A stretch of DNA of 64,000 nt from NCBI RefSeq assembly GCF_016820515.1, contig NZ_JADHDV010000003.1:142563-206562 (forward strand), in the 5' to 3' direction. The stretch comes from Pseudoxanthomonas beigongshangi (GTDB lineage Bacteria; Pseudomonadota; Gammaproteobacteria; Xanthomonadales; Xanthomonadaceae). The translations under genes and the position numbers were made by a program. Under the pieces are notes generated by a model. The model worked only from the letters and a program-made list of their open reading frames with translations. It had not been told where the DNA came from and searched no databases. Shown piece after piece: positions 1-64,000 of this stretch; positions within the stretch are counted from its first letter, which is position 1; each line of letters opens with the position of its first letter.

Positions 1-307
1 TTTCACCTTGCAGTTCCTGTTCCGCGCACGGGGAAAGGGCCGCACTACAGGCTCCCTCCCCCGCGCGCGGGGGAGGGCTGGGGTGGGGGAAAACCGAAGC
101 AGGTGATGCCGGTTGAACGAGGCAAGCATCGAGCGTTGTGATGCCTGCTCGATGGATACCCACTGTCTTCGTTCGCCCCCATCCCAACCTTCCCCCGCAC
201 GGGGGGAAAGGGGCTTTTCATTACATCGGTCCTTTCCGTACACGGAGAGAAGGGCTAGTCCCTTCCCATTCACCGGAGAGGGCGTTTCATTCTTCAAGGA
301 AGAGATC
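1..307. repeat. Intergenic region with dispersed GC-rich palindromic (REP-like) repeats
   Basis: No gene is visible here. A perfect 24-nt palindrome lies at 54-77 (arms CCCTCCCCCGCG and its complement) and is followed by a G-rich stretch, CTGGGGTGGGGG. Related C-rich/G-rich blocks occur at about 178-216 and 227-285. The pattern looks like several degenerate copies of a REP-type element rather than coding sequence. The true rtcB start is inferred to lie after this region, so the open frame running back to 113 is probably fortuitous. Confidence 0.55.
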
Positions 308-1528
308 ATGAATACTTCAAACTTTGAATTGCTGCATGCCGAGGGCAGCACCACGCCGATCAAGGGCTGGGTGCGCGGTGTGCCGCTGGAAGCCGAGGCG
401 CATGCGCAATTGCGCAACATCGCATCCATCCCGTTCGTCGGGCCGTGGGTGGCGGTGATGCCGGACGTGCACCTGGGCAAGGGCGCGACCGTGGGTTCGG
501 TCGTCCCGACCCGCGGGGCAATCATCCCGGCGGCGGTCGGCGTGGACATCGGCTGCGGCATGGCCGCGGTGCGGACCACGCTGCGCGCCAGCGATCTGCC
601 TGACAGCCTGGCGCAGTTGCGCAATTCCATCGAGCGCAGCGTGCCGGTCGGCAACGGGCGTGGCGGTGAACACCACCGCCTGCCGGACAGCGTCGCCAGC
701 CGTGTGGCGGAATCAGGCCTGGCCCAGCGCCTGGACGTGATCAAGCAGAAGCACCGCAGGATCCGCACCGACAAGCTCGACAACCAGTTGGGAACGCTGG
801 GTGGCGGCAACCACTTCATCGAAATCTGCCTCGACGAGGCCGATGCGGTGTGGGTGATGCTGCACAGCGGCTCGCGTGGCACCGGCAACCTCATCGGCAC
901 CTACTTCATCGAGCGTGCCCGCGAGGCGCTGGCGCACCGCGTGCTCGGGTTCCATCTGCCGGACAAGGATCTTGCCTTCTTCATGCAAGGCGAGCCGCTG
1001 TTCGATGACTATGTGGAAGCGGTGTCGTGGGCGCAGGACTACGCGCGCCACAACCGCGAGGCGATGATGGCGCGGGTGCTGGCGGAAATGCGCCACCGCC
1101 TGCCGAAGTTCCAGTTGGAGATGCTGGCGGTGAACTGCCACCACAACTACGTGCAGAAGGAAACGCACGGCGGGCAGGAACTGCTGGTGACCCGAAAGGG
1201 CGCCGTCAGCGCGCGTGAAGGCGAGCTGGGCATCATCCCGGGCAGCATGGGCACGCGCAGCTACATCGTGCGTGGCAAGGGCAACGCGGACAGTTTCCAC
1301 AGCTGCAGCCACGGTGCCGGTCGTGTCATGAGCCGTACCGCCGCGCGTCAGCGGATCACGCTGGCGCAACACCGCGAGGCGACCGCGCACGTCGAGTGCC
1401 GTAAGGACGAGGGCGTCATCGACGAATCGCCGGCCGCCTACAAGTCCATCGACGCGGTGATGGCCGCGCAGACCGATCTGGTCGAGGTGGTCCACACCTT
1501 GCGCCAGGTGGTCTGCATCAAGGGGTGA
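308..1528 (+). CDS. rtcB: RtcB-family RNA-splicing ligase
   Basis: This is a cytoplasmic Mn2+/GTP-dependent ligase that joins 2',3'-cyclic phosphate (or 3'-phosphate) and 5'-OH RNA ends. In bacteria it acts in RNA repair. The 406-aa product matches the E. coli protein in length. Family motifs are in order: DVHLGKG (about 53-59), the metal-binding GVDIGCGM (78-85, Asp80 and Cys83), GGGNHFIE (165-172), HSGSRGTGN (186-194), HHNY (278-281), PGSMGTRSY (311-319), and SHGAGR, whose His335 is the expected guanylylated residue. I chose ATG 308 because the protein family begins there and the upstream frame translates repeat DNA. No RtcA cyclase, RtcR regulator or archease neighbour is present, so this is a stand-alone rtcB. 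Confidence 0.95.
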   Translation: MNTSNFELLHAEGSTTPIKGWVRGVPLEAEAHAQLRNIASIPFVGPWVAVMPDVHLGKGATVGSVVPTRGAIIPAAVGVDIGCGMAAVRTTLRASDLPDSLAQLRNSIERSVPVGNGRGGEHHRLPDSVASRVAESGLAQRLDVIKQKHRRIRTDKLDNQLGTLGGGNHFIEICLDEADAVWVMLHSGSRGTGNLIGTYFIERAREALAHRVLGFHLPDKDLAFFMQGEPLFDDYVEAVSWAQDYARHNREAMMARVLAEMRHRLPKFQLEMLAVNCHHNYVQKETHGGQELLVTRKGAVSAREGELGIIPGSMGTRSYIVRGKGNADSFHSCSHGAGRVMSRTAARQRITLAQHREATAHVECRKDEGVIDESPAAYKSIDAVMAAQTDLVEVVHTLRQVVCIKG

Positions 1529-1550
1529 GCCACGGCTCGCCCCTTTTTTT
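1522..1550 (+). terminator. Intrinsic terminator of rtcB
   Basis: The hairpin GGGGTGAGC/GCTCGCCCC has one G-T wobble and is followed by seven T residues. The left arm contains the rtcB stop codon, so the terminator overlaps the end of the coding sequence. Confidence 0.85.
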
Positions 1551-1665
1551 GGCTGTCAGTCCGGGCCTTCGCGGGCTCTTCGCATTCTCGGAACATTGGC
1601 TTGATCGGCGCCGAACGTTTCGCCTGTCATGCTCGGCATTCCCCCAGCACAGCGAGGTGAAGGCC

Positions 1666-1965
1666 ATGCGAGCCATGTTCGTCGGCGGTGTCATCGACAA
1701 CAAGGAAATGGACCTGGACGAGGGGCGTCCGCCGGTCCACTACCCGGAAAACACCGGCGCGGGCCAGCCGCGCTACCGGCTGCAGTACGTTGGCGAGCGC
1801 GACGACGGCAGCATCGGTTTCGCGGTCTATGGCGCGCCGGACCTGGCCGATGAGGAGATCGCCCGGATCATCGAGGAACGCGCCTATGCGCGCCGGTTCG
1901 ACGCGCAACCGATCAAGCCACCGGAACTCTCGGGCGTCGATCACGACGGCGGCACCGTCCACTAG
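1666..1965 (+). CDS. Small conserved hypothetical protein (99 aa)
   Basis: I do not recognise the family. The start at 1666 is supported by a GAGGTGA Shine-Dalgarno about 6 nt upstream; a second ATG lies three codons later. The protein is acidic and hydrophilic, with no signal peptide, membrane segment or cysteines. It has an aromatic-rich middle (RYRLQYVGE) and a helical charged stretch (DEEIARIIEERAYARRFD) before a proline-rich tail. It lies after the rtcB terminator and converges on the ybbP gene, so it is probably transcribed alone. Codon usage looks native. The function is unknown. Confidence 0.65.
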   Translation: MRAMFVGGVIDNKEMDLDEGRPPVHYPENTGAGQPRYRLQYVGERDDGSIGFAVYGAPDLADEEIARIIEERAYARRFDAQPIKPPELSGVDHDGGTVH

Positions 1966-1980
1966 CGCCGCGCATCCGCA

Positions 1981-4473
1981 TCAGTTCTGCAGTTCGCGCA
2001 GGGTGACCGAGGGCGGCGCGTCGAGCACGCGCCGCGTGGCGAACATGCCGGCCGCCAACGCGGCCAGCAGTCCGATGCCGCCCCCCAACGCCGCCAGTTG
2101 CCAGTTGGTGCGCCAGGGCAGTTCGAACACCTGGGTGGCGATGACGCCGGCCAGCACCGAGGCCGCGATGGCCGCGACCAGCCCCGACAGCAGGCCGATG
2201 GCGGCGAATTCGGACGCCTGCGCCAGCCTCAGCTGGCGGCGGCTGCCGCCGAGCACCCGCATCACCCCGCCTTCCAGCAGGCGCTCGTCCTGGCTGGCGC
2301 TGATCGCCGCCAGCAGTACCAGCACGCCCGCGGCCAACGAGAACCAGAACACCACCTGCACGACCGTCGAGACCTGGTCGGCGGTGCTGCGGACCTGCTT
2401 GAGCACCGCATCGACATCGATCACCGACAGGTTCGGGAATGCCGTGACCAGATTGCGGGTGAAGCGCGTCTGCGCCGGCGGCACGCTGACCGCGGTGATG
2501 TAGCTGGCCGAGTAGCCATCCAGCGAACGCGGCGATGCGAGCACGAAGAAATTGGGCCGGAAGCTCTCCCAGTCCACGCTGCGCAGGCTGGTGATGCGCC
2601 CTTCGAAGCTTTGACCGGCGATGTCGAAGGTGACCCTGTCGCCAATCTTCCAACCCAGCGATTCGGCGAAGTCCTCCTCCACCGACAGTTCGGGCGAAGC
2701 CGGCACGCCGGTCCAGAACTTGCCGGCCGTCACCACGTTGTCGTCGCGCAAGCGATCGGCCACCGACAGGTTGAACTCGCGGTCGGCACGCCGGCGGGTG
2801 CGCTCGTCGGCTTCGGCATAGTCGTCGCCGCTCGCGGGTTTGCCGTTGAGCTCAATCAGCCTGCCCCGGATCATCGGGTACAGCGTGGTTTCACCCAGTC
2901 CCTGCGCGCGCAGGAAATCCCGCACCGGCGCGACCTGATCCTGCTGCACGTTGATGATGAAACGGTTGGGCGCATCCGCCGCCAGCGCCATCTGCCAGCG
3001 ATCCAGCAGGTCGGTGCGCACGAAGGTCAGCAGCAGCAGCGCCATCAGGCCCAGGCCGAGCGCGGAGATCTGGGCGATGCTGGTGCCCGCGCGCCGGCTG
3101 ACGTTGGCCAGGCCGTAGCGCAGGCTGCCGCGCAGGCGTCCGCGTACCCGCCGCACGATCAGGATCAGCGCCCACGCCAGCACCGCGAGAACCGCCAGCG
3201 TGGCAAGGATGCCGATCAGCATCGCGGTGCCCAGCGTGGCCGAACCGGCCTTCCACCACAGCAGCGCGCCCAGTCCGATGAAACCGGCCAGCGCCACCAG
3301 CCACGCGCTGGGTTCGGTCGGATCCAGATCCCGGCGCAGCACCCGCAGCGCCGGCACCCGCCGCAGCGCCAGCACCGGCGGCGCGCCAAAAGCCAGCAGC
3401 ACGATCAGGCCGACGCCGTAGCCCTGCCAGGCCGGCAGCAGGCCCGCCGGCGGTATCGATATCTCCAGCGTGCGCTCCAGCCAACCGCCGATCGCCCATT
3501 GCAGGCCGAAAGCGATCGCCACGCCGACCGTGCAGGCAATCAGTCCCAGCAGCAGCAATTCGCCCACGTGCACGCCGACCAGCGTGCGCTGGCTGGCACC
3601 CAGGCAGCGCATCACCGCGGTGCCGGACAGGTGGCGCTCGCTGTGGCGGCGCGCGGCCATCGCCACCGCGACTGCGGCCAGCACCACCGACACCAGCGCG
3701 GCCAGGCCGAGGAAGCGGCCGGCGCGGTCCAGCGCGGAGCGGATCTCCGGTCGCGCATCCTGGATGGTTTCCAGCCGCTGCCCGCGCGCCAGTTGGGTGC
3801 GCGCGGCGGCGGTGAAGCGTTCGACGCCGCCGGCATCGCCCGCGACCACCAGCCGGTAACGGAGACGGCTGCCTTCCTGCACCAGCCCGGTCGCCGGAAC
3901 GTCGGCGATGTTGAGGAACACCCGTGGCGCGACGTTGAAATAATCGAGCGCGGCGTCCGGTTCTTGCACCACGCGGGCGGCCAGCCGCAGCTGGATGTTG
4001 CCGATGCCGATGAGATCGCCTTCGCGGGCACCGAGGGTGTCGGCGCCCGCCTGGGTCATCCACAAGGTGCCAGGGGCGGGAATGCCGCGCGCATCGTGTT
4101 CGCCCCGCGCGTCGATGATGCGGAAACTGCCACGCAGCGGGAAGCCTTCGCCGAGCGCGCGCAGCTCGCCCAGCTTCAGATCCTCGCCGGCGCGGATCAT
4201 GCTCTGGAATTCCAGGGTCTCGGTCTGCCGCAGGCCCGCGCCACTCGCGGCGCCGCGCAGTTCCTCGCTGATCGGCGCGTCACCGCGCACCACCGCGTCG
4301 CCACCCAGCAACCGGTTGGCCTCGATGGCCAACGCGCGTTCGGCGCGATCGGTGACGAAACCCACCGCGGTCACCGCCACCACCGCCAACACCAGCGCGG
4401 CGAACAGGATGCGGATGTCGCCCGCGGCCAGATCCCGGCGCAGCTGGCGCCAGGCCATCTTCAGCGTTCTCAT
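1981..4473 (-). CDS. ybbP: YbbP-like ABC transporter permease (FtsX/MacB-type), 830 aa
   Basis: This is an inner-membrane subunit of a MacB/LolE-type (type VII) ABC system that works with the ATPase encoded immediately upstream. One transmembrane helix lies near residues 22-43 and precedes a large periplasmic domain (about 45-250). A first FtsX block (about 255-380) and further helices around 390-440 follow, then a second periplasmic domain and a C-terminal FtsX block (about 700-820). This matches E. coli YbbP, which is about 800 aa. Its start overlaps the end of the ATPase gene by 4 nt (ATGA), so the two are translationally coupled. The ybbA-ybbP pair next to a divergent tesA is conserved in many proteobacteria. 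The substrate is unknown. Confidence 0.9.
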   Translation of the reverse strand: MRTLKMAWRQLRRDLAAGDIRILFAALVLAVVAVTAVGFVTDRAERALAIEANRLLGGDAVVRGDAPISEELRGAASGAGLRQTETLEFQSMIRAGEDLKLGELRALGEGFPLRGSFRIIDARGEHDARGIPAPGTLWMTQAGADTLGAREGDLIGIGNIQLRLAARVVQEPDAALDYFNVAPRVFLNIADVPATGLVQEGSRLRYRLVVAGDAGGVERFTAAARTQLARGQRLETIQDARPEIRSALDRAGRFLGLAALVSVVLAAVAVAMAARRHSERHLSGTAVMRCLGASQRTLVGVHVGELLLLGLIACTVGVAIAFGLQWAIGGWLERTLEISIPPAGLLPAWQGYGVGLIVLLAFGAPPVLALRRVPALRVLRRDLDPTEPSAWLVALAGFIGLGALLWWKAGSATLGTAMLIGILATLAVLAVLAWALILIVRRVRGRLRGSLRYGLANVSRRAGTSIAQISALGLGLMALLLLTFVRTDLLDRWQMALAADAPNRFIINVQQDQVAPVRDFLRAQGLGETTLYPMIRGRLIELNGKPASGDDYAEADERTRRRADREFNLSVADRLRDDNVVTAGKFWTGVPASPELSVEEDFAESLGWKIGDRVTFDIAGQSFEGRITSLRSVDWESFRPNFFVLASPRSLDGYSASYITAVSVPPAQTRFTRNLVTAFPNLSVIDVDAVLKQVRSTADQVSTVVQVVFWFSLAAGVLVLLAAISASQDERLLEGGVMRVLGGSRRQLRLAQASEFAAIGLLSGLVAAIAASVLAGVIATQVFELPWRTNWQLAALGGGIGLLAALAAGMFATRRVLDAPPSVTLRELQN

Positions 4474-5186
4474 GCGGCGCTGTCCGCGATCAAGCGACCG
4501 CTGTCCAGCCGCAGGTGGCGGCCGCAGCGCGCGGCGAGATGTTCGTCATGGGTGACCAGCACCAACGTGGTGCCGGCTTCCGCATTCAGTGCGAACAGCA
4601 GTTCGATGATCGCCTGCCCGGTGTGGGTATCGAGGTTGCCGGTGGGTTCGTCGGCGAACAGCAGCGATGGCCGGGTGACGAACGCGCGCGCCAGCGCCAC
4701 GCGCTGCTGCTCGCCGCCGGAGAGCTGGCGCGGGTAGTGACCCAGGCGCTGGCCCAACCCCACCTTCTCCAGAATCTGTCGCGCCGACGCCTCGACGTCG
4801 GCATCGCCGCGCAGTTCCAGCGGCAGCATCACGTTTTCCAGCGCGGTCAGCGAAGGCAGCAACTGGAAACTCTGGAACACGAAGCCGACCTTCTCGCCGC
4901 GCACCCGCGCGCGACCATCCTCGTCCAGCGACGACAGCGGTTCGCCTTCCAGCACCACCGTGCCGCCCGAGGGCGTATCCAGGCCCGCCAGCAGTGACAG
5001 CAGCGTGCTCTTGCCCGACCCCGAAGCGCCGACGATCGCGACCGTGGCGCCGCGCGGAACGCGGAAACCCACGTCCTCCAGGATGGTCAGATCGCCGCCT
5101 GGCAATCCCACGCGCTTGCCCAGGCCGCTTACCTGAAGCGCGTCTGTCACGGAAGTACGGGGTGCGGTGGAATCGGCCATGATCAT
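4470..5186 (-). CDS. ybbA: YbbA-like ABC transporter ATP-binding protein
   Basis: This is a cytoplasmic ATPase of the LolD/MacB family that powers the YbbP permease. The 238-aa protein has Walker A GASGSGKST (53-61), a Q-loop in FVFQSFQLLP, the ABC signature LSGGEQQRVALARA, Walker B LLFADEPTGNLD and the H-loop LVTHDEH, so it should be catalytically competent. ATG 5186 and ATG 5180 are both possible starts (MIMADS or MADS), and neither has a strong ribosome site. Its 3' end overlaps ybbP by 4 nt. It is divergent from the TesA-like esterase, with 41 nt between the assigned starts. Confidence 0.92.
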   Translation of the reverse strand: MIMADSTAPRTSVTDALQVSGLGKRVGLPGGDLTILEDVGFRVPRGATVAIVGASGSGKSTLLSLLAGLDTPSGGTVVLEGEPLSSLDEDGRARVRGEKVGFVFQSFQLLPSLTALENVMLPLELRGDADVEASARQILEKVGLGQRLGHYPRQLSGGEQQRVALARAFVTRPSLLFADEPTGNLDTHTGQAIIELLFALNAEAGTTLVLVTHDEHLAARCGRHLRLDSGRLIADSAA

Positions 5187-5227
5187 CTCTATGCTGATGC
5201 CCCTCCATCATTGGGAGCACGGATTAA

Positions 5228-5244
5228 ATGTTCTTTAAGAACAT
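5228..5244. promoter_or_regulatory. Candidate operator palindrome between ybbA and tesA
   Basis: This is a perfect inverted repeat of ATGTTCTT and AAGAACAT around a single T. It includes the upstream candidate start codon of tesA. If tesA starts at the internal ATG 5282 instead, the palindrome lies in the divergent intergenic region and could be a regulator site. That role is inferred only from the symmetry and position. Confidence 0.35.
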
Positions 5245-5905
5245 CCGGTATGGGGCCGCCCGGACCCGCCTGCAATGTGCCATGAGTACCGCCCTGCTGC
5301 TATTGGCGTCGCTGCTGGCGCTGCCGCTGGCCGCGCAGGCGCCGGCCGCCGCCGCGCCACGCACCGTCCTGGTGATGGGCGATTCGCTTTCCGCCGCCTA
5401 TGGCCTGTCCGCCGCGCAAGGCTGGGTCGCGCTCACCGCCGAACAGGTCAAGCGCACCCGGCCGGGCTGGCGGGTGGTCAACGCCAGCATCAGCGGCGAA
5501 ACCACCGCCGGTGGCGCCTCGCGCATCGCCGCCGAACTGCAGCGCCATCGCCCGGCCATCGTGGTGATCGAACTGGGTGCCAATGACGGCCTGCGCGGCC
5601 TGTCGCTGGCGCAGACCCGCGCCAACCTGGACAGGATGATCCAGGCGGCGCGCAAATCCGGCGCGCGGGTGATGCTGATCGGGATGCGCATCCCGCCCAA
5701 CTACGGCCCCGACTACACGCGCGGTTTCGAAGCCAACTTCAAGGCGCTGGCGGACCAGTACAAGCTGCCGCTGCTGCCGTTCCTGCTGGAACCCGTCGCC
5801 CGCGACCGCGCCAACTTCCAGGCCGACAACCTGCATCCGGTGGCGGCGGCGCAGCCGAAGATCCGCGACCACGTCTGGACGGTGCTGGCCCCCCTGCTGA
5901 AGTGA
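5228..5905 (+). CDS. tesA: TesA-like periplasmic SGNH/GDSL esterase (arylesterase/thioesterase I/lysophospholipase L1)
   Basis: This is predicted to be a periplasmic serine hydrolase acting on acyl esters and thioesters. The N-terminus carries a hydrophobic signal segment (TALLLLASLLALPLAAQA). SGNH block residues are present: GDSLSAAYG (Ser53 from the first start), the SGETTAGG glycine block, the Asn of GANDGLRG, and the Asp and His of DNLHP. ATG 5228 gives 225 aa. ATG 5282 gives a more compact signal peptide (MSTALLLLA) and frees the palindrome at 5228-5244, so the start is uncertain. The placement divergent to ybbAP is the same as in E. coli, which supports tesA over other GDSL hydrolases. 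Confidence 0.88.
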   Translation: MFFKNIRYGAARTRLQCAMSTALLLLASLLALPLAAQAPAAAAPRTVLVMGDSLSAAYGLSAAQGWVALTAEQVKRTRPGWRVVNASISGETTAGGASRIAAELQRHRPAIVVIELGANDGLRGLSLAQTRANLDRMIQAARKSGARVMLIGMRIPPNYGPDYTRGFEANFKALADQYKLPLLPFLLEPVARDRANFQADNLHPVAAAQPKIRDHVWTVLAPLLK

Positions 5906-6045
5906 CGGTCCCGGGGCCGGCCGGCGGGGCGGGGTAGGTTTTTTCCTACAGCACGTAGCGGAATCCGCTGAATGTGCAACGCCTCGCCTCCGGGCAGGCT
6001 ATGCAACCGCGCAGGACGCGCGTCTGCTGGTTTCCGGAGGTTCCA

Positions 6046-6258
6046 ATGCCCCGTCTTCTGTTCACCATCGCCGCCGCCAACGACGGCTGGCAGCTCTATG
6101 AGGGCGAGCATGGCCGTTCCCGGTTCCAGACCCTGAACGACGCCCGCGACAGCGCCCGGCTGCTGGCCGCGACCTTGTACGAGCATCACGGCATCCCGAC
6201 CGCGGTGGTGATGGACATGGCCGGCCGCGAGGCCGTGGTCGTGTCCCGCCACGGCTGA
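6046..6258 (+). CDS. Small hypothetical protein (70 aa)
   Basis: ATG 6046 follows a strong CCGGAGG site at a 5-6 nt spacing, which makes this short gene credible. The product is a small soluble alpha/beta-like protein (MPRLLFTIAAANDGWQLY and onward) with no signal peptide or cysteines. It has an alternating pattern resembling small stress-associated DUF proteins, but I cannot assign a family. It sits alone between tesA and the converging DsbA-family gene. Confidence 0.65.
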   Translation: MPRLLFTIAAANDGWQLYEGEHGRSRFQTLNDARDSARLLAATLYEHHGIPTAVVMDMAGREAVVVSRHG

Positions 6259-6329
6259 GTCCGCCTGCCGGGTGCGGGAAGCGGACCCTCTCCCGCGTCC
6301 CGCGCCCGGCAGGCGCTTGCCATCCCGCT

Positions 6330-6986
6330 TCAACCGGCGATGCCGGACAGCTGCCGCAGCGCCTGTTCGAACACTTCCACCGGCTGGCCACCCTGGATCA
6401 GGTGGCGATCGTTGAAGACCACCGAGGGCACCGCGTTGATGCCGTGCTCCTGGTAGAGCCGCTCGCGCGCCCGCACCGCCTCGGCATATTCGTCCGATGC
6501 CAGGATGGCCCGCGCACGCGCGCCGTCCAGGCCAACCGATTCGGCCAGCTGCGCCAGCACGTCCGGCGAGGACACATCCTGGCCTTCGCTGAAATACGCG
6601 CGCAGCAGCGCGTGCTTGAGCGCGCGCTGCTTGTCCGGATGCTCCTGCTCGGCCCAGTGCAGCAGGCGGTGGGCGTCGAAGGTGTTGACGATGCGGCGGC
6701 GGCGATCCATGTCGAAGGTGAAGCCCAGCGAGGCGCCGCGCTGGCGGATGGCCTCGCTGTTGCTGCGCGCCTGCTCGGCGCTCATGCCGTACTTGCGGGT
6801 CAGGTGCTCGACGACGTCTTCGCCGCCGGCCTGCATCTGCGGATTGAGCTCGAACGGCTGGAAGTGCAGTTCCACCTGCAGATCACCGCCCACCCGGGCG
6901 ATGGCCTGTTCCAGCGACTGCAACCCGATCGCGCACCACGGACACACCACGTCGGAAACGAAATCGATCTTGACCGGCTGGCTCAT
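6330..6986 (-). CDS. DsbA-family oxidoreductase (FrnE-like)
   Basis: This is a thioredoxin-fold protein of the FrnE/2-hydroxychromene-2-carboxylate isomerase branch. At 218 aa it has no signal peptide, so it is cytoplasmic. The active-site CPWC lies at residues 15-18 (VVCPWCAIG), and the helical insertion typical of DsbA follows (about 60-160). The C-terminal GINAVPSVVFNDRHLIQGGQP segment contains the conserved cis-proline region. The start at 6986 has an AGGAGAG ribosome site; an in-frame start at 7040 has none. It follows the aldo/keto reductase on the same strand (gap 72 nt) and may be co-transcribed with it. The substrate is unknown. Confidence 0.9.
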   Translation of the reverse strand: MSQPVKIDFVSDVVCPWCAIGLQSLEQAIARVGGDLQVELHFQPFELNPQMQAGGEDVVEHLTRKYGMSAEQARSNSEAIRQRGASLGFTFDMDRRRRIVNTFDAHRLLHWAEQEHPDKQRALKHALLRAYFSEGQDVSSPDVLAQLAESVGLDGARARAILASDEYAEAVRARERLYQEHGINAVPSVVFNDRHLIQGGQPVEVFEQALRQLSGIAG

Positions 6987-7058
6987 GCGAATCTCTCCTG
7001 GCAAACGACGGTCGCTGGCGTGGGGTTGCGCCAGCGGCAATGGGACGAATGAACCGGA

Positions 7059-8126
7059 TCAGACCGGGGTCGGATTGCGGTACTTGAAGCCGGCCTGGTG
7101 CCAGTACGGATATGGCTTGGTCACGGCGCTGGCCGCGTCCAGGCGCGCGACCTGCTCGGCGCTCAGGTTCCAGCCGACCGCGCCCAGGTTCTGCTTCAGC
7201 TGATCCTCGTTGCGCGCGCCCACCACGATGGTGGAAACGGTCGGTCGTTGCAGCAGCCAGTTCAGGGCGATCTGTGGCAGGGTCTTGCCGGTCTCGGCGG
7301 CGATTTCGTCCAGCGCGTCGATCACCCGGAACAGGTGCTCCTGATCCACCGGCGGACCGGAATCGATGCTGGTCTGCGATTGCAGGCGACTGGTTTCCGG
7401 CAGCGGCTGGCCGCGACGGATCTTGCCGGTCAGGCGGCCCCAACCCAGCGGACTCCAGACCACCGCGCCCACGCCCTGGTCGGCGGCCAGCGGCATCAGT
7501 TCCCATTCGTAGTCGCGTCCGACCAGCGAGTAGTACGCCTGGTGGGCGACATAGCGCGACCAGCCGTAGCGATCGGCCACCGCCAGCGATTTCATCAGAT
7601 GCCAGCCGGAGAAATTGGACACGCCGAGATAGCGGATCTTGCCGGCCCGCACCAGATCGTCGAGCGTGGACAGCACTTCCTCGACCGGCGTGCGCGCGTC
7701 GAAACCATGCAACTGGAACAGGTCGATGTAGTCGGTGCCCAGACGCTTGAGCGCGGCATCGATGGCATTGATCAGGTGGTAGCGGGATGACCCGACGCTG
7801 TTCTCGCCTTCGTCGAAACGGAAGGTCGCCTTGGTGGAGAGGATCAGCGAATCGCGCGGCCGGCCCTTGATGGCTTCGCCGAGAATCGATTCGGCCGCGC
7901 CCTTGGAATAGACGTCGGCGCTGTCGAACATGTTCAGTCCGGCGTCCAGGCAGACGTCGATCAGCCGGCGCGCCTCGGCGACATCGGCCTGGCCCCACGA
8001 ACTGAACAGTGCGCCCTGGCCCCCGAAGGTGCCGGTGCCGAAACTGAGGACGGGCACGCGGAAACCGGATGCGCCCAGGTAGCGATATTCCATGGCGGAA
8101 AACTCATGCGGGGGAGGGTCCGCCAT
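7059..8126 (-). CDS. Aldo/keto reductase
   Basis: This is a NADPH-dependent carbonyl reductase of the (beta/alpha)8 AKR superfamily. The 355-aa protein shows the catalytic Asp-Tyr pair in FDSADVYSKG, the Lys of STKATF and the His of FQLHGFD. The cofactor-binding C-terminus is IVVGARNEDQL. I chose ATG 8126 because a GGAGGAG ribosome site lies 4-5 nt upstream; an internal ATG at 8093 (MEYRYLG) is where many homologues begin. It lies between an SDR gene and a DsbA-family gene on the same strand, suggesting one redox gene group controlled with the divergent AraC regulator. Confidence 0.93.
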   Translation of the reverse strand: MADPPPHEFSAMEYRYLGASGFRVPVLSFGTGTFGGQGALFSSWGQADVAEARRLIDVCLDAGLNMFDSADVYSKGAAESILGEAIKGRPRDSLILSTKATFRFDEGENSVGSSRYHLINAIDAALKRLGTDYIDLFQLHGFDARTPVEEVLSTLDDLVRAGKIRYLGVSNFSGWHLMKSLAVADRYGWSRYVAHQAYYSLVGRDYEWELMPLAADQGVGAVVWSPLGWGRLTGKIRRGQPLPETSRLQSQTSIDSGPPVDQEHLFRVIDALDEIAAETGKTLPQIALNWLLQRPTVSTIVVGARNEDQLKQNLGAVGWNLSAEQVARLDAASAVTKPYPYWHQAGFKYRNPTPV

Positions 8127-8154
8127 TTCACTCCTCCGCGCCGGAGCGGGCAAG

Positions 8155-8192
8155 CCGCGGGATGGAAAGCTTTGTTGCCTTCCATCCCGCGG
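8155..8192. terminator. Strong hairpin between the SDR and aldo/keto reductase genes
   Basis: Perfect 13-bp arms (CCGCGGGATGGAA and its complement) flank a 12-nt loop. The hairpin lies just downstream of the SDR stop codon (minus strand) and just upstream of the aldo/keto reductase start. There is no T tract, so it may be an RNA-stabilising or attenuating structure rather than a full terminator. Confidence 0.6.
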
Positions 8193-8210
8193 AACCGGGG
8201 CAGGTGCCCG

Positions 8211-8945
8211 TCAGTAGGCGCTGGCGGTCGGGCGCACGATCACTTCGCTGACGTCCACATCATCGGGTTGCTCGACGGCATAGGCGATCGCCCGCGCGAT
8301 GGCCTCGGCCGGAATCGCGATCTTGCGGAACTCGTCCATGCCGGCCTTGGACGCCGGATCGGTGATGGTGTCGGCCAGTTCGCTGGTCGTCACGCCCGGG
8401 GAAATCACGGTGACCCGCAGATCCTGGTGTTCCTGGCGCAGGCCTTCGGAGATCGCCAGCACCGCGTACTTGGTGGCGCAATAGACCGCCGCGGTCGGAT
8501 ACACCGCATGGCCACCGATGGACGACACGTTGACGAACTGGCCGCCGCCCTGTGCTTTCATGACCGGCAGGCCGGCAGCAATACCGTGCAGCACACCACG
8601 GATGTTGACGTCGATCATGCGATTCCATTCATCGATCTTCAGCGCTTCCAGCGGCGACAGCGGCATCACGCCGGCGTTGTTGATGATCACGTCCACCCGG
8701 CCGAATTCGGCGCGGGCATACTCGACGAACGCACGCGTGTCTTCCAGATCGGTGACGTCCAGCTTGCGGTAAACGGCCTGGCCGCCCGCGCGGGTGATGC
8801 CGGCGACCAATTGCTCCAGGCGTTCGGTGCGGCGCGCGCCGAGCACCACGCGGGCGCCACGGCGCGCCAGTTCACGCGCGGTAGCCTCGCCGATGCCGCT
8901 GCTGGCACCGGTGATGGCGATGACTTTTCCTTCGATTCCGGACAT
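8211..8945 (-). CDS. Short-chain dehydrogenase/reductase (SDR)
   Basis: This is a classical SDR that uses NAD(P)(H) to interconvert alcohols and carbonyls; the substrate is unknown. At 244 aa it has the Rossmann motif TGASSGIGEA near residue 12, an NNAGV motif, the catalytic Ser in SSIGG, and YCATK (the YxxxK pair). The Arg residues after the second beta strand (GARRTERL) suggest NADP preference. It reads divergently from an AraC regulator with a 170-nt gap and precedes the aldo/keto reductase, from which a stable hairpin separates it. Confidence 0.93.
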   Translation of the reverse strand: MSGIEGKVIAITGASSGIGEATARELARRGARVVLGARRTERLEQLVAGITRAGGQAVYRKLDVTDLEDTRAFVEYARAEFGRVDVIINNAGVMPLSPLEALKIDEWNRMIDVNIRGVLHGIAAGLPVMKAQGGGQFVNVSSIGGHAVYPTAAVYCATKYAVLAISEGLRQEHQDLRVTVISPGVTTSELADTITDPASKAGMDEFRKIAIPAEAIARAIAYAVEQPDDVDVSEVIVRPTASAY

Positions 8946-9115
8946 GGGGGATGGCCTTCTCGCGATGGCCGGCGCGGGATGCGCCGGCGGGAGGCGCAGT
9001 CTGGTGCCGCCACTGCTTTCGCCGATATCCGGTTCCTCCGTCATTCTTGCCTGATCCTGCCGCGGGCCCCGCCGGGCCGTATCGGCCCCCCGGACCGGGC
9101 GTAGACTCCATCGCC

Positions 9116-10075
9116 ATGGAAACCTCCCCTGTTTCTGCAAACCCCGCCTCGCCGTCCGGCCTGCCGCCGGCATCCAGTGCGGACGCCCGGATCGAGGAAG
9201 GGCGCGCCGCCCTGGCCGCGACGATTGAACGATTCGCCAGCGAAGACGGCATCCATGCCACCGCCATCGACAACCTGCGCTTTTCCCGACTCAGCGCGCC
9301 CAGCGCGCCGATGGGCGGACTGCAGGAACCCGCGCTGTGCCTGATCGCGCAGGGCAGCAAGCGGACCCTGCTGGGCGAAGAGGTCTACCACTACGACGCT
9401 TCCCGCTACCTGCTGGCCTCGGTGGATCTGCCGATCACCGGACAGGTCATCCAGGCCACGCCCGAGCAGCCCTACCTGTGCTTCGTGCTGAAACTTCCGC
9501 CCGCCGACATCGCCGCGCTGGTGACCCAGGCCGAGGAAGTGTCCGCGCCGCTGCCGCCGCCTTCGCGCGGCATCGCGGTCAGCCAGTGCGATCCGGAACT
9601 GCTGGACGCCGCGCTGCGGCTGGTGCGATTGCTGGAAACCCCGCGCGATATTCCGCTGCTGGCACCGCTGATCCAGCGCGAGATTCACTACCGCCTGCTG
9701 CGTAGCGAACAGGGCGGTATGTTGCGCCACATCGGCGTGGCCGAAAGCCAGGGCCATCGGGTGGCGCGGGCGATTGGCTGGCTGCGCCAGAATTTCCATC
9801 AGCCGCTGCGGATCGATCACATCGCCCGGCAAGTGCACATGAGCCCCTCGGCGCTGCACCACCACTTCAAGGCGGTGACCGCGATGAGTCCACTGCAGTA
9901 CCAGAAGCAGTTGCGATTGCAGGAAGCCCGCCGCCTGCTGCTCACCGAGGTGGTGGACGCGGCGACCGCGGGGCATCGGGTCGGTTACGAAAGCCCGTCG
10001 CAGTTCAGCCGGGAGTACAGCCGCATGTTCGGCGCCCCGCCCCTGCGCGACGTGGAGCGGCTGCGCACGAGCTGA
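9116..10075 (+). CDS. AraC-family transcriptional regulator with AraC_N domain
   Basis: This 319-aa regulator has an N-terminal cupin-type sensor (about 25-175, AraC_N type, with PITGQVIQATPEQPYLCFVLKL) and a C-terminal double helix-turn-helix. The double HTH is about 215-315, with IARQVHMSPSALHHHFKAVT as the first reading helix region and GHRVGYESPSQFSREYSRMFG as the second. Members of this type often control neighbouring oxidoreductases in response to small organics. It is divergent from the SDR-AKR group, which is its likely target by position. The start at 9116 is the first Met consistent with the family. Confidence 0.9.
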   Translation: METSPVSANPASPSGLPPASSADARIEEGRAALAATIERFASEDGIHATAIDNLRFSRLSAPSAPMGGLQEPALCLIAQGSKRTLLGEEVYHYDASRYLLASVDLPITGQVIQATPEQPYLCFVLKLPPADIAALVTQAEEVSAPLPPPSRGIAVSQCDPELLDAALRLVRLLETPRDIPLLAPLIQREIHYRLLRSEQGGMLRHIGVAESQGHRVARAIGWLRQNFHQPLRIDHIARQVHMSPSALHHHFKAVTAMSPLQYQKQLRLQEARRLLLTEVVDAATAGHRVGYESPSQFSREYSRMFGAPPLRDVERLRTS

Positions 10076-10211
10076 AGACCGGTGTGGATCGGCTGCCGTT
10101 CAAGGACATGAACTTCGGGTGACGGACGCGCCGGAAAAGCCCGCCGACGCGTTGCCGCCCCCGGGGGGCCGGCGCAGAATCTGAGTCCCCTGATACTTTC
10201 GGAGACCGGTC

Positions 10212-10769
10212 ATGAAACGCGTATCCCTCCTGTCCGCCCTGGTGCTGGGACTGGCGCTGAGTGGACCGCTGCTGGCCAAGTCCAGGACGGTCACCGACCC
10301 CAATACCCCGCGCGAACTGCCGACCGCCAACGCCGTCAGCGTCGAGTGGACCGACCCCGGCCAGTTCACCGACATCCGCTACAGCGGCAACCGCTGGGAA
10401 GCGGTGCAGGGCAACTGGGTGGTGGACCTGGCCACCTACCTGCAGAAGCAGGCCGGCAAGCGCCTGGCGCCGGGCCAGCAGATGCACATCACCATCACCG
10501 ACATCCGCCGCGCCGGCAGCTACGAGCCCGGCCGCGGGTTCAACATGGATCGCATCCGCATCATCAAGGACATCTATCCGCCGCGGGTGACGTTGAACTT
10601 CGAATTGAAGGACGCCAATGGCCAGGTGCTGGCCCAGGGCGAGCGCAAGCTGGTCGACAGCGCCTTCATGATGAGCGGCGGCAACGTGATGGACACGGAC
10701 CCGCTGCGCTACGAGAAGCGCATGCTCGACGACTGGCTGTATCGCGAGTTCCGTCGCGACGACGCCTGA
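10212..10769 (+). CDS. DUF3016 domain-containing secreted protein
   Basis: This 185-aa protein has a cleavable signal peptide (MKRVSLLSALVLGLALSGPLLA, likely cut after LLA). The DUF3016 region starts with VSVEWTDPGQFTDIRYSG and includes HITITDIRRAGSYEPG. The family is common in Xanthomonadaceae and relatives, and its function is unknown. The predicted location is periplasmic or secreted. A good hairpin terminator follows, so it is probably a single-gene unit. Confidence 0.85.
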   Translation: MKRVSLLSALVLGLALSGPLLAKSRTVTDPNTPRELPTANAVSVEWTDPGQFTDIRYSGNRWEAVQGNWVVDLATYLQKQAGKRLAPGQQMHITITDIRRAGSYEPGRGFNMDRIRIIKDIYPPRVTLNFELKDANGQVLAQGERKLVDSAFMMSGGNVMDTDPLRYEKRMLDDWLYREFRRDDA

Positions 10770-10803
10770 ATCGCGCGTTGTCCCGGAGGCACCGGATGAA
10801 AGG

Positions 10804-10830
10804 GAAAGGCGGCCCATGGCCGCCTTTCTT
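10804..10830 (+). terminator. Intrinsic terminator after DUF3016 gene
   Basis: Perfect 11-bp arms (GAAAGGCGGCC/GGCCGCCTTTC) flank a CAT loop and are followed by TT. It lies about 35 nt after the DUF3016 stop codon. Confidence 0.8.
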
Positions 10831-10946
10831 CGTTTCCGCGCCTGCGGCAGCTTCATTCCTGCGCGGGCATTCGGCGTTGCCCGCCCGCACTTGCGGTCCG
10901 CCCGGCCGCCACCATATAGGACTGCGGACGAACCCCGGAGCCTTCC

Positions 10947-11414
10947 ATGAGCGCCTTCGATCTCACGCCTCCCACCGATGCCCAGCGCCGGCAACTCACC
11001 GACGGCCTCAGCGACGATGAACGCCGGGTCCTGCTCCAGCATGGCACCGAAGCGCCGTTCTGCGGCGTGTTCCTGGACAACAAGCGCGAAGGCACCTACA
11101 CCTGCCGCTTCTGCGGGCTGCCGTTGTTCCGTTCCAGCGCGAAGTTCGATTCCGGCACCGGCTGGCCGAGTTTCTTCGCGCCGTTCGACGAGCAGCATGT
11201 CGGCCGGATCCGCGACAACAGCTACGGCATGGTACGCACCGAAATCGTCTGTACCCGTTGCGGCAGCCACCTCGGCCACGTCTTCCCGGACGGCCCGCCA
11301 CCGACCCACGAGCGCCATTGCCTGAATTCGGTGTCGCTGGACTTCACCGGCGACGGCGAACCGTTGCCGGACCGGTTGCAGCGCGGCGCGCCGGAAGGCC
11401 AGCCGCTGTCCTGA
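10947..11414 (+). CDS. msrB: Peptide-methionine (R)-S-oxide reductase
   Basis: This enzyme reduces the R epimer of methionine sulfoxide in proteins using thioredoxin. The 155-aa protein carries the zinc-binding CxxC pairs CRFC and CTRC, the family signature SGTGWPSFF, and GSHLGHVFPDGP. The catalytic selenocysteine-position Cys is Cys125 in RHCLNSVSL. It has no signal peptide, so it is cytoplasmic. It stands alone without msrA. Confidence 0.96.
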   Translation: MSAFDLTPPTDAQRRQLTDGLSDDERRVLLQHGTEAPFCGVFLDNKREGTYTCRFCGLPLFRSSAKFDSGTGWPSFFAPFDEQHVGRIRDNSYGMVRTEIVCTRCGSHLGHVFPDGPPPTHERHCLNSVSLDFTGDGEPLPDRLQRGAPEGQPLS

Positions 11415-11503
11415 CCGCGCCACGGCGCTGTCACAAAACCGGCACACGGCGCATGTAACCTGCCGGTCACGAAACTGTCGTCTGCCGTGAAGGCGGCATC
11501 GCC

Positions 11504-12547
11504 ATGCTGGTCCGTTCCGACGCCGACGTCCTGTTTGACGGGTTCCCCGGCCTGCTGTGGGCCGTGCGCTTCGATGCCGAGGGGCGCGCCACGCCGATGG
11601 AGGCCGGTGACCCGATGGAACCGGGTGAACACCATGGCTGGCGCTGGCTGCATTTCAACCAGAGCGACGCCCGCAGCGCGCAGTCCATCGCCCGGCTGGC
11701 GCTGTCCGAGGATGCCCGCGAAGCGCTGCTGTCCCACGATACCCACGTGATCCTGCAACGCCAGGAGGACGGCGCCTACGGCGTGTTCGTCGATTGGGAA
11801 CACCAGCGTGCCGGCGGGACCGCGCCGCGCGCGCCCGGCCATCACGACGGCCTGGGCTGGCTGCATTTCGCCATCGGTGGCGGCGACGGCCTGCTGGTCA
11901 CCGCCCGCCGGCAGCCGTTGCGATCGGTCGAGACGGTCCGGCGGCAACTTTGCGCGGGTGAACGCTGCAGCCATCCGGCCCGCGTGCTGGAAGCCATCGC
12001 CGAGCATTTCGCCGACTCGGTGGAACGCGCCACCGATGATCTTTCCGACTCGCTGGATCGCATCGAGGACCGCGTGCTGGCCGACGCCATCGGCGACGAA
12101 CGGCGCGACCTGGCCTCGCTGCGGCACCAGAGCGTGCGCCTGCACCGGCCGCTGACCGCCATGCGCCGGGTTCTCAAGCAGTTCGAGCAACGGCACGCCC
12201 CGGACGAGGACGAGGACGAACTGCTGCCGGTGGCGTCGCGCCTCGGCCAGCGCTTCGATGATCTGGACGGTGACGTCTCGACCCTGCAGGAGCGCGCCCG
12301 CCTGCTCCAGGACGAGGTCGCCGCCAAACTCGCCGAGCGCACCAACACGCACCTCTACGTGCTGTCGATGATCACCGCGCTGCTGCTGCCGCCCAGCCTG
12401 GTCGTGGGCGTGTTCGGCATGAACCTGCATGGCCTGCCCTTCGCCGATCACCGGGCGGGCGCCTCCGCCGCGCTGGTGCTGGGGCTGCTGTCCAGCCTGG
12501 CGGTCTACCTGATCCTGCGCCGCCTGGGCGTCTCGCGCTCGACCTGA
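11504..12547 (+). CDS. zntB: ZntB/CorA-family divalent metal transporter
   Basis: This 347-aa member of the CorA superfamily has a large cytoplasmic N-terminal domain with a long acidic, helical region (about 165-285, including DEDEDELLPV). It ends in two C-terminal transmembrane helices (about 285-310 and 320-342). The pore signature GMN is present in FGMNLHGLPF. CorA proteins form pentameric Mg2+/Co2+/Ni2+ channels, while ZntB members move Zn2+. The context does not separate these, and ZntB is favoured by the sequence after GMN. The GC-poor break before the gene suggests its own promoter. Confidence 0.85.
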   Translation: MLVRSDADVLFDGFPGLLWAVRFDAEGRATPMEAGDPMEPGEHHGWRWLHFNQSDARSAQSIARLALSEDAREALLSHDTHVILQRQEDGAYGVFVDWEHQRAGGTAPRAPGHHDGLGWLHFAIGGGDGLLVTARRQPLRSVETVRRQLCAGERCSHPARVLEAIAEHFADSVERATDDLSDSLDRIEDRVLADAIGDERRDLASLRHQSVRLHRPLTAMRRVLKQFEQRHAPDEDEDELLPVASRLGQRFDDLDGDVSTLQERARLLQDEVAAKLAERTNTHLYVLSMITALLLPPSLVVGVFGMNLHGLPFADHRAGASAALVLGLLSSLAVYLILRRLGVSRST

Positions 12548-12622
12548 GCCGCCCGTCCGCGGCCACTCAAGAAACCCGGACCGGGGCCGACATTCCTTCG
12601 TACCCCACGCCGCGCCTCGTCC

Positions 12623-13477
12623 ATGTTGATCATCGTAGGAATCCTGGTCGTCATCGCCAGCGTGCTCGGCGGCTTCGTCGCCTCGCACGGCAAGCTCGCC
12701 GCCCTGTGGCAGCCGTTCGAACTGGTGATCATCGGCGGCGCGGCGCTGGGCGCGTTCCTGATGAGCAATCCGCCGAAGGTGGTGAAGGCCACCTTCGCCA
12801 GCATTCCCGCGGTGTTCAAGGGGGTCAAGTACAAGTCGTCCGATTACCTGGACGTGCTGACCCTGATGTACGAGCTGCTGAACAAGGCGCGCCGCGAAGG
12901 CTTCATCTCGCTGGAATCGCACGTCGACAATCCGGGCTCCAGCGATCTGTTCAACAAGTATCCCAAGGTGCTGGCCGATCACCACCTGATGGACTTCATC
13001 ACCGACTGCCTGCGCCTCATGGTCGGCAGCAACATCGAGCCGCACGAGCTGGAACCGCTGCTGGAACTGGAGCTGGAAAAGCACCATCACGAGATGATGG
13101 CGCCGGCCCACGCGCTGGCGAAAGTCGCCGACGCATTGCCGGGTTTCGGCATCGTCGCCGCGGTGCTGGGCATCGTCATCACCATGGGTTCGATCGGCGG
13201 CGACATCGCCGAGGTTGGCGCGCATGTGGCCGGCGCCCTGGTCGGCACCTTCCTGGGCATCCTGCTGGCCTACGGCTTCGTCGGCCCGCTGGCCGCGGCG
13301 CTGGAAGCGCGCGCCGAGCAGGACAGCCGCATCTACGAAAGCGTCAAGACCGCCCTGCTGGCCTGCCTGCGCGGCTACAACCCCAAGGTGGCACTGGAGT
13401 TCGCGCGCAAGACGCTGCCGTCGGCGGTGCGTCCGCAGTTCGCCGAATTCGAGACCCACCTCAAGGGCGCCAAGTAG
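12623..13477 (+). CDS. motA: Flagellar motor stator protein MotA
   Basis: This is an inner-membrane stator subunit that forms a proton channel with MotB and contacts the rotor. The 284-aa protein has four predicted membrane segments: near the N-terminus (MLIIVGILVVIASVLGGF), about residues 34-51, and two around 175-230 (GFGIVAAVLGIVITMGSIGG and AGALVGTFLGILLAYGFVG). The two prolines expected near the torque-generating loops are present in DALPGFG and GFVGPL. It has the length of the E. coli MotA family and is followed 9 nt later by motB. No other flagellar gene lies nearby. Confidence 0.95.
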   Translation: MLIIVGILVVIASVLGGFVASHGKLAALWQPFELVIIGGAALGAFLMSNPPKVVKATFASIPAVFKGVKYKSSDYLDVLTLMYELLNKARREGFISLESHVDNPGSSDLFNKYPKVLADHHLMDFITDCLRLMVGSNIEPHELEPLLELELEKHHHEMMAPAHALAKVADALPGFGIVAAVLGIVITMGSIGGDIAEVGAHVAGALVGTFLGILLAYGFVGPLAAALEARAEQDSRIYESVKTALLACLRGYNPKVALEFARKTLPSAVRPQFAEFETHLKGAK

Positions 13478-13486
13478 GCACGCGCC

Positions 13487-14476
13487 ATGGCCGAGAAATC
13501 CACGGTCATTGTGGTTCGCCGGGTCCGCAAGATTCAGGGCGGCGGCCATCACGGCGGCTCCTGGAAGGTCGCCTACGCCGACTTCGTCACCGCGATGATG
13601 GCGTTTTTCCTGGTCATGTGGCTGGTCGGCGCGACCACCAACAAGGACCGCGCAGCGATCTCCGAGTACTTCCGCAACCCGAGCCCGCTCAGCGGCAAGA
13701 GCTTCTCGCCCGCGCCCGGTCCCAACGGACCCGGCGGCGCCAGTACCTCGATGATCAAGCTGGGCGGCACGATGGACATCCCGCGCGGCAGTGGCGACGA
13801 CCCCTTCAGCAAACCGGATCCGGACGGCCGCACGCCGGCCTCGCGCGAAGCCAGCGCGCAGGAGCAGGCACGCGAACATGCGCAGGACCAGCAGCGGCTG
13901 GAAGCGTTGATGCAAGCGCTGGAGGAGGCGATCAGCCGCAGCCAGGCGCTGGAGCCGTTCAAGGATCAGTTGCTGATCGATCTGACCCCCGAGGGCTTGC
14001 GCATCCAGATTGTCGATCAGCAGAACCGGCCCATGTTCGATCTGGGCAGTTCCTCGCTCAAGCCGTACACGACCGACATCCTCCACGAGCTGGCCGGCTT
14101 CATCAATCGCGTACCCAACCACATCAGCCTGACCGGCCACACCGACGTCACCGCGTATGCCCGGGCCGGCTACACCAACTGGGAGCTGAGCGCCGACCGC
14201 GCCAACGCGGCGCGGCGGGCGCTGGTCGAAGCCGGCATGCAGGAGGACAAGGTGACCCGCGTGGTCGGCTTGTCGTCCTCCGTGCTGTTCGACAAGCAGG
14301 ATCCGCAGAACCCGATCAACCGTCGCATCAGCATCGTCATCATGACCCGCGCGGCCGAGGCCGAAGCGCTGGACGACAGCGGCATGGCGCTGGGCAAGGT
14401 ACTGGCCGACGCGGACACCCAGGTGCCGGCCTTGCCGGCCGCACCCGCCCTGCCCGCGCGCGGCGGGCATCCCTGA
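13487..14476 (+). CDS. motB: Flagellar motor stator protein MotB
   Basis: This is the peptidoglycan-anchored partner of MotA. The 329-aa protein has a short cytoplasmic N-terminus and one membrane helix (about 28-49) with the proton-carrying aspartate at Asp32 (AYADFVTAMMAFF). A proline/glycine-rich plug and linker follow, then an OmpA-like peptidoglycan-binding domain (about 170-290; TGHTDVTAYA and NWELSADRANAARRAL). The last 35 residues are alanine- and proline-rich and look disordered. It is co-transcribed with motA. The next gene starts about 40 nt downstream but is unrelated. Confidence 0.95.
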   Translation: MAEKSTVIVVRRVRKIQGGGHHGGSWKVAYADFVTAMMAFFLVMWLVGATTNKDRAAISEYFRNPSPLSGKSFSPAPGPNGPGGASTSMIKLGGTMDIPRGSGDDPFSKPDPDGRTPASREASAQEQAREHAQDQQRLEALMQALEEAISRSQALEPFKDQLLIDLTPEGLRIQIVDQQNRPMFDLGSSSLKPYTTDILHELAGFINRVPNHISLTGHTDVTAYARAGYTNWELSADRANAARRALVEAGMQEDKVTRVVGLSSSVLFDKQDPQNPINRRISIVIMTRAAEAEALDDSGMALGKVLADADTQVPALPAAPALPARGGHP

Positions 14477-14516
14477 CGGGCTTCGCCGTACCCGCGCGGG
14501 AGGCTATCCTTGCGCG

Positions 14517-15290
14517 ATGACGCTGCGCACCGTTTCCGCCACCCGCTACGTGACGCCCCTGCGCGAAGGCGGCTCGATGCCGGCCATCGTCGAGGCGGAC
14601 GACGACGGCATGTATGTCCTCAAGTTCCGCGGCGCCGGCCAGGGGCCGCGCGCGCTGGTGGCGGAACTGATTTCCGGCGAAATCGCCCGCGCACTGCAAT
14701 TGCCGGTGCCGGAAATCGTGCTGGTCGAACTGGACGCGGAGCTGGCGCGCACCGAGGGCGATCCGGAGATCCAGGATCTGATCAAGGCCAGTGCCGGGCT
14801 CAACCTGGCGCTGGACTACCTGCCGGGCTCGGCCAATTTCGATCCCGTGGCCGAGCAGCCGGACCCGGCGCTGGCGTCGGACATCGTCTGGTTCGATGCC
14901 TTCATCAGCAACGTGGATCGCACCGTGCGCAATCCCAACCTGCTGATCTGGCATCGCCGGCTGACCCTCATCGATCACGGCGCCTCGCTCTATTTCCATC
15001 ACGGCTGGGACGGTGATACCAGTGGCGCCGGCCGGCCGTTCCCGCTGATCCGGGATCATGTCCTGCTGCCCTGGGCCAGCGATCTGGAAGCCGCCGACGC
15101 GCGGCTCAGCGCGAGGCTGTCCCCGGAACGGCTGGCCGACATCGTCGCACTGGTACCGGACACGTGGCTGCAGGGTGGCGACGCCTTCGGTCCGCCCGAC
15201 CAGCAGCGTGCGGCCTATACCCACTATCTGCAGCAGCGCCTGGCGCTGCCGCATGCGTTCGCGCAGGAGGCCCAGCGTGCGCGCGACTGA
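14517..15290 (+). CDS. HipA-like kinase-family protein (HipA_2 type)
   Basis: This 257-aa protein has the fold signature of short HipA-like proteins: a nucleotide-binding lysine in YVLKFRGAG (Lys36), a catalytic-loop-like SNVDRTVRNPNLL (Asp134, with Asn139 and Asn141), and a DFG-like IDHGASLYFHHG (Asp153). It lacks the N-terminal HipA domain of classic HipA toxins and has no HipB gene nearby. The next gene, encoding DUF3037, overlaps its end by 14 nt, and this pairing recurs in many bacteria. Proteins of this type have sometimes been mislabelled as aminotransferases. The substrate and any toxin activity are unknown. Confidence 0.8.
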   Translation: MTLRTVSATRYVTPLREGGSMPAIVEADDDGMYVLKFRGAGQGPRALVAELISGEIARALQLPVPEIVLVELDAELARTEGDPEIQDLIKASAGLNLALDYLPGSANFDPVAEQPDPALASDIVWFDAFISNVDRTVRNPNLLIWHRRLTLIDHGASLYFHHGWDGDTSGAGRPFPLIRDHVLLPWASDLEAADARLSARLSPERLADIVALVPDTWLQGGDAFGPPDQQRAAYTHYLQQRLALPHAFAQEAQRARD

Positions 15291-15666
15291 CAGCTACGAC
15301 TACGCCGTCATCCGGGTGGTGCCGCGGGTGGAGCGCGAGGAGTTCATCAACGTCGGCGTGATCGTGTCCTGCGAGAAGACCGGCTTCCTGCAGGCGCGCA
15401 TCGAGCTGGACGAAGCCCGCGTGCTGGCGCTGGATCCGCGCATCGATCTGGATTCCCTGCAACGCCACCTGGCCGCGATTCCGCGCATCTGCGAAGGCGG
15501 CGCCCAGGCCGGTCCCATCGGCATGCTGCCCAAACGCGCGCGATTCCACTGGTTGACCGCCAAACGCAGTGCCATCATCCAGACCTCGCCGGTGCACATG
15601 GGCAAGTGCGGCGACATGGAGGCGGTCATGGAGCACCTGCTTGACCGCATGGTACGGATCAAGTGA
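15277..15666 (+). CDS. DUF3037 domain-containing protein
   Basis: This 129-aa protein starts at GTG 15277 behind a very good AGGAGG site inside the end of the HipA-like gene, giving a 14-nt overlap and probable translational coupling. The family motif is at the N-terminus (YDYAVIRVVPRVEREEFINVG). A second conserved segment reads RFHWLTAKRSAIIQTSPVH. It is soluble with no signal. DUF3037 proteins are usually encoded beside HipA-like kinases, so the two probably act together, perhaps as partner or substrate; the role is not known. Confidence 0.85.
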   Translation: MRATDSYDYAVIRVVPRVEREEFINVGVIVSCEKTGFLQARIELDEARVLALDPRIDLDSLQRHLAAIPRICEGGAQAGPIGMLPKRARFHWLTAKRSAIIQTSPVHMGKCGDMEAVMEHLLDRMVRIK

Positions 15667-15708
15667 GTCATCCGGAGCCGTTGCGATGATCCCTCCGGCA
15701 GCCGATCA

Positions 15709-15990
15709 ATGAGCGTATACGTGGATGACGCTGTGCACCTCTGGCGCGGCCAGCGCTGGGCGCACCTGATGGCGGACACGCTGGAGGAACTGCATGCGAT
15801 GGCGCAACGGCTGGGCATCCCGCGTCGCGCGTTCCAGAACAAGACCAGCGGCGCCCACTACGACGTGACCGCGGAATTGCGCGAGGACGCCATCCGGCTC
15901 GGCGCGATCGCCATCTCGCGGCACGTGGACCGAACGCTGGTCAAAGCGGTGATCGCGCGCGCCAGGGAACAGGGCCGCGGCGGCGACTGA
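15709..15990 (+). CDS. DUF4031 domain-containing protein
   Basis: This 93-aa protein matches the DUF4031 family: it begins MSVYVDDAVHLWRGQRWAHL and contains a helical middle, HAMAQRLGIPRRAFQ, and SGAHYDVTAELREDAIRLGA. The function is unknown and there are no membrane segments or cysteines. It follows DUF3037 by 42 nt and may belong to the same transcript, though DUF4031 genes are found in varied contexts. Confidence 0.85.
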   Translation: MSVYVDDAVHLWRGQRWAHLMADTLEELHAMAQRLGIPRRAFQNKTSGAHYDVTAELREDAIRLGAIAISRHVDRTLVKAVIARAREQGRGGD

Positions 15991-16007
15991 GACGCGCTGG
16001 CGTCGCC

Positions 16008-17006
16008 TCAACGGCCAGCGGGCGAATCCGTCGCCCGCGGCGCCAGCCGCTCCAGCGCCGAAGTCACCTCTCCGGCGATCTGATCCTGCATCGCCAGCTT
16101 GTCCTCGTGCGGGCGATCGTAGGTATCCGACCACACCACGAACCCGTCGTCGGCACGCAGCAGGCGCACGGATACACGCAGGGTTCGCTCCGACTTGCGC
16201 ACGCTGCCGTCCAGCAAATAGGACACCCCGAGTGAACGCGCGATCTCGGGGACCGGCACCTGCTTGTCCTTGAACTGGAACGACGCGGTCGGCGCCGACA
16301 CTTTCAATCCGGGCACCTTGCTCAGGCGGACGATCAGTTCCTCGGTCATGCCGTCGGCGAACGGTTCCTCGTTCATCGCATCAGTCAAATCCAGGAATGG
16401 CAGCACGGCCAGCGTCTGCAAGCGCGCCGGCGCGAGCACGGACAGTGATGCCATCGACGGCGTCTCCGTATTGACGGGCCGGGTCAGCTGATAAGCCGCC
16501 ACGGCGGACGCCGCCAGCAGCATGACCACCAGCCACAAGCCGATGCGCACGGGAACGCGGGACGGCCGATGTTCGCGGCCTTCCCATCCCTCGTCGATGG
16601 TGGTCCGGTCAGATCCGGATGGCGAACCGTCCACGCCGGGTGATTCCGCGACCGGACCGAGCGGCGTGGTCGCGGAAACGTCGGCGATCAGGCGGTAGCC
16701 CAGCCGCGGCACCGTGGCGATGTAGCGCGGCTGCCGCGGGTCGTCGCCCAGCTGGCGGCGCAGCGAGGTTATGGCCTGATACACCGAATCCTGGCTGACG
16801 ATGACGTCGGGCCAGCCCCGGGCCAGCAGTGCGTCGATGCTCACCACCTCGCCCGGCCGTTCCGCCAGACGCAACAGCAGCGCCAGCGCGCGCGGTTCCA
16901 ACTGGATGCGCCCGCCATCGCGCGTGGCCACGCCGGAAATCGTATCCAGTTGCCAGTCGCCCAGGCGCAGCGTGGTTCGCGCGGTCGTGTGCAAGTGTTC
17001 TTCCAT
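16008..17006 (-). CDS. CadC/ToxR-like membrane-bound winged-helix regulator
   Basis: This 332-aa one-component regulator has a cytoplasmic OmpR-type winged helix (about 12-108, with VSQDSVYQAITSLRRQLGD and YIATVPRLGYRL). A linker, one transmembrane helix (about 154-174) and a periplasmic domain (about 195-325) follow. The periplasmic part (LAVLPFLDL, FADGMTEELIVRLS, SYLLDGSVRK) resembles the TolB-N/FlgO-like module often fused to such regulators and to adenylate cyclases. It would signal directly from periplasm to promoter. It is divergent from the SGNH hydrolase, 130 nt away, a possible target. Confidence 0.88.
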   Translation of the reverse strand: MEEHLHTTARTTLRLGDWQLDTISGVATRDGGRIQLEPRALALLLRLAERPGEVVSIDALLARGWPDVIVSQDSVYQAITSLRRQLGDDPRQPRYIATVPRLGYRLIADVSATTPLGPVAESPGVDGSPSGSDRTTIDEGWEGREHRPSRVPVRIGLWLVVMLLAASAVAAYQLTRPVNTETPSMASLSVLAPARLQTLAVLPFLDLTDAMNEEPFADGMTEELIVRLSKVPGLKVSAPTASFQFKDKQVPVPEIARSLGVSYLLDGSVRKSERTLRVSVRLLRADDGFVVWSDTYDRPHEDKLAMQDQIAGEVTSALERLAPRATDSPAGR

Positions 17007-17136
17007 CCGTTTCAGAACTTTTCAGCGCGTTTCAGGCCCGCCTTCAGGACTTCGGGCCGGCGGGACCGGCATCGTACCGCGCACCGGTCGCTGCCAGACA
17101 GGGCCGGCTGCTTCCAATCCAACCCGGGAAACCCGC

Positions 17137-18414
17137 ATGCCCTTCGCGTCGAGATCCTTTGCTCTTCCCCTGGCCTGCCTGCTGCTTGCGCTGGCATCGC
17201 CGGTCCCCGTCCAGGCACAGCCTCCCATGGGCGACGACGACCATCACTGGGTCGCCAGTTGGAGTGCGGCGCCGGTGGGGGCGGGAGACGCGTTGCCGCC
17301 GGTGACGATACGCCAAGTGGTTCGCACCAGCCTGGGCGGAGCGGCGGTCCGCGTGCGCTTGTCCAACCTGTTCGGCAGCCAGCCACTCACGATCGGTCCT
17401 GTCCGGCTGGCCCGGCATGCGGACGGTGTCGCCATCCAAGCCGACAGCGATGGATCGGTGACGTTCGCCGGGCTGCCGCAGGTGACGCTCCCGCCGGGAG
17501 GGTCGGTCCTGAGTGACGCGGTGGATCTGCCGGTGACGGCATTGGAGATGCTCGCCATCAGTCTGTACCTGCCGCAGGGCGCGGCCGCGCCGACCGTCCA
17601 CCAGGTCGGCAACCAGACGGTGTACCTGGCGCGGGGCGATCTCACCTCGCGGTCGCGGTTCGAACCGGAAGGCGAACCCGACGATACCCGCTACCTGCTG
17701 ACCGATCTGGAAGTCGCCGCGCCAGCGGGCGCGCGCGCCTTCGTCGTGCTGGGCGATTCGATCACCGATGGCGTGGGCTCCAGCGAAAACGCCAATGCGC
17801 GCTGGCCCGATCGGCTCGCGCAACGGTTGCAACGTGATCCGGCGCTGGCGTCCATCGCCGTGGTGAACGCCGGCATCGCCGGCAATCGCATCCTCAACGA
17901 CGGCGTGGCGCCCTATCGCGGGCCGAGTTCGCTGTCGCGCCTGCAACGCGATGTGCTGGACAAGCCGGGCGTGCGCTGGATGCTGCTGTTGCAGGGTGGC
18001 AACGACATCTCCGCCTCGGACCGGCTCGAAGCGCCGGATCAGAAGGTCAGCGCCACGCAGATCATCGAGGGCATGCAACAGATCATCACCCGCGCCCGTG
18101 CGCGCGGTATCAAAGTCTGGGGCGCGACCCTGCTGCCGCGCGGCGGCACCACCTTCCCCGCACCGCCCAGCGCGGAGGCGATCGCCAAGCGCGAAGCCGT
18201 CAATGCCTGGATCCGCGAATCGGGCGCGTTCGACGTTGTGGTGGATTTCGATCGGGTGATGCGCGATCCCGCGCAGCCTGATCGCCTGCTGCCCGCCTAC
18301 GACAGCGGCGACCACCTGCATCCCAACGATGCCGGCTACCAGGCGATGGCGGACGCCATTGACCTCGTGCGCCTGGCAGAGGGCAACGGGCCCTCAGGAA
18401 CGATGGCCCGATGA
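17137..18414 (+). CDS. Secreted SGNH/GDSL hydrolase (lipase/acylhydrolase family), 425 aa
   Basis: This predicted exported esterase starts at 17137 with a signal peptide (PLACLLLALASPVPVQAQ). An N-terminal beta-rich domain (about 30-200, HHWVASWSAAPVG and onward) precedes the SGNH catalytic core. Catalytic blocks are GDSITDG (nucleophile Ser), GGNDIS (Asn) and DHLHPND (Asp/His). Members of this architecture deacetylate or de-esterify plant or bacterial polysaccharides, but the substrate here cannot be read from sequence. The divergent CadC-like regulator is the nearest candidate controller. Confidence 0.88.
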   Translation: MPFASRSFALPLACLLLALASPVPVQAQPPMGDDDHHWVASWSAAPVGAGDALPPVTIRQVVRTSLGGAAVRVRLSNLFGSQPLTIGPVRLARHADGVAIQADSDGSVTFAGLPQVTLPPGGSVLSDAVDLPVTALEMLAISLYLPQGAAAPTVHQVGNQTVYLARGDLTSRSRFEPEGEPDDTRYLLTDLEVAAPAGARAFVVLGDSITDGVGSSENANARWPDRLAQRLQRDPALASIAVVNAGIAGNRILNDGVAPYRGPSSLSRLQRDVLDKPGVRWMLLLQGGNDISASDRLEAPDQKVSATQIIEGMQQIITRARARGIKVWGATLLPRGGTTFPAPPSAEAIAKREAVNAWIRESGAFDVVVDFDRVMRDPAQPDRLLPAYDSGDHLHPNDAGYQAMADAIDLVRLAEGNGPSGTMAR

Positions 18415-18439
18415 CGGCCAAATCACGCGGCCGTGGACG

Positions 18440-18904
18440 TCAGATTGGCAGGGCGTGGCTGCGCTTCACGACCTGGCTGGGCAGATCCGTCTTGACGTTC
18501 TGGATGCCGTTGGCGCGCGTGAGGTGGCGGGTCTGGAAGCGGCGATAGTCGTCCAGGTCCTCCACCACCACCCGCAGCATGGCATCGCATTCGCCCAGCA
18601 TGATGTAGCACTCCATCACCTGCGGCAGGCGTTCCATCGCGGCGATGAAACGGTCGATGGTGTCCGCGTCCTGCGCGGTCAGCCACACCCGCGTGAACAG
18701 GGTCTGCGGGTAACCCACCGCGGCGGGATTGACCACCGCCACGTAGCGTTCGATGACGCCGGCCTGCTCCAGCAGCCGTACCCGGCGCAGGCATGGCGAG
18801 GGCGAGAGGCCGACAACCTGTGCCAGTTCGGTGTTCTGCATGCGCCCGTCCCCCTGCAGCGCGCGCAGGATGCGGCGATCCAGCTCGTCCAGCTTCACAG
18901 GCAT
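18440..18904 (-). CDS. Lrp/AsnC-family transcriptional regulator
   Basis: This 154-aa regulator has an N-terminal winged helix (about 3-60, LDELDRRILRALQGDGRM and LAQVVGLSPSPCLRRVRLLE) and a C-terminal RAM ligand-binding domain (about 70-145). The start at 18904 has a GGAGG site 5 nt upstream; the next upstream Met has none. It is divergent from a LysE/RhtB-type exporter, the standard arrangement in which an Lrp regulator senses an amino acid and controls its export. A palindrome in the shared intergenic region is a likely binding site. Confidence 0.92.
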   Translation of the reverse strand: MPVKLDELDRRILRALQGDGRMQNTELAQVVGLSPSPCLRRVRLLEQAGVIERYVAVVNPAAVGYPQTLFTRVWLTAQDADTIDRFIAAMERLPQVMECYIMLGECDAMLRVVVEDLDDYRRFQTRHLTRANGIQNVKTDLPSQVVKRSHALPI

Positions 18905-18927
18905 TGAAACCTCCATTTCAGGATTTT

Positions 18928-18946
18928 ATTGGCATCGAATGCCAAT
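18928..18946. promoter_or_regulatory. Candidate Lrp operator palindrome
   Basis: A perfect inverted repeat, ATTGGCAT-CGA-ATGCCAAT, lies 24 nt upstream of the Lrp-like start and 65 nt upstream of the exporter start. Its position and symmetry fit a dimer-binding site for the adjacent Lrp protein. This is an inference. Confidence 0.6.
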
Positions 18947-19010
18947 CTATCCGAAATTTCTGGAATATTCGCAACCCCGTGGCAAGGCAGTGTCCCTAGC
19001 ATGATCGGCC

Positions 19011-19622
19011 ATGGACACGACCACCCTGCTGCTCTTCTCGGCCACCGTGATGCCGCTGATCGCCACGCCCGGCCCGGACATGCTGTTCATCGTCGCCCAG
19101 ACCCTGGGCGGCGGCGGCGGTGCCGGATTGCGCGCCACGTTCGGAGTCTGCACTGGATACCTGGTGCATTCGATGCTCGCGGCACTCGGGCTGGCGGCCC
19201 TGATCGCCGCGTCGCCGCCGCTGTTCGCGATGCTTCGCTGGGCGGGCGTCGCCTACCTGGCCTGGCTGGCCTGGCGCCTGCTGCGGTCGGCGACGCGACC
19301 GGGTGGTTTGCAGGTCCGTGGCGACGGGCATCAGGCGGAATTCCGCCGTGGTTTCCTGACCGCGGTACTCAACCCGAAAGGCATGATGATCTACTTCGCG
19401 ATCCTGCCGCAGTTCATCTCGAGCGCCACTCCGGCGGCGCCGCAGGCCATTGCGCTGTCGGCTACCTTCATCGGCCTGTGCGCGGCGTTCTATTCCCTGC
19501 TCGCCCTGGCCATGGCGTCCGGCGGCTGGCGCAACGGTCTCGACGAACGTCGCCGCCGCTGGATCGAAGGCATGTCCGGCGGGCTCATCGCGGTGGCGGC
19601 GGGAAAGCTGGCCATCGGCTGA
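19011..19622 (+). CDS. LysE/RhtB-family amino-acid exporter
   Basis: This 203-aa inner-membrane exporter has the typical LysE layout of about six hydrophobic segments, with the N-terminal LIATPGPDMLFIVAQTLGGG containing the conserved PGP motif. The conserved NPKGMMIYFAILPQF segment lies near residue 120. The family exports amino acids such as homoserine, threonine or lysine; the actual substrate is unknown. It is divergently transcribed from an Lrp regulator. Confidence 0.93.
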   Translation: MDTTTLLLFSATVMPLIATPGPDMLFIVAQTLGGGGGAGLRATFGVCTGYLVHSMLAALGLAALIAASPPLFAMLRWAGVAYLAWLAWRLLRSATRPGGLQVRGDGHQAEFRRGFLTAVLNPKGMMIYFAILPQFISSATPAAPQAIALSATFIGLCAAFYSLLALAMASGGWRNGLDERRRRWIEGMSGGLIAVAAGKLAIG

Positions 19623-19702
19623 TCATCGTCCGGAGTGCGGCACGCATCCGGCCTGCTATCGTTCCACCCGCCGCGAACGCGGCGGATACCGGAGGTCATC
19701 GC

Positions 19703-20389
19703 ATGCGTGGTCTGGACTTCAGTTCGTGGCAGACATTGCTGTCGACGCTGCTCGGCCTGGCGGTAATCACCTTGATCGGCGTCGGTATCCGCCTGTTGGT
19801 CATGCAGACCATCCAGCAACGGCGGGAACGCGAGAATCGCCAGATCAACGAACGGCTGCGCACGCTCATCGCCGCCTACAAGACCCTGGGAGGTTCCTTC
19901 ACCGGCCATCTGGCCGTGGACCCGACGCACCTGCGGGATCTTCGGATCCGACAGGCTCAGGGCGGCGACGACGAGGCCGGCACCGGTTCGGATCGTTCGC
20001 GGAGGATTCGCGACGCGGTCGAGGCCGCGCTGTCCGACATCGTCCTGCTGGGCACCGACGAACAGGTGCGGCTGGCCGCCCGCGCCGCCACCGACATGGT
20101 GGAAGGCCGGCCGATACGCACCGATGAACTGGTGATGTCGCTGCGCGATTTCATCCGCCACGCCCTTGATCTGGATCCGATACCGCCCGGCCTGTCCATT
20201 CCTCCCCAGGGCCCGGCGCGTCCCGGTGGCGGCGGTGGCAAGGCCGGCAAGAACGAGGGCGCGCGCGACGACCCACGCCAGGCTGGCGGCAAGACGGGTA
20301 ACGCCGGAGCCGGAGCGGGTGGCGCCGGCGCGGGAATGGGCCTGGGTGCCGGCATGGCGCTGGGAGATGAAGCCGAATCCCGGCGCTGA
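19703..20389 (+). CDS. Membrane-anchored hypothetical protein with Gly/Ala-rich tail (228 aa)
   Basis: ATG 19703 follows a CCGGAGG site. One N-terminal hydrophobic segment (about 10-33, TLLSTLLGLAVITLIGVGIRLL) anchors a helical domain (about 40-165). The domain begins with a charged coiled-coil-like stretch (RRERENRQINERLRTLIAAYK) and includes LLGTDEQVRLAARAATDMVEG. The last 60 residues are Gly/Ala/Lys-rich and disordered (GAGAGGAGAGMGLGAGMALG). I recall similar proteins in other proteobacteria as uncharacterised. No function is inferred. Confidence 0.75.
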   Translation: MRGLDFSSWQTLLSTLLGLAVITLIGVGIRLLVMQTIQQRRERENRQINERLRTLIAAYKTLGGSFTGHLAVDPTHLRDLRIRQAQGGDDEAGTGSDRSRRIRDAVEAALSDIVLLGTDEQVRLAARAATDMVEGRPIRTDELVMSLRDFIRHALDLDPIPPGLSIPPQGPARPGGGGGKAGKNEGARDDPRQAGGKTGNAGAGAGGAGAGMGLGAGMALGDEAESRR

Positions 20390-20406
20390 TCGCGATCGCC
20401 AGCCGG

Positions 20407-20970
20407 TCAGAACGCGTCGCTGCCGGGGCGCAGTTCGATACCCAGGGCCGCGCACAGCTGCTGCATGCCCTCGTCGTCCCGGCTGAGCGCGATCCAGCCC
20501 GCATACGCATCGCCGTCGGTGTTCCAGTTCCAGAGCGTGTAGCCATGTTCGCGCAGGCGGTCATAGGCCACCGCCATCAGGCCCGGCACGTCCACGCCAT
20601 CGAGGAAGTCTTCGTCGCCGGGATCGCCGCCCCAGTCGATGTCGATGTTCCAGCGCGCAGCCAGTTCGTTCACGCTGTCGATCAGCGACTCGCTGTCCTT
20701 CCAGTCGACATAGAAACCCGACGTCCAGTCGATCGCGTCCTTCAGCGCCCACAGCATCCGGCCATCGTCGTCGCTGTCGGCCTCGGCCATGCGCTCGCGC
20801 CAGGTCGCGAACTGGCGCAGCGCGGTCTCCTCGTCACCCGGGTTGATCAGTACCAGCAGGTTCCAGATCAGGGCTTCCTGATCACCCAGATCGATGTCCT
20901 CGTCCTCGTCGTCACCGGAGCGGGAGAACGCATCGTCGGCGTCGAAGTCGTCTTCGTCGGGTAGGGTCAT
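20407..20970 (-). CDS. DUF6630-like acidic hypothetical protein
   Basis: This 187-aa soluble protein has a strongly acidic N-terminus (DDEDEDIDLGD) and a conserved tryptophan-rich middle (WALKDAIDWTSGFYVDWKDS). A C-terminal part has YTLWNWNTDGDAYAGWIAL. The pattern matches the DUF6630 family as I recall it. The function is unknown. It converges with the gene at 19703 and is divergent from the DUF3297 gene. Confidence 0.75.
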   Translation of the reverse strand: MTLPDEDDFDADDAFSRSGDDEDEDIDLGDQEALIWNLLVLINPGDEETALRQFATWRERMAEADSDDDGRMLWALKDAIDWTSGFYVDWKDSESLIDSVNELAARWNIDIDWGGDPGDEDFLDGVDVPGLMAVAYDRLREHGYTLWNWNTDGDAYAGWIALSRDDEGMQQLCAALGIELRPGSDAF

Positions 20971-21115
20971 GGGAAATGTCCTGGATATCTGCGGGATTCC
21001 TGCCTCGCCTCCACCATGGGGTTCGTCACCGAGGACGCGGGCCGCGGCAGGAACTTGGGAGGCGGCCCCCGGACGTTTATCCTATGCGCCTTCCGCGACA
21101 CATGAAACCACCACC

Positions 21116-21361
21116 ATGAGCACCGAAACGCCCCCCGACCGCCTGGCCTCCGACCCGCGCAGCCCCTTCCACGATGCGGAAATGATCGACCGCGGCGTAG
21201 GCATCCGCTTCAATGGCGTCGAACGCGACAACGTCGAGGAATACTGCGTCAGCGAAGGATGGATCCGGGTGCCGGTGGGCAAGTCCAAGGATCGCCGCGG
21301 CAATCCGATGACGTTGAAGATCAAGGGCGAAGTGGTCGCCTACTTCCGCGAACAGCATTGA
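21116..21361 (+). CDS. DUF3297 family protein
   Basis: This is an 81-aa protein. The family core is at residues 10-80: ASDPRSPFHDAEMIDRGVGI, EYCVSEGWIRVPVGK, and the C-terminal TLKIKGEVVAYF. It is widespread in Proteobacteria and uncharacterised; older annotations calling it glutathione peroxidase are not supported by any motif. It is followed by a hairpin shared with the converging transposase-like gene. Confidence 0.88.
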   Translation: MSTETPPDRLASDPRSPFHDAEMIDRGVGIRFNGVERDNVEEYCVSEGWIRVPVGKSKDRRGNPMTLKIKGEVVAYFREQH

Positions 21362-21409
21362 GTTCACGGCGGGCGCCCGCGCCCGCCATGCATCGTCGGG
21401 ATTGTGCCC

Positions 21410-21431
21410 GGGTGGAACACGCGTTCCACCC
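21410..21431. terminator. Hairpin between converging DUF3297 and transposase-like genes
   Basis: Perfect 9-bp arms (GGGTGGAAC/GTTCCACCC) flank a 4-nt loop. It is symmetrical and could act on both strands. There is no T tract. Confidence 0.55.
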
Positions 21432-21452
21432 GATCACCCGCGACCTGCCGAA

Positions 21453-21890
21453 TCAGGCAGCCTGATGGTTGGCGTACCGCTGCTTGCGTTGCAGCGAGGC
21501 ACGATGGGTCGCGACCATCCGGGCCAGGCCCTGCCGCCGGGCGTCGCTTTCCGGCAGGCAGGCCAGCACCGGGTCCCATTGTCCCGCCTTGACCCAGCGC
21601 GAGAAGCGCACGTAGACGCTGTGGTTGGCGCCGTATTCGATGGGCAGGCAACGCCAGTAGGCATCGTTGCTTCCCGCCATCCACAGCACCGCCTCGACGA
21701 AACAGCGGGCACTGGATTTGTGGCCGCGCGCGCGCGCGCCGAGTCTCCCCCCGAGATTGACCACGATGTGCGCCCACTCGTCATCGCTCAACTGGGGTTC
21801 AAGCACCGCCGACAGGGAACAGGACGCATCCTGCGTCTGCGTCAGGCGGCTGATCGTGGCGTCGAGACTTTCCTGATTTTCAGTCAGCAT
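21453..21890 (-). CDS. Solitary IS5-type transposase N-terminal domain (DUF4096-like), no DDE partner
   Basis: This 145-aa protein resembles the first ORF of IS5/IS1031-type elements: LSDDEWAHIVVNLGG, CFVEAVLWMAGSNDAYWRCLP, YGANHSVYVRFSRWVKAGQWDPV. The second half of such transposases, which carries the DDE catalytic residues, is absent: only 90 nt separate its stop from the next gene, and no terminal inverted repeats are seen. It has a distinct N-terminal 30-residue extension. It is either an insertion-sequence remnant or a domesticated DNA-binding protein. The start at 21890 is uncertain because no good ribosome site is visible. Confidence 0.7.
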   Translation of the reverse strand: MLTENQESLDATISRLTQTQDASCSLSAVLEPQLSDDEWAHIVVNLGGRLGARARGHKSSARCFVEAVLWMAGSNDAYWRCLPIEYGANHSVYVRFSRWVKAGQWDPVLACLPESDARRQGLARMVATHRASLQRKQRYANHQAA

Positions 21891-22232
21891 GTTCTGGCTA
21901 CCGTCTGGGACATGGAAGCGGCGGACTCCGTGCCCACTGCAGACATCGTCTTGGCCCCTTGTCTGCATATCCGTCGGCAACCGCGGATCCACCGTTTTCG
22001 CAGTGTTCTTCCCGTCACAGGCCATCGAACATCGGAATCGTCTGAAAAATTCCGGAATGGCACGGATTCGCCGGCGCGCAAGCGATAATTCCGCCGTAAA
22101 GCGCACGTTCCGCAGACGTAGTCACAAAATATGCGATGGCGGTGGCTTGCGAATCCGATAGGTTCGCGGAATGGCAAAGCCCCGATATAGAATGTGACTG
22201 CTTTCAGCCCAGAATCCGGGAGACCACGGCAC
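21891..22232. other. Divergent intergenic region, transposase-like gene / response regulator
   Basis: About 340 nt with lower GC than the surroundings and no credible gene. It must hold the promoters of both divergent genes. A possible weak -10 (TATAGA, 22186-22191) with a poor -35 (TTCGCG) 17 nt upstream lies 40 nt before the response-regulator start. Confidence 0.4.
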
Positions 22233-22868
22233 ATGACATTGAAGATCGTGCTCGCCGACGATCACCCGATCATCGTTGCCGCTGTCCGTCAGCTGCTCGA
22301 ACGCTCGGGCCACGAGATCGTCGCGGTTGCCGGTTCCAGCGGTTCGCTGATGGAGATCCTCGCGCAGCATCCCTGCGACCTGGTGATTACCGATTTCAGC
22401 ATGCCCAACGAGGACGAAGCCGACGGCTTGTCCCTGATCGGACTGCTGCAGCGCCGCCTGCCCGAGATGCCGCTGATCGTGCTGACCATGGTCACCAACC
22501 CGGCCGTCCTGCAATCGATCCTGGATATCGGCGTGCGTGGCCTGATCAACAAGACCGACGCGATGACCGAACTGGCCACGGCCGTGCAGACGGTCATGCG
22601 TGGGCAGATCTACGTCAGCAAGGCCAGCCAGCGCCTGCTGATCCAGGCCGGCAATGGCAAGTCCGCGCAAGCGGTTCCGCTTTCGCCGCGCGAGACCGAG
22701 GTCATCCGCCTGTTCGCGTCGGGCAAGTCGGTGACCGAGATCGCCCGCCAGCTCAACCGGAGCGTCAAGACCATCAGCACGCAGAAGCAGGAGGCGATGG
22801 CCAAACTGGGGTTGAAGAACGACTTCGACATCTACGCCTACGCGCGCGAGAAGGGCATGCTCTCCTGA
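22233..22868 (+). CDS. LuxR-type response regulator (BvgA/RcsB-like)
   Basis: This is a 211-aa two-component regulator. The receiver domain (about 3-125) has the acidic pair in VLADDHP, the phosphoacceptor Asp54 in VITDFSMP, the switch Thr in LIVLTMV and the conserved Lys in INKTDA. The NarL/LuxR helix-turn-helix (about 145-208) reads LSPRETEVIRLFASGKSVTE and IARQLNRSVKTISTQKQEAM. The sequence style is closest to RcsB/BvgA. It is followed 140 nt downstream by an EvgS/BvgS-like hybrid kinase, the probable partner. Confidence 0.93.
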   Translation: MTLKIVLADDHPIIVAAVRQLLERSGHEIVAVAGSSGSLMEILAQHPCDLVITDFSMPNEDEADGLSLIGLLQRRLPEMPLIVLTMVTNPAVLQSILDIGVRGLINKTDAMTELATAVQTVMRGQIYVSKASQRLLIQAGNGKSAQAVPLSPRETEVIRLFASGKSVTEIARQLNRSVKTISTQKQEAMAKLGLKNDFDIYAYAREKGMLS

Positions 22869-23008
22869 CGGACGACCGTGTCTCCGTACAAAAACGCTGT
22901 CTGAGAGATGAAGCACGCCCACGGGCGTCGCGACATTAGGAATAATCCGATTCGAAGGCCAGGGCACCACTCCTAGGCTGACGCGCATCGCTTTTGCGCG
23001 TGCCTGTC

Positions 23009-26000
23009 ATGTCCTTCCGTGTTTCCTCCCGCCTGCGTGCGTGCCTGTCCGGCATGCTGGCATTGGCGGGGTCCCTCTGCCTGTCACTGATCGTGGTCGC
23101 CCATGCGGCCGCGCATACGACGCTGGCGTTGGACCAGGAGGAAATCGCCTGGCGTCGCGCCCATCCGGTGTTGCGCGTGGGCGTATTCGCGGGCGATCAC
23201 ATGCCGCTGGAAGCCTGGATGGGAGGCCAGCCGGAAGGATTGGGCATCGACTACGTCCGCCTGCTTGCATCGCGCGCCGGCTTGCAGGTCGCCTTCCATC
23301 CATTCACCGACTGGGAGGCCGTCGCGTCGCGCTCTGCCAGGCGGGCACCGCCTTTCGATCTGCTGCTCGCGCTGCCCCATACCCGTGGCGACGAGGGCCA
23401 CGTCCGCCTGCTGCGGACCTACCTGAGCGCCGCGCCCGTGCTGGTCACCCGTCGCAATGACACGCGCACGCGCGATCAACGGGATCTGGATCGGGCGCGG
23501 ATTCTCATCGAGCGCCGCTTCCAGGACACCATCGTGCGCCTGCAGGGCGCCTATCCGCACGCGGTGCTGCAGTACTGCGATACCGGCCTGCAATGCCTGG
23601 ACAGCCTGGCCCGTGGCGAAGCCGACGCCTACATCGGCGTCACCGCGGCCCGCACCCGGGCGCTGCTGGCCGGTCGCCGGGCCGATGATCTCAACCTGAC
23701 CGGATCGGCGGGCCTGCCGGCCCTGGCGTTCTCGCCCGCGGTGCGGGTCGATGCGGCTCCCCTGGCCTCGTTGCTGGACAAGGCCGCCGCCAGCATCGAC
23801 GAAGCGGAACTGGCCCGGCTGCGCGATCGCTGGGGCTTTGGCGATTCCGCCGAAGACGGCGCCGCGGCCAACGCCTCGCTGAGCGCCGGGGAACTGGAAC
23901 GCCTGCGCGCGCTGCCGACGCTGCGGGTGGGATTCGAGGTGGATAGGTACCCGTACAGCTTCATGGACGGTGAAGGCCGCTTCGATGGATTGGCCGCCGA
24001 CTATCTCGCCCATCTGGGCGAACAGCTGGGCCTGCGCCTGCAGCCGATTCCGGCACGCGACTGGGATCACCTGCAACAGATGATCAAGTCCGGCGAGATC
24101 GATCTGGTCGCGGCCGGCACGCCAGACGATTTCCATCATGACGATGTCGCATTCAGCCGGCCATACGAGTACTTCCCGGAAGTGATCGTGGCGTCCACGC
24201 ATGGTCCGGCCATCGCCGGCGCACGCGACCTCGACGGGCGGGTGGTCGCGGTCCGCGACGAGGCCGGATTGATAGGCAGGCTGCAGAGCCAGTTGCAGCG
24301 AACCACGTTCCGTCCGGTTGCCAGCAATGAGGCGGGCCTGGCGATGGTGTCCGAGCGACAGGCCGATGCCTACATCGGCACCCTGCCCGCGATCGATTCG
24401 CTGATACGCGATCACTATGCCGCGGATCTGCGGGTGGTGGGACCGGCGGAACTCGACCAGGAGCTCGCATTCGGCGCACGCGGCGACCTGCAGGCGCTGC
24501 TGCCGCTGTTCGATCGCGTGCTGGCCAACATGGCACCCGCGCAGAAGCGCGCCATCCGCGCACGCTGGCTCAGCAGTTCCTATCACTACGGGGTGCCGTG
24601 GGGCTGGGTCGCGGGCGGCATCGCCATGGCTCTGGTCATCATCGGCGCGGTCATGCTGGCGTACGCCCGGCTGCACCGCCTGACCCGCGCCCGGGTGTGC
24701 GCGGAGCAAGCGTTGGAAGCACAGCTGTCATTCCAGCGCGCATTGCTGGAAACCATTCCCTATCCCATCTTCGCCAGGGACGCGCATGGACGGTACCTGG
24801 TGGTCAACCAGGCCTACGAGGCGATGTTCCGATGCGGGCGGGATTCACTGCTGGGGCGCCGGCTCGACGACGCACGGCCGAACCCGGGCGCGGATCTGGC
24901 CGGCATGCGGATCGCCGATCGCGCGCTGCCCGGACGCGAAGCCTCGGAACACGGCGAGCTGCGACTGCCGGAGACGGAGGCCGGCGCGGCGCCGCGCGAC
25001 GTGATCCTGTGGTCGCACGCATTCCTCTACGACGCCGACGAACCCGCCGGGCGGCTGGCGACCCTCGTGGATGTCAGCGAGATCCGTGCCGCGCAGGCAC
25101 GCGCGCGCTCTTCCGAGCAGCGCCTGTCCGACATCACCGATGCCATTCCGGCGACGGTCTTCCAGTTCCGGCTCTCGCCGCGGGGCGAGCGGCGTTTCAT
25201 CTATGCGGCCGGCAATGTGCAGGACCTGCTGGGCCTCTCGGCGGAACAACTGGTCGCCGACGAACGCCAGCTCTACGACCGCCTGCATCCGGATGATCGC
25301 GAACACCTCAAGGCGGCCTTGCGGGAGACCGCGCGCACCCTGCGTGCCCTGCCCACGCTGGATCTCCGGCTGAGGTTCGGGGATCGCTGGCATTGGGTGC
25401 GGACCGAGGCGGGACAACCGCGCCGACTGCCCGACGGAACCCTGGAATGGAGCGGGTACTGGATTGACATCGACGCCGCGCATGCGCAGGAACAGGCGCT
25501 GCACGACGCCAAGGCGCGCGCCGAATCGGCCGCGGCGACCAAGGCGGCGTTCCTGGCCTCGATGAGCCATGAAATCCGCACGCCGATGGCGGGCGTGCTG
25601 GGCCTGATCGAACTGCTGGCACGCACGACGATGAACCGCGAGCAGGCGCACATGCTGCGCCTGGCCGACGACTCGGCCAAGGCGATGCTGCAGATCCTCG
25701 ACGATATCCTCGATTATTCGCGGATCGAGGCCGGCCGGCTGGCGATCGCCCGCCAGCCCTTCGATCCGCGCGCGCTGGTCGACAGCGTCGCCGGCCTGTT
25801 CACCGCGCGCGCCAGGGAAAAGCACGTCCGCCTGCACGTGATCCGGGAAAACCGGGTGGCCGGCGCGCTGCTGGGCGATGCCACGCGGATCCGGCAGGTG
25901 CTCAGCAACCTGGTCAGCAACGCCATCAAGTTCACCGACGATGGCCATGTCGCGCTGAGGCTGTCGGTCGTCGGGGACACCGATGGATACCAGCGCATCC

Positions 26001-27325
26001 GCTTCACCATCACCGATACCGGCATCGGAATCGGGAAAGACGATCTCGCCCAGTTGTTCCATCCCTTCGTGCAGGCGGAAGGGTCGGAAGCACGCCGGTT
26101 CGGTGGCACCGGACTGGGCCTGGCGATCAGCCGCCGCATCGCCTCCCTGATGGACGGCGATTTGCGCCTGGCCAGCGAACCCGGCATCGGGACGGAAGCG
26201 GTGTTCGAACTGAGCCTGCCGGTCAGCGAGCCGCTCCGGCCGGTGGCGGCGTTCGCGGGCAAGCGCGCCTGGTTGCGCAGCCGCGACCCGTGGCGAAACG
26301 AAGGCCTGTTTCATTCGCTGTCGGCACTGGGTTTCGACGTGCTGAGCGGCGAAGGCGCCGACCTTCCGGCGTCCGTCGGTTTCGATCTGGCGGTCGTCGA
26401 TGCCTGTGCCGTCGGTCCGGCCGGTTGCGCACCGGAAACGCCCTGCGTCCGCGTCGACCTGCAGGCGCCCCTCGCGGCAGGACCGGGTCGCGCCTGCATC
26501 GCGCTGCCGGGCGATCCGCTGCTGCATCACGCCGTGGCCGAGGCTTGCCGGGAAGCCCTCGGCGAACAGCCGGCCCGTGAACCGACGCCCGCGCTCCCGC
26601 CAGCACTTCCGGTGAACCGGCATGTCCTGGTCGCGGAGGATCATCCGGTCAACCGGGCGCTGATCGCGCGCCAGCTGGATCGCCTCGGCTACACGCATAC
26701 CGTGGTGGAGGATGGCGAACGCGCGCTGGCGGTCCTCGCGGCAGGTGGCATCGATCTGCTGATCACCGATTGCCACATGCCGGGCCTGGACGGGCTGGCG
26801 CTGACGCGCAGGATCCGCGCCGCCGAGCCGTCCGGCCGCCACCTGCCCATCATCGCGCTTTCGGCCAGCGCGCTGCCCGAGCAGGCCAAGCGTTGCCTGG
26901 AGGCCGGCGCGGACGATTTCCTCGCCAAGCCGGTGCGACTGGATCAATTGGCGGGCAAGCTGGCGCACCACCTGCGCCCATCGCCCGCCTCCCAGTCCGT
27001 GCTCGAACCACAGCCCGCACCGCAGGACGTGCTTCCGGACGGCGACGATGGCGATCTGATTCCCGACCTGGTCGCGGCGTGCCGCGAGGACCTTGCGCGG
27101 CTGGATCGCTTGCCGGCCTCGGCACTGGTCGCCAGGCGCGAGCTGCTACACCGCATGGAAGGCGCGCTGGCGCTGGTGGCACCGGTTCCGGAAGGCGATG
27201 TATTCGCGACGGACGCCCGCGCGATCGGCCAGCGCGAACAGGAGATACGCGAGCGGGTGGCGTTCCTCGAGGCATCGCTCCTGCAAGACGACCATCACGC
27301 CAGCGCCCTGCCCCATCCGCCCTGA
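23009..27325 (+). CDS. EvgS/BvgS-like hybrid sensor histidine kinase
   Basis: This 1438-aa inner-membrane phosphorelay kinase has a signal peptide and two periplasmic Venus-flytrap (SBP_bac_3) domains (about 35-275 and 290-520). One transmembrane helix (about 530-553) and two PAS regions (about 575-690 and 705-830) follow. The HisKA domain has His854 (SMSHEIRTPM) and is followed by a HATPase with a G box (FGGTGLGLAIS). A receiver has Asp1254 (LITDCHMPG), and a C-terminal Hpt domain has His1381 (LLHRMEGAL). The full His-Asp-His chain to the upstream response regulator (Asp54) is intact. ATG 23009 was chosen; an upstream TTG at 22994 is possible. The ligand is unknown. Confidence 0.93.
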   Translation: MSFRVSSRLRACLSGMLALAGSLCLSLIVVAHAAAHTTLALDQEEIAWRRAHPVLRVGVFAGDHMPLEAWMGGQPEGLGIDYVRLLASRAGLQVAFHPFTDWEAVASRSARRAPPFDLLLALPHTRGDEGHVRLLRTYLSAAPVLVTRRNDTRTRDQRDLDRARILIERRFQDTIVRLQGAYPHAVLQYCDTGLQCLDSLARGEADAYIGVTAARTRALLAGRRADDLNLTGSAGLPALAFSPAVRVDAAPLASLLDKAAASIDEAELARLRDRWGFGDSAEDGAAANASLSAGELERLRALPTLRVGFEVDRYPYSFMDGEGRFDGLAADYLAHLGEQLGLRLQPIPARDWDHLQQMIKSGEIDLVAAGTPDDFHHDDVAFSRPYEYFPEVIVASTHGPAIAGARDLDGRVVAVRDEAGLIGRLQSQLQRTTFRPVASNEAGLAMVSERQADAYIGTLPAIDSLIRDHYAADLRVVGPAELDQELAFGARGDLQALLPLFDRVLANMAPAQKRAIRARWLSSSYHYGVPWGWVAGGIAMALVIIGAVMLAYARLHRLTRARVCAEQALEAQLSFQRALLETIPYPIFARDAHGRYLVVNQAYEAMFRCGRDSLLGRRLDDARPNPGADLAGMRIADRALPGREASEHGELRLPETEAGAAPRDVILWSHAFLYDADEPAGRLATLVDVSEIRAAQARARSSEQRLSDITDAIPATVFQFRLSPRGERRFIYAAGNVQDLLGLSAEQLVADERQLYDRLHPDDREHLKAALRETARTLRALPTLDLRLRFGDRWHWVRTEAGQPRRLPDGTLEWSGYWIDIDAAHAQEQALHDAKARAESAAATKAAFLASMSHEIRTPMAGVLGLIELLARTTMNREQAHMLRLADDSAKAMLQILDDILDYSRIEAGRLAIARQPFDPRALVDSVAGLFTARAREKHVRLHVIRENRVAGALLGDATRIRQVLSNLVSNAIKFTDDGHVALRLSVVGDTDGYQRIRFTITDTGIGIGKDDLAQLFHPFVQAEGSEARRFGGTGLGLAISRRIASLMDGDLRLASEPGIGTEAVFELSLPVSEPLRPVAAFAGKRAWLRSRDPWRNEGLFHSLSALGFDVLSGEGADLPASVGFDLAVVDACAVGPAGCAPETPCVRVDLQAPLAAGPGRACIALPGDPLLHHAVAEACREALGEQPAREPTPALPPALPVNRHVLVAEDHPVNRALIARQLDRLGYTHTVVEDGERALAVLAAGGIDLLITDCHMPGLDGLALTRRIRAAEPSGRHLPIIALSASALPEQAKRCLEAGADDFLAKPVRLDQLAGKLAHHLRPSPASQSVLEPQPAPQDVLPDGDDGDLIPDLVAACREDLARLDRLPASALVARRELLHRMEGALALVAPVPEGDVFATDARAIGQREQEIRERVAFLEASLLQDDHHASALPHPP

Positions 27326-27591
27326 AAAAACCCCGGTCCATCCAAAGATCGAAGCACCGACGTCGCATGCATCCGGTCCGGGCAATCGTTCCGGCCACGC
27401 ACTTTTCACGGCTTCCTCCAGCGGCTGAGCCAAAGCACCCGTTCGCTTTGCATTTCTTGCGGTCCTGACGAGGGTCTCGGAGCTTTCCGATTCCAGCGCT
27501 CCGCCACGCCGGCCAATCTGCCGATCCGTCCGGAGTCCGCCGGACGCAATCACCGCGCCTTTCGGCGTGCCGGACCGGAGGCATGAACAAG

Positions 27592-28476
27592 ATGGAAGCA
27601 ACGATGCTGTGGGCCGATCGTGGCCGGACCCTGCGCTGCGGAGAAACCACCACTCCGCATGCACCGCCGCGCTGTCTCGCCGTTTCCCGCCAGGGCAATC
27701 TCGGCCTGCAGGCGCGCCGGTTCTCGTTGTGGGTACAGGTGCGGGGCGAAGCCTGGATAGAGTCCGCCGAAGGACGGTTCCGGCTGAGGCCGGGCCAGTG
27801 GATCGCCCTGGACCGGGAGTCGCGCCCCACCGTCCAGGCCAGTTCGACCGGGCTGTGCCTTGGCATGTCGTTCGAGGCGGGCGGATCGCCCTCGCGGCGG
27901 CCGGCGGATGATTCGCGGGTATATCCGGGTCGCGGACGGTTGAATCGCCGCGAACGCGTGGTCTTCCTGCGTTTGTGGCGGCGTGCCTGCCCACGTGCGC
28001 TGATGGGGGCCGGCAGCCACGGCGATACCCGGCCACTGCTGGCGTTCATGGCCGAAATCCAGCGCGACCTCCAGCGCTTCGCGCAACGCTGCCCCGGCAG
28101 GACCCGCGGCCACCGCCACCAGGTGTTCGTGCGCTTGCAACGCGCCCGCCTGTACCTGAAGGGACATCACCACCGGCGCATCCCCATGCGCGAGCTCGCC
28201 CGCCTGGTCAATTTCTCGCACAGCTATTTTTCGCGCACCTACACCTTCGTCTACGAGGAGCAGCCGCAGGTGACGGCATCGCGGATCCGCCTCGCCCATG
28301 CCGCGGATCTTCTGATCAGCACGGACGCACCCATCGGCGAAATCGCCCAGGCGTCCGGATTCGAGAACAACTGCAGTTTCTCGCGCGCCTTCCGCGCGCA
28401 CTTCGGCATCTCCGCCACCGACTATCGCCGTCACGGCGATCAGCAGGAAGGCAATTCGAGCAAAGCCACTGCGTAA
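27592..28476 (+). CDS. AraC-family transcriptional regulator
   Basis: This is a regulator of about 294 aa with an N-terminal cupin-like region (about 10-100) and an arginine-rich linker. The C-terminal double HTH (about 185-285) has MRELARLVNFSHSYFSRTYT and IGEIAQASGFENNCSFSRAF. The GGAGG site at 27577-27581 is only 1 nt from ATG 27583 but 10 nt from ATG 27592, which I prefer; ATG 27583 adds three residues. It lies directly upstream of the TonB receptor on the same strand and downstream of the EvgS-like kinase, so it may control receptor expression. Confidence 0.88.
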   Translation: MEATMLWADRGRTLRCGETTTPHAPPRCLAVSRQGNLGLQARRFSLWVQVRGEAWIESAEGRFRLRPGQWIALDRESRPTVQASSTGLCLGMSFEAGGSPSRRPADDSRVYPGRGRLNRRERVVFLRLWRRACPRALMGAGSHGDTRPLLAFMAEIQRDLQRFAQRCPGRTRGHRHQVFVRLQRARLYLKGHHHRRIPMRELARLVNFSHSYFSRTYTFVYEEQPQVTASRIRLAHAADLLISTDAPIGEIAQASGFENNCSFSRAFRAHFGISATDYRRHGDQQEGNSSKATA

Positions 28477-28564
28477 AGCTAGCAACGTCTCCGCTCACAT
28501 CCGCCGGTAACGTTAAGAAGGCGTTTTTTTAGCCTTATTTAGCGTTCCCAGGAGAGCATTCGAA

Positions 28565-31414
28565 ATGAAGTACAAGAAGTCCACGTCGGCCCTGCGGCTC
28601 GGCGTTCTGCAGGCGTCCGTGCTGCTGGCCCTGTCCCCCGCCGCCTTCGCGCAATCGTCCGACCAGGTCTCAACACTCGACAAGGTCGAGGTGACCGGAT
28701 CGCGTATCCGTGGCGTGCAAATGGAAACGCGGCAACCTGTGCTGACACTCAGTCGCCAGGATATCGAGAAGCAGGGCTTCACGTCTGTCGCCGACGTCCT
28801 GCAGAACCTTACCTCCGCGGGTTCCCCATCGATATCGCGCGCCAACGCGCTTTCTGCGGGTGAAGCCGTCGGTGGAAGCTATATCGACATCCGTCATCTT
28901 GGAAACACCCGCACGCTGGTTCTGATCAATGGAAAGCGGCTTGGCGCCACCACGGGAGGGTCTCAGGATCTCAGCCAGATTCCGATGGCGGCCATCGAGC
29001 GTATCGATGTGCTCAAGGATGGCGCTTCAGCGATCTACGGATCCGATGCCATTGCGGGCGTGGTCAATGTCATCACGCGCAAACAGACTGAAGGCCTGGA
29101 AGTGAATGCCTATTGGGGCCAGGATAGCGCCGGCGATAGCCGAACCAATCAGTATTCCTTCAGCCTCGGCACCCAGGGCGAACGCAGTGGAACCACCCTC
29201 TCGGTGGAATACCATCAGCAGAAGCCCGTATCGGCGGGAGATCGCTGGTTCAGCAAATGGGGGAGCGCCGGCCCGGACTACAAGGGTGATGGCTGGAGTC
29301 CGATCAGCCAGAACGGCTCGTTCTGCGATCCGTGCTCGCCTGCGGCTGCCGCAAAGTGGTGGACGTTGAAGGATGGCGGCGATCCGACGAATCGTGCCGA
29401 CTATCGGTTGCACACCGCTTCGGACAACGCAAACGCCAACCAGCAGATGTACCTCCAGACGGGCGTCGAACGCCGTTCGGTGTTCGCCAGCGCGTACTAC
29501 GACATCAACGACCGCGTGACCTTCAACGTGGACGCGCTCTACAACCATCGGACCACCGATCAACAGATCGCCGGCTATCCCTATCAGTCCGCCGCTTTCG
29601 GAACCCCCCTTAGCCGCGACAGCGCGTTCAATCCGACGCCCGGCCAGGACGTCACCTTCCGCCGCCGCCTCTGGGAAGTCCCCCGCACGACCAGGAGCGA
29701 ACTGGAGACCTACCGCTTCGCGGGCAGCCTCGACGGTAATTTCGAAATGGGTGGCCGCCAATGGAACTGGGACATCGGCGCGCTCTGGAACCGCAACACG
29801 CTGACCAAGACGGGGCATGGCGACGCCAGCCTGATCGCTACCCGGCAGGCGCTCGGTCCGTCATTCATCAACGGTGATGGCGTCGCGCAATGCGGCTCTG
29901 CCAACAACCCCATCCCGTTGACCGCCTGCCGTCCCTGGAATCCCCTCCTCCCTCACGGCGTGGATGGCCAAGGATCGCTGGCCAACGCGGACCTGCAACG
30001 TTTCCTGCTGCCGCACTACACCGACACCGGCCTGACCCGCACCACCAGCTATACCGCCAACCTCGCGGGCGGCCTGTTCGACCTGCCTGCGGGCGAGGTG
30101 GGCCTGGCGATCGGCGTGGAACATCGCAAGGAAGAAGGGCGCTTCGCCCCCGATGCGTTCTCCCAGTCGGGTGAGAGCACAGGCCTGGGTGGATCCACCA
30201 CGGAAGGTTCCTACAAACTGGATGAGGTCTATCTGGAGCTGAATGTTCCGATCCTTGCGGACCTGCCGGGCGCCAAGGAGCTGACGTTCAACGCCGCGGG
30301 GCGTTACTCCGACTACAGCAATTTTGGCGACACCACCAACGCCAAGTACGGGTTCACGTGGCGTCCATTGGACGAGCTCTTGGTTCGCGGCACGTTCGCC
30401 GAAGGCTTCCGGGCTCCCTCCATCAGCAATCTTTATGGCGGTTTCTCCACCAGCTTCGAGCGCTACACCGATCCCTGCGGCACCAAGGCCACCGACAGCG
30501 TGAATGGCAACGCCGCCTGCAATGCCGCCGGGGTCCCCGTGGGCTATGTCCAGTTGGGACAGGGCCTGATTCCCTGCACCAGCTACCCCTGCCAGACGCC
30601 GGACCAGTTCATCCGGATGCCGAACGCGCAGCTGCGCCCGGAAACCTCCCGCAGCAAGACCGTTGGTGTAGTGTGGAGTCCGCGCTGGGTGCAAGGCCTG
30701 GATATCTCGCTGGACTGGTACAACTACTCGCTCAAGGACATGATCATCTCCGACAGCGTTGATCGCATTCTTCGGGATTGCTATGTCCTCGGAAATGCAT
30801 CCCGCTGCTCCTCCGTTCAGCGCGATCCGAGCGACGGCCATATCACCGGAATGACGTACGGACTCATCAACCTGGGCCGCATGGAGACGGAAGGCTACGA
30901 CCTGGGCGTCAAGTACCGGCTTCCCGAGTTTGCCGCAGGACAGTTCAGCATCGACTGGCAGTCTTCCTACGTCAGCAAGTACGACGAGCAGAAGCAGAAC
31001 CGCCACGGAGTCGACATCATGAGCGGTTCGGTTGGCATCCCCGGCATCTTCCGGCTTCGTTCCAACCTGGGTGTCGATTGGCAGAAGAACGAGTTCGGCA
31101 TTTCGTGGACCGCGCGCTATTACTCCGGCATGCGGGAAAGTTGTGTCCCCAACCGGCCGTGCACCGATCCCGGCCGCTATGCCGACGGCGAGAAAAGTGC
31201 CGCCCGCCGCGTTGGCGCCAACACGTTCCACGACATCCAGGCGCGCGTAAACCTGCCGTGGGAAGCGACGGTTTCTCTGGGTGCGGACAACATGTTCAAC
31301 CACCGCGGACCGTTGCTGTTCTCCAACTCGAATGCCCGCAGCAGCGACTTCCCGTACTACGGCGACTTCGACATCGGCAGGTTCATCTACATGAAGTACC
31401 AGCAGCGGTTCTGA
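28565..31414 (+). CDS. TonB-dependent outer-membrane receptor (949 aa)
   Basis: This is a predicted outer-membrane beta-barrel for TonB-driven uptake. The signal peptide ends at AAFAQ. The plug domain (about 38-165) starts with VEVTGSRIRG and includes the TSVADVLQNLTS and GASAIYGSDAIAGVVNVI motifs. The barrel ends with Phe (YQQRF), as expected for Bam-dependent insertion. The plug is of the type common in Xanthomonadaceae receptors for complex carbohydrates or peptides; the ligand is not readable. AGGAGAG precedes the start. Third-position base use looks less GC-biased than in the neighbours, which may reflect high expression constraints or acquisition. A strong terminator follows. Confidence 0.93.
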   Translation: MKYKKSTSALRLGVLQASVLLALSPAAFAQSSDQVSTLDKVEVTGSRIRGVQMETRQPVLTLSRQDIEKQGFTSVADVLQNLTSAGSPSISRANALSAGEAVGGSYIDIRHLGNTRTLVLINGKRLGATTGGSQDLSQIPMAAIERIDVLKDGASAIYGSDAIAGVVNVITRKQTEGLEVNAYWGQDSAGDSRTNQYSFSLGTQGERSGTTLSVEYHQQKPVSAGDRWFSKWGSAGPDYKGDGWSPISQNGSFCDPCSPAAAAKWWTLKDGGDPTNRADYRLHTASDNANANQQMYLQTGVERRSVFASAYYDINDRVTFNVDALYNHRTTDQQIAGYPYQSAAFGTPLSRDSAFNPTPGQDVTFRRRLWEVPRTTRSELETYRFAGSLDGNFEMGGRQWNWDIGALWNRNTLTKTGHGDASLIATRQALGPSFINGDGVAQCGSANNPIPLTACRPWNPLLPHGVDGQGSLANADLQRFLLPHYTDTGLTRTTSYTANLAGGLFDLPAGEVGLAIGVEHRKEEGRFAPDAFSQSGESTGLGGSTTEGSYKLDEVYLELNVPILADLPGAKELTFNAAGRYSDYSNFGDTTNAKYGFTWRPLDELLVRGTFAEGFRAPSISNLYGGFSTSFERYTDPCGTKATDSVNGNAACNAAGVPVGYVQLGQGLIPCTSYPCQTPDQFIRMPNAQLRPETSRSKTVGVVWSPRWVQGLDISLDWYNYSLKDMIISDSVDRILRDCYVLGNASRCSSVQRDPSDGHITGMTYGLINLGRMETEGYDLGVKYRLPEFAAGQFSIDWQSSYVSKYDEQKQNRHGVDIMSGSVGIPGIFRLRSNLGVDWQKNEFGISWTARYYSGMRESCVPNRPCTDPGRYADGEKSAARRVGANTFHDIQARVNLPWEATVSLGADNMFNHRGPLLFSNSNARSSDFPYYGDFDIGRFIYMKYQQRF

Positions 31415-31441
31415 TCCACCACCAAGATGAAGTGCCCTCAA

Positions 31442-31469
31442 CCTCTCCCGTTCGCGGGAGAGGTTTTTT
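31442..31469 (+). terminator. Intrinsic terminator of the TonB receptor gene
   Basis: The hairpin CCTCTCCCG-TTCG-CGGGAGAGG is followed by six T residues. It ends at the stop codon of the converging sigma-factor gene, whose transcript could also use the hairpin. Confidence 0.9.
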
Positions 31470-32731
31470 CATGCATCCAGGCACGCCGCCGCACGCGCCA
31501 GCATCAGGTCGCGTTCGCGGGCGTTGCGGGTCAGGGCGGCGGCACGTTCGAAGGCTTCGCGTGCTTCGCCGCGGCGACCCAGTTGTTCGAGCAGGTCACC
31601 GCGGACCGCAGGCAGCTGCGGGTATTCGCGCAGCAGCGGTTCCTCGCCCAGTGCATCCACCAGCAGCAAGGCCGCGGCCGCGCCCTCGGCGCGGCTCAGG
31701 GCCACGGCGCGATTGAGTTCCACCACCGGCGACGGCATCACCGCCGCCAGCTGCGCGTAGAGGGCGGCAATGCGGGGCCAATCGGTCTGATCGGCGCGCA
31801 CGGCGCGGGCGTGGCACGCGGCGATCGAGGCCTGGAGGGTATAGGGCAGCTGCGCGCCACCCAGTTTCACCGAGCGCTCCAGCGCCTGCAGGCCGCGCTG
31901 GATCTGCAGGCGATCCCAGCGCGCGCGATCCTGTTCCAGCAATAGAATCGGCGTGCCGTCGGGCGCGGTGCGCGCGCGGGCCCGCGAGGCCTGCAGTTCC
32001 ATCAGGGCGAGCAGGCCGTGCACTTCCGGTTCGTTCGGTACCAGTCCGGCCAGCACGCGACCCTGGCGCAGGGCCTCCTCGCACAGCGCCGGGCGCATCC
32101 AGTCATCGCCGGCGGTGGCGGAGTAGCCTTCGTTGAAAATCAGGTAGACGACTTCCAGCACCGAATCCAGGCGCTCGGCCAGTTCGCTCCGGCGCGGCAC
32201 TTCGAACGGCACCTGCTTCTGCGCCAGGGTGCGCTTGGCGCGCACGATGCGCTGGGCGATGGTCGGCTCCGCCTGCAGGAATGCGCGCGCGATTTCATCG
32301 GTGGACAGGCCGCCCAGCAGGCGCAGGGTCAGTGCCGTCCGCGCCTCGGTGGAGAGCACCGGGTGACAGGCGATGAACACCAGGCGCAGCAGATCGTCGC
32401 CGATGTCGTCTTCCAGCCGGTCGCTGTCGTCAGGGCCGGGCATGTCCTGCCCATCCAGCTCGTAAGCCAGTTCGTCGTGCTTGCGCGCGTGCAGTTGGTG
32501 CTGGCGCAGGCGATCGATGGCGCGATGCTTGGCCGCGGTCATCAGCCAGGCGGCGGGATTGTCGGGCACGCCCGACGCCGGCCAGCGTTCCAGCGCGGAC
32601 ACCAGCACGTCCTGTGCCATCTCCTCGGCCAGGCCGACGTCGCCCAGCATGCGGGTCAGGCGGGCGATCAGGCGCGGGGATTCCATTCGCCAGAGCGCGT
32701 CGAGGGTGCGGTGCAGATCGTGGGGGGCCAT
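31469..32731 (-). CDS. ECF42-type RNA polymerase sigma factor with C-terminal TPR-like extension
   Basis: This 420-aa sigma-70-family protein is much longer than a classical ECF factor. Sigma-2 (about 15-80) includes DNPAAWLMTAAKHRAIDRLR. Sigma-4 (about 115-175) has RTALTLRLLGGLSTDEIARA and PTIAQRIVRAKRTLA. A long C-terminal helical extension (about 180-420, DUF6596/TPR-like) has repeated ARRGEAREAFERAAAL-type helices. These features define group ECF42, which lacks an anti-sigma gene and is linked to DGPF/YciI genes. Here it is the last gene of an operon containing such genes. A GTG at 32761 is an alternative start; I preferred ATG 32731 on family alignment. The extension is thought to be needed for activity. 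Confidence 0.93.
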   Translation of the reverse strand: MAPHDLHRTLDALWRMESPRLIARLTRMLGDVGLAEEMAQDVLVSALERWPASGVPDNPAAWLMTAAKHRAIDRLRQHQLHARKHDELAYELDGQDMPGPDDSDRLEDDIGDDLLRLVFIACHPVLSTEARTALTLRLLGGLSTDEIARAFLQAEPTIAQRIVRAKRTLAQKQVPFEVPRRSELAERLDSVLEVVYLIFNEGYSATAGDDWMRPALCEEALRQGRVLAGLVPNEPEVHGLLALMELQASRARARTAPDGTPILLLEQDRARWDRLQIQRGLQALERSVKLGGAQLPYTLQASIAACHARAVRADQTDWPRIAALYAQLAAVMPSPVVELNRAVALSRAEGAAAALLLVDALGEEPLLREYPQLPAVRGDLLEQLGRRGEAREAFERAAALTRNARERDLMLARAAACLDA

Positions 32732-32884
32732 GGCCGGCGATCTGACCACCGCCCGGCGCACCGTGCAAGCTGAATGGCGGACGCCTCATTGGCACACCCC
32801 TTTTTGTCCAGGTCCGCGGGCGGTTCGCCTTCCCTGGGCGCGGCCGTCCGGAAGCCGCCCTGTCGGCCGCGTCGGCCGTGTCCG

Positions 32885-33262
32885 CTAGCAGCCGTCCAGT
32901 TCGAAGTAATGCAGCGGCCGGATCTCGATGCCCCATCCCCAGGCCTCGCCCTCGTCCAGCCGCGTGGTGGGGTGCAGCATCGCGATGCGCACGGCATGGT
33001 CGATGTCGTCGGCCTCGATGAGGAACGCGCTGCCGACGCGTGCCTCGCCCGGCGCGAACGGTCCCTCGGCCACCCGCACCGCGTCCCCGACCCGGCGCAG
33101 GCTGTGGATTTCCCGACCCAGCCCGGCGTCCAGGATGACCTGCCCGCTGCCATACAGCTCCTCCAGATGCGGCTCGCATTGCCGCATCGCCTGTTCGACC
33201 TGTTCGCGCGGGTACGCGTCCATCCGTTCCGGATCGAAGTAGCCCAGGCACAGATACTTCAT
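32885..33262 (-). CDS. YciI/DGPF-family protein (variant EGPF)
   Basis: This 125-aa alpha/beta-barrel-type small protein has the family signature degenerated to AEGPFAPGEARVGSAFLIEA where DGPF is expected. Conserved histidines lie near the C-terminus (AMLHPTTRL). YciI-related proteins are small and dimeric, with unknown or weak enzyme activity. Its start overlaps the end of the DHFR-like gene by 4 nt, so it is coupled within the operon. A 153-nt gap separates it from the sigma-factor gene downstream. Confidence 0.9.
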   Translation of the reverse strand: MKYLCLGYFDPERMDAYPREQVEQAMRQCEPHLEELYGSGQVILDAGLGREIHSLRRVGDAVRVAEGPFAPGEARVGSAFLIEADDIDHAVRIAMLHPTTRLDEGEAWGWGIEIRPLHYFELDGC

Positions 33263-33942
33263 CGCTTCCGCCCTCCGCTCAGCGCACCGGACCGCGCGCC
33301 GTCCGTGCGTTCGAACTTCAGGTGCACGACCGCCGGCGTGGCCAGCGTGCGCACCAGCGCCAGGCCGTGCAGATCGTCGCCGATCCGTTCGAACAGGCGT
33401 TCGCCGCCGCCCAACAGCACCGGCACCAGATGCAGCTCCATTTCATCGACCAAGCCCGCCGACAGGTACTGGCGTGCCGCCTGCGCACCTCCGGCCAGGG
33501 CGACATCGCGGCCATCGGCGGCGCGGCGCGCCTGTTCAAGGGCGGCATGGATGCCCTCGGTGACGAAGTGGAAGCGCGTGTCGCCCAACGCCAGCGGTGG
33601 CCGCGGATGGCGGGTCAGCACGAATACCGGATGGTGGAAAGGCGGGTCATCCCCCCACCAGCCATTCCAGGGCGTGCGCTCGTTCCATCCGCCCGGATGG
33701 CCGCCGAACATGTTGCGCCCCATGATCGTGGCGCCGATGCCGGCCATCGATTCCTCCATGACCGCGGTGCTGGCGTTGACGTCGCCACCTTCCATGCCGT
33801 GCGCCCGGCGCCATGACGCCAGCGCGGTCGCCCAGTGATGCAGGCGTTCGCCGCCGATGCCCAGCGGGTTCTGCACGCTCTGTCGCGGACCGGCGACATG
33901 GCCGTCCAGCGAGATCGAAATACGGAAACGCAGCCGCGACAT
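33259..33942 (-). CDS. Dihydrofolate reductase-family protein (RibD C-terminal domain)
   Basis: This 227-aa stand-alone RibD_C/DHFR-fold reductase has the N-terminal strand RLRFRISISLDGHVAG and IGATIMGRNMFGGHPGGW. The NADPH-binding region is ALAGGAQAARQYLSAGLVDE, followed by LHLVPVLLGGGERLFE. Such enzymes reduce small ring compounds with NADPH, but lone members have no assigned substrate. An AGGAG site precedes ATG 33942. It is the second of two adjacent paralogues in this operon (gap 40 nt), and they differ considerably in sequence. Confidence 0.92.
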   Translation of the reverse strand: MSRLRFRISISLDGHVAGPRQSVQNPLGIGGERLHHWATALASWRRAHGMEGGDVNASTAVMEESMAGIGATIMGRNMFGGHPGGWNERTPWNGWWGDDPPFHHPVFVLTRHPRPPLALGDTRFHFVTEGIHAALEQARRAADGRDVALAGGAQAARQYLSAGLVDEMELHLVPVLLGGGERLFERIGDDLHGLALVRTLATPAVVHLKFERTDGARSGALSGGRKR

Positions 33943-33982
33943 GAGTTGCTCCTGGGATGTGCCGGTCCGGAATGTTCCTCGC

Positions 33983-34648
33983 TCAGTCCTCGCCGGCGGC
34001 AATCTTCCGCTGGCGCTCGAGCTCTTCCGCCGAGGGTTGCTCCAGGCCGAAGTAGCCATACTCCGGCCGGCCCTCCATGCGATAGCACTGGCGGATCACG
34101 CCGGTATCGAAGGCCTGGTGCGATTGCAGACGCAGCGATGCCGGCACCGCGCCGTCGGCGAACAGCCGCTTGCCCTCGCCCAGCACCACCGGGAACCACC
34201 ACAGCTGCAGTTCGTCGATCAGATCCTCGCGCAGCAGCGTCTGCACCAGCCCACCGCTGCCGTGCACCTGCAGTTCGGCGCCGCGCTGCCGCTTCAGCCG
34301 GCGGATATCCGCCGCCACGTCGGCTTCCAGCCGCTCGCTGCCCTGCCATGCCAACGTGTCCAGCGTGCGCGTGGCGACGTACTTGGGGATGCGGTTGAAG
34401 CGCGCGGCCACCGGATCCTCGTCGCCGACATGCGGCCAGTGGGCGGCGAACATCTCGTAAGTGCGTCGGCCCAGCAGCAGGGCATCGAGATTCGCCATGC
34501 CGCCGTTGATCAGGGTGAGCATCGCCTCGTCGAAATAGGGCGCGGCCCACCCACCATGCCGGAAGCCGCCGCTGCGGTCCTCGTCCGGACCGCCCGGCGC
34601 CTGCACCACGCCATCCAGGCTCAGGAAGGCGGTCACCACCAGTTTCAT
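33983..34648 (-). CDS. Dihydrofolate reductase-family protein (RibD C-terminal domain), second copy
   Basis: This 221-aa protein has the same fold as its downstream neighbour but only distant sequence similarity. Motifs are VVTAFLSLDGVVQAPGG, DALLLGRRTYEMFAAHWP, GSGGLVQTLLREDLIDE and WWFPVVLGEGKRLF. The short alpha-helical C-terminal tail (PSAEELERQRKIAAGED) is unlike the other copy. It overlaps the VOC gene upstream by 4 nt. NADPH-dependent reduction is expected from the family; the substrate is unknown. Confidence 0.92.
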   Translation of the reverse strand: MKLVVTAFLSLDGVVQAPGGPDEDRSGGFRHGGWAAPYFDEAMLTLINGGMANLDALLLGRRTYEMFAAHWPHVGDEDPVAARFNRIPKYVATRTLDTLAWQGSERLEADVAADIRRLKRQRGAELQVHGSGGLVQTLLREDLIDELQLWWFPVVLGEGKRLFADGAVPASLRLQSHQAFDTGVIRQCYRMEGRPEYGYFGLEQPSAEELERQRKIAAGED

Positions 34649-35076
34649 GACGCCTGCTCCGTTTCCTGTTCCTGCTCCTGCATCGCGGCCATGTCCATGT
34701 AGACGACTTCCCACAGGTGGCCGTCCGGATCCTCGAAGCAGCGCTGGTACATGAAGCCATGATCCTGCGGCTCGCGCGGCTGGCGGCCGCCCGACGCGAT
34801 GGCCGCGTCGACCAGCTTGTCCACACCGGCGCGGTCGTCCGCGGACAGGCACAGGATGGCCTGGGCATGCGTGCCCGGATCGCTCAGGGCCTTGTCGGTG
34901 AAGCCCTGGAAGAATTCCCGGGTCAGCAGCATCACGTAGATGGTGTCGCTGATGACCAGGCAGGCGCCCTGCTCGTTGGTGAACTGCGGGTTGAAGTGGT
35001 AGCCGAGGCCCTCGTAGAACGCTTTCGAGCGGGCCATGTCGGATACGGCGATATTGACGAAGATTTGCGTGGGCAT
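34645..35076 (-). CDS. VOC (glyoxalase/bleomycin-resistance) superfamily protein
   Basis: This 143-aa metalloenzyme-fold protein starts MPTQIFVNIAVSDMARSKAF. The paired beta-alpha-beta-beta-beta modules are visible, with the C-terminal QDHGFMYQRCFEDPDGHLWE carrying the usual DPDGH-W-E metal-ligand end. The family includes glyoxalases, dioxygenases and fosfomycin/bleomycin resistance proteins, and none of these functions can be assigned here. Its end overlaps the next reductase gene by 4 nt. It is part of the ECF42-linked operon. Confidence 0.9.
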   Translation of the reverse strand: MPTQIFVNIAVSDMARSKAFYEGLGYHFNPQFTNEQGACLVISDTIYVMLLTREFFQGFTDKALSDPGTHAQAILCLSADDRAGVDKLVDAAIASGGRQPREPQDHGFMYQRCFEDPDGHLWEVVYMDMAAMQEQEQETEQAS

Positions 35077-35129
35077 CGGAATTTTCCTGGTTGTATGGCG
35101 TATGGATTTCGGGAGGAAATTGCGGGGGC

Positions 35130-35537
35130 TCAGGTGCAGTTGATCATCCAGCGCACGCCATGCCGATCGGCGAGGCTGCCGTAGCGCCGCGCCCAGAACG
35201 TCTGCTGCAGCGGCATCTCGACCACCTGCGCGCCTTCGGACAGCGCGGCGTACAGCGATTCGGCCTTTTCCGGATCATCCAGATCGATCACGACGTAGGC
35301 ACCGGTGATGCCCTGGTAGGGATGATCGGGCGTGGCGTCGGTACCCATCAGGCTGAAAGCGCCGACGTCGACGCGGCCATGCAGGATCCGCTCCTTGAGC
35401 GCGGCGGGAAGATCACCGCAACCGGGGGTTTCGCCGAAGCTCTGCATCGCGGCCACCTGGCCGCCCAGCAATCCGGCATACCAGGTCAGGGCCTGGCGGC
35501 AATCGCCATCGAAACTGAGATAGTGCTTGAGACGCAT
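35130..35537 (-). CDS. VOC-family protein of the PhnB/YjdN type
   Basis: This 135-aa protein begins MRLKHYLSFDGDCRQAL and ends with the typical PhnB-like segment QQTFWARRYGSLADRHGVRW. The latter resembles the 3-demethylubiquinone methyltransferase-like group, which is a VOC fold and not a true methyltransferase. It is the second gene of the operon, 60 nt after the first DGPF gene. The function is unknown. Confidence 0.9.
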   Translation of the reverse strand: MRLKHYLSFDGDCRQALTWYAGLLGGQVAAMQSFGETPGCGDLPAALKERILHGRVDVGAFSLMGTDATPDHPYQGITGAYVVIDLDDPEKAESLYAALSEGAQVVEMPLQQTFWARRYGSLADRHGVRWMINCT

Positions 35538-35597
35538 GGGAGGATTCCTTCTCTTGTCAGGGATGTTGCGGGAGGATGCGGATGGAGCGGATACGCG

Positions 35598-36017
35598 TTA
35601 CTTCTCGCCGGCGATGCGCGCGGCCAGGCGTTCTTCCTGTTCGCGCAGTTCCGGCGTGAGCGCTTCGCCGAAGTCGTCGAGTTCGAAGATCGGACGGATT
35701 TCGACCTCGGCGCCGCCGTCGAAGGGCGCGCGCTTGAGCCACTCGATGGCTTCTTCCAGCGAACGCACCTGCCAGATCCAGAAGCCGGCAACCAATTCCT
35801 TGGTCTCGGCAAACGGACCGTCGATGACGGTGCGCTGCTTGCCATCGAAGCGCACGCGCGCGGCATGCGAGGTCGGGCGCAGTCCCTCGCCGGCCAGCAT
35901 GACCCCGGCGTTGACGAGTTCCTCGTTGAAACGGCCCATTTCTTCCAGCTGTTGCTGGGTGGGCATCACGCCGGCTTCGGTATCGGCGTCGGCTTTCACG
36001 AACACAATCACTTTCAT
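35598..36017 (-). CDS. YciI/DGPF-family protein, first gene of the ECF42 operon
   Basis: This 139-aa protein carries a perfect family signature, VIDGPFAETKELVAGFWIW. Conserved acidic residues follow in EVEIRPIFELDDFGEALTPE. A GGAG site precedes ATG 36017. It is the promoter-proximal gene behind the TGTCGA/CGTC promoter at 36087-36113. DGPF proteins are small alpha/beta dimers whose biochemical role is not known; their strong association with ECF42 sigma factors is documented. Confidence 0.93.
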   Translation of the reverse strand: MKVIVFVKADADTEAGVMPTQQQLEEMGRFNEELVNAGVMLAGEGLRPTSHAARVRFDGKQRTVIDGPFAETKELVAGFWIWQVRSLEEAIEWLKRAPFDGGAEVEIRPIFELDDFGEALTPELREQEERLAARIAGEK

Positions 36018-36082
36018 GTCGTACTCCTTCGGAGGGAATGGGAAGGGCGGCGTCCGGAGGCCGGAGCATCGCTGCTTACTGG

Positions 36083-36113
36083 GTACGACGGGCGTGAAGG
36101 GCGGGGATCGACA
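36083..36113 (-). promoter_or_regulatory. Candidate ECF42-dependent promoter
   Basis: On the minus strand, TGTCGA (36113-36108) is followed after exactly 17 nt by CGTC (36090-36087), about 70 nt before the first operon gene. This agrees with the ECF42 consensus as I recall it (TGTCGA at -35 and CGA/TC at -10). I found no other TGTCGA upstream of the operon genes by eye, so one promoter probably drives all seven. Confidence 0.75.
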
Positions 36114-36263
36114 GCCCCCTGAAAAAAAGTTTTCCGCGGCGGGCGATTCCGGGCAGCGCCGGTCTCGGCCGCTGCGACGCCTGGGTCGGAGGATGCCCGC
36201 CCCGCCCGGATGCGGCATCATGCGCGCTCTGGCGGCGGCCCCGTCCCCTCACTGGAGCAAGAC

Positions 36264-36641
36264 ATGCAGTACCTGTTGCTGGTCTATACCGATGACGCCC
36301 TGCTGGAAACCCTGCCCCCGGGCGAATACGACCAACTGATGCGTGGCTGCCTGAGCCACGCCGACGAGCTGAAGCAGGCCGGCACGCTGATCGCCAGCCA
36401 GCAGCTGGAACCGGCACGGACCGCGCGCTCGCTGCGGGTCCGCAACGGCCAGCCGGCGATCACCGACGGTCCGTTCGCGGAGACCAAGGAAGTGCTGGCC
36501 GGCTTCAATCTGATCGAAGCCGACAACCTGGACGAGGCGGTGCGGATCGCCCATGAGTTTCCGTGGTCGCGCTTCGGCTGCATCGAAGTGCGGCCGGTGC
36601 ACGACATGGGGCTGGAACGGCAGCGGGTCGGCCTGGGCTGA
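36264..36641 (+). CDS. YciI/DGPF-family protein, divergent copy
   Basis: This is a 125-aa protein. It has the signature ITDGPFAETKEVLAGFNLIE and the C-terminal SRFGCIEVRPVHD. A GGAG site precedes ATG 36264. It reads away from the ECF42 operon, and I do not see a TGTCGA element upstream of it on its own strand, so it may be regulated separately. It is closest in style to the DGPF protein at 35598. The function is unknown. Confidence 0.92.
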   Translation: MQYLLLVYTDDALLETLPPGEYDQLMRGCLSHADELKQAGTLIASQQLEPARTARSLRVRNGQPAITDGPFAETKEVLAGFNLIEADNLDEAVRIAHEFPWSRFGCIEVRPVHDMGLERQRVGLG

Positions 36642-36659
36642 GTTCCGCCATCGCGCGGC

Positions 36660-37079
36660 TTACAGCTGCGCGCTGATCCGCGCCTTCACGCCGGGATGGT
36701 CGCGGTAATACGCCGCGTTGTCGGCCAGATCACGCCAGCGGCGATGGTCGGCCAGGGTCCGGCCGATCTGCTGGGCCACCCGCTGCAGCAGCGCCGGCTC
36801 GGGCGGGTGCTCGCCTTCCAGCGCGCCCTCCATCAGGTGGAGCATCAGCTGCGCCCGATCCAGGCAGGTTTCGGCCTCGCGGGAGGCATTGCCGTGCAGG
36901 GCCTCCAGCCGCGCCGGCGGGAAGCGGGTGATGCCGACGTCGGCCAGGACCGGTTCGTGCGCCCCCTGCAGCAGGTGCAGCAATTACGACAGTGAGTTTT
37001 CGTTGGACGCGACGCTCTCCGCGGGTATCGCGTCCACGCTTTCCTGGTGAGCGGTTTCACTTCTTGAATACGGATGCAC
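36660..37079 (-). pseudogene. Hypothetical gene interrupted by an in-frame TAA
   Basis: A very good ribosome site (AAGGAGG, 37086-37092) precedes GTG 37079. It opens a 31-codon frame that ends at TAA (36984-36986) and then continues in the same frame for 107 codons to 36660. Changing TAA to CAA would give a continuous 139-aa protein reading SLSQLLHLLQGAHEP across the site. A TTG directly after the stop could allow restart. The second part is soluble and helical (LLQRVAQQIGRTLADHRRW). I do not recognise the family. It could be a recent nonsense mutation or an assembly error. Confidence 0.7.
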
Positions 37080-37214
37080 GGGCAACCTCCTTGTGCGTTC
37101 AGTCGATGTGATCCCGTGCCCGTCCAGCGGCTTTCCCGTTGACGAAAAACGAGATTCAAACACGGTAGATGAATGCTCTGTAGATTGTCAAACGGTAGCG
37201 GGTGAGTCTGAGAC

Positions 37215-37460
37215 ATGGCCAAGCCGTCGTCCCCGCCGCGCTCCGCGACTACCGCGCGCGAACGCATTTCCGTGAACCTGAAGAAACTGCGCAAGGCGCG
37301 CAATCTGAGCCAGGAAGAACTGGCTGAACTCGGCGAGTTCCATCGCACCTACGTGTCACAGTTGGAGCGCTGCGTCACCAACATCTCCATCGACGGCCTG
37401 GAACGGCTGGCGAACGCGCTGTCGGTGGACATCCGGGAACTGCTCAAGCCGGTCGACTGA
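37215..37460 (+). CDS. XRE-family helix-turn-helix regulator (81 aa)
   Basis: This protein is essentially a single HTH_3 domain (about 20-78): NLKKLRKARNLSQEELAELG, then FHRTYVSQLERCVTNISIDG and LERLANALSVDIRELLKP. It resembles restriction-modification controller proteins and small phage-type regulators in size and in the HRTYVSQLER segment. It is divergent from the interrupted gene with 135 nt between, where a TTGACG hexamer (37139-37144) could be a -35 element. No restriction gene is adjacent, though an orphan methyltransferase lies about 1.6 kb downstream. Confidence 0.9.
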   Translation: MAKPSSPPRSATTARERISVNLKKLRKARNLSQEELAELGEFHRTYVSQLERCVTNISIDGLERLANALSVDIRELLKPVD

Positions 37461-37503
37461 TCCGCGCCGCCGGCCGCCCATCGGTTCGGCCAACGACGAG
37501 GCC

Positions 37504-38013
37504 CTACTCCGCCGCCATCCCGATCAGCCTGGCGACCGTGTTTAGGTTGCGCGCGGTACCGGCCCGCGCGGCGGGAATGACCAGGCGGGAGTCGGCCATG
37601 CCGTCGCCGTAGTGCACGTAGATCTCGCGTTCACCCAATGCCACCTGTTCGTCGCGCCGATGCCGCAGCGTGGCCAGGGTATCGGCCGGCGGCGGTTCGT
37701 CCAGGAAAATCACCACCACCCGGTTGGGCGCCGCCGTGGTGAACGGCTGCGCCTCCAGCGCGCGCACGAGTTCCGCATGCTGGCGCAGCACCACGCCGAC
37801 CGGCTTGCCGGCGTAGGCGGCCAGGCGTTCCTCCAGTGCGGCCTTCACCCCCGCGGCCCGCTTGGCGCTGCGGAACACCACGTTGCCGCTGGCGATGTAG
37901 GTGCGCACGTCGCGGAAACCGGCGTCCTCGCACATGGCGCGCAGTTCGGCCATCGGCAGTTTGCCGGTACCACCGACATTCACGGCGCGCAGCAGGGCGA
38001 TATAGGTTTCCAT
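37504..38013 (-). CDS. DUF1697 domain-containing protein
   Basis: This 169-aa protein is full length for the family. Motifs are YIALLRAVNVGGTGKLPM, RTYIASGNVVFRSAK and the C-terminal ARAGTARNLNTVARLI with the conserved T-RN-T. It is widespread in bacteria and of unknown function. It has no signal peptide and converges with the XRE gene. Confidence 0.93.
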   Translation of the reverse strand: METYIALLRAVNVGGTGKLPMAELRAMCEDAGFRDVRTYIASGNVVFRSAKRAAGVKAALEERLAAYAGKPVGVVLRQHAELVRALEAQPFTTAAPNRVVVIFLDEPPPADTLATLRHRRDEQVALGEREIYVHYGDGMADSRLVIPAARAGTARNLNTVARLIGMAAE

Positions 38014-38207
38014 CGCGCCAGCATACGCGCTCCCATCAAGCGGCGACGCGGGCGGAGTTTCCCGCGTGCCTCACCGGGGAAGGCGTGGCCGGGGCTGGCT
38101 CCGCTTCACATGGAGGACGGGGTGACGGTGGTCGCCATGACTTTTCCCACGGGTCGCGCCGGCGCGCATCCGCGAAGCTTGCGCCATCGTTCCACCCGGA
38201 TACCGCC

Positions 38208-38996
38208 ATGCGCCCGTTGCCGCTCATCCTGTCCGTCCTCGCGCTGCTGCCGCTGGCGGGCCACGCCGGGGAGCCGGTGCGGCCCAAGGTCGATTCCCGC
38301 CAATGCGGCATCAGCACGCCGTACAACGTGCTGGTCGATACCGGCGGCGTGTGGCTGTACCGCGACGAGGGTTCGCCGCGCGAGGTGTTCTTCCACGACG
38401 GCGAACTGAGCGTGGACCGCAAGGTACGCACGATCAGCGATGCCGACGCGCAGCGCCTGCGCCAGCTGGAATACCAGGCCTACCGGCTGATGCCGGAAGT
38501 GGCCGGGCTGGCCCGCGATTCGGTCGAGGTGACCTTCGATGCGCTGTCCGGCGTGGTCGAGGCGATGACCGGCAGCAAGCGCAAGGCGCGCAAGGTGGAC
38601 GATTTCCGCAGCGAAGCGATCGCCCATGTCGATCGCACCCTGGGTCGCGGTCGCTGGGATCAGGAAGTCTTCGACGAGAAGTTCGAGGAGAACATCGAGA
38701 ACGCGGCCGAATCGATGGCCTCGATGATCGGGCGCAGCGCATTGTGGAGCGTGTTCACCGGCCGCGCTGGGCAGTTGGAAGCGCGCGCGGACAAGATGGA
38801 TCGAGAGCTGGAGCAGATGCTGGAAGTGCGCACGAAGGCCATCGAGGCGCGCGCGGACGGCCTGTGCGCGCAGGTCCGTGCCATCGATGCCGTGCAGGCG
38901 GGGCTGGAGTATCGCCACGACGGCCAACCACTGCGCCTGCTGGAAATCTCGGGCGATGGCGGGGACAACCAGGCGACCGTGGCCGCGCGTCCCTGA
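38208..38996 (+). CDS. DUF2884 (YggN-like) periplasmic protein
   Basis: This 262-aa protein has a signal peptide (PLILSVLALLPLAGHAG) and a cysteine early in the mature part (RQCGIST). The DUF2884 core follows (about 35-240), with VRTISDADAQRLRQLEYQAY and a helical region with ENIENAAESMASMIGRSALW. E. coli YggN is the reference member; its function is unknown. It is likely a periplasmic protein transcribed alone. Confidence 0.85.
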   Translation: MRPLPLILSVLALLPLAGHAGEPVRPKVDSRQCGISTPYNVLVDTGGVWLYRDEGSPREVFFHDGELSVDRKVRTISDADAQRLRQLEYQAYRLMPEVAGLARDSVEVTFDALSGVVEAMTGSKRKARKVDDFRSEAIAHVDRTLGRGRWDQEVFDEKFEENIENAAESMASMIGRSALWSVFTGRAGQLEARADKMDRELEQMLEVRTKAIEARADGLCAQVRAIDAVQAGLEYRHDGQPLRLLEISGDGGDNQATVAARP

Positions 38997-39050
38997 GCGA
39001 CGCGATGCGGCCAGCCGGCGCGCCCGCCGCCTGACGGACGGGAAAGGAAT

Positions 39051-39665
39051 TCAGGCCGGTCCGGTTTCAGCCACCGGGTGCACCACGAAGCCGTGCTTGC
39101 TGAAGATGCGGGCGAACTTGTCCGCGTTGCGGCCGAAATAGAAGAACGCCTGCCCGCGTGTATTGCCGGAGATGTGCTTGCGGTCCGCGTTCCAGAAACT
39201 GATGCGGTGGTGGGTGAAGCAGATGCGGGTGCAGCGCGCGACCAGCACGTTGAACCAACGGGTGTCGGTGGCGTTGTTGACCAGCACCACGCCCTCGCCG
39301 AACTGGCCGGCTTCCAGCTGATCGACGAAACGATTGACCGCGCGCGCACACAGGCCCGCCGAGTAGGGCGGGTTCATGAACACCCGTCCACGCCGGCCGA
39401 CGTTCCAGTCCTCGTCGAACGCGGAACGCTCGGCGGTGAGAATCCGGCGCGCGCCGACGATCTCGTTGGCGGTTTCCGAGGTGAAGGGGTCCAGATCGAT
39501 GCCACCCATCACCGCGCGCACCGAGTCCAGGTACTCCGGCGGGGTGAACCAGGAATCGGCGTCGCGGGCCTTGGCGGTCGGCACCCGGCCGATGTAGCCG
39601 AGCCGGTGGGCGCTGGCGGTGGACACCGGGAGCGCGACGATGTTGGTGCGGGGCGTCTTGGGCAT
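39051..39665 (-). CDS. Phage-type DNA N-6-adenine methyltransferase (Dam-like), orphan
   Basis: This is a 204-aa SAM-dependent adenine methyltransferase of the phage Dam family. The catalytic motif NPPY is at 98-101 (RVFMNPPYSAG), and an SAM-region DLDPFTS is at 57-63. SWFTPPEYLDSV is the usual N-terminal signature. The target sequence cannot be predicted. No endonuclease, integrase or other phage gene is nearby, so it is an orphan enzyme, either a prophage leftover or a recruited epigenetic regulator. It precedes the NHL/M23 gene on the opposite side of a short gap. Confidence 0.88.
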   Translation of the reverse strand: MPKTPRTNIVALPVSTASAHRLGYIGRVPTAKARDADSWFTPPEYLDSVRAVMGGIDLDPFTSETANEIVGARRILTAERSAFDEDWNVGRRGRVFMNPPYSAGLCARAVNRFVDQLEAGQFGEGVVLVNNATDTRWFNVLVARCTRICFTHHRISFWNADRKHISGNTRGQAFFYFGRNADKFARIFSKHGFVVHPVAETGPA

Positions 39666-39713
39666 GGTCGGGCATTCTATGCGCGCACGAGCCGGCTGTG
39701 CGCAGACATCGGT

Positions 39714-41804
39714 CTAGCGCAGCAGGATCCGCAGATCGCGGTTGGCGGCGGCGGCGTTGCCGCTGTAGTCCAGTGCGGTGATCCGGATCAGGTACTCGCC
39801 GGCGGGCAGTTCCGTGGGTTGCCACGCTCCGGCTTCCACCACGCCATCGCGGATCCGGTTGGTCACCACGTACTGGAAGCGGGTGATGGCGCTGCCGTGC
39901 ACGGTGATGCCGCTGTCCGGCGCGTAGGCGAGCATCACCGCGTCCGGATCCGGCGGCATGCGGTTGAACTCGATGTTCATTCGCGGCGCCTCGTGGCCGG
40001 GCAGGGGCCTGCCTTCGGCGTCCAGCAGCTGGTAGCCCAGCGCGTACAGCCCCAGCCGGCGGCGCGGCAGGTTGCGATCGACCTGATCCCAGGCTTCGGC
40101 CACGATCTGCACACCGGACAGTTCGCGCGGCACGATCAGCCGGCCGCCTTCCTTTTCGGTCAGTGGCTGGCCCAGGGTATCGAGCAGGTGGATGCCGTCG
40201 ATGCGCGGTGGCTGGTGATCGGCATAGCCGGCGAAACCCAGTGCGATCGCGTTGCGCTCGTAACCGCTGGCGCCGACGCTCAGGTGCACGTGCGCCATCG
40301 GATTGATGGTGCCCAGCACGTCGCCGGCGTGGAAGCGGGTGCCGCGCCGGACCCGGATGCGTTCGGGCTGGCCGGCTTCGTCCATCAGCAACTGGAAGCG
40401 CGGATCGGTCACCTCCCCGCGCGCGCTCCGGCCCACCCGCATGTGGATGTAGGCCAGCATGTCCAGCCCCATCCCCTCGCCCTGCCCGCCATGTCCCCAC
40501 GCGGCATAGGGGCTGCTGACCTTGCCGTCGGCGATCGCCAGCACCGGCTGGCCGATGTCGCCGCGGATGTCCAGCCCGCTGTGCAGGTGGTCGCGGTTTT
40601 CCTTGCGGAAATTGCCGCGCACTTCGCCCAGCGTGCCGACCACTTCGTGCCAGCCGTCCTGCGGATGCAGCGGCCAGCGTCCCTGCGTGTCCGGCAGCGG
40701 CGCGTGCGGAGCGGGACCGGCGACCGGGGGCGGCGGCGTGGCGGTACGCGGCGCGATGCGGTGCACACGGTAACCGGTGGCATCGGTGGCGTGCAGCACG
40801 CCGCGCCCATCCAGCGCCAGACCAGCCGGGCGCGAGAGACGCTCCTGCTGCGCCAGCCCGGTGATCACGCGGATATGGCCGTCGGTGGCGATCTGGAGGA
40901 TGCGGCCGCCGCTCATTTCCGACACATACAACACGCCGTCGCGGGTGATCGCCAGCGCCAGCGGACGGCCGATGCCGGTGGATCCATCCGGCCACCAGGT
41001 CCTGGCGGTGCCGACCACGCCATCGGCGGTGACATGGCGGATTGCGTTGTTGCGCAGATCGGCCACCCACAACACCCCCTGCCGATCGATCGCCAGCGCG
41101 GTGGGCGTGTCGAAACGCGCCGCCGCTCCCACGCCGTCGACGAAGCCGGGATACCCGCCACCGGCCAGCGTGGTGACCTGGCCGTCAGGCGAGATCACCC
41201 GGATACGGTCGTTGTAGGTGTCGGCGACGTACACCCGTCCCCGCGCATCCACCGCCACGCCGGTCGGTCCGTCGAACCTCGCCTGCGCGGCCGCGCCGTC
41301 GCGATGGCCGGCGGTGCCGTCGCCGGCCAGCGTGCTGACGATGCCCTGCGGCGTGATCCGGCGGATGGCGTGGTTGCCGGTGTCGGCGACATACAGATTG
41401 CCGGCGCGATCCAGCGCCAGTCCGGACGGCGTGTGGAACGCCGCCGCGGTGCCCGCGCCGTCGCGGAATCCCTCCCCCGAACCGGCCAAGGTCGCCACCT
41501 GCCCGTCGCGGCCGATCCGGCGGATGCGGTTGTTGTCGCCGCCATCGGCCACGTAGACGGTGCCGTCGCCCGCCATCGCGATTCCGTAGGGATCGGCGAA
41601 GCGCGCGGCGGCCGGCGGGCCGTCGCGATCACCCCGGATGCCGTCGCCGGCAATCAATTCGAGCTGCGCGGCCCAGCCCAACGGCGTCGGTGCAGGTCCG
41701 ACGCGCGGCTTCACCGCGGGTGCGAAGGGATCGAAGAAGAACGTGGCCGCCAGGGCCAGGGCAGTCAGGCCGATGACCAGACCCAACCAGGTTTTGCGCG
41801 TCAT
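39714..41804 (-). CDS. NHL-repeat beta-propeller fused to an M23 (LytM) metallopeptidase domain
   Basis: This 696-aa envelope protein has an N-terminal membrane anchor or signal (about 5-23, TWLGLVIGLTALALAATFFF). An NHL propeller (about 35-370) has repeats such as PYGIAMAGDGTVYVADGGDN and PTGVAVDARGRVYVADTYND. An M23 domain (about 385-530) has its zinc ligands intact: His408 and Asp412 (HSGLD) and His505-Val-His507. A C-terminal beta-rich domain (about 540-690) is Ig-like. M23 peptidases cut peptidoglycan cross-bridges or act as scaffolds. The fusion to an NHL propeller is unusual. The start at 41804 is preceded by AGGAG 11-13 nt upstream. Confidence 0.85.
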   Translation of the reverse strand: MTRKTWLGLVIGLTALALAATFFFDPFAPAVKPRVGPAPTPLGWAAQLELIAGDGIRGDRDGPPAAARFADPYGIAMAGDGTVYVADGGDNNRIRRIGRDGQVATLAGSGEGFRDGAGTAAAFHTPSGLALDRAGNLYVADTGNHAIRRITPQGIVSTLAGDGTAGHRDGAAAQARFDGPTGVAVDARGRVYVADTYNDRIRVISPDGQVTTLAGGGYPGFVDGVGAAARFDTPTALAIDRQGVLWVADLRNNAIRHVTADGVVGTARTWWPDGSTGIGRPLALAITRDGVLYVSEMSGGRILQIATDGHIRVITGLAQQERLSRPAGLALDGRGVLHATDATGYRVHRIAPRTATPPPPVAGPAPHAPLPDTQGRWPLHPQDGWHEVVGTLGEVRGNFRKENRDHLHSGLDIRGDIGQPVLAIADGKVSSPYAAWGHGGQGEGMGLDMLAYIHMRVGRSARGEVTDPRFQLLMDEAGQPERIRVRRGTRFHAGDVLGTINPMAHVHLSVGASGYERNAIALGFAGYADHQPPRIDGIHLLDTLGQPLTEKEGGRLIVPRELSGVQIVAEAWDQVDRNLPRRRLGLYALGYQLLDAEGRPLPGHEAPRMNIEFNRMPPDPDAVMLAYAPDSGITVHGSAITRFQYVVTNRIRDGVVEAGAWQPTELPAGEYLIRITALDYSGNAAAANRDLRILLR

Positions 41805-41923
41805 GCCGGTACGGGCTCCTGTCGAACGGCGCGGCAGCCATCGTGGCGCGGCGGTCGTGGCGATGGTCACATTCTTGCATGCGCCGACGCCCTCGTCCGC
41901 CGGGATCGCTAACATCACGGTCC

Positions 41924-42571
41924 ATGTCTTCCGACCCCGTCCACGACGCCGCCCTCCCTGTCACCGCACCCACCTGGCCGCGCCGGCTCGCCACCGCGAC
42001 ACAGGTGACGTGCCTCGTGTTCCTGGCGATGGCATCGCTGCTGCAATTCCTGCGTACGGATCTGGACTGGCAACGCACGCCGCTGAGTTTCTATCTGGTC
42101 GGTCCACACGGTCCGCTGCTGCAGGCGGCATACCTGTTGCTGGCATCGGGATTGATCGGACTGGGCGTGTCGGCGTATCGCAGCGGCGCGGCGCAGGCCC
42201 GCAGCGCGGCTCCGCTGCTGCTGTTCGTGGTGGCCGGCGTCGCGCTGGCGATCACGGCGTTGGCGCAAACGCCTTTTCCCGGACGTCCATTGACCTTGCA
42301 GGGCCTGGTGCACGGACTCGCGGCGCAGACCGCGTTCCTGTGCGTCACCGTGGCGATGCTGTTGCAGGCCTGGCGCTGGCGTGCCGATCCGGGCTTCCGG
42401 CACCGCTTCGCGCCCGCGTTCTGGCTGGCGGTGCTGTGTTTCCTCGCGCTGTGGACACACGTGCTGGTCCGCGATCTGCCGAGGGGCGCCAGCCAGAAGG
42501 CCGTCATCGCGCTGATCGGCCTGTGGCTGGTGCTGGCAGCCGGCTGGGTGGGTCGCGACCGGCGCGGATGA
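41924..42571 (+). CDS. DUF998 family membrane protein
   Basis: This 215-aa integral membrane protein has about six hydrophobic helices, the spacing typical of DUF998, with a conserved LSFYLVGPHGPL after the first helix. It starts at ATG 41924, 120 nt from the divergent NHL/M23 gene. The function is unknown. Confidence 0.85.
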   Translation: MSSDPVHDAALPVTAPTWPRRLATATQVTCLVFLAMASLLQFLRTDLDWQRTPLSFYLVGPHGPLLQAAYLLLASGLIGLGVSAYRSGAAQARSAAPLLLFVVAGVALAITALAQTPFPGRPLTLQGLVHGLAAQTAFLCVTVAMLLQAWRWRADPGFRHRFAPAFWLAVLCFLALWTHVLVRDLPRGASQKAVIALIGLWLVLAAGWVGRDRRG

Positions 42572-42572
42572 T

Positions 42573-44534
42573 TCAGCGCGCGGTCTTGCCGCCCAGGTGG
42601 CGCGAGAGGAAGGCCAGCAGGCGCGTGTAGTACTCACGCCGGTGCTCTTCGGTATAGAAACCGTGGCCTTCGGTCTTGTAGTACAGGGTTTCCACCGGCA
42701 CGCCGGCCTGCTTCAACGCTTTCTCCATGCGCTCGGAATGCGCGAGCGGCGCGCGCTCGTCGCGTCCGCCGGCGGCGAGGAACACCGGTGCCTTGATGCG
42801 CGCGGCCAGGGTGGTGGGCGAGCGCTCGGCCAGGCCTTCGGGCGGCCCCATCCACTCGCCCGCCCAGGTCTTGCCCGAACGGCTGCGGTTGGATTGGCGC
42901 CTGTGCATCAGGCGCAGGTCGTACACGCCGACGTAACCGGCCGCGCAGCGGTACAGGTCCGGTTCCCGGGCCGCGCCCATCAACGCCGCGTAGCCGCCAT
43001 AGCTGCCGCCGTAGATGCAGATGCGCGCGGGATCGGCGATGCGCTGTTCGATGGCCCAACGGGTGGCGTCGGTGAGGTCGTCCTGCATCCGGCCACCCCA
43101 CTCGCGCGCACCGGCCTGCACGTGCGCGCGTCCGTAGTTGCCGGAACCGCGATAGTTGACCCGCAGGACCGCGTAACCGGCCTCGGCGAGCATCTGTGCC
43201 TCGCTGTCGAATCCCCATTCGTCGAAGATGCCGAACGGGCCACCATGCGGAAGCAGCACCATTGGCGCCTGCGCCGCGGCGTTGCGCGGCAGGGTGAGGT
43301 AGCCATGCAACGGCAGGCCATCCCGCGCCTTCATCTGCACCAGGCGGGTGGGCAGGACCACCGCGGGATCAAACCATTCGCGGGTGGAGAACACCCGGTC
43401 CGCCTTCTTCTCGACGGTGTCGAACAGGAAGTAGTCGCCGTGGTTGCGGTCACTCCACACGAACAGCAGCGCCAGCCGGCCATCCGCGGTGATCGAGGTC
43501 ATGTGGACGCCATGCCCCGGGAACGCGCGTTCCAGCGCGCGGTAGAACCGCGCGGTCTTGCCCTTTTCGTCGAAGAAGGCGTTGCGGACGCCCTCATGCA
43601 CATAGGACACGCCAATCGGGGTTCGTCCATCGACGTCGTAGAGCGTGCGGAAGGGGTCCACGACGCGGTCGCGCAACAGCTCGGTATATGTGCCGTCGGC
43701 CGGATTCCAGGCGACAACCGCGTCCGGGCCGTTCTTCTGCTCCACCTGCAGATAGGCGGTGCCGCCGTCGGCCGAGAATCCGAGCGGGAACTCGCGATGC
43801 CCGGTCTCGTTCTCGTCGTTGATCAGGCGCCATTCGGCCCGGTCCCCGTCGCGATAGTAGAGCCGGCTGGCGTTGTCCACGTCGGCGCCGTGCGCGAAGC
43901 GGACCACGCCCGCCCGGTCGGTGGTGAAATCCGCCCGCCGCACCGGCGCGGTCGCCACGGTGATTCGCCGTCGCGTGTAGATGTCGAGCCGGTCGATCGA
44001 GATGTAGGGATCGGTTGTCAGCGGCATCGCGGCAACCAGCACGTTGCGCTCGTCATCCGGCAGGGTGTCGGTGAGAAAGACCGCGCGCGGCGGGCCGGGC
44101 GTGTCCGTACGGCTGCCGATCTCGCCGGTACCGAACGGACTGGCCAGCAGGCGCGCGCCGCTGCCGTCGGCATTCACCGCATGCAGTTGGCCAAGCACCG
44201 ACGGTTGGTCGCGTGAACCCAGCTTTTCGGCCATGGATACGACCACGCGCTCGTTGTTGGCCCACCAGAAATCGTCCACCACCGAATCGCGATCGCCGCC
44301 AATCTTGGCGGTGACCGCGCGATCCGAGCGCCGGATGATCGCCAGCACGGTGCGATCCTCGAGCGGCACGGTGACCGCGTAGTAGTCCCCGCTGGGGGAG
44401 ATCTTGATCCGTTCGAACTGATCCGGCCGCAGATACGGCGCCAGATCCACGTTGGTGCCCGCATCGCTCCCCTGCGCCCACGCCGCCATCGGCACCAGGC
44501 ACAACAACAACCCACCCCAAGTCCGCTTGCGCAT
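42573..44534 (-). CDS. S9-family prolyl oligopeptidase-like serine peptidase
   Basis: This 653-aa protein has a signal peptide (LLLCLVPMAAWAQ). A propeller-like N-terminal half (about 30-400) and an alpha/beta-hydrolase C-terminal half (about 410-653) follow. The catalytic triad is visible as Ser511 (GGSYGGYA), Asp592 (GGRDERAP) and His624 (TEGHGFY). The architecture is that of the dipeptidyl/acylaminoacyl peptidase-like S9 group, periplasmic here. Its stop is 2 nt from the DUF998 stop (converging). A TonB receptor, peptidases and hydrolases in the window fit a proteolytic lifestyle, but no direct link is seen. Confidence 0.93.
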   Translation of the reverse strand: MRKRTWGGLLLCLVPMAAWAQGSDAGTNVDLAPYLRPDQFERIKISPSGDYYAVTVPLEDRTVLAIIRRSDRAVTAKIGGDRDSVVDDFWWANNERVVVSMAEKLGSRDQPSVLGQLHAVNADGSGARLLASPFGTGEIGSRTDTPGPPRAVFLTDTLPDDERNVLVAAMPLTTDPYISIDRLDIYTRRRITVATAPVRRADFTTDRAGVVRFAHGADVDNASRLYYRDGDRAEWRLINDENETGHREFPLGFSADGGTAYLQVEQKNGPDAVVAWNPADGTYTELLRDRVVDPFRTLYDVDGRTPIGVSYVHEGVRNAFFDEKGKTARFYRALERAFPGHGVHMTSITADGRLALLFVWSDRNHGDYFLFDTVEKKADRVFSTREWFDPAVVLPTRLVQMKARDGLPLHGYLTLPRNAAAQAPMVLLPHGGPFGIFDEWGFDSEAQMLAEAGYAVLRVNYRGSGNYGRAHVQAGAREWGGRMQDDLTDATRWAIEQRIADPARICIYGGSYGGYAALMGAAREPDLYRCAAGYVGVYDLRLMHRRQSNRSRSGKTWAGEWMGPPEGLAERSPTTLAARIKAPVFLAAGGRDERAPLAHSERMEKALKQAGVPVETLYYKTEGHGFYTEEHRREYYTRLLAFLSRHLGGKTAR

Positions 44535-44921
44535 TCCGATTCCGAATCCCTGGCAGTCCTCCGCATGCCCCGTGCATGCGCCTCCCCGGGGCGCATCGTC
44601 GCAGTTGGCACGCTTTCCGTCCACGGTCGGGCCGGGTCAACAACTGACGTGACGCGGCGTCGGCGTCACCTCCGCTGCTGGCCGCCGCTTGTCGCATGTC
44701 GTTGAAAAGGCGGAATTTCCTGCAATGGCACGAAGCCTGCGTATTTCCAGGCGTGGGGATGGAGAGGTGCGGGACGCAGGGAGGAGCAAGGGCTGGTGCG
44801 ATCCCGTTGGGGAACGGGGCGTGATGTCCGGCGGAGGCCGGATGACAGGGGGCCAGCCTGATCGGAGCACGGCCGTACAGGGGCGGCCGTGGCTCCGCGC
44901 GAATTCCGGTCGAAGGCGTGC
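44535..44921. other. Intergenic region downstream of polysaccharide deacetylase
   Basis: About 390 nt with no credible gene. It holds the promoter of the S9 peptidase (minus) and a stable hairpin at 44864-44896. The rest has no recognisable repeat. Confidence 0.5.
44864..44896 (-). terminator. Hairpin after the polysaccharide deacetylase gene
   Basis: The core arms CACGGCCG/CGGCCGTG are extended by GGAGC/GCTCC with a one-base bulge. It lies 26 nt after the deacetylase stop codon. There is no T tract. Confidence 0.5.
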
Positions 44922-45944
44922 CTATTCGCCGTCCACGCCCGCCAGATCCATCACCCACTTGGGCACCGCAGGCTCGCCGGCGTAGAAGGTCTTCGGTTTC
45001 TTTTCGGCCATCGCCCAGCGGTGCAGCCAGCTCGGGCCGAAGCGTCCGTCATAGCCTTCCTCGCCGCGCCGGTAGGCGGGATCGCGCAGGGCTTGTTCCA
45101 GCGTCACGAAGGTGTAGCCGCGACGACGGGCGCCGTCGATCAGTCCGGCGAACGCGACCGCGTTGAGTTCGTTGGCATGCATCAGCCAGACCTGCGGCAA
45201 TGCATAGCCCAGCAATGCCTGTGACTGCTGTTCGTAGTAGTCGAGCTTGTTGAGCATGTAGGGCACGTAGCCCTTGCGCAGGCGTTCGAGCGTGGCGTCG
45301 CGATCGGTGCTGGCGGTCCGCGCCACCACGTTGGCGTAGGCAAAGGCCCAGACCCATTCGCCGTTGTCGACCGTGACCGGGGCGACGCGATAACCATGCG
45401 TGCCAAGGAACGCCGTCAACGCGGCGCGGTCGGCCGGCGTGCGGCCCGCGCGCAGGTAGGGATGGCGGAACCAGCGCGGCGCCTTGCCCTGTTCGGCCAG
45501 CAGCGGGCGCAGCACGCGTTCGCCCTTGAGGATGTTCTCCTCGAACGCGGGCAAACCGACTTCGTGCAGATCCACGTGATCGAAGGTGTGGTTGCCCAGT
45601 TCATGGCCGGCGTCGCGCCAGTCGCGCAGCATCCGCAGGCGTTCGGGCTGCACCACGCCGTCCACTTCCAGCTTGCCCTCGTTGACGAAGCCCACCACCG
45701 GCACGTCCGCCTTGCGCAGTTGCGCCATCAATCGCGCATGCCATTCCGGCAAATCCGCCACCGGCCTTTCGCCCAGGCGCTGCCAGGGCAGGTCATCGAT
45801 GGTGACGGCGATGCGGCGATCCGGGGCGGTCGCCGTGGTGGACTCCCGCATGGCCGCCGGTTCGGCGGTGCGTGCCGTGCAGGACAACGCGCAGGACAAC
45901 AGGACGAACATGGCACAGCACAGGTGGATCGCGCGCATCGGCAC
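44922..45944 (-). CDS. Polysaccharide deacetylase (NodB-type) family protein
   Basis: This 340-aa exported protein has a signal sequence containing LSCALSCTA, which has a possible lipobox. NodB motifs are present: VTIDDLPW (the catalytic and metal Asp pair), GNHTFDHVDLH (metal His residues) and WFRHPYLRAG. The family is a zinc-dependent carbohydrate esterase 4 group that removes N- or O-acetyl groups from polysaccharides; the substrate is unknown. An ATG two codons downstream is an alternative start. It is transcribed toward the S9 peptidase gene. Confidence 0.92.
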   Translation of the reverse strand: MPMRAIHLCCAMFVLLSCALSCTARTAEPAAMRESTTATAPDRRIAVTIDDLPWQRLGERPVADLPEWHARLMAQLRKADVPVVGFVNEGKLEVDGVVQPERLRMLRDWRDAGHELGNHTFDHVDLHEVGLPAFEENILKGERVLRPLLAEQGKAPRWFRHPYLRAGRTPADRAALTAFLGTHGYRVAPVTVDNGEWVWAFAYANVVARTASTDRDATLERLRKGYVPYMLNKLDYYEQQSQALLGYALPQVWLMHANELNAVAFAGLIDGARRRGYTFVTLEQALRDPAYRRGEEGYDGRFGPSWLHRWAMAEKKPKTFYAGEPAVPKWVMDLAGVDGE

Positions 45945-46015
45945 CGCCCGGAAAGAAGGATGGCGCCGAGCTTATCCCGTGCCGGGTCATCGCCGCCTGT
46001 GCCGGCGGCCGGTGT

Positions 46016-46858
46016 TCATGCCGTGGCCACCGCCGGCGCCAGCAGCCGTTCGATCTTCGAATGCAGATCGGGATGCGCGGGCACGCGCAGGCCGAACTCG
46101 CGATGCAGCACCTGGATCACCGCATCCGCACCGGCCAGTGCATGGCGCTCGCTGGCGGCGCCCATCCGGTGGATCGCGAAGCTGCCCCCCTTGAGGGTCT
46201 TGCGCCAGCCCGGGCCGGTGCGCGCCACCCGCAGTTGATCGCGGAACGTCGAATCCGGATGGGTGGACACGTACCAGTTGCCCACCACGAAATCGATGTC
46301 GGCCTGTCGCTGCAGGTCGAATGCGTACAGCGGCCGCCACTCCCCGGCCACCCGCGCGCGTAGGGTGTACTGGCCTTCGCCGGATTCCAGCCGATAGACC
46401 TCGTGCGGCGTGGACTGCGCCTCGGTGCTTTCCAGTTGCAGCGGCGCGGTGGGCACCATGCCGCCGAAGCCGACATCGGTGATCCACGACTCGCCATCGA
46501 TTTCCACCAGCACCAGCATGTGGGTGCGCGCGGGAACGATGTCGGCCGCGCCGTCCATCAGCACCCGCCCGGTCAGTCCGCGCGCCTCGAAGCCGAGCCG
46601 TTGCAGCAGGGCCAGGAACAGGCGGTTGAGCTCGAAACAGTAGCCGCCGCGACCTTCGAACAGCAGTTTGCGTTCCAGTGCCGGCAGGTCCAGCGGCACC
46701 GGCAGGCGCAGCAGGGTCGAAAGCGTCTCGAAGGGAAACTCGGCGGTGTGCCGCTGCTGCAATTCGCGCAAGGTCTCCAGCGTGGGCGGCGGCGCGGCGG
46801 CATGACCGAGCCGTTGCAGGTAGGGATAGGCGTGCTGCAGGGTCGGGATCATGGGCAT
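46016..46858 (-). CDS. nat: Arylamine N-acetyltransferase
   Basis: This 280-aa cytoplasmic enzyme transfers acetyl from acetyl-CoA to arylamines and hydrazines. The catalytic triad is intact: Cys74 in GRGGYCFELN, His113 in RTHMLVLVEI and Asp128 in ITDVGFGGM. Length and spacing match bacterial NATs. Two starts, ATG 46858 and ATG 46852, are possible, and neither has a clear ribosome site. It lies 71 nt upstream of the deacetylase on the same strand. Confidence 0.95.
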   Translation of the reverse strand: MPMIPTLQHAYPYLQRLGHAAAPPPTLETLRELQQRHTAEFPFETLSTLLRLPVPLDLPALERKLLFEGRGGYCFELNRLFLALLQRLGFEARGLTGRVLMDGAADIVPARTHMLVLVEIDGESWITDVGFGGMVPTAPLQLESTEAQSTPHEVYRLESGEGQYTLRARVAGEWRPLYAFDLQRQADIDFVVGNWYVSTHPDSTFRDQLRVARTGPGWRKTLKGGSFAIHRMGAASERHALAGADAVIQVLHREFGLRVPAHPDLHSKIERLLAPAVATA

Positions 46859-46942
46859 GGCGGGGATCGGGGGGAATGCCACTGTGCGCCCTCAAGCCCG
46901 CTTGAGGTCAAGGCCGCCCGGCGACCGCGCCCATCCGCGGTC

Positions 46943-46974
46943 GCCCGTCCGCCCGTCCGCCCGTCCGCCCGGTC
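46943..46974 (+). repeat. Short tandem repeat of an 8-bp unit
   Basis: Three perfect copies of GCCCGTCC are followed by a degenerate fourth, GCCCGGTC. The array lies in a GC-rich intergenic region between nat and a small gene. It could be a slippage-prone site but is not inside a coding frame. Confidence 0.6.
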
Positions 46975-47011
46975 GCCGCGCGAGCGGGCGTTTCAGGCTG
47001 CCGCACCCACG

Positions 47012-47203
47012 CTATCGCGCCTGTCGGAACCGCCAGCCGTAATTGTTGCCCGGCAGGACCGGCAGGGTGTTGCGATAGGCGCGCATGCGTTCCTCATTGG
47101 TCGGGGCCGTTGGAACCGCGTGGCGCGCGGGATGCTGCAGCGAAAGGAACGCCAGCGGCCCCAGGGTGGCCCGCATGGCGCGGATGAAGTCCGAATCGTT
47201 CAT
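47012..47203 (-). CDS. Small hypothetical protein (63 aa)
   Basis: ATG 47203 has a weak GGTG site. The peptide starts MNDSDFIRAMRATLGPLAFL and ends GNNYGWRFRQAR. It is basic with no signal peptide. The family is unknown and the coding status is uncertain, since it rests on the open frame and codon-like composition alone. It is divergent from the glycosidase gene. Confidence 0.45.
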   Translation of the reverse strand: MNDSDFIRAMRATLGPLAFLSLQHPARHAVPTAPTNEERMRAYRNTLPVLPGNNYGWRFRQAR

Positions 47204-47353
47204 GGCGCACCTGCCTCTGTCGTGGCGATGGCGCACCTGGTGCGGACGGGGAAGGAACCGCCCGCAGGCCGGTGCTTCGATCGGAACAACGCGGCGGCCC
47301 GCGGGGAACGGCCAGCGGCGCCAGCGACCGGGCGATGCCGCACCGCAACTCGC

Positions 47354-47369
47354 ATGTAAACGTTTACAT
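47354..47369. promoter_or_regulatory. LacI-type operator palindrome upstream of the discoidin/toroid glycosidase
   Basis: This is a perfect 16-bp palindrome, ATGTAAACGTTTACAT, with the central CG expected of LacI/GalR-family operators. It ends 60 nt before the glycosidase start. No LacI-family gene lies in this window, so the regulator would be encoded elsewhere. It predicts sugar-responsive control. Confidence 0.75.
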
Positions 47370-47429
47370 CACTAGTATCCGGGCATCCGCGGGGTCCCGC
47401 GGCCTCCCCGCCACGCTCGAGGGCTCGCG

Positions 47430-50400
47430 ATGTCCGGTTCCACCGTTGTCCGCCGCACCCGCCTCACCCTTCGCCACGGACTGGCCCTGACCGCCCTGCT
47501 CGGGCTTCCGCTGGCGCAGGCCCAGCAGCCGCTGCCGCCGCGCGCCGAATGGAAGGCCAGCAGCTCCTCCACGACCAATCCGGCCATGGCCCCGGCGATG
47601 GGCGTCGACGGCAATCCCAAGACCTACTGGGGCGGGCCGTTCTCGGCCGGCCACTGGTACCAGGTGGATCTGGGCCGCACCACGCCGGTGGGCGGCGTCC
47701 TCATCCGGTGGGAAGGCGGCTTCGCCACCCACTACCTGATCCGCTACTCCAACGATGGCCAGCAATGGCAGGACGCGGTGCGGGTGACCGGCGGCAAGGG
47801 CGGCATCGAGTACGTGATGTTCCCGGCGGTGCAGGCCCGCTACCTGCGGCTGGCCGCGCCGGATCGCACGGCCGACTGGGGCGTGTCGGTGGGCGAGTTC
47901 GAGCCGGTCGCGCACGCGCCACGCCTGCGGGGCGTCCTGGGCGATGGCGATACCGACGCGCTGTGGATCGGCCGCGCGGCGCGCGTGCTGGACAAGCGTC
48001 GGCCGCTGGAAATCGAACTGCCGCGCCCGCTGGCGCTGGCAGGCCTGGAAGTCACCTGGAAAACCCCGCCCGGCCGCGCGCGGCTGGAGGCGCGCGGCGC
48101 GGACGGGCGCTGGACGCGGTTGGCCGAGGATCCGAATGTCGAAGGCACTTCTTCCTTTCTCGCCGCACCGGAGGTCCACGAGGCCACCGCGCTGCGGCTG
48201 GTGACCGAAGGCGGCGACGGCGCGATCGTGGATCGCCTGCAGTTGCTCGGCCCCAAGCGGCTGATGACACCGATGCGGCGCTACGAGATCGCCGCCACGC
48301 GCCGTCATGGCGAGTTGTTCCCGTCGTCGCTGAAACAGCAGCAGGTGTACTGGACCACGGTCGGCATTCCGGCCGGCCTGCAGAAATCGGTGTTCGACGA
48401 GTACGGCAACCTGGAAGCGTTCAAGGGCGCGCCGCTGGTGCAGCCGGTCTGGCGCGATCGCAGCGGTCGCGCCGCGGCGGCGTTCAACGCGGATTTGCGC
48501 CACAGCCTGCGCGAGGGCTGGATGCCGATGCCGGCGGTGGAATGGTCGCCGCAGCCGGGGCTGTCGCTGCGCAGCGAGGCCATCGCGATCGAACAGGACG
48601 GCGCGCCGGTCACCCTGGTCCGGTATCGCCTGCGCAACACCGGTGATCAGCCGGTGGACGGGCAACTCTCGCTGCTGACGCGGCCGATGCAGATCAGTCC
48701 GCCATGGCAGAACGGCGGCTTGTCTCCCTTGCATGCCATCGCGGTGGAAGACGATGCGGTGCGGGTGAACGGGCGACGGCTGTTCCAGTCGCTGACGCCG
48801 CCCTCGGGTGGGGGCGTATCCGCATTCGGCGCGCACGGTGAAGGCGAGATCACCCGCCACGCGGCGCAGGGCGATGTGCCCGCGCAGCGCAGCGTGGAGG
48901 ACCCGGATGGCCTGGCCGCGGCGATCCTGCAATATCCGGTGAAGCTGCGGCCCGGCGAGCACCGCGACGTGGTCATCGCGTTCGCGCTGGGCAACACGCG
49001 CCTCGACACCCAGGCCCGGCAATGGCCCGACGCGCCCACGCTGGATCGGGCGGCGTTGACCGCCGGCGGCGATCCCGGCGTCGCCTTCGACACGCTGGCC
49101 GACACCCTCGCGCAGCAATGGCAATCGCGCCTGGGCCGGATCGGCCTGAGCCTGCCGGACGCCTCGCTGGTGGACATGCTGCGCGCGCAGGCCGCCTACA
49201 TGCTGATCAACCAGAGCGGCCACGCGATGCAGCCGGGCCCGCGCAACTACAACCGTTCCTTCATCCGCGACGGCGCCGCCACCGCGGCGATCCTGCTGCG
49301 CATGGGCATGGGCAGGACCGCCCGCGACTACCTGCAGTGGTATGCGGGCCATGCGGTGCATCCGAACGGGCTGGTCTCGCCGATCCTCAACGACGACGGT
49401 TCGGTGAACACCGGCTTCGGCTCGGATCTGGAGCACGACAGCCAGGGCCAGTTCGTCTGGCTGGTCGCGGAAATCGCGCGGCTGGACGGCGGCGCGGCCA
49501 GCGTCCGCGACTACCAGGACGAAGTGAAGCGCGCGCTGCGCTTCCTGCAGGAACTGCGCGAACGCACGATGGTGCCCGGTTACCTGGCCGACCGCGAGGC
49601 GCCGGAACGCTTCCACGGCATCATCGCGCCCTCGATCAGCCACGAAGGCTACCCGGTGCCGACCCACAGCTACTGGGACGACTACTGGGCGCTGAAGGGC
49701 TGGCACGACGGGGCGTGGCTGGCCGAGCAATGGGGCGACCGGGAAACGGCGGTGTGGGCGCGCGAACAATACGCCGCGCTGCGCGATTCGATGTCGGCGT
49801 CGATGCGGGCGACGATGAAATGGAAAGGCATCGACTACATTCCGGCTTCCGCCGATCTGGGTGACAGCGATCCCACCAGCGTCTCGATCGGCCTGGATCC
49901 GACCGGCCAGCAGGACCTGATGCCGGCCGATGCGCTGGCGCGTACCTTCGCCCGCTACCTGGCCGACGTGCGCAAGCGCACGCCCGATGCGCTGTACGCC
50001 TACACGCCGTACGAAATGCGCAACGTGCTGACCTACGTCCACCTGGGACAACCGGCCGAAGCCAACGAACTGCTGCAGGATCTGGTTCGCCATCGCCGTC
50101 CCGCCGAGTGGCAGGTGATCGCGGAGGTCGTCTATTCGGATCTGCGCCACGCGATCTACCTGGGCGACATGCCGCATACCTGGATTGGTTCGGAATACGC
50201 GCGTTCGATTTTCGGCATGCTGATGTACGAAGCCGACGATCACCTGTCGCTGCTGCCGGGTACGCCTCCGGAGTGGGTCGCGGGCGAAGGTCTGTCGGTC
50301 GATGGCCTGCCCACGGCCCATGGCACGCTGAAGATGCGCGCGCGCCGCGAAGGCGGACAGTTGCGTGTTTCGCTGGGCGAGGGACTGCGCGCCGACATGC

Positions 50401-50531
50401 CCGTCATGGTCAACTGGCCCGGCCGCTCCGCGCCGAAGCAGGTCACCGTCGATGGTCGCCGCGTTCGCGATTTCGACGCCAACGGCGTGCGCCTCGCGCG
50501 TCCCTTCAAGGAATTGATCGCGCAATGGTAG
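47430..50531 (+). CDS. Secreted F5/8-type C (discoidin) domain and alpha/alpha-toroid glycosidase-like protein
   Basis: This 1033-aa protein has a signal peptide ending near LAQAQ. A discoidin domain follows (about 40-155, SSSSTTNPAMAPAMGVDGNP through RYLRLAAP). Intermediate beta domains (about 160-560) precede an alpha/alpha-toroid catalytic region (about 585-960, NYNRSFIRDGAATAAILLRM, SHEGYPVPTHSYWDDYWALK and PYEMRNVLTYVHLG). The C-terminus is a short beta domain. Six-hairpin glycosidases act on plant or bacterial glycans; I cannot name the GH family or substrate. The stop codon TAG is provided by the first GTAG repeat downstream. Confidence 0.85.
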   Translation: MSGSTVVRRTRLTLRHGLALTALLGLPLAQAQQPLPPRAEWKASSSSTTNPAMAPAMGVDGNPKTYWGGPFSAGHWYQVDLGRTTPVGGVLIRWEGGFATHYLIRYSNDGQQWQDAVRVTGGKGGIEYVMFPAVQARYLRLAAPDRTADWGVSVGEFEPVAHAPRLRGVLGDGDTDALWIGRAARVLDKRRPLEIELPRPLALAGLEVTWKTPPGRARLEARGADGRWTRLAEDPNVEGTSSFLAAPEVHEATALRLVTEGGDGAIVDRLQLLGPKRLMTPMRRYEIAATRRHGELFPSSLKQQQVYWTTVGIPAGLQKSVFDEYGNLEAFKGAPLVQPVWRDRSGRAAAAFNADLRHSLREGWMPMPAVEWSPQPGLSLRSEAIAIEQDGAPVTLVRYRLRNTGDQPVDGQLSLLTRPMQISPPWQNGGLSPLHAIAVEDDAVRVNGRRLFQSLTPPSGGGVSAFGAHGEGEITRHAAQGDVPAQRSVEDPDGLAAAILQYPVKLRPGEHRDVVIAFALGNTRLDTQARQWPDAPTLDRAALTAGGDPGVAFDTLADTLAQQWQSRLGRIGLSLPDASLVDMLRAQAAYMLINQSGHAMQPGPRNYNRSFIRDGAATAAILLRMGMGRTARDYLQWYAGHAVHPNGLVSPILNDDGSVNTGFGSDLEHDSQGQFVWLVAEIARLDGGAASVRDYQDEVKRALRFLQELRERTMVPGYLADREAPERFHGIIAPSISHEGYPVPTHSYWDDYWALKGWHDGAWLAEQWGDRETAVWAREQYAALRDSMSASMRATMKWKGIDYIPASADLGDSDPTSVSIGLDPTGQQDLMPADALARTFARYLADVRKRTPDALYAYTPYEMRNVLTYVHLGQPAEANELLQDLVRHRRPAEWQVIAEVVYSDLRHAIYLGDMPHTWIGSEYARSIFGMLMYEADDHLSLLPGTPPEWVAGEGLSVDGLPTAHGTLKMRARREGGQLRVSLGEGLRADMPVMVNWPGRSAPKQVTVDGRRVRDFDANGVRLARPFKELIAQW

Positions 50532-50842
50532 AGCCGGGCTTGCCCGGCTGCTGTTGTGCGCCAGACCGGACGCCCCGGGTAGCGGAGCGAGCTCCGCTCT
50601 ACGAGGTGTAGAGTCGGGCTTGCCCGGCTGCTGTTGCGCGCCAGACCGGATGCTCCGGATAGCGGAGCGAGCTCCGCTCTACGAGGGTGTAGAGCCGGGC
50701 TTGCCCGGCTGCTGTTGCGCGCCAGACCGGACGCCCCGGGTAGCGGAGCGAGCTCCGCTCTACGAGGTGTAGAGCCGGGCTTGCCCGGCTGCTGTTTCGT
50801 GCCAGACCGGATGCTCCGGGTAGCGGAGCGAGCTCCCCTCTA
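50528..50842. repeat. Four tandem ~80-bp units of paired GTAG-type REP hairpins
   Basis: Units start at 50529, 50609, 50690 and 50770, with spacings of 80, 81 and 80 nt; the array ends at 50842. Each unit contains two imperfectly conserved hairpins. One is GCCGGGC-TT-GCCCGGC, and the other is based on AGCGGAG-CGAG-CTCCGCT. Both begin with the GTAG/CTAC tetranucleotide of SMAG-like REP elements. The array fills the whole gap between two converging genes. Its first GTAG gives the TAG stop of the glycosidase, and its last (as CTAC on the plus strand) gives the TAG stop of the hydrolase. Confidence 0.9.
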
Positions 50843-52039
50843 CGGGGTTGCGAGGCGTTCCTCGATGGCCGAGAACGCCGAACGTCCCCCGGCGCGCGCT
50901 TCGGGAACGCCGGTGACGAAGTAGGCCACGCCCGTGCCGGTCACCGGATCGACCCAGAGGCCGGACAGCAGGCCATAGGCCGAGCCGGAATGGCCGAAGC
51001 GTTCGATGCCATCGCCGAACGGATCGTCGTGGCATCCCTCGCGCGGCGTCGCCAAGGTCTGCACCGCCAATCCGTAGCGACAGAAGAAGCCGCGTCCGCC
51101 CTGCCCGCTTTCGTCCTCTTCCGACGTCAGGCCGGTACCGGGTGAATAACGCCACTGCGGTTCCACCAGGGTACGCACCGATTCCGGACGCAACAGGCGG
51201 ACCCCGTCCACCTCGCCTTCGGACAGCAGCAGGCGGCCGATTTTCGCCAGCCCGTTCGCCGAGATCCGCAGGCCTCCCTGCGGCGAGAACAAGGCGCCGT
51301 TGTCGCCGGCCCGCCATCGCGCCAGATCGCAGCTGCCATCAGCGGCAGGGACCACCGGGCATTCCGGCCGGTGCCCGCGATTGTCGTCACGTACCGGCTG
51401 GCGGCCCTCGTCATACAGCACCACGGCGCGTGCGGCGGTCGCGTCATCGCAACTGGCCCAGTTGAAGCATCCATCGATATCCAGCGGCAGCAGCACCAGG
51501 CGCTGCATCAGTCTGTCGAAACGCTCGCCCGTGGCCTTTTCCATCACCGACGCGACCAACGGAAAATCCAGGTTGGCGTAGCGGAAAAACGTGCCCGGCG
51601 CGTGTGCCGGATCCCAGGCGCGCGGATCGGCCAATACATCCTGCAACAAGCCGCCCAACGGCACCTGGTAGTAGCCCGCCGCGTCGGTCAGGCCGGCGCG
51701 GTGCGAGAGCAGCAGGCGCAGGGTGATCGGTGTATCGGGGAAAGCCGGGTTGCGCAGCCGCCATCCCAGCCAGCGCGACACGTCGGCATCCAGATCCAGT
51801 TGCCCCGCCTCGACCAACCGCATCACTCCGATGGCGGTGACCAGCTTGGATATCGAGGCGATGCGCACCGGATCCGCTGCCGTCACCGCGCGGTTCGCGG
51901 CGATGTCGGCCAGCCCGCGCGCATCGGTGGCGGTGATGCCTTCGCGATCGAAGACCACGCGGACGGTGGCGATGGGCTCGTTGGCATGCAACGGCATCGC
52001 GGCAAGCAACACCCCAAGCAGAAACCCGGTACGCACCAT
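50840..52039 (-). CDS. Serine hydrolase of the beta-lactamase family (class C/PBP4*-like)
   Basis: This 399-aa exported protein has a signal peptide ([14 protein letters not shown]). The active-site SxxK is in [10 protein letters not shown], the YxN motif is YAN in FFRYANLDF, and the third box is HSGSAYG. The family includes D-aminopeptidases, esterases and beta-lactamase-like proteins. Antibiotic resistance cannot be inferred. AGGAG is 6 nt before ATG 52039; the ATG at 52042 is too close. Its last codons run into the 80-bp repeat array, which contributes the stop codon. Confidence 0.88.
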
Positions 52040-52268
52040 CATGCTCTCCTGTGAAATCGGGCGGCCCATGCGAGCGGGCCATGCAACGCCTGCCGCGCCA
52101 TGGGTTGAAGCCTACTGCATCGCCTTCCGGCAGACGACCGCCACGGCGGTGAACCGGAACACCGCGTGGTGGATGGCGCGCCGTTGACGCGGCGCGTCAT
52201 CGCCAGCACTCGATGCCGTGCGGCGAGTCGCGAACGAAGGCGACGGGCGTCGTGTTCTAATCCACACC

Positions 52269-53375
<1,107 letters not shown>

Positions 53376-53475
53376 TCGCCAGGGGATGTGCCATCGCCGG
53401 GAACGGTGGCGCGGAGCGCCGATGCCAGCCTGACCGCGCAGGCGCCACGATTGTCCACAACGCCGGGGCGCCGAA

Positions 53476-54537
53476 CTACTTCAGGCACGCACCCAACTGG
53501 TTCTCCGCATACCACAGCGCGCGCCGCGCCTGGTCGTAGGCCGCGTCGCCACGGCGCGGCAGCATCTGCCGGGCCATGATCGGGTCCGCACCATGGGCCA
53601 GTGCGTACTCGACCTGTTCCAGTTCGGTCAGGTGGGTACGGGCGGTAGCCAGCAGTTTCTGCACTTTCGCCGCCTCGCACGAAGCGGCGCGTTTCTGCAA
53701 CGCTTCCAATGCGGTGCGGATGCGACGGCTGGCTTCGCCCGACAGGCCCGGCACCTTCTCGTGCGCGATGGGCGCCGCCTTGTAGGCATTGCCGGTTTCC
53801 GCGCGTCCCAGGTCCGAGGCCTGCTCGTAGGCCTGCGGTTTGAAACCCACCTCCGGCGGCGGCCGCGCCCGTACCGTCTGCCGCTCTTCGCCGAAGATCT
53901 TCTTGCCGATCGCCGCCAGGCCATCGCCGAGTTTGCGCGCGGCCTGCTGGCCGAGGGTGCCGTCGCTGGCCCAGGTACCACCGAACGGACTGTCGGGATC
54001 GGTTTCGATGGGATTGGGCGGATACAGCAGATCCCGCGCGCGCTTGAGTTCGCGTTCGTTGGGCAGGCCCGGCGGATTGGCCGGAGGCTCGTTCTTCGCC
54101 ATCGGATCGATGCGTGCCTGTGGCGGCAGCCTGGCCCGGCCCGTGTCGCGGTCGTACAGGCGATCGACGACCCGGTTTTCCTTGGGAACGAGTGTCGCGG
54201 TACGCCTAGCTTCCGGCCGCACCATGCTCGCCGGCTCAGGCGTGCGGGGCGACGCGATCGTGTCCGCTGATGGCGTCGTGGCGGCGTCCGGCGATCGGCG
54301 AACATCGGCCGGAGGATGCGTGACGGGCGACCAGCGCGGCCGTTCCAGATAGACCACCCGCAGCGAATCATCGTCGCGCGCGGTGGGCAACATGGGTCCT
54401 CTCAGCAGCAGCTTGCCAATCAGCAGCAGGATGGCGGCAGCGGTGGCCGCGGCGATGACGCGTGAGGCGGATTCATCGGGATAAGTGAATCTCACGCGAT
54501 CTACTGCCTTCGGAGCGATGGTGGTCATCCGCTTCAA
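53476..54537 (-). CDS. Hypothetical protein with N-terminal membrane anchor (353 aa)
   Basis: I do not recognise the family. A short cytoplasmic N-terminus and one hydrophobic helix (about 27-47, VIAAATAAAILLLIGKLLLRG) precede a proline/arginine-rich disordered region (about 50-215). A helical C-terminal domain (about 260-350) includes SCEAAKVQKLLATARTHLTE and ends GACLK. Two cysteines in the C-terminal part could pair in the periplasm. It stands alone between the AlkX-like gene and aceE, and its promoter must lie in 54538-54800. Confidence 0.7.
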   Translation of the reverse strand: MKRMTTIAPKAVDRVRFTYPDESASRVIAAATAAAILLLIGKLLLRGPMLPTARDDDSLRVVYLERPRWSPVTHPPADVRRSPDAATTPSADTIASPRTPEPASMVRPEARRTATLVPKENRVVDRLYDRDTGRARLPPQARIDPMAKNEPPANPPGLPNERELKRARDLLYPPNPIETDPDSPFGGTWASDGTLGQQAARKLGDGLAAIGKKIFGEERQTVRARPPPEVGFKPQAYEQASDLGRAETGNAYKAAPIAHEKVPGLSGEASRRIRTALEALQKRAASCEAAKVQKLLATARTHLTELEQVEYALAHGADPIMARQMLPRRGDAAYDQARRALWYAENQLGACLK

Positions 54538-54797
54538 CGCGCGGACAGGATGCCGGTTGACCGATATTGCCTGTGCAAGTTCCCATCATTTGAAGCCCCA
54601 TGCCGGAACCGGCGCGTCGGCGTTTTACTGATGTTCATGCGCTCACGTCGGCACGATGTTTGTTTTTCGTTTTGCACCCGGCGAATGCCGTACGGCCTGG
54701 ACGGCATGCGGGAACGATCAAGCCGCCATGCGAAAGCGCGGCGCTGCATCCTGTCCTGTGAAAGCGCACGCGGGATTCATGGATGGCGTGAAAAAGA
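54538..54797. other. AT-richer intergenic region
   Basis: About 260 nt of lower GC than the surroundings, between the unknown gene (minus) and the aceE terminator. A small palindrome, GCCGTACGGC, is present near 54686, and no gene or clear promoter is seen. It probably holds the promoter of the 53476-54537 gene. Confidence 0.45.
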
Positions 54798-54827
54798 AAA
54801 AAAAGGCGGCCCGTGGGCCGCCTTTTT
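54798..54827 (-). terminator. Intrinsic terminator of aceE
   Basis: The hairpin AAAAGGCGGCCC/GGGCCGCCTTTT has an A/T tract on both sides. It lies 21 nt after the aceE stop codon and would act on minus-strand transcription, where it is followed by a run of T residues. Confidence 0.9.
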
Positions 54828-54847
54828 CATGAAGCCGCTCCGCCGGT

Positions 54848-57541
54848 TCAGACGCCGATGGGGTTGGCCTTCTCCACATCGATCTTGTACTGCTTGATCG
54901 CGCGGGCGACGTCCTTTCCGGTCATCTTGCCTTCCTTCGCCAGCGCCGCGATCGCGGCATGGGCGATGTAGTAGCGGTCGACCTCGAAGAAGCGGCGCAG
55001 GTTGGCGCGGGTGTCGCTGCGGCCGAAGCCGTCGGTGCCCAGCACGGTGTACTGCGTCGGCACGAAGGCGCGGATCTGGTCGGCATAGCCGCGCACGTAG
55101 TCGGTGGCGGCGATGGCCGGGCCCTGGCGACCTTCCAGTTGCTCGGTCACGTAGGCCTTGCGCGGCGCCTTCGCTTCCGGATTCAGGCGATTCCAGCGCT
55201 CGACATCGAAACCGTCGCGACGCAGCTCGTTGAAGCTCGGGCAGGACCAGATGTCGGCGGTGACGCCGAAATCCTTGTCCAGCAGTTCCGCCGCCGCGAT
55301 CGCCTCGCGCAGGATGGTGCCGCTGCCGAGCAGTTGCACGCGCAGCTCGCCCTTCTTCGGCTTGCCCGCGTCCTTCAACAGGTACATGCCCTTGATGATG
55401 CCCTCGGCCGCACCTTCCGGCATGTCCGGATGGGCGTAGTTCTCGTTCATCAGGGTGATGTAGTAGTACTCGTCGACCTGCTCCTGCATCATCCGCTGCA
55501 CGCCGTGCTGCAGGATCACCGCGACTTCGTAGCCGAAGGTCGGGTCGTAGCTGCGGCAGTTCGGAATCGCGCCGGCCAGCAGGTGGCTGTGGCCGTCTTC
55601 GTGCTGCAGGCCCTCGCCGTTCAGGGTGGTGCGGCCGGCGGTGCCGCCGAGCAGGAAGCCGCGGGTGCGCATGTCCGCCGCCTGCCAGGCGAGATCGCCC
55701 ACGCGCTGGAAGCCGAACATCGAGTAGTAGATGTAGAACGGCAGCATCGGCACGTTGCTGACCGAGTAGCTGGTGCCGGCGGCCATCCACGACGCGATCG
55801 CGCCCGGCTCGCTGATGCCCTGTTGCAGCACCTGGCCGCTCTGGTCCTCGCGGTAGTACATCAGCTGGTCGGCGTCGACCGGCTTGTACTTCTGGCCGAA
55901 CGGCGCGTAGATGCCGATCTGGCGGAACATGCCCTCCATGCCGAAGGTACGCGCCTCGTCGGCCACGATCGGCACGATGCGCGGGCCGATCTGCTTGTCG
56001 CGCAGGGTGATGTTCAGCGCCTGCACGAACGCCATGGTGGTGGAGATCTCGCGCTCGCCGGTGGATTTGAGCAGGCGCTCGTAGGTCTCCAGCTTGGGGG
56101 CCTCGAACGACTCGGCGGCCTTGCGGCGGCGCTGCGGCAGGTACCCGCCCAGCGCGGCGCGGCGTTCCTTGAGGTACTGCACTTCCGGCGAATCCTCGCC
56201 CGGATGGTAGAACGGGATCTGCGAGGCTTCCTCAAGCTGCTTGTCGGTGATCGGAATGTTGAAGCGATCCCGGAAGGTGCGGATGGCGTCGTCGTCCAGC
56301 TTCTTGGTCTGGTGGGTCGGGTTGAGCGATTCGCCGGCCGAACCCATGCCGTAACCCTTGACCGTCTTGGCCAGGATCACGGTCGGCATGCCCTGGGTGT
56401 TCACCGCCTCGTGGAACGCGGCGTAGACCTTGTGCGGATCATGGCCGCCGCGGTTCAGGCGCCAGATGTCGTCGTCGGAGAGATTGGCGACCATCGCCGC
56501 GGTCTCCGGATACTTGCCGAAGAAATTCGCGCGGGTATAGGCGCCGCCGAAGGCCTTGCAGTTCTGGTACTCGCCATCGACGGTTTCCATCATCAGCTTC
56601 TTCAGCACGCCGTCGGTGTCGCGCGCCAGGAGCGGATCCCAGTAGCTGCCCCACAGCAGCTTGATCACGTTCCAGCCGCCGCCGCGGAACACGCCTTCCA
56701 GCTCCTGGATGATCTTGCCGTTGCCGCGCACCGGGCCGTCCAGGCGCTGCAGGTTGCAGTTGACCACGAAGATCAGGTTGTCCAGGCCCTCGCGGCCGGC
56801 CAGCGCGATCGCGCCCAGGGTTTCCGGCTCGTCCGACTCGCCGTCGCCGATGAAGCACCACACCTTGCGATCGGACTTCTCGATCAGGCCGCGGTGTTCC
56901 AGGTACTTCATGAACTGCGCCTGGTAGATCGCCGCCAGCGGTCCCAGGCCCATCGACACGGTCGGGGTCTGCCAGAAGTCCGGCATCAGCCACGGATGCG
57001 GATACGAGGAAATGCCCTGGCCGTCGACTTCCATGCGGAAGTTGTCCAGCTGCGCCTCGTCGATGCGGCCTTCCAGGAAGGCGCGCGCGTAGATGCCCGG
57101 CGAGCTGTGGCCCTGGATGAACAGCAGATCGCCCGGATGGTTTTCGCTGGGCGCGCGCCAGAAGTGATTGAAGCCCACGTCATAGAGGGTGGCGCCGGAA
57201 GCGAAGCTGGCGATGTGGCCGCCGAGGTCGCCGGGCTTGCGGTTGGCGCGCACCACGGTGGCCATCGCGTTCCACCGGATGATCGAGCGGATGCGCCATT
57301 CCAGCGCGGCGTCGCCGGGCGACTTGGCCTCGTTCTGCGGCGCGATGGTGTTGACGTACTCGGTGGTGGGCGAGAACGGCAGGTAGGCGCCCGCGCGGCG
57401 CGTGACTTCGACCATGCCTTCCAGCAGCTGATGTGCACGCAGGGCGCCGTTCTTCTCGATCACCGCCTGCATCGAATCGATCCATTCGCGGGTTTCCAAC
57501 GGATCCGGATCGCTCTGCAGCATCTCGTTCAACCAGTTCAT
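54848..57541 (-). CDS. aceE: Pyruvate dehydrogenase E1 component (homodimeric)
   Basis: This is the E1 subunit of the pyruvate dehydrogenase complex, which decarboxylates pyruvate with thiamine diphosphate and acetylates E2 lipoyl groups. The 897-aa protein matches the AceE length (E. coli 887). The TPP motif begins GDGESDEPETLGAI and ends at the NCNLQRLDGP segment. The central AKTVKGYGMG and the C-terminal transketolase-like half (about 490-890, with GTAGRTTLNGEGLQHEDGHS) are intact. The start at 57541 follows a GGGAG site. No aceF or lpd gene adjoins it on either side within the window. Confidence 0.97.
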   Translation of the reverse strand: MNWLNEMLQSDPDPLETREWIDSMQAVIEKNGALRAHQLLEGMVEVTRRAGAYLPFSPTTEYVNTIAPQNEAKSPGDAALEWRIRSIIRWNAMATVVRANRKPGDLGGHIASFASGATLYDVGFNHFWRAPSENHPGDLLFIQGHSSPGIYARAFLEGRIDEAQLDNFRMEVDGQGISSYPHPWLMPDFWQTPTVSMGLGPLAAIYQAQFMKYLEHRGLIEKSDRKVWCFIGDGESDEPETLGAIALAGREGLDNLIFVVNCNLQRLDGPVRGNGKIIQELEGVFRGGGWNVIKLLWGSYWDPLLARDTDGVLKKLMMETVDGEYQNCKAFGGAYTRANFFGKYPETAAMVANLSDDDIWRLNRGGHDPHKVYAAFHEAVNTQGMPTVILAKTVKGYGMGSAGESLNPTHQTKKLDDDAIRTFRDRFNIPITDKQLEEASQIPFYHPGEDSPEVQYLKERRAALGGYLPQRRRKAAESFEAPKLETYERLLKSTGEREISTTMAFVQALNITLRDKQIGPRIVPIVADEARTFGMEGMFRQIGIYAPFGQKYKPVDADQLMYYREDQSGQVLQQGISEPGAIASWMAAGTSYSVSNVPMLPFYIYYSMFGFQRVGDLAWQAADMRTRGFLLGGTAGRTTLNGEGLQHEDGHSHLLAGAIPNCRSYDPTFGYEVAVILQHGVQRMMQEQVDEYYYITLMNENYAHPDMPEGAAEGIIKGMYLLKDAGKPKKGELRVQLLGSGTILREAIAAAELLDKDFGVTADIWSCPSFNELRRDGFDVERWNRLNPEAKAPRKAYVTEQLEGRQGPAIAATDYVRGYADQIRAFVPTQYTVLGTDGFGRSDTRANLRRFFEVDRYYIAHAAIAALAKEGKMTGKDVARAIKQYKIDVEKANPIGV

Positions 57542-57775
57542 TACCACTCCCAATCTGTCGCGCGGGACCGCGCAGACGTTGTCGTTTTCAGGACTTTGAA
57601 GTGTAGCGCACCGCCCCTGTCCCGATCTGGCTACGCGGGCGTATGGATTCGTGATTTTTTCGTTGTCCTGGCCGGTTTGACCACACCAAAATGAGACCTC
57701 TGGCGCTGCGCGCCGGGTGCCCGGGCGACGTATCATCCGTGCGGGGGGACACATCGCAGGGATTCGGGGTGCCGC

Positions 57776-59770
57776 ATGAAGGGAAGTCGGCAGGACGGGG
57801 CTTTGTCGCCGGAGCGAACCGGCGTGGTGCATTGGCGCCGGAGCCTGCGCACCCGCATCGCGCTGTGGTCGGGCGTGATCAACGTCGCCGTGCTCCTGCT
57901 GCTGGCGGTCGGCATCGCCTGGTTCGCGCGCCGGCTGATCATCGAGGACGCCCGCCGCGACACCATCGCCAGCACCCAGGAGGCCGCGGATCGGCTGGAC
58001 ACCGCCCTGCGCGCGGTCGTCATCACCACCAGCGGATTGTCCGATTTGCTGGCCAATTCCAACCTCGACCCGGCCGAGCTCACCACCACCCTGCGGGCGA
58101 TGGTGCGCGCCACGCCCGGCAGCGTCGGCGGCCTGCTGGTGGTCGAACCGGAGCAGCCCGGCCAGGCCGGATTCGCGCGTTACATCAGCGCCAACGGCCG
58201 GGATCGCGATTTCATCGCCGACGGCTACGACTACCGCGCACAGGGCTGGTACCGGCGCACCGTGTCCGCGCCCGGCGGCTGGTGGTCCGAACCCTACCTC
58301 AACCGAACCGCGGGCGACGTCTGGATGGTCACCTACAACCGTCCGCTGCGTCCGCAGGGCCGCGGCGTGACGACCCGTGGCATGGTCAGCCTGGACGTCC
58401 CGCTGTCCGAACTCACCGGCAGCTTCGAGAGCCTGGCCAACCTGCCCGGCTGGCGGGTCTCGCTGGTCGCGCCGGCCGGCACGCTGGCCGCGAATCCCGA
58501 TGTGGGGGTGGAAGACAACCTCACCCTGGAACAGCACATCCGTCGCGCCGGACGCCCGGACCTGCAACCGGCGGCCGACGCCGTGCGCCTGCACCAGCCA
58601 CTGCAGTTGATGCATACCGACGCCCGGACCGGCGAGAAACGCTTCACCGTGGTCGAGCCGATCGGCCAGAGCGGATGGAGCCTGCTGGTGGCGCAGTCCT
58701 ACGCGCTGATCATGGCGCGCCTGGATCAGGCGCTGGGCTGGCTGCTGGCCGGCGGAGCGGTGCTGGCACTGCTTTGCATGCTGCTGGTGCGGCGGCTGGC
58801 CGGCCGCATCAGCCAGCCGGTCGAACAGCTGACCGCCTCGGCCGCGTACCTGGCCGAGGGCCACTACGACACCCCGGTGCCCTATACCCGCCGCCTGGAC
58901 GAGGTCGGCCTGATGGCGCGCACGCTGGAACACGCGCGCACCTCCATCCAGCGGCAGCTGGCGGAAATCGAGGAGATGGGCGCGGCCCGGCAGAAGCTGG
59001 AGAGCGAACTGGCGATCGCGCGCGACATCCAGTTGGCGATGCTGCCGCCCGGACGCGTCATCGATCGCGATGATCGCCATCTGGAAGTCTTCGCGCTGCT
59101 GGAGCCGGCCAAGGCGGTCGGCGGCGATTTCTACAGTTTCATCGAGGGCGGCGACGGTCGGCTGTGGTTCGCGATTGGCGATGTCTCCGACAAGGGCGTG
59201 CCGGCGGCGCTGTTCATGGCGCGCACGGTCACCGTGCTGGAAGTCGCCGCGCGCGCCGGAGACTCGCCTTCGGCGGTGCTGGCGGAAGCCTCGCACCGGC
59301 TGGTCGAGGGCAACGACACCTGCATGTTCGCCACCGTGCTGTTCGGCTGCGTGGATCCGCGCAGCGGGCAGTGCGTGCTGGCCAGCGCCGGCCACGACGC
59401 CCCGCTGCTGCTGCATGCCGACGGCGCCTGCGAAACGCTGCCGGTCGCCTCCGGCCCGCCGCTGGGTTTCGAGGTCAGCCAGGAATTTCCGCTGTGGCGG
59501 GGCCGGTTGCCGGCCGGCGCCACCCTGCTGGCCTACACCGATGGGGTGACCGAGGCGTTCGATCCCGCGCAGCGGGCGTTCGGCCTGGAGCGCCTGATCG
59601 ACGGGCTGCGCCCGGACGAGAGCGCGCGGATGCAATGCGAGGACGTGATCGCGCGGGTGCATGGCTTCGCCCATCCGGCGCCGCAGTCGGACGACATCAC
59701 GGTGCTGGCGATGCGCCTGCGCCAGGATCACCGGATTCAACCACGCGTGGAGGAGGCAGCCATATGCTGA
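57776..59770 (+). CDS. SpoIIE/RsbU-type PP2C phosphatase with Cache-like sensor and HAMP
   Basis: This 664-aa membrane phosphatase probably dephosphorylates the STAS proteins encoded downstream. Helix 1 (28-50) is followed by a periplasmic Cache-like sensor (about 55-310). A second helix (about 317-340), a HAMP domain (about 340-392) and a SpoIIE-type PP2C domain (about 430-650) follow. Metal-binding aspartates are visible in VGGDFYSF, IGDVSDKG, YTDGVTEA and SDDITVLAM. It overlaps the RsbW-like gene by 7 nt, so the pair is coupled. The sensor would link an external signal to the partner switch. Confidence 0.93.
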   Translation: MKGSRQDGALSPERTGVVHWRRSLRTRIALWSGVINVAVLLLLAVGIAWFARRLIIEDARRDTIASTQEAADRLDTALRAVVITTSGLSDLLANSNLDPAELTTTLRAMVRATPGSVGGLLVVEPEQPGQAGFARYISANGRDRDFIADGYDYRAQGWYRRTVSAPGGWWSEPYLNRTAGDVWMVTYNRPLRPQGRGVTTRGMVSLDVPLSELTGSFESLANLPGWRVSLVAPAGTLAANPDVGVEDNLTLEQHIRRAGRPDLQPAADAVRLHQPLQLMHTDARTGEKRFTVVEPIGQSGWSLLVAQSYALIMARLDQALGWLLAGGAVLALLCMLLVRRLAGRISQPVEQLTASAAYLAEGHYDTPVPYTRRLDEVGLMARTLEHARTSIQRQLAEIEEMGAARQKLESELAIARDIQLAMLPPGRVIDRDDRHLEVFALLEPAKAVGGDFYSFIEGGDGRLWFAIGDVSDKGVPAALFMARTVTVLEVAARAGDSPSAVLAEASHRLVEGNDTCMFATVLFGCVDPRSGQCVLASAGHDAPLLLHADGACETLPVASGPPLGFEVSQEFPLWRGRLPAGATLLAYTDGVTEAFDPAQRAFGLERLIDGLRPDESARMQCEDVIARVHGFAHPAPQSDDITVLAMRLRQDHRIQPRVEEAAIC

Positions 59771-60201
59771 TACGCCTGATCGTGCCGGGCGAGTACGCCG
59801 GGGTGGAAGATCTCAACGCCTCGCTGGAGGCCGTGCTCAACCGCCACGGCATGGCCCGGGCCATCCGTGACGACGTAAGGCTGATCGTCGAGGAACTGGC
59901 CAGCAATGCCATCGACTACGGCGGCGAACCGGCCGCCGGCACCGCGCAGCACGAACTGTCGGTGGACATCAGCATCGAGGACGGGTTGCTGCACCTGGAA
60001 TTCCGCGACACCGGCGCGCCGTTCGATCCGCTCAGCGCGCCGGAACCCGACATCGACGCCGACATCCGTGATCGCGCCATCGGCGGCCTCGGCGTCTACT
60101 TGATCCGGCAACTGGCGCACCGGATCACCTACCAGCGCATCGACGCCTGCAATGTCCTGCGCGTCAGCCTGCGCATTCCCCAACCGGAGAGCGAACCATG
60201 A
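59764..60201 (+). CDS. RsbW/SpoIIAB-like anti-sigma-factor serine kinase
   Basis: This 145-aa GHKL ATPase has an N box EELASNAIDYG, a G1 box FRDTGAPFDP and a G2-like GGLGVYLI. In partner switching, such kinases phosphorylate the STAS antagonist and bind a sigma factor or other output. It is translated from an overlap with the phosphatase, and its end overlaps the first STAS gene by 4 nt. No cognate sigma factor is present in this window, so the output may be a non-sigma target. Confidence 0.93.
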   Translation: MLIRLIVPGEYAGVEDLNASLEAVLNRHGMARAIRDDVRLIVEELASNAIDYGGEPAAGTAQHELSVDISIEDGLLHLEFRDTGAPFDPLSAPEPDIDADIRDRAIGGLGVYLIRQLAHRITYQRIDACNVLRVSLRIPQPESEP

Positions 60202-60581
60202 GCCTCGAAATCACCCTGCTGCCGCCCGGACAGGGCAGCCAGCGCGTCGTGGTGGCCGGCCGCCTGGACACCCATACCTATGAAGATCTGGACGAAGCGC
60301 TGGCGCCGTTGATGACGGCGCAACTGCATTCGCTGGTGCTGGATCTGTCGCAACTGGAGTACATAAGCAGCGCCGGCATCCGTTCGATTTTCAAGGCCCG
60401 CAAGACCCTGGCCGCGCATGGCGGCAAGGTACTGGTGGTCAATCCGCAGCCGCAAATCCAGAAGGTGTTCGACGTGGTCAAGGCGGTGCCGCTCAACGAC
60501 ATCTTCGGCTCCACCGCCGAGGCCGACGCCTATCTGGACGCGATGCAGCGCAAGGTCCTGCAGGGCGATGACAGCGACTGA
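60198..60581 (+). CDS. STAS-domain anti-sigma antagonist, first copy
   Basis: This 127-aa SpoIIAA-like protein has a STAS core (about 5-115). The phosphorylatable serine region is LEYISSAGIRSIFKARK, corresponding to the SpoIIAA Ser-containing loop. It overlaps the kinase gene by 4 nt and has the usual beta-strand start (VVVAGRLDTHTYEDLD). It is expected to bind the kinase when unphosphorylated. Confidence 0.93.
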   Translation: MSLEITLLPPGQGSQRVVVAGRLDTHTYEDLDEALAPLMTAQLHSLVLDLSQLEYISSAGIRSIFKARKTLAAHGGKVLVVNPQPQIQKVFDVVKAVPLNDIFGSTAEADAYLDAMQRKVLQGDDSD

Positions 60582-60632
60582 CGCCGCCTGTCACACTGTC
60601 CGGCCTACCGGGGGCGCTCAGGGACACCGCGC

Positions 60633-61007
60633 ATGAGTCTGGACATCGACATCTATCCACCCGTCAACGGCAACCAGTACATCGTGCTGACGGGCCGGCT
60701 GGATTCGCATACCCATGAAGCGCTGGATGACCAGCTGGAGGCGCTGCTCGCCGGCAGGCCGCAGGCGCTGGTGCTGGATCTGGCGCACCTGGAATACATC
60801 AGCAGCGCCGGCGTGCGTTCAATCCTGAAGGCACGCAAGGCGCTGGCGCCGCACGAGGGCAAGCTGCTGCTGGTGCATCCGCAGGAGCAGATCCGCAAGG
60901 TCATCGAGATCGTGCAGGCGGTGCCGATGGACAGCATCTTCGCCAGCACCGAGGAAGCCGACGCGTATCTGGATGCCTTGCAGCGGGACATCCTGGGCGG
61001 GTCGTGA
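60633..61007 (+). CDS. STAS-domain anti-sigma antagonist, second copy
   Basis: This 124-aa paralogue of the preceding STAS protein is closely similar over its full length (TGRLDSHTHEALDDQLEALL and LEYISSAGVRSILKARKALA). It starts 51 nt after the first copy. The serine loop is conserved, so both may be kinase substrates, giving either dose control or binding to different partners. A tandem repeat array follows. Confidence 0.93.
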   Translation: MSLDIDIYPPVNGNQYIVLTGRLDSHTHEALDDQLEALLAGRPQALVLDLAHLEYISSAGVRSILKARKALAPHEGKLLLVHPQEQIRKVIEIVQAVPMDSIFASTEEADAYLDALQRDILGGS

Positions 61008-61050
61008 GGTCGCCAGGAGCAAGCGCTCCTCAACCGCCGAATGGCAAGTC

Positions 61051-61662
61051 AATCCCCCTTGGTCCCCCTTTTTCAAAGGGGGAAGTGAAAGCGGGTTTCC
61101 AGGCAATCTTACAGCTGGGATAGCCCCCTTTTAAAAGGGGGCGGGCACCTGCGAAGCAGGTGACGGGGGATTTGCTTTTGGCGCCAAAGCAAATCCCCCT
61201 CAATCCCCCTTTTGCAAAGGGGGAGGTAAAAAGCGGGTTTCCAGGCAATCTTGCGGCTGGGATAGCCCCCTTTTTAAAAGGGGGCGGGCGCCTGCGGAGC
61301 AGGTGACGGGGGATTTGCTTTTGGCGCCGAAAGCAAATCCCCCTCAATCCCCCTTTTGCAAAGGGGGAGGTAAAAGCGGGTTTCCAGGCAATCTTGCGGC
61401 TGAGAATAGCCCCCTTTGAAAAAGGGGGCGGGCGCCTGCGGAGCAGGTGACGGGGGATTTGCTTTTGGCGCCGAAAGCAAATCCCCCTCAATCCCCCTTT
61501 TTCAAAGGGGGAGGCAGAAGCGGGGGTCCAGGCAATCTTGCGGCTGAGAATAGCCCCCTTTGAAAAAGGGGGCGGGCGCCTGCGGAGCAGGCGACGGGGG
61601 ATTTGCTTTCAGCGCCAAAAGCGAATCCCCCTCATTCCCCTTTTTCAAAGGGGGAGGCACAA
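61051..61662. repeat. Tandem array of a 144-bp unit (four copies plus a partial fifth)
   Basis: Units begin at 61051, 61192, 61336, 61480 and 61624. Spacings are 141, 144, 144 and 144 nt, and the last copy stops near 61662. Each unit contains stable hairpins: CCCCCTTT...AAAGGGGG, CCCCCTTT(T)...AAAAGGGGG and an outer AATCCCCC/GGGGGATT pairing, with a GC-rich middle (GGCGGGCGCCTGCGGAGCAGG). Copies 2-5 are near-identical and copy 1 is the most diverged. No gene is present. It looks like a REP/MITE-type element amplified by slippage or recombination. Confidence 0.88.
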
Positions 61663-61727
61663 GCAGCGCTGACATAACCTCTTTGCACCGGGCCAGTGGC
61701 AGCAACGGCGAAGCATTCCCGCACACC

Positions 61728-61752
61728 GGCCATCCCGCCTCACGGGATGGCC
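61728..61752 (-). terminator. Hairpin downstream of maeB
   Basis: Perfect 10-bp arms (GGCCATCCCG/CGGGATGGCC) flank a 5-nt loop 11 nt after the maeB stop codon. The T tract is weak. Confidence 0.65.
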
Positions 61753-61762
61753 ATGCGCCATC

Positions 61763-64000
61763 TCAACCCAGGCTGGCCTTTTCCGCTTCCAGTTGCGCGC
61801 GGATCTGCGCGTCCACCGCGGCGATGGCGGTCATGTTGACCACCCGGCGCGGCGTGGCGCTGGTGGTCAGGATATGGACCGGCTTGGAGATGCCCATCAG
61901 GATCGGGCCGATGGCGACGCCATCGGTGACCACGCGCACCATGTTGTAGGTGATGTTGGCCGCGTCCAGGTTGGGCAGCACGAACAGGTTGGCGCGCCCG
62001 CTCAGGGTGCTGCCCGGCATGATGCGCTGGCGCAGCGCCTCGTCCCAGGCGGTGTCGCCCTGCATTTCGCCGTCGACGTTGAGGTCGGGCTTGCGCTTGA
62101 GCAGCAGCTCGCGCACCTGCCGCATCTTGGTCGAACCGCGGGTTTCATGGCTGCCGAAGTTGGAGTGCGACAACAGCGCGATGCGCGGTTCGATGCCGAA
62201 CAGCTTCAAGCGGTAGGCCGCCTGCAGGGTCGCCTCGGCGATCTGCTCGGCGGTCGGATCTTCCTGCACGTGGGTATCCAGGAAGAAGTACGCACCCTGG
62301 TTGTTGATGACGCCGGTCATCGCCGAGGTCGACTGCACGCCCGGGTCCAGCGGAATCACGCTGCGCACGTAGCCCAGCTTCTTGTGGAAGCGGCCGACGA
62401 TGCCGCTGACCATCGCGTCGGCCTCGCCGCGCGCGACCATCACCGCGGCGATCAGGGTCGGGCGCGAACGCATCAGGTTCTTGGCCGCGGCCGGGGTGAC
62501 GCCGCGACGCGCGGTCAGCGCGTGGTAGTACTGCCAGTAGTCGTTGAAGCGCGGATCGTCGTTGATGTTGGTCAACTCGAAATCCACGCCGGCGCGCATG
62601 CGCAGGCCCAGGCGTTCGATGCGCGCGTCGATGACGTCCGGGCGGCCGATCAGGATCGGGAAGGCCAGGCCTTCGTCGATGACCGTCTGCACCGCGCGCA
62701 GCACCGTCTCCTCCTCGCCCTCGGCGTAGGCCACGCGCTTGCGGTCTGCGCGTGCGCGGTCGTAGACCGGCTTCATCATCAGGCTGGTGCGGTAGACGAA
62801 CTGGCCCAGCTTCTCGCGGTAGGCCTGCAGGTCGGCCATCGGCCGCAGCGCCACGCCCGAATCCATCGCCGCCTTGGCCACCGCCGGCGCCAGTTCCACC
62901 AGCAGGCGCGGATCGAACGGACGCGGGATCAGGTATTCGGGACCGAAGCACGGAATGTCGTCGCCGTAGGCGGTGCCCAGGTCCGAGGCTTCGCGCCGGG
63001 CCAGATCGGCGATCGCGTGCACGCACGCCAGCTTCATCGCCTCGTTGATGCCGGTGGCGCCCACGTCCAGCGCGCCGCGGAAGATGTAAGGGAAGCAGAC
63101 CGCGTTGTTGACCTGGTTCGGATAGTCAGAGCGGCCGGTGGCGATGATGCAGTCCGGGCGGACCTGCCGGGCCAGCTCCGGCAGGATTTCCGGATTGGGG
63201 TTGGCCAGCGCCAGGATGATCGGCTTGTCGGCCATGGTCGCGACCATTTCCGGCTTCAGCACGTTGGCAGCGGACAGGCCCAGGAAGAGGTCGGCGCCAT
63301 CGACGATTTCGGCCAGGGTGCGCTTGTCGGTGTCGCGGGCGTAGCGCGCCTTGTCCGGGTCCAGGTGCGGGCGGCCGGTGTAGAGCACGCCGTCGCGATC
63401 CACGGCGAGGATGTTCTCCGGCTTCAGGCCCAGCGCCACCAGCATGTCCAGGCAAGCGATGCCGGCCGCGCCGGCGCCGCTGGTGGCCAGCTTGACGTCC
63501 TCGATCTTCTTGCCGACCACTTCCAGCGCGTTGACCACCGCCGCGCCGACGATGATCGCGGTGCCGTGCTGGTCGTCGTGGAAGACCGGAATCTTCATCC
63601 GCTCGCGCAGCTTGCGCTCGACGATGAAGCATTCCGGCGCCTTGATGTCCTCCAGGTTTATGCCGCCGAAGGTCGGCTCCAGGCTGGCGATGATGTCCAC
63701 CAGCTTGTCCGGATCGGTCTCGTCGATTTCGATGTCGAACACGTCGATGCCGGCGAACTTCTGGAACAGCACGCCCTTGCCTTCCATCACCGGCTTGCCG
63801 GCCAGTGCGCCGATGTTGCCCAGGCCCAGCACCGCGGTGCCGTTGGAAACCACCGCGACCAGGTTGCCGCGCGCGGTCATCTCGCTGGCGGCGTTGGGAT
63901 CCTCGACGATGGCCTCGCAGGCATAGGCCACGCCCGGCGAATACGCCAGCGCCAGATCGCGCTGGGTCAGCATCGGCTTGGTCGGCGAGACCTTGATCTT
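61763..64000 (-). CDS. maeB: NADP-dependent malic enzyme with phosphotransacetylase-like C-terminus (partial, 5' end outside window)
   Basis: This enzyme oxidatively decarboxylates malate to pyruvate with NADP. At least 745 aa are present; the N-terminus lies beyond 64000, and the frame is open through the edge. Visible features are the malic N-domain ([18 protein letters not shown]), the NAD(P)-binding region ([16 protein letters not shown]) and [12 protein letters not shown]-like residues ([18 protein letters not shown]). A C-terminal phosphotransacetylase-like domain (last ~310 residues) includes [20 protein letters not shown]. The MaeB fusion length is typical. The PTA-like part is regulatory and not expected to be catalytic. 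Confidence 0.95.

Follow-up and report, generated by a model that had tools for sequence, protein, structure and literature searches.

Two converging genes of Pseudoxanthomonas beigongshangi are separated by a repeat array whose outermost GTAG motifs contain the stop codons of both, which raises the question of whether the repeats replaced the original gene ends, brought new stop codons to otherwise intact genes, or settled at stop codons that already existed. We addressed this question in a window of 64,000 nucleotides (contig NZ_JADHDV010000003.1, positions 142,563 to 206,562), which is the whole stretch of DNA analysed and to which positions given without a contig or locus label refer.

An array of inverted REP pairs fills the convergent gap

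An initial annotation described four 80-bp units of paired GTAG hairpins filling the space between the two genes. The array indeed makes up the gap throughout (50532-50839), running from 50528 to about 50848/50849, and the description holds once the unit lengths are corrected to 80, 81, 80 and 81 bp and the end is moved to approximately 50848 (Table 1). Each unit consists of GTAGAGCCGGGCTTGCCCGGCT (a plus-strand REP), a spacer of ~30 nt and the complement of GTAGAGCGGAGCTCGCTCCGCT (a minus-strand REP), with the GTAGs facing outward. TRF analysis of 50528-50848 returned a period of 80 (4.0 copies, 92% match) and a second period of 161 (2.0 copies, 95% match). The resulting eight REPs form four inverted pairs and have the GTAG REP layout, with a GC-rich palindrome behind the 5' GTAG; the last minus-strand REP has one stem mismatch and its GTAG reaches 50843. 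The REP pattern matched nine times in the 64-kb window, against 0.07 matches expected by chance, and these correspond to the eight REPs plus one overlapping reverse reading within the array. An Rfam search of the array gave nothing above the gathering score (best hit twister-sister, 17.5 bits versus 34 needed).

Table 1. Coordinates of the array and of the genes that converge on it
Feature	Position	Strand	Basis or remark
Gene with F5/8 type C (galactose-binding-like) domain	47430..50531	+	ORF; stop TAG 50529-50531 inside first GTAG
REP 1	50528..50549	+	GTAG gives the stop of the plus-strand gene
Unit 1, 80 bp, inverted REP pair, GTAG outward	50528..50607		RNA fold -44.7 kcal/mol, z -3.4
REP 2	50581..50602	-	REP pattern match
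Unit 2, 81 bp	50608..50688		TRF and unit listing
Unit 3, 80 bp	50689..50768		Differs from unit 1 at one position
Unit 4, 81 bp	50769..50849		Right-hand junction closest to the single unit of relative G036
REP 8	50822..50843	-	GTAG gives the stop of the minus-strand gene
Gene with serine beta-lactamase fold (PF00144)	50840..52069	-	ORF; stop TAG 50842-50840 inside last GTAG

The open reading frames and the REP positions together bear out the proposal that the first GTAG ends the plus-strand gene and the last one ends the minus-strand gene. Both stops read TAG since all REPs carry GTAG as an invariant 5' tag. The names of the two genes are tentative: the plus-strand protein, earlier called a glycosidase, matched PF00754 and PF22633 only and no catalytic family in the Pfam search, while the minus-strand protein matched the PF00144 serine hydrolase family (151.7 bits) and, among the models shown, stayed below every NCBIfam cut-off.

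The array belongs to a GTAG-REP family of the genome

The REP pattern occurs 238 times genome-wide, compared with four occurrences of a reversed control pattern, and is also found in the two nearest relatives, both Pseudoxanthomonas (108 and 48 copies). Other tandem arrays of inverted pairs of this family are present elsewhere in the genome. Where REP clusters have two flanking genes, 40 of 60 are located between converging genes, and just one of 62 clusters was flagged inside a gene.

Two RAYT genes were detected, both above the NF047646 cut-off. The one on contig C1 (G000:C1:29285-29917; L007:1279-1911; 146 bits, cut-off 80) has inverted REPs of the array's family on both sides, and the TAG of the downstream REP also serves as its stop codon (GCG TAG AGCGGAGC). 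The features that define GTAG REP/BIME families with a RAYT (PMC2817692) are thus matched here, and the array is a small BIME of the genome's GTAG-REP family, a known kind of element in a published arrangement. The second RAYT gene (L006:1378-1929, G000:C23) is located some 5 kb ahead of the window, has no array-family REPs in the 3.3 kb examined, and may serve another REP family.

The REPs resemble the GTAG REPs and BIMEs of gamma-proteobacteria, namely the SMAG and Smal1 types of Stenotrophomonas (PMC3733652, PMC2613905, PMC2817692). Shared properties are the 5' GTAG, a 7-bp GC-rich stem and a 4-nt loop, hundreds of copies, inverted pairs, tandem arrays of variable copy number, a preference for convergent gaps and the use of TAG as a stop codon; moreover, the published Smal1 REP, TGTAGAGCCGAGCCCATGCTCGGCT, is close to that of the array. 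However, the REPs described here have their own stem sequence and genus, and one array caps both genes of a converging pair. No mention of Pseudoxanthomonas was found in the main text of the 2013 catalogue (PMC3733652). As in the RAYT/TnpA-REP system (REPtron), a RAYT gene sits between the same inverted REPs in the genome, although here it is on another contig than the array, on whose REPs it may act.

A probable ancestral REP pair at both stops, later expanded

Comparison with relatives indicates how the array arose. In G036, in which the C-terminal part of the plus-strand gene is 96% identical, exactly one unit separates the genes, with both TAG stops and the same C-termini. The copy number of the array therefore varies between relatives, as a check suggested by the initial annotation was meant to establish, with four units in the genome studied here and one in G036. 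Because the single unit of G036 already carries both stops, expansion from one unit to four in this genome is the most likely course, contraction in G036 being a less simple alternative. A scan of genome contigs, among which only G036 and G012 are named Pseudoxanthomonas, revealed no further alleles of the array.

The nearest REP-free relative is G012 (91%), which has TGA at both gene ends. Since G012 carries another gene in the gap (a 409-codon ORF between the converging genes, L010:2536-3765, where this genome has the array), how the REP pair inserted cannot be read off at this locus. G005 has the two genes next to each other, with no REP between them.

If the repeats had shortened the two genes by truncating or eroding their ends, the capped proteins should differ from their homologues at the C-terminus, as the initial annotation had envisaged. 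For the plus-strand gene this is refuted, by an outcome that the initial annotation itself had named as grounds for rejection: all 17 REP-free homologues in the genus terminate at the same conserved Trp as the capped protein, and their stops are TGA in 13 cases, TAG in three and TAA in one. The minus-strand protein ends LATP* in both this genome and G036, about one residue shorter than the many homologues that end in LA plus three residues, which would fit a small loss; yet this tail also varies where REPs are absent (LAAP* in G007), such that the change probably amounts to at most about one residue relative to a naturally variable consensus. Genome-wide, REP-capped genes mostly keep their length. 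We therefore consider truncation very unlikely. The proposal that the repeats inserted at or replaced the gene ends stands in part: REPs lie exactly at both ends and the plus-strand gene has TAG where the nearest REP-free relative has TGA, but no residues were lost from this gene.

The explanation that we favour, at a probability of roughly 90%, is that a RAYT spread the GTAG-REP family of this genome and that the array is a BIME of this family, expanded in tandem, in which one ancestral pair came to lie at both stops and subsequently grew from one unit to four. The sequence, family, copy number and orthologue comparison are observed directly; mobilisation by RAYT and the route of expansion are inferred. 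The REP family would be spread by the RAYT-type transposase system, and one inverted pair would have become fixed in a short convergent gap in the ancestor common with G036, with its outward GTAGs landing on both stop codons. Growth to four units, probably in the steps 1 to 2 to 4, could have proceeded via unequal exchange or slippage. In this course of events the REPs would have taken over or abutted the stops without truncating the genes, whose proteins keep essentially their original ends.

One quarter of facing gene ends stop at a REP

GTAG REP termini are known to often provide a TAG stop (Di Nocera 2013, PMC3733652). To put a number on this for one genome, a census was taken of the genome stretches around 62 REP clusters, with gene ends predicted by a simple codon-usage caller. 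Of 80 predicted gene ends that face an outward GTAG, 20 end exactly on its TAG, always in frame, and no gene continues beyond it. An even spread of the 52 ends that fall within -45 to +4 nt over these 50 positions would place about one at the TAG (binomial tail 7e-21). REP-supplied stops are thus real, non-random and already known. Capping at both ends was seen once, at this locus, against 1.3 cases expected by independence from the 25 converging clusters with outward GTAGs; a double-capped array is what independence predicts, in an arrangement that is common in this genome.

One further capped gene, on the minus strand at L105 (G000:C29:14100-19200), has its last 20 codons (DGEFHRNDIGWRAIAREKPT) tandemly duplicated beside the REP, and encodes 20 residues more than its orthologues in G036 and G012.

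Did REPs bring the TAG or settle at one?

A stop codon shared with a REP could have come with the REP, or the REP could have settled at a stop already reading (G)TAG, the gene's own stop serving as docking site at many sites. Six relatives were searched with the final 60 codons of each REP-capped gene and of 32 controls (genes with a REP nearby that does not overlap). REP-free orthologues of capped genes had TAG in 27 of 66 cases (41%), compared with 20 of 93 (22%) for control gene ends, and the corresponding figures for GTAG were 26% and 13%. Permuting labels over the 47 sites, stratified by genome, gave p 0.006 for the TAG excess, in a test that was small, post hoc and devised after the first cases had been seen. 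Furthermore, several sites have GTAG yet no REP in several relatives, as for the capped gene at L103 (G012, G005, G035 and G024), and the C-termini are mostly unchanged (no length difference for 42 of the 66 REP-free orthologues), which together with the in-frame overlaps also fits docking.

These data suggest that at some sites the TAG may have preceded the REP. Loss of a REP that left its GTAG behind would produce the same pattern, however, and G009 and G012 contribute little or no excess. At the locus studied here the predominance of TGA among REP-free homologues of the plus-strand gene, and at both gene ends in G012, argues against docking; judging from these sequences, the TAG probably came with the REP and replaced TGA. 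Overall, a general preference for existing (G)TAG stops is conceivable but falls short of even odds. A narrower version, that GTAG REPs insert preferentially directly 3' of a pre-existing GTAG, with genes ending G-TAG as natural docking sites, is more doubtful still; if true, it would explain many in-frame abutments of REP and stop without any change of protein.

Likely effects of the array on gene expression

RNA folding predicts strong hairpins on both strands of the array, in keeping with the idea that it works as a bidirectional terminator that replaced an older one. Indeed, the short REP-free gap of G005 contains a near-perfect stem, AAAGGTGGCG...CGCCACCTTT (-28 kcal/mol; L011), which is a possible older terminator later replaced by the REP unit. 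In its intrinsic form, however, the bidirectional termination put forward in the initial annotation is not supported because the hairpins have no real U-tract behind them: a search of the array for a hairpin plus U-tract found one marginal site, on the plus strand only, against 0.4 expected by chance. The G005 stem likewise fails to score as a terminator, and we regard a terminator role for the array as unlikely.

If the array has an effect, it is most likely that of 3'-end REPs in general: protection or attenuation at the transcript end, as discussed in PMC3733652, or slowing of the ribosome at a hairpin-backed stop. As reported in PMC12306157, ribosomes stall in E. coli where a REP lies no more than 15 nt from a stop codon. 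There, as here, the hairpin starts directly after the stop, but the REP sequence is different. A REP hairpin directly following the stop may reduce translation of the capped gene.

The locus itself is an unremarkable case of an arrangement already in the literature. What it offers is a numerical estimate of REP capping for one genome (20/80 facing ends) and a testable hint on REP insertion sites, a still poorly understood step in the spread of REPs.

A separate tandem array is present in the window at 61051-61664, with 144-bp units in 4.3 copies (93% match); it is made of CCCCCTTTTTCAAAGGGGG-type palindromes that are unrelated to the GTAG REPs.
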